From a virus, in the IMG/VR virus record IMGVR_UViG_3300042528_000294, positions 1 to 30,071 of that record: a stretch of DNA of 30,071 bases. The stretch is one strand, 5' to 3'. Below are positions 1 through 30,071 of this stretch, piece after piece. Made by a program: the position numbers and the translations under genes. The notes below the pieces were generated by a model that was not told the origin of the DNA, searched no databases, and saw only the letters and a program-made list of their open reading frames with translations. Positions within the stretch are counted from its first letter, which is position 1, and each line of letters opens with the position of its first letter.

Positions 1-476
1 CCGCCACCACCAATAGCGATCAAAGAATTAAAGGAGCTGTTTCCACCACTGCCACCCTGATTTGGCCCTTGGGCGCCTCCGCCACCAACCACAATGCTGT
101 ATGTGCTAGCACTAAGGTTTGTAAAAGTTCCTGCCAGAAAACCACCGCCTCCTCCACCGCCTCCATTTGATTCATTTGCTCCACCACCACCAGCACCGCC
201 ACCACCAACAATCAAATACTCAACTGTCTTGGTACTTGGCAAAATAAACGAAGAAGTCCCAACAGTCATAAATTGATGCACGGCGTAAAGCTGTCCACCA
301 ATTTGTATGTTGTAGATCTCCTGTCCGCCAGTTGCAATTGAAACAACGGTGGTGTCGGGCCACTTTTGTGTAGTCCTGCCCTTGTAGACCTCTTGGAGGC
401 TCCAAACTCCAGGCTGCTTTTGACTCTTTGTGGGGGAGAAGTCCCCATTAATAAAACCACCGTTGAATCCAGCCAT
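1..476 (-). CDS. Glycine-rich tail tip / fibre protein (3' end outside window)
   Basis: The frame is open from an ATG at 476 to the left edge, giving about 158 residues. Residues 1-75 are an ordinary start containing 'GVWSLQEVYKGRTTQKWP'. From about residue 88 the sequence 'VEYLIVGGGGAGGGG' begins, followed by runs of glycine broken by Asn, Ser and Ala, which is the signature of Gly-rich phage adhesin domains. In known phages such domains fold as packed polyglycine-II helices at the tip of the tail fibre and bind the receptor. The start codon overlaps the stop of the upstream 119-aa gene as TAATG, so the two are probably translationally coupled. Its place at the end of the tail operon fits a receptor-binding or fibre-tip role. 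The C-terminus is not visible, so total length and any further domain are unknown. The Gly-rich type is clear; the receptor role is inferred. Confidence 0.8.
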   Translation of the reverse strand, partial: MAGFNGGFINGDFSPTKSQKQPGVWSLQEVYKGRTTQKWPDTTVVSIATGGQEIYNIQIGGQLYAVHQFMTVGTSSFILPSTKTVEYLIVGGGGAGGGGANESNGGGGGGGGFLAGTFTNLSASTYSIVVGGGGAQGPNQGGSGGNSSFNSLIAIGGG

Positions 477-835
477 TACGCAATCTCCTCGTAGGAAATA
501 GTAAGAGTCAAATTGCTACTAGCGGAAGCAAGGGCGCGAATCAAATCACCCTCAAGCAGATAAACATAGGTCTCTTTTGTTCCAATCATCAAAGTAGACG
601 AACCGGGAACAGTGATATTTCTTGCAATGTAGTAATCAACGCCAGAGCGTTGAATTGCAACAGAAATATCTGCGGGAGTAGCAGTAGTAATATTTGAGCA
701 AAAAATCGAATTCACCTTAAAAACCTTGTTGCTTGCAGCTGCATTTGTTAGTGCAGTGCCAAGGTTTGTAGTAGGTGCGTAATAAACGGTGTTACCAACA
801 ATGGAATTGGCGTACCTGAGGTTAGGATTCGTCAT
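476..835 (-). CDS. Small tail-fibre-associated structural protein, 119 aa
   Basis: Complete 119-aa protein with no signal peptide or membrane segment. It is rich in beta-prone stretches: 'KVFKVNSIFCSNIT', 'YYIARNITVPGSSTLMIG', and an ending 'LTISYEEIA'. Short proteins of this pattern sit beside tail fibre genes in cyanophages as I recall, and are usually labelled hypothetical structural proteins. The ATG overlaps the stop of the 1032-aa fibre gene as ATGA, and its own stop overlaps the start of the Gly-rich gene as TAATG. It is thus the middle of a tightly coupled three-gene fibre cassette. A role as a fibre connector or small tip subunit is plausible, but the sequence does not show it. Confidence 0.75.
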   Translation of the reverse strand: MTNPNLRYANSIVGNTVYYAPTTNLGTALTNAAASNKVFKVNSIFCSNITTATPADISVAIQRSGVDYYIARNITVPGSSTLMIGTKETYVYLLEGDLIRALASASSNLTLTISYEEIA

Positions 836-3800
836 GAGAAAAGCATTCCGAAGATGGGGTTGTCAGGAGCCTGTTGGGATCTCCAATAGTTTAGCCCTTG
901 TACCGTCACAACTTGAGGAGCAGGATCGGCATCAATTGCTGCATTGATTTGAGTGTCGGTTCCAGTGGGAACTGTTGTATTCCGCAACGCCTGAGCACTT
1001 GCGAGACGAACAGGGCCGGTGCGAGTTGTTTGTGCGTTGTTGACCTCGGGCAAACCAGTAATGGTGCCCGTCACATTCAATGAATTAACCGTCAGTGTGT
1101 CGGTAACATTCAGGAACGGGAAGGTCGTATTTTGGAAGTCATCAACAGAGCTGCTTCCAATATTTTCAACGCTTAGCGTTGTGCCTGTCTCAACATCCTC
1201 AAGGCCCCTAGGGGAAACGTTGTAGCCGTCCTCGTTGCTACCTTGTGGAACAACACGACCACCAAGATCATTCGTAAAGTAATACGTGAACTTGTTCTGA
1301 TCGCTCAGATCCTTCTGCGCGGCTGGGAATGACTTGGAGTAGTTCAGGTAGCCTGCCCACTCCCAGGCGTGCCCATAGAGGCGCAGGACCGATGGACGGC
1401 GCATCTCCACCGCCCAGTTCGCTCGACCCGTTGCAGCCCCACCAGACGGCGCCGTGGGGAAGTCCACAGTGCTAGTTGGATCAAGCAGGCGAGCAGTGGA
1501 AAGCCTTGGGGTCAACGCCGTATGAGCCGCTGCGGTAGTAAAACCAAGCTCAACCAAGAAGAAGTGAAGACCCTTGTAGTCCGTTGAAGACCTATAAATG
1601 TCCTGAACGGCTCTATAGGTAAGATCTTCTTGCGTCGAACCAGTTGTAGTCCAGATCGTTGTCCAGTTAATGCCGAGAGTCGTGCTGTAAGGATTCGTGT
1701 CACGATCCCAGTCAATTTTCAGGATCTGGCCCTCTTCATCAATTCTGTCCTCTGCGTTGTAATCAGAACGCATGTGGACATAAATCTCCTTCCATACGTT
1801 GATGTCCGGCGATGCAGAAGAAGTCCTGTTTGATTTAATTGCTTGATAGTGCTTGTTGTTGTGCTTAACAACTGTGCCAACTGGATAGTAAGTACTGTTG
1901 GCGTATGTAACGCTTGGCGCACCACGGCGAATAGTGATCTCTGCAGTGCTCACAACACCATCACCAGCCAGCAAGCCAACGCCTGTCTGACTGACAAGGG
2001 TCACTTCATCAGTCGTGCTAAGAGTCCGCGAAATACCACCACCTGCGCCACGGTTGGGATCGGTCTGAAGTACAAAGTTGCGCTGGGGCAGGCGAGCAAC
2101 TGCCGTATTGTTCAGATAAATAGAAGCGCGACGTTCAGACGGTGTGCGCGTATCAACCACACGACGAACATAAACACGTTTACCAGGTGCAAGGTTGACG
2201 CCATCTGGATCAGTAATTGAATCCTGTCCAGTCAGGGCGGCGGTAATGTTAATGACCGTTGGAGCGGTAGAACTCCAGGCAGAAGTGGCTAGTGGCGCGT
2301 ACCAAGGCTTGCCAGCTGGATTTTCAACCCAAAGATAAGTAGTCGGCGTGAAACTATAACCATCCTTGTAGAGGATGTCAGGCACAGTCGATGACTCGCT
2401 GTTAATTGCAAGTCCAGTGGTCAGTGTGATGGTTGTACTGGTAACAGAGGCAATCGTGCCCAGATAGATGTAGCGAACATTGCCTGTTTTTTCGCTGAGA
2501 TTCAGCGGAACACGCAAAGAGCCAACCGACCAGTTCTTGTCGGAGGGGAAAGCATAACTTTTGTAGCCTTTACTAATTGCAGCGCAACCACCGAAGGAGC
2601 TATTGCTATTAGTGATCGTGATTTCACCGCCGTTATCGGTGAAGTGGTGAACACCGTGCCCAATAGCAAAAACAGAAACCTCCTGGATGAAGCAATCATT
2701 AACAGCAGTGATATGCCGACTCATCCGAGCCGGATTCATACGAATGTCGTTAGGGCTCGTGGAGATGTAAGTAGCGTAGTTGGCATCAACAGTTGTCGTG
2801 CTGATCGCAGACCAAGTATTTGTCACATAACGCTGCCAGCAGCGCATGTCCTTCTGAAGCGAGACGCCAGTAAAGTTGGCGCACACCATCGACTTCAGAC
2901 CAGTGACCTTGGCACCATCCATAAAGGCGCCAGACATTCCATAGTCAGATCGAATAGAGCAGTTGAAAATATAGGGAGAAGCGCTGGCTGTTGTATCCCA
3001 CGCAGGAGTAGGATTCTGAGTTGTATCAATCGGTCCTACGATTTCATACTCAGTAGTTTTCGTTGTTGCGAGAACAGAACTAAGGTCTGCGCCAGTGCCA
3101 ACGGTGTTACGGCACTTGGTGTAGAAGTCGTCAAGTTCGGTCTTGCCGCCAAACTGGAAAAGATCAAGCAGGTGGTGGCTTTGGGCAAGGTTCACCTTGT
3201 CCATCGCGGTGAACCCAAAGAAGTACCCCGTGCCGGTAATCTTGAAGATTGCAGCGCGATTGCTGTAGTTGGAAGTCTCGTCGGCGAGGGAGGGGACGTA
3301 GTTCGGGCGAATCGTGGTCTTCCTCAGGTCAGGACCACACAGAGAACAGCCGCGAGGCAGCAGCAGGCCACCGACGACAGGGTTGAATGCAATCAGCTCA
3401 GCCGTGGTCGGAGTCTTGTCCGTGCCCCAGCTAGCCAGCGCAGTGGAAGCACTGCCAAGATCGTTGTAAACAGTGTGAGTGCCAGGCGAAAGAACAATGC
3501 TTACAGCATCAATATTCGCCCTTACATCGGTGTAGGTGTACCAGCTCTTAGATGTAATAATTGCTGCTTCGATGACAGCCCTGTTGATTGTTTTAAACGG
3601 GCGCTGAGGCGTATAGCCGCAAGTCATCCGTTGCCTCTCAAGTCGCTTCAGCTTTTGGGCAATCTTTTCCTCGTCTGTGCCAGAAGGAAGCTCGTAGCTG
3701 TTATATGCACCACCAACAAACCTATCGCTACCCGTGTAAGGGTTCACATACAAAACAAAGGGTGCGCTCAGCGGATCAAGACCAGCCGCACTGCCCGCAA

Positions 3801-3930
3801 CAACGTTTGCGTCGCCACCAACTTGACGGAATAGATCGGCAAAGGCAGCAAGCTGCTCCCTTAGCTGCGCCTGCGTTACGTTGACGTTATCAAGGGCACC
3901 AGCCTGGCCTGCTTGAATTAACTGGGGCAC
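832..3930 (-). CDS. Large beta-helix tail fibre / tailspike-like structural protein, 1032 aa
   Basis: The GTG start at 3930 gives MPQLIQAGQAG. Residues about 60-75 (VNPYTGSDRF) and 104-127 (CGYTPQRPFKTINRA, then EAAIITS) form a block I recognise from large structural proteins of Synechococcus and Prochlorococcus phages. It is followed by 'VLSPGTHTVYND', 'LLLPRGCSLCGPDLRKTTIRP' and 'SHHLLDLFQFGGKTELDDFY'. The alternating short beta strands resemble right-handed parallel beta-helix (pectate-lyase-like) fibres. The C-terminal third is Thr/Ser/Asn rich with 'TDTLTVNSLNVTGTITGL' and 'TRTGPVRLASAQA', typical of fibre shafts. No catalytic residues are evident, so I call it a fibre and not an enzyme. 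It is followed by the 119-aa and Gly-rich genes with overlaps. A 51-nt gap separates it from the upstream tail gene. Confidence 0.85.
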   Translation of the reverse strand: MPQLIQAGQAGALDNVNVTQAQLREQLAAFADLFRQVGGDANVVAGSAAGLDPLSAPFVLYVNPYTGSDRFVGGAYNSYELPSGTDEEKIAQKLKRLERQRMTCGYTPQRPFKTINRAVIEAAIITSKSWYTYTDVRANIDAVSIVLSPGTHTVYNDLGSASTALASWGTDKTPTTAELIAFNPVVGGLLLPRGCSLCGPDLRKTTIRPNYVPSLADETSNYSNRAAIFKITGTGYFFGFTAMDKVNLAQSHHLLDLFQFGGKTELDDFYTKCRNTVGTGADLSSVLATTKTTEYEIVGPIDTTQNPTPAWDTTASASPYIFNCSIRSDYGMSGAFMDGAKVTGLKSMVCANFTGVSLQKDMRCWQRYVTNTWSAISTTTVDANYATYISTSPNDIRMNPARMSRHITAVNDCFIQEVSVFAIGHGVHHFTDNGGEITITNSNSSFGGCAAISKGYKSYAFPSDKNWSVGSLRVPLNLSEKTGNVRYIYLGTIASVTSTTITLTTGLAINSESSTVPDILYKDGYSFTPTTYLWVENPAGKPWYAPLATSAWSSTAPTVINITAALTGQDSITDPDGVNLAPGKRVYVRRVVDTRTPSERRASIYLNNTAVARLPQRNFVLQTDPNRGAGGGISRTLSTTDEVTLVSQTGVGLLAGDGVVSTAEITIRRGAPSVTYANSTYYPVGTVVKHNNKHYQAIKSNRTSSASPDINVWKEIYVHMRSDYNAEDRIDEEGQILKIDWDRDTNPYSTTLGINWTTIWTTTGSTQEDLTYRAVQDIYRSSTDYKGLHFFLVELGFTTAAAHTALTPRLSTARLLDPTSTVDFPTAPSGGAATGRANWAVEMRRPSVLRLYGHAWEWAGYLNYSKSFPAAQKDLSDQNKFTYYFTNDLGGRVVPQGSNEDGYNVSPRGLEDVETGTTLSVENIGSSSVDDFQNTTFPFLNVTDTLTVNSLNVTGTITGLPEVNNAQTTRTGPVRLASAQALRNTTVPTGTDTQINAAIDADPAPQVVTVQGLNYWRSQQAPDNPIFGMLFS

Positions 3931-3981
3931 GGACGACGACCTTAATCACTTGCCCCATTATACGGAGACAAGCAAGCGCGG

Positions 3982-4893
3982 CTAGTTTGTCCCCATCCGC
4001 AGAGCAATTTCGCCAACGGTCACAAAGTTCAAAGAGCCTGCGATGATCTCGTCTGGCCTTGTGTTAATTGCTATTGAAGTGACCATCAGCTGGGTTTCGT
4101 AATAAAGATCCCCCGGCAAAAGTGTGCCGCCCTCTATGGGGCGATTCTGAATCATCCAGAATTCAGCGTCAGCTTTGCATCCCTTCTCTGTCATGAGCAG
4201 CAGGTTGAGAAGGGCGGTCGGATCTTGCGAGTCAGCCTCTTCGTTCCTATCTACAATAAAATCAAGACTGCCACCACCAGAAACAATACTCTTAACTGCA
4301 TCGCCGAATTTTTCACCAACACCAGTCGTGTCAACTTCGGGCGCGGTCAAATTCAGCGACCACTCCCTGAGAAGCGACTGAATCTTCCAGTCGGACTCGC
4401 TGACGCTTAGTGCTATTTCTAGGTCGCTTGAGTTGACCTTGAAAATAGAGACACGATTGTTTGTCGCCCCACGCAGGGCATCAGCTCGCGTCGTATAGAA
4501 AGTAAGGCGACCGAGCTGATCTACATAGACGTAGAAAGTTGCTGCAGTTGTCTGCCCAACGTCAGCGGCTCTCACGTAAAACTGAGAAGCATCCGAGACT
4601 TTATAAAAGGCGGAAGATTCACTTGTGATGTGACTTCTGTTTGAACCAAGAAGCCACTGACCGCCAAAATAAGTCCCGTGCCCATCCGGGCAATCAGGCC
4701 CAGCGAGCGCCGAATTGATGTTAAAAGGAAGTCCGACAGCGCTGGTAAGCGTAACTCGATCTCCACTCCAGAATGAACTGGAGCCCAAATAGATCGAATT
4801 GCTGGTTGTGTTAATGCTGGAGGCATCCAGCTCAACCGGATCGGGAGCTTCTCTCTTTAACTTAAGCTGGCCTCCTATGCCTAGGATTGCCAT
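3982..4893 (-). CDS. Tail-tube-fold paralogue with inserted domain, 303 aa (distal tail)
   Basis: Start ATG at 4893 overlaps the previous stop as TAATG. The C-terminal half, beginning at 'LLREWSLNLTAPEVDTTGVG' and running through 'GGGSLDFIVDRNE', matches in pattern the tail-tube proteins at 19966-20763 ('VRDWSLEISRTEIDVTTIG', 'ATGSATVYMTDED') and 4893-5285. The N-terminal half also looks related to the insert of the major tail protein: 'SINTTSNSIYLGSSSFWSGD' compared with 'AINTTTDVISISPSLNFLAG'. This suggests a duplicated tail-tube protein placed among tail-tip genes. Likely roles are a distal tube ring, a tail hub component or a fibre adaptor. Family membership is inferred from pattern by eye; the exact role is unknown. 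Confidence 0.75.
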   Translation of the reverse strand: MAILGIGGQLKLKREAPDPVELDASSINTTSNSIYLGSSSFWSGDRVTLTSAVGLPFNINSALAGPDCPDGHGTYFGGQWLLGSNRSHITSESSAFYKVSDASQFYVRAADVGQTTAATFYVYVDQLGRLTFYTTRADALRGATNNRVSIFKVNSSDLEIALSVSESDWKIQSLLREWSLNLTAPEVDTTGVGEKFGDAVKSIVSGGGSLDFIVDRNEEADSQDPTALLNLLLMTEKGCKADAEFWMIQNRPIEGGTLLPGDLYYETQLMVTSIAINTRPDEIIAGSLNFVTVGEIALRMGTN

Positions 4894-5285
4894 TAGAAGG
4901 TACCGCTAAGAGATCCGGTGATTTGGAAGTTGATGCTGCAGGCGGTAACTTCGCCAACAGAAACAGGTGTGCTGACCTGAGTAACAATCGCAGTGCAGGT
5001 CAAAGAAGCACCACCAGAAGCGGTATTCAGAACCATCTGGATGCTGCTTGTGCCGCTGCTCAGAATGCTGTTCAGGAAGCTCTTTGTCGTAACGTCGTCG
5101 GGATCGTAAAGAACAGTCGCCGAACCAGTTGCACCACGCAGACCTTCAACATAGGTGCGATCAGTGCCGCCCAGAACAGTGGTTTCTAGGGCGTCACGGG
5201 AGATGTCAACTGAAAAGTTTCGGCACTTTCCAACAGCGCTACCCCCAAAGCGGATCTCACCGCTATTGCCGGTCAGGACGGCCAT
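4893..5285 (-). CDS. Short tail-tube-fold protein, 130 aa
   Basis: MAVLTGNSGEIRFGG is followed at about residue 20 by 'CRNFSVDISRDALETTVLGG' and then 'GATGSATVLYDPDD'. This is the same order seen in the major tail protein (a W/F-S-hydrophobic strand, D-x-T/TT, then a GSATV strand). At 130 aa it is close to a minimal tail-tube fold without any insert. The ending 'VTACSINFQITGSLSGTF' fits the final strand. Its stop overlaps the start of the 303-aa paralogue (TAATG), so the two are co-translated. A 20-nt gap separates it from the 135-aa gene upstream. Because the operon already encodes a tube protein next to the tail terminator, this copy probably builds a specialised ring near the tail tip. Confidence 0.75.
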   Translation of the reverse strand: MAVLTGNSGEIRFGGSAVGKCRNFSVDISRDALETTVLGGTDRTYVEGLRGATGSATVLYDPDDVTTKSFLNSILSSGTSSIQMVLNTASGGASLTCTAIVTQVSTPVSVGEVTACSINFQITGSLSGTF

Positions 5286-5305
5286 GAGCTGTTAAGCCAA
5301 CGCTA

Positions 5306-5713
5306 CTACTGCAGTCTAATCTCGGCGAGAAGAATCACGCGAACACTAGAGCGCCCATTAACTACACTTTCAATGCTCGGTGGTTGACTATCATCAAAGT
5401 ACCACTTAAGCCCCGCCGACATTGAACTTGCATCAAGCCATCCTTTTAGATTGGTAGATGCGCCAGCAAAAATGCTGCTTGGCAATGTCAGGTCAACGAG
5501 AGAGCCTTGCGCACTGTTGTACGCTTGCATGATCAACGCAGCGTTGTCATCTGAGATATTGTCAAATGACAATGTGAGTTGGCCTTTTTTGGGCAGGCTT
5601 CCCCAAAGCCTAAAAGAGCTAACACCAGATTGACTGTCAATTTTTGTGCTAGCCCACTGCGGAGCAGAAAAACTTCTGCTCGTAGGCGTTAGCGATGGGA
5701 AAGTAACTGCCAT
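5306..5713 (-). CDS. Minor tail protein, 135 aa
   Basis: MAVTFPSLTPTSRSFSAPQWASTK, then 'SGVSSFRLWGSLPKKGQLTLSFDNISDDNAALIMQAY', then 'LTLPSSIFAG', ending 'RVILLAEIRLQ'. I associate this pattern (FPSLxPTxRSF, RLWGS, LSFxNIxDxxAALI) with small tail proteins that sit after the gpJ-like gene in environmental siphophages. The final strand resembles the end of tail-tip proteins such as lambda gpM, but I cannot claim homology. The ATG overlaps the stop of the large tip protein as TAATG, so it is coupled to it. No membrane segment or catalytic motif is visible. It is probably a structural tail-tip component. Confidence 0.75.
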   Translation of the reverse strand: MAVTFPSLTPTSRSFSAPQWASTKIDSQSGVSSFRLWGSLPKKGQLTLSFDNISDDNAALIMQAYNSAQGSLVDLTLPSSIFAGASTNLKGWLDASSMSAGLKWYFDDSQPPSIESVVNGRSSVRVILLAEIRLQ

Positions 5714-8700
5714 TAGCCCTGTATGCTCCAGTTTGCAGAATCAGTGAAGCCCTCTGCCATTTTAAGAATGCCAGAAGAGTTGACAGGCATGTGAACAGCT
5801 TCAATGCTAAACCCGCCCTCTTGAACTGGGCTAATGCGCTCAATTTGATAAGTACGTGATCGTGTCTCGGAATTTACTAGCGTAAAGATAATTCCACTTG
5901 GGCTAGCAGTCTTGCCATTATTTGAAACAGTTAGCGTAGTTTGAGCTGGAACATTCTGACTCGTCGGATCCCAAGCAAGAACTGTGTAGCTTCCGTTTGC
6001 AAATGGTTGCGTACTAACGAGAGAACCATCTTGCAAAACCACACCATTGCGCAGCTCGTCATAGTAATTCAGGTCAAGCGCAACTCTGATGTAATCGCCG
6101 GGCTGAATTGCAGCAACGATGCCTTCGTGCGTAGTTTCAAACTTGACTGCGTGCTCAGGAATTCTCCTCATCCTGATAATAAACTTTGCTGCATCAATTG
6201 CGTGCTGCCTATTTGTTACATAATCAGACAGATCAACAGATTCAATCGGGGCGGCATCGGATCCGTATGGAGACACTTCCCTGACCAGCACTTCTTTTTC
6301 AACCGCAAACATGCCAGGGTTGGCCAAGTTGCTGGAAAGTCTCTCCTCTCGATACCTGACGCTTACCTGAACCGGCCTGCGATCTTCTGGCTCCATGAAT
6401 TCCATGGCGAACGTGCCTTCCTTGATATTTCCCGCCGTAAAGATTCCCTTGATTGAAACGGCGGTAGGTGAGGCAACGGTTCCCGGCCATGCAGGGCGCA
6501 GCCAGAACTTCCCGCCCGCCTCGCCAAACATCAAAAGATGCGCAGCGGCTACATCTGCGGCCCATTGACGCAAGTTGGTATTTGCAGTAATTGCGCCATC
6601 GAAAAAGTATTTATGAGTCTGACACCAGCTTGTAGCAGCAGTAAAACTGGTTAAGTCAATTTGCTGATCACTAATCATATCTCCTTTGCCGTATCGAGTA
6701 TTTGTAAGCAAGTCTCTAAGAACCTCGGGGAATAAATGAGTGTTCCCAAGTCCAGATGTCACATACGCGGAAAGCTGGCCAAATTGTTGCCACTCCGCAC
6801 TCGACCTCATGTTCAGGCCAATAATTCCAATGTTGCTATAAAGCGGAATTTCTGCATTGTCAATGTACTCATTGATAGCCACAATCTCATGCTCTGGTCC
6901 GCTATCTGCACTTGACTTCACTTCTTCGTAGACAAAAGCTTCTGCAAGCTTGCCCCAGTGATCAAGATAGGAATCCACATCGGTGTATCCAATTCCTATT
7001 TCTCCTAGTGCGCCCCTTTGAGCGGAGACAATTTTAAATTTAATTGGACCCAATGAAGATCTATTTGCGGCGGAAATAAATGGACCGCCTTCGCTAAAGC
7101 CGTAAAAACTGACGCCGATTCCATTTGTAGTGAAGCTACGGAGGGTCTTAATGGTTCCGTCAATCAACTCAAGATCGCCACTCGCGACACCGGATCTGAT
7201 TTCCCATCCACTGAGGGGCTCAATCCGAAATTCCCATCTTTTTGTTGATGGCATTACAAGTTTGATGTTGTTAAATATGCTTTGTTGTGTTATTCCACGA
7301 ATGCCAAAACATTGCGGAAGCTCTATGTAAGTACCTGACGTGCCAGCTTCTCTATATCCAATTCTAAAAAAGCTGTATCGCTCCTCGGAGCTACTCATTT
7401 GGCCGCTATTAAAAATATCAACTACAAGACTGTCGCCGGGATTTAATTTATTGCCTTGTTTGTAGTAGCAAGCCTTTCCGTCAATTTCCGTATAAGTAAG
7501 ACTATCCTTAAAGTTGCAGAGTCCGCTAATTCTAATTCCAAGAGCGCTCTTGATGCAGAAAGATACGATTCTGCACTCTCTAAGAGTAGAAAAATTTGCT
7601 ACAGCAACTCTAAAAACATGAGATTGATTAGTTGCGCTATAAAGGGGAGGGTTGCTTTTTGCATTTTTTTCAATATCAACAATAGAAATCGTATTGGCAG
7701 ATCCTGCCTTGATTATATTGAAATTGGCAGTAATTGAATTTCCGCCTCCGACTGGCTCAAATGCGGCATTTGAATTGAAAAATTCATCGCTTGGCGAACG
7801 ACTTGTGCATATACCAAGAGCAGAGCCAAGTTTGTATAGTTGCCCAACCTGAAGAGCGTCATCATAGGAATTTTGACGACCTGCAACGGCAGATGCAACG
7901 TCGCCACACTTTTCTCTGTGATCTGAATTGCTGGAAAAGGTACCAGTTTTTACTACACTAATCGGACTAATAGTGTAAGTTCTTACGGTTATTTCATCAA
8001 CAAGTGTTTCACTAATTATGACAGTAACAGAGTGTTCAAAGTTAATTTGCTTGCCATTGTTGGATTCACACCAAACATAATAGTTTATAACATAAGTTCC
8101 AACCGAAGTTCCGCCAAGCGCTGATTCAGCGGCAGACTGATTAAATGTCCAAGTCGCAGACACGTTGCTACCGGAAATCGTTGGAACACTGCCAGTTAGC
8201 CAACCAGTTACGGTTTCGTCAGAAATACCAGCAAACGGATTTTCGGTTACCTGATCCTTGGACTGCCAGGTGTAACCAGAAGCAGACGCTTCAAATTCCG
8301 TTAGTGCATCTGTTGTGTTTGATAAATAATAGGACCATTCACTACCAGTTGCATCAATAATTGCACTCCTTCCAGAAAAGCTAGCCTTGTATTTTTCTCT
8401 TTGCGCCAACGACACAAAATCCAGCTCACACACGACCCTTGCTTTTGCTTGTCCGCCACCGCTTTTCTTACCGCCGCCACCCTCAATGTCAACAGTTAGC
8501 TGAGCGTTGACACCGGGGCGCAGGCTAGGGTTAACTCTGTAGCCAATGCCGTTTCCGATTAGTGAATAAACCCCAAATTGTGTTTGCGTGTTAGGGCGAT
8601 GCGCATGGCAAAAATTAGAAGCAAGCGCTCCAGTGGAATTGGTAACAGCAAAAACATCATCACTGGAAGCGGCGCCAGGGTCAACAGCCGAGCCAGCTAC

Positions 8701-9339
8701 TTTGTTGGCTGAGAGAATTCGTCCACCATCCGCTCTGTAATAGACAGTAAATCTGGCTGCATCATTCCCGCCTATCAAATAAGAGCCAAATGGATTGTTG
8801 CCAATAGCGAGATTGTTGATGTCAATAGAAAAGTTGCTGGCGCCTTCGCCAATCATGAACATTGCGCGAAGCAGTTGTCCTTTATCAATCGTTAAAATTT
8901 CGCTCCAAATCAAAGCGCAGTTAATCCTGATCCCGCCGTAGTACTCACCACCGATCAATTCTCTTTTGGCGTAAACAAGTGGAATGGGTGCGCCAATAGA
9001 AGCAATGTCCTGAACAGAGTCAAATCCCTGCCTAGGCGCATACCTTCTAATGTTTGATACAGTCTCGCCCTGTGTCTGAACTTGCTGCAGCCTCGGCTGC
9101 TGTTGTTGAGAAAGACGCGGCTTTAGAAAAGAAGCTGCAATTGAAAATCCCGTCGAAAGCAGCGTTGAAATAACGACTGCATAAATCCACCAGTCCGGTC
9201 CAATGGCAACAACACTCGGCTGTGGCCCCTCCGCTGCACGTCTCCTGACCTCTGCGATGTAGTACCGATACTGCTCATCAGTCAAGCCAAGCAAGTCGGC
9301 AATGTAACGGTCAGCTGGCAGCAGAGGGAAATTACTCAT
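5713..9339 (-). CDS. Tail tip attachment protein, gpJ-like with fused gpI-like N-terminus, 1208 aa
   Basis: Residues about 1-45 are a charged helical start. Residues about 50-72 are a hydrophobic segment (WWIYAVVISTLLSTGFSIAA) that could cross a membrane. At about 116-130, 'GAPIPLVYAKRELIGG' matches the conserved pattern of phage gpI-like tail assembly proteins. The middle carries beta-sandwich (Ig/FnIII-like) stretches such as 'SVGTYVINYYVWCESNNGK'. The C-terminal third, with 'DRRPVQVSVRYREERL' and 'QHAIDAAKFIIRMRRIPEHAV' followed by 'GDYIRV', looks like the hub part of gpJ/Tal proteins. It would form the central tail tip that contacts the host surface and opens the tube. Start ATG at 9339 overlaps the NlpC-like stop by 8 nt. 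Upstream order (tape measure, gpL, NlpC) matches lambda H-L-K-I-J. The role is well supported by position; fine domain limits are approximate. Confidence 0.85.
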   Translation of the reverse strand: MSNFPLLPADRYIADLLGLTDEQYRYYIAEVRRRAAEGPQPSVVAIGPDWWIYAVVISTLLSTGFSIAASFLKPRLSQQQQPRLQQVQTQGETVSNIRRYAPRQGFDSVQDIASIGAPIPLVYAKRELIGGEYYGGIRINCALIWSEILTIDKGQLLRAMFMIGEGASNFSIDINNLAIGNNPFGSYLIGGNDAARFTVYYRADGGRILSANKVAGSAVDPGAASSDDVFAVTNSTGALASNFCHAHRPNTQTQFGVYSLIGNGIGYRVNPSLRPGVNAQLTVDIEGGGGKKSGGGQAKARVVCELDFVSLAQREKYKASFSGRSAIIDATGSEWSYYLSNTTDALTEFEASASGYTWQSKDQVTENPFAGISDETVTGWLTGSVPTISGSNVSATWTFNQSAAESALGGTSVGTYVINYYVWCESNNGKQINFEHSVTVIISETLVDEITVRTYTISPISVVKTGTFSSNSDHREKCGDVASAVAGRQNSYDDALQVGQLYKLGSALGICTSRSPSDEFFNSNAAFEPVGGGNSITANFNIIKAGSANTISIVDIEKNAKSNPPLYSATNQSHVFRVAVANFSTLRECRIVSFCIKSALGIRISGLCNFKDSLTYTEIDGKACYYKQGNKLNPGDSLVVDIFNSGQMSSSEERYSFFRIGYREAGTSGTYIELPQCFGIRGITQQSIFNNIKLVMPSTKRWEFRIEPLSGWEIRSGVASGDLELIDGTIKTLRSFTTNGIGVSFYGFSEGGPFISAANRSSLGPIKFKIVSAQRGALGEIGIGYTDVDSYLDHWGKLAEAFVYEEVKSSADSGPEHEIVAINEYIDNAEIPLYSNIGIIGLNMRSSAEWQQFGQLSAYVTSGLGNTHLFPEVLRDLLTNTRYGKGDMISDQQIDLTSFTAATSWCQTHKYFFDGAITANTNLRQWAADVAAAHLLMFGEAGGKFWLRPAWPGTVASPTAVSIKGIFTAGNIKEGTFAMEFMEPEDRRPVQVSVRYREERLSSNLANPGMFAVEKEVLVREVSPYGSDAAPIESVDLSDYVTNRQHAIDAAKFIIRMRRIPEHAVKFETTHEGIVAAIQPGDYIRVALDLNYYDELRNGVVLQDGSLVSTQPFANGSYTVLAWDPTSQNVPAQTTLTVSNNGKTASPSGIIFTLVNSETRSRTYQIERISPVQEGGFSIEAVHMPVNSSGILKMAEGFTDSANWSIQG

Positions 9340-9718
9340 GACAAAGGCGACGATAGTTCATGGGCCTCAAGCTTTCTAGCGGAGTCCACGTAACCCCAAC
9401 ATTAGGACGGACTGCAAGCAAGCCATTGTCAACAAATATGGCAATGGCAAAATTAGAAGTCCTTGAAAGAATTGTCATTGCATAGTCTTCCGGGCCATTG
9501 GTCTGCTCTGTCATTTCAAACCAATCCTGCATTATAGCATTCATTTCTTGTTTTGCCATATGAACGTACCACTTTTTCTTTAATTCAGGAACTAAAAGCC
9601 CACCGCCTTCCATTACACGAAAAACTAAATGTATGCAATCTGTAGCATTTGTTTTTTCTGGATCGGCGCAAAGACGGTATGGAAGGCCGACGTACTTTAT
9701 CCAGTGCTGGTTCGTCAT
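9332..9718 (-). CDS. NlpC/P60-like tail assembly protein (gpK-like), probably inactive
   Basis: 128 aa. 'VGLPYRLC' at residues 10-17 and 'ATDCIHLVFRV' around Cys28 correspond to the start and the Asp-Cys nucleophile of NlpC/P60 cysteine peptidases. The late part, 'SNFAIAIFVDNGLLAV' (88-103) followed by 'GVTWTPLESLRPMNYRRL', corresponds to the strand that in active members reads roughly H-V-G-I-Y-G-G-x-H-A. Here the expected histidines are Asn89 and Val103. So the fold and the cysteine remain, but the catalytic His and its partner appear absent. In lambda-like phages gpK sits at this position, helps tail tip assembly and may cut peptidoglycan. It overlaps both neighbours (ATGA with the gpL-like gene, 8 nt with the gpJ-like gene). 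Assignment to the family is good; loss of activity is inferred from alignment by eye. Confidence 0.7.
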   Translation of the reverse strand: MTNQHWIKYVGLPYRLCADPEKTNATDCIHLVFRVMEGGGLLVPELKKKWYVHMAKQEMNAIMQDWFEMTEQTNGPEDYAMTILSRTSNFAIAIFVDNGLLAVRPNVGVTWTPLESLRPMNYRRLCHE

Positions 9719-10188
9719 GACATTGAAATGGATCCCGTGCTTGGCAGGCTGCCAACAAGTTTGCTGCTTAGGGCTCTTTTGGGCACATGCGAATCAACCG
9801 CATCGAGCGGCGAAGAAAGTCTCAGCGTTGCCCGTTCCGTATTGATCTCTGGTCGAGAACAAACCCAGGTTTCCTGAGTAATTTGCTGAATAGTTGCATA
9901 GGTTTGTGGATCAAGCAATACCATTGTTATTTCGCATAACCAGTTTGACTGACAGGCCTCCACAAAAAGATTGATTGAAAGCGGATAAGGTGGAGCAATA
10001 AGCACCGCGTCACTTCTGTCGCCACCTTTTGTTCCTGCGCCCGTCGTAACACCAATCGGCGCAAAATTGTAAGAAACACTTTGATACGTCCTCAATTCAT
10101 TAACGTAGAAATTCTGATAGTTATAACCAGAGACATATACGCCTGCACTGGTTTTGAATCTGACAAAGTGGCAAATTGCAATCGTCAC
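9715..10188 (-). CDS. Minor tail protein, gpL / DUF1833-like, 157 aa
   Basis: GTG start one base after the tape measure stop (TAA-C-GTG). 'SGYNYQNFYVNELRTYQSVSYNFAPIG' is followed by 'APPYPLSINLFVEACQSNWLCEITMVLLD' and the ending 'CSRPEINTERATLRLSSPLDAV', then 'PKRALSSKLVGSLP'. The last part resembles the R-P-E-I...L-x-S-P-L-D...P-R-R block of lambda gpL and DUF1833 minor tail proteins, which line the tail tip between the tape measure and the hub. Lambda gpL binds an iron-sulfur cluster through a C-terminal Cys set; here the protein ends before such a domain, and the remaining Cys residues are scattered. It lies exactly where gpL is expected (tape measure, this gene, NlpC-like, gpI/J). The family call is by pattern and position. 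Confidence 0.7.
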   Translation of the reverse strand: MTIAICHFVRFKTSAGVYVSGYNYQNFYVNELRTYQSVSYNFAPIGVTTGAGTKGGDRSDAVLIAPPYPLSINLFVEACQSNWLCEITMVLLDPQTYATIQQITQETWVCSRPEINTERATLRLSSPLDAVDSHVPKRALSSKLVGSLPSTGSISMS

Positions 10189-10189
10189 G

Positions 10190-13100
10190 TTAGATACCTA
10201 TTTGACGGCGGGCTTTGACACTGTTCTTGAGCGAGCTGAGCGTGAGAGCGCGTCCACGCTCCGCAGCTTCGGCAAGTCCACGCTGGTACTGATCAACAGT
10301 AACATACTCAACATTGTTTATCATCTGAGATTCATACTTAATGTCAAGCGGCTTGGTGATCGCAGTTACGTTGCTTTCCATGACACGCTCCATGTTCTTT
10401 TCCTTATTCATGCTTGACACAGAGCTGAGCACCTCTCGTGTCTGACTGATTGCGCTGCTCGTCTCCCTACTATCACGCGCTTGCATGAGAGCCGAGATTG
10501 TCTCCTTCGTGGAAATAGCCGACTGAGAACCAGAAGACTTGCCAACTGCATTGCGTGAATCGCCAAAAGCAGAAGCCTCGGCTTTCTTGGAAGAATCAGG
10601 CGAGGAGATACGATCTGTAATTTTCTCAATGAATTCACGAGAGTTGGTAATTGCACCAGCCTCGCCCATCTGCTGCATCTGATCCGGTTCGCCGCCACTG
10701 ATTTCAGAAGCAAGAACGCCACGGGCAGCAGAAATAGCATCACCGTATGCAAGCTGCTGCTGAGAACCAGCGGCGAGCTGATCAGCGCCATCGGTACCGC
10801 CGACCTGATTATTTGTAATTTCACGAATCGTATTGCTATCTTTAGTCGCAAGCAACTTGTAAAGCTCTCGTGTTTCAGGAGAGGCAGAAGCTGCAGCTGC
10901 AGCAGCTTTGGCATCGTTCTCCTGAGTGATGCGCTTGATCATTTCAACGGCGCCCCTGGAATCAGAGATCGCCATTGCGGTAGCCCGCGACATCTTGCCT
11001 TGGGTTTCACCTGGCCTGAGGCCCATGCCGCCATAGCCATCAGATGCGCCACCAGGCAGCTCTAGCCCTGTCACTCCATCGCTCTGAGCCATTGCGTCAG
11101 AAGCCTCGTCAAGAGCGTCCCTGGCCTCAGAAATGGCGTCAGAGAAGCCTGTCGCATCAACGCCAAGGCGACCATCGGCGCCACGGCTAAGGGGAATGAT
11201 TGCCTCTGGGCCAGCCTCACCCATCAGACCGGTCTTGCGAATTCCACCATCGGCAAACCTGAAGAGAGTCGGCGAGGAGACAATGGAATTCGTAAACATT
11301 CCACCGCTACCGAAAGAGGCAATTCCGCCGTTGAAATAAGCACCTTTCGCGGCAAGACCACCGAGCATATCTGTAATATTCCCTGCCCCCGTATCAAGAC
11401 CGGTATTAGTAGCCTGTCCCATCGAGCCAGGCAGCGATGTAGCGCCAGCGCTTCCGATAGAAGCGGCAATGCCAAGCGCCTTAAGCGCCGTACCCCAAAC
11501 AAACATCAGTATTTGCTTAGCAATAATCTTGGCTGCCATTTCAGCAAAAGCGTCTGCAATGCCAGCCATCATCTGCGATAAAGCGTTCTTGACCTGAACG
11601 CCAACATTTGACATCTCGTTAAGCTTTAGCTTGGCTTGATTAATTTGATCCGTGTAACGCTTGTATTCATCGGTTCCCTCTTGAGTCTTTGAACGCAGTT
11701 TCTCAAGTTGATCAACTTCGTACTGAAGATCAAACCTCTCCCGCAATGTGCTGAGACCAGTTATTCCCTTAAACGAATCTTGAATTCCAGTGGTAAATGT
11801 ATCAACTATACTCCTTGCTGCGTCAATTCCCGGAGTAGAGAGTTCTTCGGTTTTATCAGCAAATACTTGACCCAATTGCTGCGTAAAGCTGCTTTCTTGG
11901 GCTGCAATACCACGAGTGGTTCCAGCTGCTGTGTTAGCTTCGTCAGTAGCTGTTGTTGAAAGCTGATTTTTCAGATCTAGCACTTTCTGGAGGGCGCTGC
12001 GAAGCTCTTCTTGTTTCTTAACGTCTTGCTCGGTTGCAATAAGGCGGGCAAGAGTGGCTTCAGTTAATGTAAATTCAGCATCGACAAGCTCTGGATTGAG
12101 CTTAAGGCGCTTCAGTTCCTGTTTTACGAGTTCGTTTGTAGAAACGTTAATTCCAGTAAGTACGCTATCAAGATCGCGCTGAATCTGCAGGACGCGCACT
12201 TCTGCATCCGCAATCTTCGGATTGGCGCCTTCCATAAGAAGACGATTACGGACTCTGCGATTATCTATTTCAAGTTGAAGCTGTCGATTCTGCTCGGAAT
12301 ACCCACGAAGCGGAGCAAGAGCCCTTTGCTCAAGCTGGAATCGTGCGCCTGCGAGTTCTATGCTATTTTTCTCAATCAATAATTGATTGTTGCTTGCCAA
12401 CGCAGACTTCAGATCATTCTGGAGCCTGATATATGTTTGAAGCAAGTCATTAACTTCAACCATCTGCGGCGCAGACGGAAGAGCGGGCATTGATGGAGCA
12501 GTAGGTGCGGTAGGCGCAGCAGTGGAAGCAGCACTTGATGCTCCAGTGGCGGTAGGCACGCCAGCCTTGGCTTGCTGGCTGCGTCCATAGAGGAAGTCGC
12601 CAATTAAAGCATGTACTTTTTTCTGTCCGGCCACAATTTGAGACATTGGGCCGCCCATCGAGCTACCCGGAATATCAAAAGCATTAAAGCCTTGCGATCT
12701 GTAATGCTGAGAACCAGCGGAATGGCGGCCAACTCGCTGTCCATATTGACCAAATTCGGTAATTTGATAACCATAGCCCTTGAGCATATCGGCAACTGCT
12801 TTTGTCTCTGCGGGATTTTTTCCTGCAAAGTGATAATGTATATTGGTTTCTGTGGCGTGCGAACGATCAAATCCAGCGAAGCCGGGGATGCCATGTAGCA
12901 TCTGGCGACCGCCTTGGAAGCCTCCAACATTGGCGTAATTTTTGCCAGTGGCGGGAGTGGAGAGCCCCTCCTGTCTTGCTATTTCGGTGGCCTTTGCAAT
13001 ATTTCCTTCTTCAACTGCAAGATCAAATCTCCTCCTGGCCATCGCCAAGCGATATTCTTCAACCTTAATTACATAATCACCAATCGAACGCTCAAGCTGG

Positions 13101-16100
13101 AATTTAACCTTGCCGACATCACGCGAGAATTCTTCGCGCTGAATAACCATCTGCCTAACTCTATCTTCTACGCTAAGCTTGTACTTTGCTGTCTCCCGAT
13201 CAATTGACTGAAGCTGCAGTTTCAGCTCGCGTTCTTTTTGCAGTAAATTAGCTTCTCCCTCAGCGCGAACTTTAACATACTCCCTAGCTGCGTCAACGAT
13301 TCCCTGAGCGATTGGATCAAGACCGGCACCTGCTTTTTGCAGCTGAAGATCGAAGGCGTCAATTGCGTTCTGTTGACGCAGCCGATCATTCTCAATTAAC
13401 TGACGCTCTAGTCCTTGACGCTTGTTGAAAATCTCATCCTCAACAGAGCGACGAAACTCAACAGCTTCGCGCTCTAGGTCAGTGGCGCGTTTGCGTAGAT
13501 CGTAAACAGTATCTTCAATGCTCAAGCGAAGATCTTGGGCAGTACGCTGAACGTCTATGCCCTGTTGATTTAAGGCACGAATCTTGTCAGCAGTTTCAAT
13601 TGATTTGAGAAGAACCTTTTCCTGTTCCTCCAAAGAAGAAGAAGGGGCCTTTGCTTGCTGTGGCGCAATTCTATTAAGAATGTCCTCTCGCGCTTTTAGC
13701 CCAGCTCCAGATATACCGGCTCTCTCTCCAGAAAGCTTTGCGACTTCTGCGGTAAAAGCTTTTCTTTGATCCGATGTCAGTCCAGCAATTCGCTCACCCA
13801 GGCCAACGGTCTTATTTGATTCAATTTTTGCGCCAACAATTTTAGCGACAAGATTGAGAAAGTCGCCAACAGGCCCAGCAATTAGAGCCTGCATTTGATA
13901 ATTCAGCTCGGCCCACTTTTTGCTTAAGTTGCTTGCGGAATCGCCAAGATCAACAAGATCATTGTATCCCTGAACGCCAACCTTGTTGATAATTTCAGAT
14001 TGAATTTGAGCAGCTGCTTGTGTAACTCTTCCCGACTCAATTAGCTTAGAAATATAGTATTCTTGCTGCCTGCTTGCAAACAAGCCAGCTTCTTTTAACT
14101 TATCAAAACTCTCTGTTGGATACTTAAGTGCTCGGCCAGTATCCTGTGCAGCTTGGCTCAGAGTGTCAAAAGCAGTGCCAAGCGCCGTGCCAACCAGCGA
14201 CAAGCCAAAACCAAGACCGCCACCAGCAAAGCCGCCAGCCGCACCACCAAGACCGCCACCAACAGCAGCTCCAACACCCTGACCAAATAGAAGCGGAAAG
14301 GCACCACCAATCAAGCCTTCGCTAACTGCAGCGGCACCCCTAGGGCCAAAACGGCGAGTCAGAAAATCAGCATCAGGAGCGCGACGCTCAAGCTGACGAT
14401 CAAGATTCGCGGCAGTTTCACGAAGTTGCCTTTCAAGACGATCAAAGCCCTCTGACGTTGGATCAAGAATTGCTCTGAATTCCTTGAGTGCCGCACTAAG
14501 AGCTTCAAGCTCCCTAATTGACGCAGTGGCGGGCTGAGCTAACTCCCGAAGCCCAAGAAGAGCCCTTGGGCCACCTGCAGCAGCCTGCTCAAATCGACGA
14601 CCGAAATCACCTGCTCCACCACCTGCCCCACCACGACCTCCACCGCCAAATCCAATCCCTCCGCCAAATGCACTGCGGACAGCGGAAGAGATGCGATCAA
14701 AGAGATCAGAAACAGACTGGCGAAGTGAACGAGACTGATTTTCAACTTCCGAGCTAGCAACGTCAATTGCTGGTGGAAGAGCCCTGCCAATACCGGACAA
14801 CCGACTAATTCTTGCCGGATCTGCCATAAATCCAAAATTCGCAGCAGAGAGAGCAGGGCGACCAGACGCACGGAACGCATCTTGGGAAAGAACCGATAAA
14901 CCCCTAGCTTCGGATCTGCGATAAGCCTCCTGAATTCTTTGTTGCTGAACAGCAGTCAGATTTTGCGATGCAGGAGGCAGTGCCCCGGCTATACGAGAAC
15001 CAGGAAGTGCTAGCTGACTCTGATTTAGTTTTTGCGTAGCAGCAATAACTTTATCAATAAACTCTCTATAGTCACCAACAAGTCCAACCCACGGATCTGG
15101 AGTTCTAACTGTACGAAAATATTTTGCGGCAGCAGAAGCGATTTCTTTTTCAAGCTCGCCAGGCCCAAGCTGCCTCTGAGCCGACATAAAAGATGGGATT
15201 TCGCTAGCTAAGGCACGACGATTTGCTGCGCCAGTAAGATTTGTTGTGATTGCAGAATCGGGAATAGCATTTAACAAGTTTTGGTAGATTTCTGGCTGTG
15301 TTGTTAGACCCGCTATTTCCCTTCTGAAGCGGGACATCATATCTTGAAACTCAGATGTCGCGCCCTGAGTGCCAGCGCCCATTTGAAATGGCCTGAATCC
15401 GGTAGACGGGCGCCCAACAATCTCAAATCCTTTATTTGTTGCTTTAAGCGTGTTTACGTCTCTAAGTAGGGTTTGCTGGCCAAATGCTTTGTCTGTCGCA
15501 GCGCGAATCCGAGGATACGACTTTTGCATTTCAGCGATATACGTTGTAATTAGATTTTGTACAAGCTCTATCATAAAGCGAGAAGGACTCGCAATGCCAA
15601 ACACATCTTTAATGGCCTGAGCAGCAGCACTGGCAAAAGTTTTTGCAGCAGCGGCTCCACGAGAGGCCCCTTTTCTTAGATTTGCGTTAAATGTTTCAGA
15701 GATATTTTGGGCAGCATCGCCAGCAGCAGGCTTACCAGTATTAAACTCACGAACAATTTTATCAATTGCGTCCTTGGGGGAAATACCGCCAAGAAAATCC
15801 TGCTTGGCACTTCTGGCCTCCCTAAGAGATTCAATAGCTTCCTCAAGTCCACTTTTTTTAGACTTGGATGCCAATCCTGCCGCTTCTGCGCTGGCCTGTT
15901 TTAGACCTTGCGCGTATCGGTAAGTCTGTTCTGCAGCGTCTTTAGTTCTTGCGGCAATGCGACCAGAAATATCTGTCAGGAACTCTGCGTTTTTTATTGC
16001 TTCTCTTGCGCCGCCGCCAAGAAATATCCCTCCGCGCTCTCCAGCCGCCTCACCAACTTGGCGAATTTGCCCCTTGAAGCTCGTTTGCCCCGCAGCCGGA

Positions 16101-17902
16101 AGAGCAAGCGGCGTGCCGAACATTGGGGTACCAGCCTCCTCCGCAAGCGCTCTAGCGGACCTAAAACGAGCCAAGTCAGCACTTGATTTATTTTCATTAA
16201 CCAAACGACCACGTTCTATCGCTTTGCGAATAAATCGCTGAGTGGAGGTCTCCCCAGCAGGACGCAGCTGATTGGCTTCCTTTAGGTACTCGGCGATTGT
16301 TTTTGCTTCATCCGCAGCCCGTCCAAGCCCTTCCGCGAAAAGCAAAGAAACGTCCGCAGCTTCTTGGGTACGCTGAGCCATTGTCCCAGCGGCTGTAGCA
16401 AGAAACTCTGGATTATTGATTTCTCTAGCTCCACCACCAATAAATGCGCCACCGCGACCACGACGCATTTGACCAGCAAAAGCTGTCTGACCAGCAGCGG
16501 GAAGTGCTGGAATTGTCTGCACTTTGCGACCCACTGCATCCAAGCCAGAACGTGATGCGTTAAGCACCATGTTCATTTCTGTTGCCTTATTAATTACTGA
16601 CTCAAAAAGATTTGTTTGCCTATCAAGAGTGAGCTTAATATTCTCGCCAAATTTAGTTTGGCCAAAACTTTTACCAGCCAAGAACACCGCATCGGCAGCG
16701 GTCTTCATTGCAGGCGCAAAAGCAAGGGCAGCAACAGATGCAAGTCCAAGTGAGCTAGGAACACTGCCCAGCGCCGAAAGCATGTCATTGATGATCGCTG
16801 GCACACCGCCAAAGGCCCCATTTAGTGCTCCGCCAATTGCTTTCGCAGCCGTTACGGCAGGCCCTTGAAGCATCCCTAGATCAACGCTGCCAAGCGCTTC
16901 TTGAGCAGTCGCATAAGCCCCACCAATGCCAAGCGCTCCAAGACCCAGACCTCCACGGATTGCTGCATTTCTGGTTCCGCGAGCAATTCTTGATCCTTGG
17001 CCAAACGTTAAAGCATCAAAAGTTGCTCCACCGGCTTTTTTCGCAATTCCACCAGCCGCTTTCAGAGTCTTAAATATTTCACTTCTAGCTGCTTCTTGCT
17101 GTTTAGCGTAGCTAGCGGCATTTTTTGCCCTTTCCCTAGCAAGCTGCTCTTCTGCTGCGATTTGAGACTTAACACCACTTAGTATTTCCCGCCCAAGCCT
17201 AGGATCTGCAAACGCAGTAAACGTGCCAGTAGCCTTGTCTCTTTGTTTAACCAGATTGTATTCAGCTGCTGCAATGCGACGAACAATTTCCTCATTGTCT
17301 TGCAGAGCAAGAGCTCTTTTCCTTAATTGTTGAATTTCTTGGGCGTAGTTACGAGCCTGCTCTTTTAGCAGATCAGAATTAACTCCAATGTTTTTTGTTC
17401 CGGCAAGAGTTCTATTCCATTCTCTTTGATCCTCAATAAGGGCACTTAGCTCATTTCTGAGTTGAGATATAACTCTTATGTCGCCAAGCTTAAAGGCAGA
17501 TTTAAGAGCCGAAGAAACTTCGTCAAACTGCTGCTTAATTTCTTTTAGCTTTCCTTTTGTTTGATCAAGACCTTTGGTTTCATCTTGAAAAGCGCGAGAA
17601 AGTCTTGATGTTCTTGAGCGTTCACGACGAAGTTGCGATTCAATTAAAATTCCCTTTTTAAGCTCTGCGTTAACGTCTCTAACTGCAGACGCCTGCGCTC
17701 TTGTAGCTGTTGCGGCTTTGCCTATCTCATTTAACGATCTAACATAGGTATTCAAATCAGTCACACGACCTAAAATACCCTGCTCAAATAAACCCTGTAT
17801 AGAATCTGCTGTTTGCTCAATTGACCTAAGCTTTGATTCAAGCTTATTCAACTCGGCTGTACCGTTAAGGATTAAATTAATCCTTGCGTCAATTCCAGCC
17901 AC
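10190..17902 (-). CDS. Tape measure protein with embedded M15-like peptidase motif, 2570 aa
   Basis: GTG start at 17902. The protein is long, mostly helical, and sits between the chaperones and tail tip genes, which defines a tape measure: it sets tail length and leaves the tube on DNA ejection. Residues 1-270 are rich in heptad-like helices. Gly/Ala-rich hydrophobic segments lie at about 310-345, 1185-1255 ('FAGGGLGFGLSLVGTALG') and 2130-2150. Coiled coil runs about 1440-1645 (DLEREAVEFRRSVEDEIF). At about 1680-1770, 'HATETNIHYHFAG' and 'GRHSAGSQHYRSQGFNAFDIPG' resemble the S-x-H..G-x-A-x-D zinc motif of M15 peptidases. At about 2230, 'LMGEAGPEAIIPLSRG' is a block found near the end of many tape measures. 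A duplicated segment lies at about 465-525 and 600-670. Lambda's equivalent is about 853 aa, so this is three times longer. The tape role is near certain; peptidase activity is unproven. Confidence 0.95.
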   Translation of the reverse strand: MAGIDARINLILNGTAELNKLESKLRSIEQTADSIQGLFEQGILGRVTDLNTYVRSLNEIGKAATATRAQASAVRDVNAELKKGILIESQLRRERSRTSRLSRAFQDETKGLDQTKGKLKEIKQQFDEVSSALKSAFKLGDIRVISQLRNELSALIEDQREWNRTLAGTKNIGVNSDLLKEQARNYAQEIQQLRKRALALQDNEEIVRRIAAAEYNLVKQRDKATGTFTAFADPRLGREILSGVKSQIAAEEQLARERAKNAASYAKQQEAARSEIFKTLKAAGGIAKKAGGATFDALTFGQGSRIARGTRNAAIRGGLGLGALGIGGAYATAQEALGSVDLGMLQGPAVTAAKAIGGALNGAFGGVPAIINDMLSALGSVPSSLGLASVAALAFAPAMKTAADAVFLAGKSFGQTKFGENIKLTLDRQTNLFESVINKATEMNMVLNASRSGLDAVGRKVQTIPALPAAGQTAFAGQMRRGRGGAFIGGGAREINNPEFLATAAGTMAQRTQEAADVSLLFAEGLGRAADEAKTIAEYLKEANQLRPAGETSTQRFIRKAIERGRLVNENKSSADLARFRSARALAEEAGTPMFGTPLALPAAGQTSFKGQIRQVGEAAGERGGIFLGGGAREAIKNAEFLTDISGRIAARTKDAAEQTYRYAQGLKQASAEAAGLASKSKKSGLEEAIESLREARSAKQDFLGGISPKDAIDKIVREFNTGKPAAGDAAQNISETFNANLRKGASRGAAAAKTFASAAAQAIKDVFGIASPSRFMIELVQNLITTYIAEMQKSYPRIRAATDKAFGQQTLLRDVNTLKATNKGFEIVGRPSTGFRPFQMGAGTQGATSEFQDMMSRFRREIAGLTTQPEIYQNLLNAIPDSAITTNLTGAANRRALASEIPSFMSAQRQLGPGELEKEIASAAAKYFRTVRTPDPWVGLVGDYREFIDKVIAATQKLNQSQLALPGSRIAGALPPASQNLTAVQQQRIQEAYRRSEARGLSVLSQDAFRASGRPALSAANFGFMADPARISRLSGIGRALPPAIDVASSEVENQSRSLRQSVSDLFDRISSAVRSAFGGGIGFGGGGRGGAGGGAGDFGRRFEQAAAGGPRALLGLRELAQPATASIRELEALSAALKEFRAILDPTSEGFDRLERQLRETAANLDRQLERRAPDADFLTRRFGPRGAAAVSEGLIGGAFPLLFGQGVGAAVGGGLGGAAGGFAGGGLGFGLSLVGTALGTAFDTLSQAAQDTGRALKYPTESFDKLKEAGLFASRQQEYYISKLIESGRVTQAAAQIQSEIINKVGVQGYNDLVDLGDSASNLSKKWAELNYQMQALIAGPVGDFLNLVAKIVGAKIESNKTVGLGERIAGLTSDQRKAFTAEVAKLSGERAGISGAGLKAREDILNRIAPQQAKAPSSSLEEQEKVLLKSIETADKIRALNQQGIDVQRTAQDLRLSIEDTVYDLRKRATDLEREAVEFRRSVEDEIFNKRQGLERQLIENDRLRQQNAIDAFDLQLQKAGAGLDPIAQGIVDAAREYVKVRAEGEANLLQKERELKLQLQSIDRETAKYKLSVEDRVRQMVIQREEFSRDVGKVKFQLERSIGDYVIKVEEYRLAMARRRFDLAVEEGNIAKATEIARQEGLSTPATGKNYANVGGFQGGRQMLHGIPGFAGFDRSHATETNIHYHFAGKNPAETKAVADMLKGYGYQITEFGQYGQRVGRHSAGSQHYRSQGFNAFDIPGSSMGGPMSQIVAGQKKVHALIGDFLYGRSQQAKAGVPTATGASSAASTAAPTAPTAPSMPALPSAPQMVEVNDLLQTYIRLQNDLKSALASNNQLLIEKNSIELAGARFQLEQRALAPLRGYSEQNRQLQLEIDNRRVRNRLLMEGANPKIADAEVRVLQIQRDLDSVLTGINVSTNELVKQELKRLKLNPELVDAEFTLTEATLARLIATEQDVKKQEELRSALQKVLDLKNQLSTTATDEANTAAGTTRGIAAQESSFTQQLGQVFADKTEELSTPGIDAARSIVDTFTTGIQDSFKGITGLSTLRERFDLQYEVDQLEKLRSKTQEGTDEYKRYTDQINQAKLKLNEMSNVGVQVKNALSQMMAGIADAFAEMAAKIIAKQILMFVWGTALKALGIAASIGSAGATSLPGSMGQATNTGLDTGAGNITDMLGGLAAKGAYFNGGIASFGSGGMFTNSIVSSPTLFRFADGGIRKTGLMGEAGPEAIIPLSRGADGRLGVDATGFSDAISEARDALDEASDAMAQSDGVTGLELPGGASDGYGGMGLRPGETQGKMSRATAMAISDSRGAVEMIKRITQENDAKAAAAAASASPETRELYKLLATKDSNTIREITNNQVGGTDGADQLAAGSQQQLAYGDAISAARGVLASEISGGEPDQMQQMGEAGAITNSREFIEKITDRISSPDSSKKAEASAFGDSRNAVGKSSGSQSAISTKETISALMQARDSRETSSAISQTREVLSSVSSMNKEKNMERVMESNVTAITKPLDIKYESQMINNVEYVTVDQYQRGLAEAAERGRALTLSSLKNSVKARRQIGI
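15880..16506 (-). repeat. Internal protein repeat in the tape measure
   Basis: Two copies of one segment occur about 134 codons apart. Copy one begins at about 16506 and reads 'LPAAGQTAFAGQMR' then 'GGAFIGGGARE', 'NPEFL' and 'AQRTQEAA'. Copy two begins at about 16104 and reads 'LPAAGQTSFKGQIR' then 'GGIFLGGGARE', 'NAEFL' and 'AARTKDAA', then 'YAQGLKQASAEA' against 'FAEGLGRAADEA' in copy one. Codons differ between copies, so the duplication is not recent. Confidence 0.75.
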
Positions 17903-17939
17903 TTTGATCGACCCAGACTTCTCATCAGTCTAGCCAGCA

Positions 17940-17968
17940 AGAGAAAAGCCGCCCCGACTGGAGCGGCT
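17940..17968 (-). terminator. Probable intrinsic terminator between tail chaperones and tape measure
   Basis: On the minus strand AGCCGCTCC-AGTC-GGGGCGGCT can form a 9-bp stem with one mismatch and a 4-nt loop, followed by TTTTCTC. The hairpin overlaps the stop codon of the T-type chaperone frame (17967-17969) and lies 38 nt before the tape measure start. It could lower transcription from chaperone level to tape measure level. Confidence 0.6.
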
Positions 17969-18212
17969 ATCGGCGAGACTGGCGCTTGATTTTCTCCATC
18001 TCTTGCTCTTGTCGCTTATTCTTGATTGCAAAATAGGCGGACCACAAAAGCATTTCTTCGTCTGTGACTTTTGTTTTAAGCTCAGACAAAGTGCAATGAA
18101 GAACTTCGGCGAGAGATAGCTGGAAGAACAATCTCCCGTCTGATTCAAGCTCAGACTCAATCGCTTTTGCTATCAGCTTCTGCTTCGTCCTCACTATTGG
18201 GACGCAGCGCAC
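17967..18212 (-). CDS. T-type extension of tail assembly chaperone, made by frameshift from the G gene
   Basis: This frame overlaps the end of the G gene and continues about 190 nt past its stop. The useful part is 'LFFQLSLAEVLHCTLSELKT' followed by 'DEEMLLWSAYFAIKNKRQEQE', which matches the pattern of T domains of lambda-type gpGT (short helices, 'W-x-A-Y-F-x-I'). The only start near its 5' end is a GTG at 18212, lying inside G with no ribosome binding site, and the frame is closed by a stop at about 18219-18221. It is therefore best read as a C-terminal extension of the G protein, joined by frameshifting somewhere between 18218 and 18157. T frame is +1 relative to G. In lambda, G and GT guide the tube protein around the tape measure and are absent from the virion. 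The T identity is good; the exact slip site is not known. Confidence 0.75.
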   Translation of the reverse strand: MRCVPIVRTKQKLIAKAIESELESDGRLFFQLSLAEVLHCTLSELKTKVTDEEMLLWSAYFAIKNKRQEQEMEKIKRQSRR

Positions 18213-18531
18213 AGAGGATCAGCTTTTGTAGATCCTCGTCAAGGATCTCGCGCTTCAGCACAGGAATGTCACCTGGGCGGAACAGCTTTTCACCGTTCTC
18301 ATCAAGTGCCTTGGAGACAAGCAGCTGCATTGCAAAGTCGCTGGCGTTGTCAGACCTTGCATCTTTCTGGGCTTTTTCACGCTCGGCTGCTGTCAGCGGC
18401 GTAACGTAAAAAACAAATTCATCGCCATTGCTAAGCAGAACTTCTTGCTTGATCGGCTCAAAATTTGCTGCCTTGCGAAGACGGTCAATAGCCCTGATAG
18501 GACCAGTGGCTTGGGCTGGTGCGTTTGCCAT
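18157..18531 (-). CDS. Tail assembly chaperone, gpG-like, 124 aa
   Basis: MANAPAQATGPIRAIDRLRKAANFEPIKQEVLL, then 'EFVFYVTPLTAAEREKAQKDA' and an acidic tail 'SEDEAEADSKSD'. Small soluble helical proteins of this type, with 'F-x-V-x-P-L-T-x-x-E-R', lie just before the tape measure in siphophages and serve as tail assembly chaperones. They bind the tape measure and recruit tube subunits. The stop at 18157-18159 lies inside an overlapping frame that encodes the T domain, the classic G/GT arrangement. The ATG at 18531 follows a 54-nt gap after the 439-aa gene. Confidence 0.8.
   Translation of the reverse strand: MANAPAQATGPIRAIDRLRKAANFEPIKQEVLLSNGDEFVFYVTPLTAAEREKAQKDARSDNASDFAMQLLVSKALDENGEKLFRPGDIPVLKREILDEDLQKLILCALRPNSEDEAEADSKSD
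18165..18201 (-). promoter_or_regulatory. Candidate +1 translational frameshift sites for the G-T fusion
   Basis: Within the overlap two spots allow a +1 slip. At 18201-18198 the G frame reads CGT CCC AAT, and CCC-A is a known type of +1 slip (Pro tRNA re-pairing on CCA). At 18168-18165 the frame reads AGC AAA AGC GAT TGA; Lys tRNA on AAA can move one base forward and still pair with AAA, followed by GCG ATT GAG in the T frame just 9 bases before the G stop. No X-XXY-YYZ heptamer would give the T frame, since a -1 slip enters the third frame. Confidence 0.4.
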
Positions 18532-18585
18532 AAAGAAAACGTGGTCAGCCCAAAGCCTACTGCACTATCATCTAATTGACAATGA

Positions 18586-19905
18586 TCAGCGCGTCACTTC
18601 CTCCCAGTCGATATTGCCGTAGACATTGCTTGCGCTAGTGTCACAAGAAACAGCGACAGTAAACGTCTGCGGAACAGATGTAAAACTATTTCTTTCAAGT
18701 TGAAGCTCAAAAATCTCCTGACGCAAAATATTTGCCATTGATGCCGACTGGTTGGACGAAGAGAAATAGCCGGAAGCGACCACTTCACCACCAGTTAGAG
18801 AAGTTGAGGTGATGTTGTATTCAACAGATGAGTCACTTCCTCCGCTTAGCCAGTTGCCGCCAGTCACAGCGCCACCCAGAACAATCTCCCACTTGTAATG
18901 GTGGCCATTGCCAACACCCAAAAGAGATGCGGCGGTAGGAATGACAATAGAAGAAAGCTCAGTGGTTTTTAAGCGCAAAGAAACGACTGGGTATTTCACG
19001 CCAGCCGTAGCTAGCGCGTAAAGTGAATTAATTGCGGTTCCAATTGTTTTTTGTTGGCCGCGCAACTCATAGCCACCCTCAGAAAGAACCGTCGAGCAGA
19101 TCTGCTTGAAAGTACTGGAGCTGGCAGTAGCCGCAGTATTTGTAATTTCGTAACGAATCGGGAGACAGGCAGTACCAATATGCGTTGTGCTCAATATATT
19201 TGCATGATGAAACTCATGACAAACGACGGGCTCACCATTAATCACAAAGCCCATACGCACTGTTCCAACACCAAGCCACTCGATGTCGGTAAAGAGAATT
19301 TGCGCCGCATCAACATCAAGCGTGATGCGAGAAGCTCCATTGCCATCAAGCTTGTCAACATTCCATCCCGTATCACTTCCGCCGTAAACACCGCCAAAGC
19401 GGCTGATTTTTGTTTCTACAAGAGAACCACTAGTAGAAGTACGGCGAACAAAACAAAGGCTGTTTTCATTGGCCCCAAGCTCAAGATAGTAGCCGCTGAC
19501 GGTATCAAAATAGCCAACGCGCTGACGAAGCCCTGTTTTTGGCGTAGCAAAAACAAAGCTATTCATCACAAGCAGCGACTTGCCAGGCTGATAAGCAAAC
19601 ACCCGCTTGGTTTCACGCAGTACCTGAGACCCAGAAGCTGTTGTTACGGCAAGATCAACGGAACCATGATTTGCGTTGAAGCTAGCAGAACCACTCGTAG
19701 CTGTTGAAGTATTCCAAAGCCCGTTATCGGCAAAACGATGACTGGAATCAAAGAGAGTTAACGGCGAGGAAATGCGCAATCTCCCAAAGGCATCAACGGA
19801 TGACCTTGAAAAACTTGCATCAACGGCAAGGCGTCCTTCGCTGGTGGCATTAATTTCTTTTGCAGCGCCAGTCGGCAAAGTACCGTGAACAACAGCATCA
19901 GGCAT
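18586..19905 (-). CDS. Virion structural protein with DAFGRLR motif, 439 aa
   Basis: MPDAVVHGTLPTGAAKEINATSEGRLAV, then 'SVDAFGRLRISSPLTLFDSSHRFADNGLW', a block I recognise from a large family of phage structural proteins (pattern DAFGRLRVSxPxTLFDS) common in marine phages, including cyanophages. The rest is a long beta-rich stretch with 'VRMGFVINGEPVVCHEFHHAN' and 'NGHHYKWEIVLGG', ending 'YGNIDWEEVTR'. No enzyme motif is evident. It lies between the tail tube gene and the chaperones, separated from the former by a strong terminator, so it is likely made in smaller amounts. A decoration or whisker-like tail protein is plausible but not shown. Confidence 0.8.
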   Translation of the reverse strand: MPDAVVHGTLPTGAAKEINATSEGRLAVDASFSRSSVDAFGRLRISSPLTLFDSSHRFADNGLWNTSTATSGSASFNANHGSVDLAVTTASGSQVLRETKRVFAYQPGKSLLVMNSFVFATPKTGLRQRVGYFDTVSGYYLELGANENSLCFVRRTSTSGSLVETKISRFGGVYGGSDTGWNVDKLDGNGASRITLDVDAAQILFTDIEWLGVGTVRMGFVINGEPVVCHEFHHANILSTTHIGTACLPIRYEITNTAATASSSTFKQICSTVLSEGGYELRGQQKTIGTAINSLYALATAGVKYPVVSLRLKTTELSSIVIPTAASLLGVGNGHHYKWEIVLGGAVTGGNWLSGGSDSSVEYNITSTSLTGGEVVASGYFSSSNQSASMANILRQEIFELQLERNSFTSVPQTFTVAVSCDTSASNVYGNIDWEEVTR

Positions 19906-19920
19906 GACTAGGTTCCTAGA

Positions 19921-19948
19921 AAAAAGAAAAGCCCCGCCGAAGCGGGGC
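19921..19948 (-). terminator. Strong intrinsic terminator after the major tail protein (UUCG family)
   Basis: Minus-strand RNA GCCCCGC-UUCG-GCGGGGC, a perfect 7-bp stem with the very stable C(UUCG)G loop, followed by UUUUCUUUUU. It lies 17 nt beyond the major tail protein stop and 15 nt before the next start codon. Same design as the hairpins at 23089-23106 and 24473-24490. Confidence 0.9.
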
Positions 19949-19965
19949 AGTGAACTTGATCAAAC

Positions 19966-20763
19966 TCAAGCGGTAACAGCGGACAGGTCGAAGGTCGGCT
20001 GATCCACAGGACGGAAGTTGATGCTCACCTGCTGGCCATCATCCGGGTTAACGGCGAGAGAAGCAGAGGTCAGAGCAACCTGCATGTAGATCGAACGGCT
20101 CAAGGCATTGCTGACCGTGCCACCGCTGATCACTTGGTCAACGTAAAGACGGACGCTAGCGCCAACTTGCTTACGCAGCAGCACGTCCTGGATGATCCGG
20201 TTTGCAGTGGAGGCATCCTCATCCGTCATGTAAACGGTTGCAGAACCAGTGGCTTCAGCAAAGCCAGGGATGAAGGTACGGAAGGGCACGAACTGGCCAG
20301 GAGCCTTACCGATGGTGGTAACGTCGATCTCAGTACGAGAGATCTCAAGGCTCCAGTCACGAACCTCTGCAACAGAGGAGAAGTCGGCGTAGTAAACCTC
20401 AAACTTGTTGGGAGAGGCAAGAGTGCCGTCATCCGAGAAGTTGATGTTTGCACCACCCTGAGTAGCAGAAACAGTCAGGGCGCCAGTTCCATTGTTGTAG
20501 GAAGTGACGTAGTAAGTGCTGCTGGTGCTCAAGCTGCCAGCAGACAGGGCGGGCATCACGTTGGACGCATCAGGCGTCACAGTTGCGCCCGTAGTCGGGT
20601 TATAAATACGGAACTTGACAGGATCGCCCGCAAGGAAGTTCAGGGAGGGGCTGATCGAGATCACATCAGTGGTGGTATTGATGGCAGATTCGATGAAGCC
20701 ATCAATCGTACCGGCTGGCTTGTAGTAAAAAGCGCCGGAAATGCCGGACAGAACGGTTGCCAT
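19966..20763 (-). CDS. Major tail protein (tail tube), 265 aa
   Basis: MATVLSGISGAFYYKPAG start. The core tube fold is split: the first strands, then an inserted region of about residues 25-125 ('INTTTDVISISPSLNFLAGD' and 'STYYVTSYNNGTGALTVSA'), then 'VRDWSLEISRTEIDVTTIG' at about 133, 'ATGSATVYMTDED' and a final 'DDGQQVSINFRPVDQPTFD'. The order W-S-L-x-x-S/R-T-E-I-D-V-T-T and G-S-A-T-V is typical of siphophage tube proteins that stack as hexamer rings. It follows the tail terminator and precedes the chaperones, as expected, and has its own terminator directly after it, consistent with high expression. Two smaller paralogues occur at 3982-5285. No clear ribosome binding site precedes the ATG. 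Confidence 0.88.
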   Translation of the reverse strand: MATVLSGISGAFYYKPAGTIDGFIESAINTTTDVISISPSLNFLAGDPVKFRIYNPTTGATVTPDASNVMPALSAGSLSTSSTYYVTSYNNGTGALTVSATQGGANINFSDDGTLASPNKFEVYYADFSSVAEVRDWSLEISRTEIDVTTIGKAPGQFVPFRTFIPGFAEATGSATVYMTDEDASTANRIIQDVLLRKQVGASVRLYVDQVISGGTVSNALSRSIYMQVALTSASLAVNPDDGQQVSINFRPVDQPTFDLSAVTA

Positions 20764-20821
20764 GACAAAACAGGGGTAGTGGCTTTAGTGGGCACTGCCC
20801 AGCTACAGACAGGCTAGCAAT

Positions 20822-21250
20822 TCATTTCACACTTGCCTGCCAACCTGTATCAAGCCTTCCCATAAAATGAGAGTAATCATCAAGTGTTTGAAAGAATGGC
20901 CCTCTAATTTCACTTGTTCTTACATAAACACCAGAAGAAGCCTTTTTTGATAAATTTATTTCATCAATAACATCCTTCGCAACTTCTAGCATTTTCTGAC
21001 AGCGAGCCGGTCCGTATCCCTTTTCAGAGAAGCATCGAATAATTAAAGCCCCCCTTGGGTAATCCCAAGACCTAGCAAGCGCGGACTCGGTGGTGACACC
21101 AAAAGTTAGGTTGACTCGCACGTATTCTTTTGGTGGATCAGGCGGAACAAAAGTGATGTTGTCGAAATAGACAGGGATTGGAGGAGTTTGCGAATTAAAG
21201 GCGCTGAGCAGTGGGCCTTCAATTTTGGCGCGAATGGCTTGATAGTTCAT
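20822..21250 (-). CDS. Tail terminator protein (DUF4128-like), 142 aa
   Basis: MNYQAIRAKIEGPLLSAFNSQTPPIPVYFDNITF, then 'YVRVNLTFGVTTES' and 'RGALIIRCFSEKGYGPARCQKMLEVAKDVID', ending with 'GPFFQTLDDYSHFMGRLDTGWQA'. This matches the pattern of tail terminator proteins (lambda gpU and DUF4128 type), which cap the finished tail and join it to the head: N-terminal helix, beta strands with R-G-x-L-x-I/V, a long helix, and a last strand. It sits directly before the tube gene. Start ATG overlaps the preceding stop as TAATG. Family naming is by pattern and position. Confidence 0.78.
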   Translation of the reverse strand: MNYQAIRAKIEGPLLSAFNSQTPPIPVYFDNITFVPPDPPKEYVRVNLTFGVTTESALARSWDYPRGALIIRCFSEKGYGPARCQKMLEVAKDVIDEINLSKKASSGVYVRTSEIRGPFFQTLDDYSHFMGRLDTGWQASVK

Positions 21251-21834
21251 TAGAAGCTCCCCACAAAGCCAGCCGAAAAACCCCGACGAAGATCAATTGT
21301 TAGACCTCCGCCTTGGGTGTAGTTGATATACCAATCCAATGGCGCGGTAGCAGTTCCGGGGTTCCCATCTCCAAACCCAGCGCTATCGAGATCGCCTCTC
21401 AAATGCAAAGTCTGATCGCCATTGTCATTAGTCGGCCTCCAGCCAATGAACTTATTTGGCTTTACGGGTTCGCCAACTTGCTTAAAGGTACTTGCCTCCC
21501 CGTCAATGGCAATATTGGCGTGTTCGGATGTATTAATAAATTGAAACTTTTTCACGCCACTGTTAATATATTTTTCGACAGTCGTTACACGAATATCTTT
21601 TTTGCTGTATTCATAAACACCGCCAGATGGACCGGGACCACCACCAGACTGCCCTTCTGGAACGAAGCGCCAGGATGCAGAAAATTCACCACTCCAAGCT
21701 GGTCCTTCTTTTGCCAGTCCATTCATTGTTTCTATCGCCGCACTCTGAATACCTCTAGCCAACTGCCTGTTAATTTGTTTCATCAGGTCATTTGCTATTC
21801 CCTTTTCAAGTCCACCGCCCTTGAATTTGGCCAT
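21250..21834 (-). CDS. Neck / tail completion protein (gp10-like), 194 aa
   Basis: 'MAKFKGGGLEKGIANDLMKQ', then 'RGIQSAAIETMNGLAKEGPAWSGEFSASWRFVP', later 'FINTSEHANIAIDG' and 'RRGFSAGFVGSF' at the end. A helix followed by S/T-G-x-F/L-x-x-S-W and then 'N-x-x-x-Y/H-A' is the usual outline of HK97-gp10-like neck proteins, which sit between the head-closure protein and tail terminator. Location in the connector block (after the 125-aa gene, before the tail terminator) agrees. One base separates it from the upstream stop (TGA-T-ATG). At 194 aa it is somewhat longer than many relatives because of a Gly/Pro-rich loop near residues 60-75. Confidence 0.7.
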   Translation of the reverse strand: MAKFKGGGLEKGIANDLMKQINRQLARGIQSAAIETMNGLAKEGPAWSGEFSASWRFVPEGQSGGGPGPSGGVYEYSKKDIRVTTVEKYINSGVKKFQFINTSEHANIAIDGEASTFKQVGEPVKPNKFIGWRPTNDNGDQTLHLRGDLDSAGFGDGNPGTATAPLDWYINYTQGGGLTIDLRRGFSAGFVGSF

Positions 21835-21835
21835 A

Positions 21836-22213
21836 TCAACTCAGCCTCGCAACTACTGAGTGCATTATAGGATTGTCGCCACGGTACGAAAACATGCCAA
21901 TAATTTTTGCGGTGCGAGTAGAGCCATTTTGCAAATACTTAATTAAATCAGTCGTCTGCGGATAATACCCAGACAGAGCATCGGCGGCAAAGATGATTTT
22001 TACATCAGTCTGCTGATAAAGCCCCTGCATCTCTTCTGGCTTTAATTCAGAAATGACAATCTTGATCGGAATCTCCGAGGAGTATCCCATCACAGTCCCG
22101 GTCTCAGGATTGTATGTTTGATTCTGAGATGCTTTTACATAAGTCGCATTGATTCCAAACTGACTAATCAGTGGCCCTGGAATTGAAGAAAAAATGTTGT
22201 CAACAAGTGCCAT
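21836..22213 (-). CDS. Head-tail adaptor / head closure protein, 125 aa
   Basis: 'MALVDNIFSSIPGPLISQFG', then 'YVKASQNQTYNPETGTVMGYSSEIPIKIVISE', then 'VKIIFAADALSGYYPQTTDLI' and 'TRTAKIIGMFSYRGDNPIMHSVVARL'. The outline of short helix, beta barrel with Y-N-P-x-T-G, D-x-I-x-x-x-G and a final V-A-R-L strand resembles small phage head-closure proteins such as lambda gpFII or SPP1 gp16. It lies between the DnaT-like connector and the neck protein. The call rests on position and general fold pattern. No nucleotide-binding or catalytic motifs are present. Confidence 0.7.
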   Translation of the reverse strand: MALVDNIFSSIPGPLISQFGINATYVKASQNQTYNPETGTVMGYSSEIPIKIVISELKPEEMQGLYQQTDVKIIFAADALSGYYPQTTDLIKYLQNGSTRTAKIIGMFSYRGDNPIMHSVVARLS

Positions 22214-22219
22214 GGCTTA

Positions 22220-22879
22220 TCACAGCGGATTGCTGTACCACCCGCCACGAGCAGGGAACACCTGCCCACCAGCAAAGCGAATGCGATTCGGCCTAAATGC
22301 AGCGTTTCCATAATAAGGATCAATTCTTGCGGTACTACTGCGGCTCAGATAAGGTTGATTAAAGCTTGGATCAATTATGTAACGATACAAAATATCCATC
22401 GCAAACGGCGGAATGTAATCAACGCCGGTCTGCGGCATATCGCCCTGCTTGAACTTTACGCGCAGTGCCCCATCGCCAAGTTCGACTTCTTCGTATTGAT
22501 TCGTACCGAGAAGATTTGCGCCGCCATCATTCACAGCAACCGCTGTGTAGCCACCACCGCTACCAAGAAACGCAGCCATGTAGGCGACTGCAATTTCAAA
22601 ATCAATAGGGAGAGCCTCAGTCGTAAGCTGTCGCCCGTCAACTTTGATCAATCGCGGCCAAGACAACGACTGTGTTTCGTCAAGAACTCGCCCCTTCCAC
22701 TTCAAGGGGTTGATTGTCATTGTCGCAGCAACAAGCGTCTGCTCTTTTTGCGTATTACTCAACGCAAGCCAAGCTGTAATACCGGCGCTTGCTGGCAATT
22801 CACCAAGCAACGACACGGCCCTCGCAACGCTCAGGAAGGAGTTGGCATTAGCAGCTCCCAGTGTCGATACGAAGGCCAT
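22220..22879 (-). CDS. Head-tail connector, phage 'DnaT-like' family, 219 aa
   Basis: 'MAFVSTLGAANANSFLSVARAVSLLGELP' then 'ITAWLALSNTQKEQTLVAATMTINPLKWKG' and 'SLSWPRLIKVDGR', then 'FEIAVAYMAAFLG' and a C-terminal extension with 'DYIPPFAMDILYRYIID'. The L-x-W-P-R motif after a W-x-x-x-x-x-x-x-x-K-x-x-x-L helix is typical of the family labelled putative DnaT-like in databases. In phages it occupies the adaptor position below the portal. Despite the name I see no evidence of a replication role; the position (first connector after the capsid gene) argues for a head-tail adaptor. The start at 22879 lies 20 nt after the stop of the 55-aa gene. Confidence 0.75.
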   Translation of the reverse strand: MAFVSTLGAANANSFLSVARAVSLLGELPASAGITAWLALSNTQKEQTLVAATMTINPLKWKGRVLDETQSLSWPRLIKVDGRQLTTEALPIDFEIAVAYMAAFLGSGGGYTAVAVNDGGANLLGTNQYEEVELGDGALRVKFKQGDMPQTGVDYIPPFAMDILYRYIIDPSFNQPYLSRSSTARIDPYYGNAAFRPNRIRFAGGQVFPARGGWYSNPL

Positions 22880-22898
22880 GTGCGTGCCTCTCTAGGGC

Positions 22899-23066
22899 TC
22901 AGCCCTTGACAGTAGTGGTCTTGGACTTAGCAGTGCTCACAGGCGCCTTCTTGGGCTCCTCAGCGGGCACTGGTGCAGGACAAGCGGCAGGAGCTTCGGC
23001 CTCAGCCTCTACTTGCAGCTTTGCCTCTTCTTGCTCACGAGCAAGTCGGAAAGTGGTAATCGACAT
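22899..23066 (-). CDS. Short charged Ala/Pro/Lys-rich protein after the capsid gene, 55 aa
   Basis: An ATG at 23066 opens a frame of 55 codons ending in TGA at 22899. It reads MSITTFRLAREQEEAKLQVEA, then a Pro/Ala/Glu-rich stretch 'PAACPAPVPAEEPKKAPV' and a Lys/Thr tail 'TAKSKTTTVKG'. It is probably disordered apart from a helical N-terminus. It fills the only coding space between capsid and connector genes and lies after the capsid terminator, so it is transcribed at a reduced level. Similar short acidic-then-basic proteins follow capsid genes in other phages, but I recognise no specific family. It could be a head assembly or decoration peptide. I consider it real because of spacing, the plausible start and biased composition. 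Confidence 0.6.
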   Translation of the reverse strand: MSITTFRLAREQEEAKLQVEAEAEAPAACPAPVPAEEPKKAPVSTAKSKTTTVKG

Positions 23067-23082
23067 GGCAGTTACTTGATAG

Positions 23083-23106
23083 TTGAAAGCCCCTCCGAAG
23101 AGGGGC
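23083..23106 (-). terminator. Intrinsic terminator / attenuator after the major capsid gene (UUCG family)
   Basis: Minus-strand RNA GCCCCUC-UUCG-GAGGGGC, a perfect 7-bp stem with UUCG loop, starting 17 nt after the capsid stop. The U tract is weak (UUUCAACU), so it may be a partial terminator or a 3' end stabiliser for capsid mRNA. Confidence 0.8.
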
Positions 23107-23123
23107 CGTTACTACAGCAACGA

Positions 23124-24107
23124 TCAGATGTAGCAGCGCAGCTGCGTGATCCGAATGTTGCGGTTGTCGGTGAACACCTTGCTCCAGTTGGAACCAGTAG
23201 CAAGCTCGGCATTGGAAGGCGAGTTGCCAGCGGCATTACCAACCCAGCTGATACCGTTGGGATGCACCAGATAGTGCGTCCGGTTGATCAGGTAGTCGAT
23301 ACCCTTCAGGGAATCGCGGTCGGTTTCCAGAGGAGACTTGGCAGGAGCAGTTGCAAAAGCAAATGCGCCAGGGCCAAAGAAGTAGGTGTGCAGCACGTCA
23401 GCACCACCAGTGCCAGCGCCAGCATCGACAGGCAGGGTGTCATCAACGAACACCGGGCGACCCAGATAGGTACCCAGCTCAAGGCGTTGAGCGGACAGGC
23501 GGGTGTCGAGCTGAGAGGTGCTGGAAGCAGGAACAATCAGATCCAGCTTCATCAGGGCGTAATACACACGGGAGTGCATCAGAACGCCAGTCAGCTCCTG
23601 ACCTGCATCACCCAGCTTGGCGATAGCATCAACCATCACGCTCTGAGAGAGCTGAGTGGAAGTGCCGCCAGCAGCGTGAGAAGAGGTCAGAGGACCGCCA
23701 GTTGCAAACAGACCCTTGATCACGTTGATCAGGGAAGTTTGCATGTCACGCACCCAGTACTGACCGGTGCGACGAGCAATGGCCTGCATGGGGTCCGAAC
23801 CAGCCAGTTCACCAGCCAGGTCCGAGGCTTTCCAAGCCTTACCACGCATGTTGCGAACGCCGGTCTGCACATCACCAGCCAGAGTGGCGGCGGTCAGACC
23901 AACGGTGTCGTCAAGGATCTCCGAATCGCCGGAGAGATCACCGAAGAAAGGCAGATCAATCGTCTTGCCGCCTTTGGCGAACTCAGCCTGAATAGCGGAG
24001 TTGGTAACCATCAGGCCAGAAGTGACCAGAGCGTTACGGTTTTGCAGCTCCTCCTGCTGGTATTCCAGGAAAAGCTGAGGAATGAAGGGAATGCCAGCGA
24101 GGAGCAT
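23124..24107 (-). CDS. Major capsid protein, HK97 fold, 327 aa
   Basis: 'MLLAGIPFIPQLFLEYQQEELQNRNALVTSGL' (N-arm), 'KTIDLPFFGDLSGDSEILDD', 'GKAWKASDLAGELAGSDPMQAIARRTGQYWVRDMQ' (spine helix), 'GVLMHSRVYYALMKLDLI' and 'YLGRPVFVDDTLPV' (A-domain and P-loop strands), and a C-terminal 'FTDNRNIRITQLRCYI'. The H-S-x-V/A-Y-x-x-L and Y-x-G-x-P-V-x-V-D-D signatures are typical of HK97-type capsid proteins of the 'major capsid protein 13-like' kind. At 327 aa it lacks an obvious N-terminal delta domain, which fits the separate scaffold gene at 26875. A GAGG ribosome binding site lies 8 nt before the ATG and can be masked by leader structure. Followed by a UUCG terminator. High confidence. Confidence 0.93.
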   Translation of the reverse strand: MLLAGIPFIPQLFLEYQQEELQNRNALVTSGLMVTNSAIQAEFAKGGKTIDLPFFGDLSGDSEILDDTVGLTAATLAGDVQTGVRNMRGKAWKASDLAGELAGSDPMQAIARRTGQYWVRDMQTSLINVIKGLFATGGPLTSSHAAGGTSTQLSQSVMVDAIAKLGDAGQELTGVLMHSRVYYALMKLDLIVPASSTSQLDTRLSAQRLELGTYLGRPVFVDDTLPVDAGAGTGGADVLHTYFFGPGAFAFATAPAKSPLETDRDSLKGIDYLINRTHYLVHPNGISWVGNAAGNSPSNAELATGSNWSKVFTDNRNIRITQLRCYI

Positions 24108-24221
24108 TGTCTTTGCCTCAAGTGAAAGTATGAACGAGTGCCAGCAGCACTGCTGCTAAGCAAAAGCTTGCGGTACAACCGCGATGCGAGCACTGGGCTC
24201 GACTTCACGAGGCACGGCCTC
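24108..24221 (-). promoter_or_regulatory. Structured 5' leader of the capsid gene: hairpin cluster with maskable RBS
   Basis: The 150-nt gap before the capsid gene holds short hairpins in a row (plus-strand positions): 24209-24221 (gaggc-acg-gcctc), 24187-24201 (cgagc/gctcg), 24170-24182 (gcggt-aca-accgc), 24158-24169 (aagc-aaaa-gctt) and 24143-24157 (agcagc-act-gctgct). The last three abut with no spacer. In addition 24202-24213 pairs with 24115-24129 (5+4+3 bp with bulges of 2 and 1), which would close the four inner hairpins into one multi-branch element. That closing stem includes the capsid GAGG. The 24209-24213 arm can join either the first hairpin or this closing stem, not both. I see no match to a riboswitch class I know, and it is not a tRNA. 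Base pairing is read directly; any regulatory role is inferred. Confidence 0.6.
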
Positions 24222-24257
24222 TAACGATCAAAGAATAGCAAGAAGCCGGAGCGGTGA

Positions 24258-24446
24258 TCACTTTTTCTTGTAGGCAGGCTTGCCTTTTTTCTTGGCTGGC
24301 TTTTTAGCCATTCCACTTTCGCTGGCAGCAATAGCGGCGGCCTGCGCACGAGTCGTCACCTTTTTACCCGAAGACGACTTCAGAGTTCCGGCATAGAACT
24401 CGCGCATCACTTTTGCAAACTTGTCCTGAGACTTGCTCTTTTTCAT
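24258..24446 (-). CDS. Small lysine-rich protein (DUF6496-like), 62 aa
   Basis: MKKSKSQDKFAKVMREFYAGTL, then 'GKKVTTRAQAAAIAASESG' and a Lys/Pro/Ala tail 'KKPAKKKGKPAYKKK'. The pattern K-V-M-x-E-F-x-x-G-x-L...V-x-x-R-x-Q-A-x-A-I-A-x-S-E matches small basic proteins (DUF6496 type) found widely in phages and bacteria. They are probably nucleic-acid associated, but function is unknown. Here it sits just before the capsid leader and just after a terminator. The strong positive charge would suit packaging into the head with DNA; that is a guess from composition. Confidence 0.75.
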   Translation of the reverse strand: MKKSKSQDKFAKVMREFYAGTLKSSSGKKVTTRAQAAAIAASESGMAKKPAKKKGKPAYKKK

Positions 24447-24461
24447 GACGAGTAAGGCAAT

Positions 24462-24490
24462 TTAATAAAAAAGCCCCACCGAAGTGGGGC
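24462..24490 (-). terminator. Intrinsic terminator (UUCG family) after the 96-aa gene
   Basis: Minus-strand RNA GCCCCAC-UUCG-GUGGGGC, a perfect 7-bp stem, followed by UUUUUUAUUAAAUU. It lies 18 nt after the 96-aa gene stop and before the lysine-rich gene. Confidence 0.88.
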
Positions 24491-24508
24491 GTTGCACCTG
24501 AAAATAAA

Positions 24509-24799
24509 TCAGGCGGTGGTATCCAGGGTCCAACCCTTGCCAGTGGCAACGGCTTTCTCTCCAGTGGTAACAGTGGCGTTGCCAGTGGTGCCGCTGATGT
24601 CCAGGGTTTGAGTCCCGGTCACAGTGGGCAGACCAGCAAACAGTTCCACCAGATTGGTGCGGGTGAAAGCAGCAGGGATCACATAGATGCTGCCGCTGGC
24701 AAGGCCAGCATCGTAGGCAACGCGGAGGGCGGTGATGACCTCTTCAACGGCAGTAGTGACCTGACGGCCAATGACGTTGCGATCAGTTTTGAAAGGCAT
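24509..24799 (-). CDS. Small virion-type protein, 96 aa, function unknown
   Basis: Start chosen at ATG 24799 (MPFKTDRNVIGRQVTTAVEEVITALRVA). A GTG at 24826 would add nine residues, but it lies in the inverted repeat of the divergent region. The N-terminal half looks like a helix. The C-terminal half, 'TLDISGTTGNATVTTGEKAVATGKGWTLDTTA', resembles the end of BspA-like or leucine-rich phage repeats, which often finish in 'A-x-A-K-G-W-T-V'. It is the first minus-strand gene after the plus-strand island and is followed by a strong terminator, so it may be an abundantly made single product. Its place ahead of the capsid gene could suit a head decoration protein. I do not recognise the family with certainty. 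Confidence 0.7.
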   Translation of the reverse strand: MPFKTDRNVIGRQVTTAVEEVITALRVAYDAGLASGSIYVIPAAFTRTNLVELFAGLPTVTGTQTLDISGTTGNATVTTGEKAVATGKGWTLDTTA

Positions 24800-24817
24800 G
24801 GCGAGTGAGGGTGAGCG

Positions 24818-24885
24818 CTCTGACACATGCTAAGTACCCAGGGAAGAATTAGTCTTTACGAGATTCAAGCAAAACCGTGTCAGAG
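24818..24885. repeat. 9-bp inverted repeat bracketing the divergent intergenic region
   Basis: CTCTGACAC at 24818-24826 and its reverse complement GTGTCAGAG at 24877-24885 flank the 50-nt space between the minus-strand 96-aa gene and the plus-strand 63-aa gene. Each arm carries a GTG followed by TCA-GAG, so both strands would begin M-S-E-R if the GTG codons were used. Could be an operator shared by divergent promoters. Confidence 0.5.
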
Positions 24886-25068
24886 AGAAGAACCTGGGAC
24901 TCTCCAGTACGACAACCATGGAATCCCATCATTCATCATTTGCTAAAAGCGGTCGATACGCATAATCAGCTTTATTTCCGCACCGGAGATCTGTGGCATT
25001 TGCAAAAAGCGAGAGAAGCGAGGCTTTATGTAATAGAGCTTAAGGATTGGATAAAAAAACAGGAGTAG
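24877..25068 (+). CDS. Short conserved phage protein, 63 aa
   Basis: GTG start, then MSERRTWDSPVRQPWNPIIHHLLKAVDTHNQL, 'YFRTGDLWHLQKAREARLYVIELKDWIKKQE'. It is helical with many Trp/His/Leu. I recall similar short proteins (W-N-P/K-x-I...L-L-K-A-V-D-x-H...W-H-x-x-K-A-x-x-L-R-x-Y-V-x-E-L-K) in marine phages, always without known function. It is the first gene of the plus-strand island. No ATG is available near the 5' end, so GTG is used. Function unknown. Confidence 0.65.
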   Translation: MSERRTWDSPVRQPWNPIIHHLLKAVDTHNQLYFRTGDLWHLQKAREARLYVIELKDWIKKQE

Positions 25069-25130
25069 AAAGCAATAAAAAACAAGATAACGGGAGCTAT
25101 GTCTTTTTGTATTAATTGTCCCTTAAATTC

Positions 25131-25159
25131 TTGACATCACTACAGTGCCTGTGTAAGCC
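25131..25159 (+). promoter_or_regulatory. Candidate promoter before the metallophosphoesterase gene
   Basis: A perfect -35-like TTGACA at 25131-25136 is followed after 17 nt by TAAGCC preceded by TG, a weak -10. It lies 13 nt before the ATG at 25172, so any transcript would have almost no leader. A small inverted repeat ACAG-TGC-CTGT sits in the spacer (25142-25152). The rest of the 103-nt gap shows an AT-rich stretch and nothing else. Confidence 0.35.
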
Positions 25160-25171
25160 GCTACCAACGGC

Positions 25172-26026
25172 ATGGCGATCACCACTAAGCGGCTGTCGCC
25201 AGAGCTAATAGAGGTACGCATCCCATATACAAGCGTCAAGGACGAAGCGGTATTCCTCTTGGCGTCTGACATTCATCTAGATAATCCAAAGTGCAGCAGG
25301 AAATTATTTTTTCAGCATCTTGATGAATGTAGAGCGCTGGGCGGACATGCACTTATGTTTGGCGATGTGCTCTGCTTGATGCAGGGCAAAAAAGACAGAA
25401 GAGGCAGCAAGGGTGATATTAGGCCAGAGCACCTAGGCGGAAACTACTTTGATCTCGTATTCCGTGAGTCGGCTGATCTACTAAAGCCATATGGCGACAT
25501 GATCATAATGATGGGAGACGGCAATCATGAAACAGCAGTTTTAAGCAATCAAGAGATTGACCCACTTGAAAACGTAGTTCGGTTAATGCGTAACGATGGC
25601 GCAATTACCGAGCACATGGGATACCAAGGATTTATTCGATTTGTTTTTTATCGCAAAGATAGCGAGGGAGTAAGAAGGTCAACTTTGTTTTTTCATCATG
25701 GCGCTTGGGGTGGAATCATCACAAAGGGAACAATGGGCGGTGGCCGCTACGCATCAATTGCACCCGATGCTGATGTAATCGTCAACGGACACAATCACGA
25801 AAGAAGCATTGTTGCGCATCCCTGCTATCGAATCTCGGAAAACGGCAAAGCATGGGTCGAGCAACGTTGGCATCTACAAACAGGAACCTATAAGCAGGAA
25901 TTTGGTGGAACTGGTGGATGGGCAGTGGAGAGAATAGTTATGCCCAAGTCACTCGGCGGCATTTGGTTGACACTGCGCCCAAGAGCCAGGGGCGGTGTCG
26001 ATGTCACTTGCAAGCCAACGCTATGA
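25172..26026 (+). CDS. Calcineurin-like metallophosphoesterase, 284 aa
   Basis: The metal-binding motifs of the superfamily appear in order: D33-I-H35 ('ASDIHLD'), G64-D65 ('MFGDVL'), G117-N118-H119-E120, H175/H176 ('LFFHHGAWGG') and G206-H207-N208-H209. All the ligands expected for a two-metal phosphoesterase are present, so it is probably active on phosphodiesters or phosphomonoesters. The substrate cannot be told. Phage members have been suggested to act on nucleotides, RNA ends or DNA. No signal peptide, so cytoplasmic. The stop overlaps the next ATG as ATGA. It is on the opposite strand to the structural genes and grouped with an HNH nuclease, which suggests nucleic-acid processing and not virion structure. 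Confidence 0.9.
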   Translation: MAITTKRLSPELIEVRIPYTSVKDEAVFLLASDIHLDNPKCSRKLFFQHLDECRALGGHALMFGDVLCLMQGKKDRRGSKGDIRPEHLGGNYFDLVFRESADLLKPYGDMIIMMGDGNHETAVLSNQEIDPLENVVRLMRNDGAITEHMGYQGFIRFVFYRKDSEGVRRSTLFFHHGAWGGIITKGTMGGGRYASIAPDADVIVNGHNHERSIVAHPCYRISENGKAWVEQRWHLQTGTYKQEFGGTGGWAVERIVMPKSLGGIWLTLRPRARGGVDVTCKPTL

Positions 26027-26205
26027 AACAGTACATCTTGGAACTTGAATACACAATCATCGTGGAAAGCCAGGATGAAGATCCACAGGAAGTATCAGAC
26101 AACTTTGTGGCGCGACTCACTGAGTTAGCGCCATCCAACGATCACATCCTGGGCCTTTCGGTTCAGGTGCTACCCATCCCTGAGTTGCGTGGATCACTCG
26201 ATTGA
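26023..26205 (+). CDS. Small protein of unknown function, 60 aa
   Basis: Start chosen at ATG 26023, which overlaps the metallophosphoesterase stop as ATGA; a longer open frame upstream lies inside that gene and is ignored. The protein reads MKQYILELEYTIIVESQDED, then 'VSDNFVARLTELAPSNDHI' and 'LSVQVLPIPELRGSLD'. A strand-helix-strand pattern is likely. It overlaps the start of the HNH gene by 17 nt, so all three plus-strand genes here form one operon. I do not recognise a family. It may be a small partner of one of the two enzymes. Confidence 0.65.
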   Translation: MKQYILELEYTIIVESQDEDPQEVSDNFVARLTELAPSNDHILGLSVQVLPIPELRGSLD

Positions 26206-26500
26206 TGGCTCAAACCTCATCCACAAGCGCAATGCAAAACAAAAATTCAGACAGGAGATCTTTGAGGCTTGGAAGCACGAGTGCGCTTATTGCGGCATCT
26301 CGGCAGACACGCTAGATCACGTCAAGCCACGTCACAAGGGTGGTATAACAAATACCGAAAACCTAGTGCCTGCGTGCAAAAACTGCAATCGCAGAAAAGG
26401 TAGCGAAGAATGGAGGGAATGGTTTAACAAGCAGAACTCATGGAACGAGGACAGGGAATCAAGAATCGCTAAATGGCTGCTGCAGACAAAATTAAATTAA
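26189..26500 (+). CDS. HNH endonuclease, 103 aa
   Basis: 'CAYC' (C32, C35), 'LDHVKPRHKGG' (D43-H44), 'NLVPACKNCNRRKG' (N58, C63, C66, N67). This is the complete HNH beta-beta-alpha-metal fold with a structural zinc site from two CxxC pairs. Start is GTG at 26189; the nearby ATG at 26205 is in another frame. HNH proteins of this size near a terminase gene are known to help DNA packaging nicking or cutting in several phages; others are free-standing homing nucleases. Here it is on the opposite strand from the terminase and ends exactly next to the stop of the minus-strand 93-aa gene. Either role is possible. Confidence 0.9.
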   Translation: MDHSIDGSNLIHKRNAKQKFRQEIFEAWKHECAYCGISADTLDHVKPRHKGGITNTENLVPACKNCNRRKGSEEWREWFNKQNSWNEDRESRIAKWLLQTKLN

Positions 26501-26782
26501 CTACCACTTAACTTTATCCGCCCAATAGGCTGCACTTAATTTTCCTTTTGCAATATTTTCTGCATGTCTCGCCTTAAAAGAGCGACGACGTGCTTTTTCT
26601 TTCTCTGTGTCAGGGCTGCTGCCAGCACCACTTACGCCCTGCTGCCCGAAACGAATCAACTTAACCTTGTCGCCTTCTTTTGCAACAACAACGTGCGACT
26701 TAGTTGGATGATTGGGAGTGCGCTTCGGTTTGTTGTATCCAGAAACACCAGCTCTTTCAAGACGAGGATCCTTCTTTTTCAT
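26501..26782 (-). CDS. Small conserved basic phage protein (DUF6321-like), 93 aa
   Basis: MKKKDPRLERAGVSGYNKPK, 'RTPNHPTKSHVVVAKEGDK', 'VKLIRFGQQGVSGAGSS', and 'SFKARHAENIAKGKLSAAYWADKVKW'. This is a distinctive family seen across many phages and annotated as a domain of unknown function (I believe DUF6321). The strong conservation of K-P-K-R-T-P...K-S-H-V-V...L-I-R-F-G-Q-Q-G and of the C-terminal S-A-A-Y-W-x-x-K-x-K-W suggests a nucleic-acid-related or head-associated role. It is downstream of the scaffold terminator and meets the HNH gene stop-to-stop with no gap. Function unknown. Confidence 0.75.
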   Translation of the reverse strand: MKKKDPRLERAGVSGYNKPKRTPNHPTKSHVVVAKEGDKVKLIRFGQQGVSGAGSSPDTEKEKARRRSFKARHAENIAKGKLSAAYWADKVKW

Positions 26783-26812
26783 TGCTTTAAGAGAGGCATA
26801 AAATCAGAATAG

Positions 26813-26848
26813 CAATAAAAAACCTCCTGAAGCACGCAGCTCAGGAGG
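26813..26848 (-). terminator. Intrinsic terminator after the scaffold gene
   Basis: Minus-strand CCTCCTGA ... TCAGGAGG, a perfect 8-bp stem with a 10-nt loop, followed by TTTTTTATTG. It lies 27 nt after the scaffold stop and blocks read-through into the 93-aa gene and the opposite-strand island. The 91-nt gap holds little else. Confidence 0.9.
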
Positions 26849-26874
26849 CCCGTCCGTCATCATCCGACAACAGG

Positions 26875-27717
26875 TTACATCGCCTGCAGCGCTCGGCCAA
26901 GCACCGGATCAAGTTTTCCAGCAAGACGTGCTTCGTTCATCAGGCGCTTTGCCTTGTCGGGATCCTTCTGCATCATCTCAGCGGCCTTGGTGGCATTCAC
27001 GCTGTCCTTGCTGAAGGGGTTGTTGGAGTAGGTCGAAGTCGCAGCGCGAGCAGTCGTCATCCCCGACCCAGTTGCACCGCTACCGGCGAAGTAAACAGCA
27101 AACTCTTCGTCATCACGCAGTTTTGTAACGGCGTCACGCAAAGAAACCGGATCATCCTCCGAACCAAACACAACTGTGCTTTCGTCATCAAGAAGACGAA
27201 ACTTCTCCTTCATCAACTTATAAAGATGAGAAGGACGACGGCACTCAGCTTTTGAAAGCTCGTCGGTCACAAAACGCTCAAGCTTGCTTTCACGACGCTT
27301 CTCGCGTTCTTGATTGCGCTCTTGCTCAAGCTGCTCATTCGTTTTGCGAAGATCGCTCAACTCTTTACGCAACGAAGCAAACTGCGCCTTCACCGCTTCG
27401 TTCATCGCATCAGAGGGCACTTGACCCTGCTGGGGCTGAACAGCTTGCTGTGCGGAAGACTCTTCTTCACCTGACCTAGCGGGCTTCAGGCCAGCAATGC
27501 GCTCGGCAAGAGCGTCCTCGTCAAGCTCATCGGTCAGCTCGATACCCGCAACTTTCAAGAAAGTATCGACGGTTTTCTTTTTCTTGAGATCCTTGAGCAA
27601 TCCTTGATTTGTAGCTTTTAACTTGGTGCTTTCACTTTCAAGTGCGTCTGCCTTCTTTTGAAGAGCTTGCACAAGCGCGAGAGCGTCTTCAAGAGTTTCC
27701 GGGGTGTGTTCGGTCAC
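26875..27717 (-). CDS. Scaffold / head assembly protein, 280 aa
   Basis: GTG start at 27717. Residues 1-50 'ALALVQALQKKADALESEST' form a coiled coil, then an acidic linker 'ELTDELDEDALAERIAGLKP' and a Gln/Pro/Ser-rich stretch. A second long coiled coil lies at about 115-160 ('LRKELSDLRKTNEQLEQERN'). The C-terminus is basic/helical 'MMQKDPDKAKRLMNEARLAGKL'. Long charged coiled coils with disordered links, encoded between portal and capsid genes, are characteristic of scaffolding proteins that guide capsid assembly and leave before packaging. No protease motif is seen. The gene lies 21 nt after the portal stop and has its own terminator, consistent with its own expression level. Confidence 0.82.
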   Translation of the reverse strand: MTEHTPETLEDALALVQALQKKADALESESTKLKATNQGLLKDLKKKKTVDTFLKVAGIELTDELDEDALAERIAGLKPARSGEEESSAQQAVQPQQGQVPSDAMNEAVKAQFASLRKELSDLRKTNEQLEQERNQEREKRRESKLERFVTDELSKAECRRPSHLYKLMKEKFRLLDDESTVVFGSEDDPVSLRDAVTKLRDDEEFAVYFAGSGATGSGMTTARAATSTYSNNPFSKDSVNATKAAEMMQKDPDKAKRLMNEARLAGKLDPVLGRALQAM

Positions 27718-27738
27718 GCAAAGTCGTGTCTTGACTCG

Positions 27739-29460
27739 TTAAATAGTAGCACCGTCTGCCTCGTTTAGCTCAACAGAAGCCTCCAGCGCCTCAAGGTCAC
27801 GGCCTTCGCTCATCGGGGACGTGTTATCAACTGGGATCTGCCCACGATTTGCAACCTGCGCCCCCGCACCAACGCCAAGCTGGCGAGCGGTTTCCGTGCC
27901 CGTCAGACCCATATCAGCAAGAAGATCCTTAACCGCAAAATCAGGTAGCCCTTCAAACATCTCGCCCGCTTCAAGCATTCGCAGGAACATTTCAATAGTA
28001 ATGGCGTTGCTGTCCTTAAACAAAGAACTGAGCGCCATGACTTGCTGAGAATGCAGCTTAACGGGGATGAAGTTCTTGCTAATCGTTACGCGCACTTCAG
28101 GAATTTGACGATAGGCGGACGCATAAAGCAATGCTCGATTGATCGCGTCCTCAAGGCTCTGCACCAGCACAGCGAGCTGCGAATCACTCTGAGAGCGGTC
28201 CAGGAGCTTCGCAAAGCCGCTTTCCGCCTGCGTCTTGCCCGTTGTCATGGCAACTGCCGCAAGGCGCTCCATGGCCTGCTCAATGCGCCTCAGATTCTCC
28301 AGCGTGACCGATGCGCCCTCCATGGAGGCACTCATCAGATCGAACTTGGCATCAGGGTTCTGCGAGAACAAGGCACGACCGGCACCCGCCTTGATCTCAT
28401 CGTCGGGACGCACGCCCGTACCGGTCAGAATCGGCGATGAAGTGAGGTGGATGGTTTCTGCAAGGTCAGCAGAGATGCTCCAATGATTCAAGTTAAGACG
28501 TGCAATATCAAAAAGTAGGGGGCGGGCACGGAAAAATGCTTCTTTCTTGCCACCAAAAACGGGCACAAACGGAATAAACGGGATCGAAAGATACGTTGTA
28601 TCTTCAAGCGTGTACTTATCTACGTCGCCAGGCGTGTTTATTTTTGCGTACAGGCGGCAACGAACACGTTGTGTTGAGGTCGTGGCTTCAGGCTGATCAG
28701 ATAGCTCAGAAACGCTGTTATCTGCAAGATTCTGAATATCATAAACACGCACTGCAGGAATAACTTCCTCAAAAAATTCGTTCTGCTCACTTTGGCGACG
28801 GATCTCGGTCTTAACTCGCAAGTAGGTCGGGAATGCGCCGAATATATTCTGCGCCCCTACTTGTGCGTTAAATACGTCATAGCGACATTCAAGCACTTGC
28901 TCCATGCGCATTAGCACAAAGTAAGGGCGTGGATTAAGCAGACGCTCCTCAGCGGCGCTCAGATCCGGCGGAAGCTTGGGGTACTCCACCCAAATTGCCG
29001 ACACACCACCATCCAGCGCCTCCGTAAAGGCTTCCTTGGCGAAGGACAGCATCGAGTGACCCTCTAAGTCAACATCCTCAAAAAAATTGCCCCACTCGCT
29101 AGGGATTGTTTCAGGGGTGCCAACACCCTTGCGCAGCGCTGTCCCGCAAACAAGATCTCTCAGATGACAGTAATAATTTTGAAAACTACTTTGCGCACGA
29201 GTTTTGCGAACTTCATAGCTCTTCTGCTCTTCTAGATAATCCTGGGGGATATATTCGTCTGATGCCTCACAAAGGTAGAACTCAGGCAGCGTGCAAAAAC
29301 GAATCGGCGCAAGCCGTGAAAATTGCTCAGCCTGTTCCAGGGCGTAGGCGTCAACCCCTACAACCTCTTCAAACGCCTGCTCATACTCAGGGAAGCGACG
29401 CTCAAAAGGCAACGTCAGGTTGTCACTCGTTGGAACAAGCGAGTTGGGGACGATTGCCAC
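27739..29460 (-). CDS. Portal protein (DUF4055-like), 573 aa
   Basis: GTG start at 29460. The central block 'ARLNLNHWSISADLAETIHLTSSPILTGTG' is characteristic of DUF4055-type portals, and the helical C-terminal half with 'LDRSQSDSQLAVLVQSLEDAINRALLYAS' fits the stem-wing part of portals. N-terminal 'EYEQAFEEVVGVDAYALEQ' and 'YCHLRDLVCGTALRKG' match the start of the family. It would form the dodecameric ring through which DNA is packaged and ejected. It follows the terminase and precedes the scaffold, the normal order. The last 30 residues (ASVELNEADGATI) are acidic and probably disordered. Confidence 0.88.
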   Translation of the reverse strand: MAIVPNSLVPTSDNLTLPFERRFPEYEQAFEEVVGVDAYALEQAEQFSRLAPIRFCTLPEFYLCEASDEYIPQDYLEEQKSYEVRKTRAQSSFQNYYCHLRDLVCGTALRKGVGTPETIPSEWGNFFEDVDLEGHSMLSFAKEAFTEALDGGVSAIWVEYPKLPPDLSAAEERLLNPRPYFVLMRMEQVLECRYDVFNAQVGAQNIFGAFPTYLRVKTEIRRQSEQNEFFEEVIPAVRVYDIQNLADNSVSELSDQPEATTSTQRVRCRLYAKINTPGDVDKYTLEDTTYLSIPFIPFVPVFGGKKEAFFRARPLLFDIARLNLNHWSISADLAETIHLTSSPILTGTGVRPDDEIKAGAGRALFSQNPDAKFDLMSASMEGASVTLENLRRIEQAMERLAAVAMTTGKTQAESGFAKLLDRSQSDSQLAVLVQSLEDAINRALLYASAYRQIPEVRVTISKNFIPVKLHSQQVMALSSLFKDSNAITIEMFLRMLEAGEMFEGLPDFAVKDLLADMGLTGTETARQLGVGAGAQVANRGQIPVDNTSPMSEGRDLEALEASVELNEADGATI

Positions 29461-29503
29461 TGCTTTTTATGACTGCGATACAAGCAGTGTAGCCCTTGTG
29501 TCT

Positions 29504-30071
29504 TCAGCGCCAACGCGGACGACTGAAGTGAGCGGTTGCACGCGGCATCGTATGCCAAATCAAATAACGCAAAGCGTCACCTGCGTGAGAAAGATCATGC
29601 TTTCCGCCCTTCATTGGGCGATAACTTTCATCGTAGCCCCAGTTCTCAAGACTTTGCAAGGTCTCTGGACATGCCGTTGGATTCACAAGAACAGAACAGG
29701 CGTGAATATGAAGATTGGTGTGAGCAATTGTTTCCGCAACTGGTGGATTGCGGCGTTCTGCAACAACTTTGATGCCCGCATTACGCAAAATGTCGTGATC
29801 ACTCTCTGTTGCACTCGTGCTTGCATGGCTGCCGCTGGCATCCGGGTGGCATGTCACCATCCCATTCGCAAGCTGCCTGGGGAAGCGCTTCTTGACGTGC
29901 TCAACAAGATCAAAGGTCGTGCGACACATGTACTCCTCAAAGACGTGAACCGCCTGCCCAGTCGGCGAAGGACGAACAACGGCGTAACAGGACATGCTGT
30001 TGCCGATATTGAAGTCGGCGCCAAAAACAATTCTTTCATGAGGCTCTGGATGGAAAACGCTCGTGCAATGC
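29504..30071 (-). CDS. terL: Terminase large subunit, C-terminal nuclease part (5' end outside window)
   Basis: About 188 codons are visible, open to the right edge. 'VFGADFNIGNSMSC' carries the first acidic residue of the RNase-H-like nuclease, 'CHPDASGSHASTSATESDHDILRNAG' the second, and 'KHDLSHAGDALRYLIWHTM' the third. This D...D...D set and order are typical of the headful/cos nuclease domain of large terminases. The ATPase half lies outside the window. An internal ATG at 29995 is not the true start, because the conserved GADFN block lies upstream of it in the same frame. Ends 43 nt before the portal start. The subunit cuts concatemeric DNA and drives it into the head through the portal. 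Confidence 0.92.
   Translation of the reverse strand, partial: HCTSVFHPEPHERIVFGADFNIGNSMSCYAVVRPSPTGQAVHVFEEYMCRTTFDLVEHVKKRFPRQLANGMVTCHPDASGSHASTSATESDHDILRNAGIKVVAERRNPPVAETIAHTNLHIHACSVLVNPTACPETLQSLENWGYDESYRPMKGGKHDLSHAGDALRYLIWHTMPRATAHFSRPRWR

Follow-up and report, generated by a model that had tools for sequence, protein, structure and literature searches.

Genes for nucleases have been described near essential head and terminase genes of phages, with different nuclease genes at the same place, and also at the boundaries of exchange between phages (Barth et al. 2023, PMC10448857). The window analysed here, a 30,071-base virus record, resembles the free-standing homing endonuclease genes (HEGs) and "HEG-islands" of that report in having an HNH gene among head genes, interchanging nucleases and relatives with an empty site, and differs from them in that its cassette carries a metallophosphoesterase (MPE) gene, a small gene (s60) and a leader as cargo, and in that its HNH protein is small and fixed in the donor phages. 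An intact HEG-class nuclease domain and a precise insertion into an empty site, by which homing endonucleases are recognised, were both found. The cassette had been suggested in a first-pass annotation to be a moron, and like phage morons it is an accessory insertion between conserved morphogenetic genes; unlike them, it has no recognisable promoter/terminator pair of its own, and its base composition is not deviant (46-49 % G+C, compared with 49 % in the window). The packaging HNH proteins of the HK97 gp74 type are encoded by genes adjoining terminase or cos, whereas the HNH genes of the window and of the donors do not adjoin terminase.

The nearest described MPE family is that of phrog_7339 and Bacillus phage Staley, which is calcineurin-like by profile as is the window MPE (hhalign 99.2 %, family profile A3), and in Staley an annotated HNH gene directly follows the MPE gene; the two families share only 24 % identity, and a signature, DxHLDNP...LMQGKxDRRGSK, is particular to that of the window. 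The bacterial MPE of the Lhr cluster is said, in 2019 work of Ejaz et al., to be a manganese-dependent single-strand DNA endonuclease, and is presumably also a member of COG1407. It is likened to the window MPE by description only, as a metallophosphoesterase acting on DNA, which for the window protein is a prediction; in contrast to that cluster, the annotated genes inspected around phage MPEs include none named as an Lhr helicase. The MPEs of Geobacillus phages are assigned to COG1407 (PMC10459684). A search of open-licence PMC found no published description of the MPE-s60-HNH cassette, which is widespread in one viral collection (303 MPE relatives) and is hardly matched in isolated phages, where three records match the MPE, none of them closely (best 35 % identity).

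Head operon and opposite-strand genes

The minus strand of the window carries a siphovirus-type head operon comprising a terminase fragment and genes for portal, scaffold, g93, dec105, g62 and the major capsid protein (MCP). Among named phages the MCP has matches only at less than 60 % identity, cyanophages S-H1 and KBS-S-2A being two of them. Four plus-strand genes (s63, MPE, s60 and HNH) lie between g93 and dec105, and the opposite-strand arrangement described in the first-pass annotation was confirmed. The features of the region are as follows.

23124-24107, minus strand, MCP gene (phrog_247)
24473..24490, minus strand, terminator-like hairpin 3' of dec105, with a 7-pair stem and a T-run
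24509-24826, minus strand, dec105
24877-25068, plus strand, s63, encoding 63 amino acids
25069..25148, plus strand, left end of the insertion, about 80 nt, without a match to donors or empty relatives
25149..25171, plus strand, conserved leader, ending TGTGTAAGCCGCTACCAACGGC directly 5' of the MPE start codon, with a GCCG/CGGC stem
25172-26026, plus strand, gene for the MPE, a calcineurin-like metallophosphoesterase of 284 amino acids
26023-26205, plus strand, s60, encoding 60 amino acids and overlapping both the MPE and HNH genes
26189-26500, plus strand, gene for an HNH endonuclease of 103 amino acids
26501-26782, minus strand, g93, a conserved small head-operon gene (phrog_7595, E 6.6e-41)
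26820..26851, minus strand, terminator-like hairpin closing the scaffold gene, with a 12-pair stem and a T-run
26875-27717, minus strand, scaffold gene (phrog_206)
27739-29460, minus strand, portal gene (phrog_145)

The overlaps noted earlier for the last three plus-strand genes are both present, as the ATGA shared by MPE and s60 (26023-26026) and the 17 nt shared by s60 and HNH (26189-26205), and the HNH stop codon TAA (26498-26500) is flush with the stop codon of g93 (26501-26503). ORF length alone is no evidence for genes in this region, since antisense ORFs as long as 282 codons run across the MCP gene; gene status is based on homologues together with synonymous change far above replacement change. 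The plus-strand genes had been regarded as their own transcription unit, bounded on one side by a terminator closing the scaffold transcript. The scaffold terminator is present as a 12-bp hairpin with T-run (26851-26820), whereas a separate transcription unit was rejected as an established feature, because consensus scans of the region returned two promoter-like sites against 2.5 in shuffles and two terminator-like sites against 2.7, and neither kind of site on the plus strand 3' of HNH.

Insertion at the g93-s63 site

Scans with the MCP and scaffold identified 98 loci (L083-L180) with the same head operon. In the nearest relatives spanning the site (L083, L085, L087 and L163-L166), whose g93 is 94-99 % identical to that of the window, the stop codons of g93 and s63 are about 10 bp apart with nothing between them; in L083 and other empty-site relatives the MCP is 100 %, the scaffold 98 % and g93 98-99 % identical. 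Because these nearest relatives keep s63 and lack the cassette, s63 is old and MPE-s60-HNH is an insertion, which comprises leader, MPE, s60 and HNH, is approximately 1.43 kb long (about 25069-26500) and lies between the two stop codons. No MPE was detected anywhere in the records of 25 relatives, some of them fragments, in a search with the window's own record as positive control, and the ten matches listed, of 24 records, from a blastn search of a phage collection with the region cover only the g93 part. The left end of the insertion (25069..25148) had no blastn-short match among all the loci collected and is absent from L083. The insertion is recent, and since the closest relatives lack the cassette and many other phages carry it elsewhere, it is most likely a travelling accessory unit that does not belong to the capsid programme. 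The earlier suggestion of carriage as an accessory insertion agrees with the empty site in near-identical relatives and with the occurrence of the unit elsewhere in other phages.

The flanks of the insertion are 81-91 % identical to L083, compared with 99-100 % in the MCP, and similar dips occur elsewhere in the alignment, so that co-conversion of the flanks is not demonstrated by it. Another mosaic patch is the segment of the window at 21250-21750, which could not be aligned with L083 although the two are near-identical otherwise.

The first-pass annotation had treated the four plus-strand genes as a single island, a grouping that was rejected since s63 is present as the next gene after g93 in relatives without the cassette and has a separate, older history. 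Antisense s63 homologues follow g93 in 51 of the 75 contigs spanning the site and form a clear protein family with the conserved motif ERRTWDTPxRExWNPxI..LKAIDxHN; in comparison with L083, s63 has a pS of 0.54 and a pN of 0.05. Pfam and NCBIfam searches with s63 gave nothing above chance level. By its distribution, s63 is an old antisense gene that belongs to the head operon itself and lies outside the inserted cassette. The conservation of such a small antisense gene within the capsid operons of many related phages is a separate observation.

The cassette in other phages

The MPE scan of one viral collection returned 303 relatives, of which the best 80 were analysed. MPE, s60 and HNH occur together, in the same order and strand, in 72 of these best 80 contigs, with s60 homologues 77-85 % identical, while seven carry MPE-HNH without s60 and one ends just after the MPE; head genes are present at none of these 80 MPE loci. 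The three genes are therefore not rarely found together, and their proposed co-occurrence is upheld. An endolysin gene is located just upstream of the MPE in 147 of 150 overlapping loci from both MPE scans, a convergent sigma factor gene is the usual downstream neighbour of the cassette in donors, and the cassette precedes a minor tail gene in three loci (two contigs) of the 150. A scan with the sigma gene, independent of the MPE, was examined in its best 80 contigs, of which 54 contain MPE and HNH, 20 contain HNH without an intact MPE and six are too short; among these best 80, HNH is thus present at its home site in all 74 contigs with room for it. The s60 gene is kept in nine of the 20 without an intact MPE, one of which (L311) has an MPE deletion scar in which the leader and the first MPE codons are fused into s60. 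Another contig, L201, contains MPE and leader without HNH, and a scan with its sigma gene gave 34 contigs, of which 31 continue for 1.1 kb or more past the gene; in this sister lineage an MPE was found in one of the 31 and HNH in none. From these counts HNH is constant in one lineage, in which MPE and s60 are variably present, and those of the L201 lineage imply that leader and MPE can move on their own. The idea of a two-enzyme module accordingly stands as far as a recurrent pair is concerned, whereas an obligate MPE-HNH pair was rejected, given the 20 of 74 sigma-locus contigs with HNH and no intact MPE and the reverse case of L201.

The MPE start is immediately preceded by some 20 nucleotides, GTGTAAGCCGCTACCAACGGC, that are nearly invariant in donors. 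The leader core occurs once per locus in 67 loci, and the leader of the window is identical to the commonest donor form, although the synonymous sites of the MPE gene are saturated. With small changes it is also found in L046/L235, in a tail operon, and in the HNH-less L201. The GCCG/CGGC stem is kept, while the letters and the length of the loop vary; one variant (two loci) breaks a stem pair, and three variants (six loci) are without the leader. Conservation over a distance that saturates the synonymous sites of MPE is evidence for a functional cis element, and the leader may thus be such an element, most simply one of translation initiation.

The metal-binding motifs of the MPE class are DxH, GD, GNH(D/E), H and GHxH. 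A complete phosphoesterase active site had been noted in the window protein, and a motif search bears this out, with DxH...GD...GNHE...H...GHxH complete in the window MPE and in 61 of 61 distinct homologues. The window MPE matches phrog_7339 ("DNA repair exonuclease") at E 2.6e-13. The founder of the Staley-type family matches PF00149, and profile A3 of that family matches PolD DP1 (E 7.2e-6), SbcD (0.01) and, more weakly, Mre11. The profile of the window family itself (A1) had no matches by sequence in the PDB, and Pfam and NCBIfam gave nothing above chance level for the MPE; an AlphaFold2 model from a shallow alignment (pLDDT 51) was too poor for use, as was the Foldseek search made with it. 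By family, the MPE is likely to be a DNA phosphodiesterase. Compared with five donors it has a pS of 0.76-0.84, at saturation, and a pN of 0.09-0.11. Among the Staley-type relatives, 14 regions were looked at from 27 matching records, and an annotated HNH gene lies within three genes downstream of the MPE in three Geobacillus phages; for most of the distant relatives inspected no HNH gene is annotated nearby, and in several the MPE gene is near endolysin or terL. A viral scan with a Rhodobacteraceae MPE gave no relatives. The sole yield of a genome scan was an MPE relative (42 %) in a Cesiribacteraceae prophage (L433:4004-4867), which is preceded by a gene that we take, from its sequence, to be endolysin-like, and no HNH was recognised among the listed ORFs of this prophage.

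The first-pass description of a complete HNH nuclease is supported by a match to PF01844 of 48.3 bits (E 1.1e-12; cut-off 21.4), and the protein also matches PDB entry 4h9d (E 1.9e-7) and contains the motif DHV.PRH.GG...NLVPAC..CNRRK. It is a minimal 103-residue domain protein in which no extra DNA-binding domain was found. Family searches with s60 gave no match better than E 0.33, those of Pfam and NCBIfam yielding nothing above chance level.

Nuclease genes at the site and origin of the cassette

HNH genes at the g93 site were located by tblastn in 75 contigs, not independent lineages, whose sequence runs from g93 into the gene after it. The distance to the next gene is at most 150 nt in 59 of these and more than 150 nt in 16, and nine of the 16 large gaps hold an ORF of HNH/endonuclease-VII type from two families other than that of the window HNH, no nuclease being recognised in the remaining seven. 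The first type occurs in six contigs (L086, L093, L094, L102, L154=L171 and L172) and the second in three (L129, L130 and L148); in L132 and L135, where no g93 was recognised, a second-type gene occupies the equivalent position. The first-type gene is embedded in the 3' end of g93 (L086:569-1222, L093:1806-2483, L102:345-998): g93 has acquired a new tail, and its native tail, in the form specific to that lineage, now closes the nuclease ORF. As read from the ORFs, this exchange of tails is a homing-type signature. Together with the window HNH, which is on the opposite strand while the others are on the head-gene strand, this short head-operon site is, by sequence family, occupied by HNH genes of three unrelated families.

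The empty site, the unit elsewhere and the unrelated HNH genes at the same place establish an insertion and a hotspot. We give an even chance to a joint explanation of the insertion, an HNH-made break and a DNA-acting MPE, in which an accessory DNA-processing cassette was captured at an HNH-endonuclease hotspot. Free-standing endonuclease genes would have the g93-s63 site as their target, and repair of a break made there by the HNH protein, or by an HNH of the same locus, would bring the cassette in, with MPE and s60 carried as cargo. The MPE would belong to the SbcD/Mre11/DP1 branch of metal-dependent phosphodiesterases and would trim or degrade DNA ends; it may serve the phage late in infection, given that it is normally encoded directly behind endolysin, where the late operon ends. 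That the HNH protein drove the insertion is suggested by analogy with the other HNH genes of the site and with published nuclease genes at exchange boundaries. Against this are its small size, its opposite orientation, the movement of MPE without HNH in L201 and its fixation at the home sigma locus, which makes it look like a core gene and not a spreading selfish gene. The same fixation and the L201 case favour a passive moron, entered by illegitimate or homologous recombination and kept for a benefit of MPE or s60, the HNH being a core nuclease of the donor; strong purifying selection on the MPE (pN 0.1 against pS 0.8), with its motifs intact throughout, points the same way. This account leaves the three HNH families at one short site unexplained, and we consider it possible, and nearly as good as HNH-driven capture. 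A composite mobile element, in which HNH breaks DNA, MPE processes the ends for homology-free entry and a GCCG-loop-CGGC-ATG hairpin controls MPE translation at each new location, is unlikely.

A packaging aid had also been proposed, and MPE or HNH might work alongside terminase on concatemers or on the ends of the DNA in packaging or head maturation, as the position of distant MPE relatives between terL and portal (Eggerthella EL753P1, Moorella MTATph1, Bacillus KLEB27-3) or near terL (Stills and Jenst) could indicate. The nearest relatives, however, have the same head genes without MPE, s60 or HNH, portal, scaffold and g93 separate the window HNH from the terminase gene over 3 kb, and the distance to terL in donors is about 15 kb (G029, G030) or 27 kb (G026), so that the proposal is not supported and such a role appears quite improbable. 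The suggestion of a defence-related set likewise found no backing, as MPE, s60 and s63 match no PADLOC defence family and HNH matches PADLOC models only in their HNH region; an anti-defence or host-DNA degradation set, to which two nuclease-type enzymes and the late position after endolysin in donors would be suited, has no link to a defence system and is very unlikely. The junction was seen in one contig only, among the best 80 of 303 MPE relatives, as would be expected of an assembly chimera of two phages. The junctions nevertheless fall at the stop codons of g93 and s63, the G+C content of the cassette fits the window and not most donors examined (MPE 53-59 % in seven, 49 % in L046), and in comparisons of the MPE with five donors about 80 % of synonymous sites are different, which makes a chimera hardly credible.

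The cassette is found as a unit at different genomic places, and one short head-operon site has been entered by three unrelated nuclease families; a role of small HNH nucleases in carrying cargo genes from phage to phage is directly testable on this defined pair of empty and occupied sites. Elsewhere in the head operons, a 314-residue HNH-type gene lies on the opposite strand in the terminase-portal gap (L095:1100-2044, also L089 and L096), and in one locus (L092) an HNH gene follows g142.
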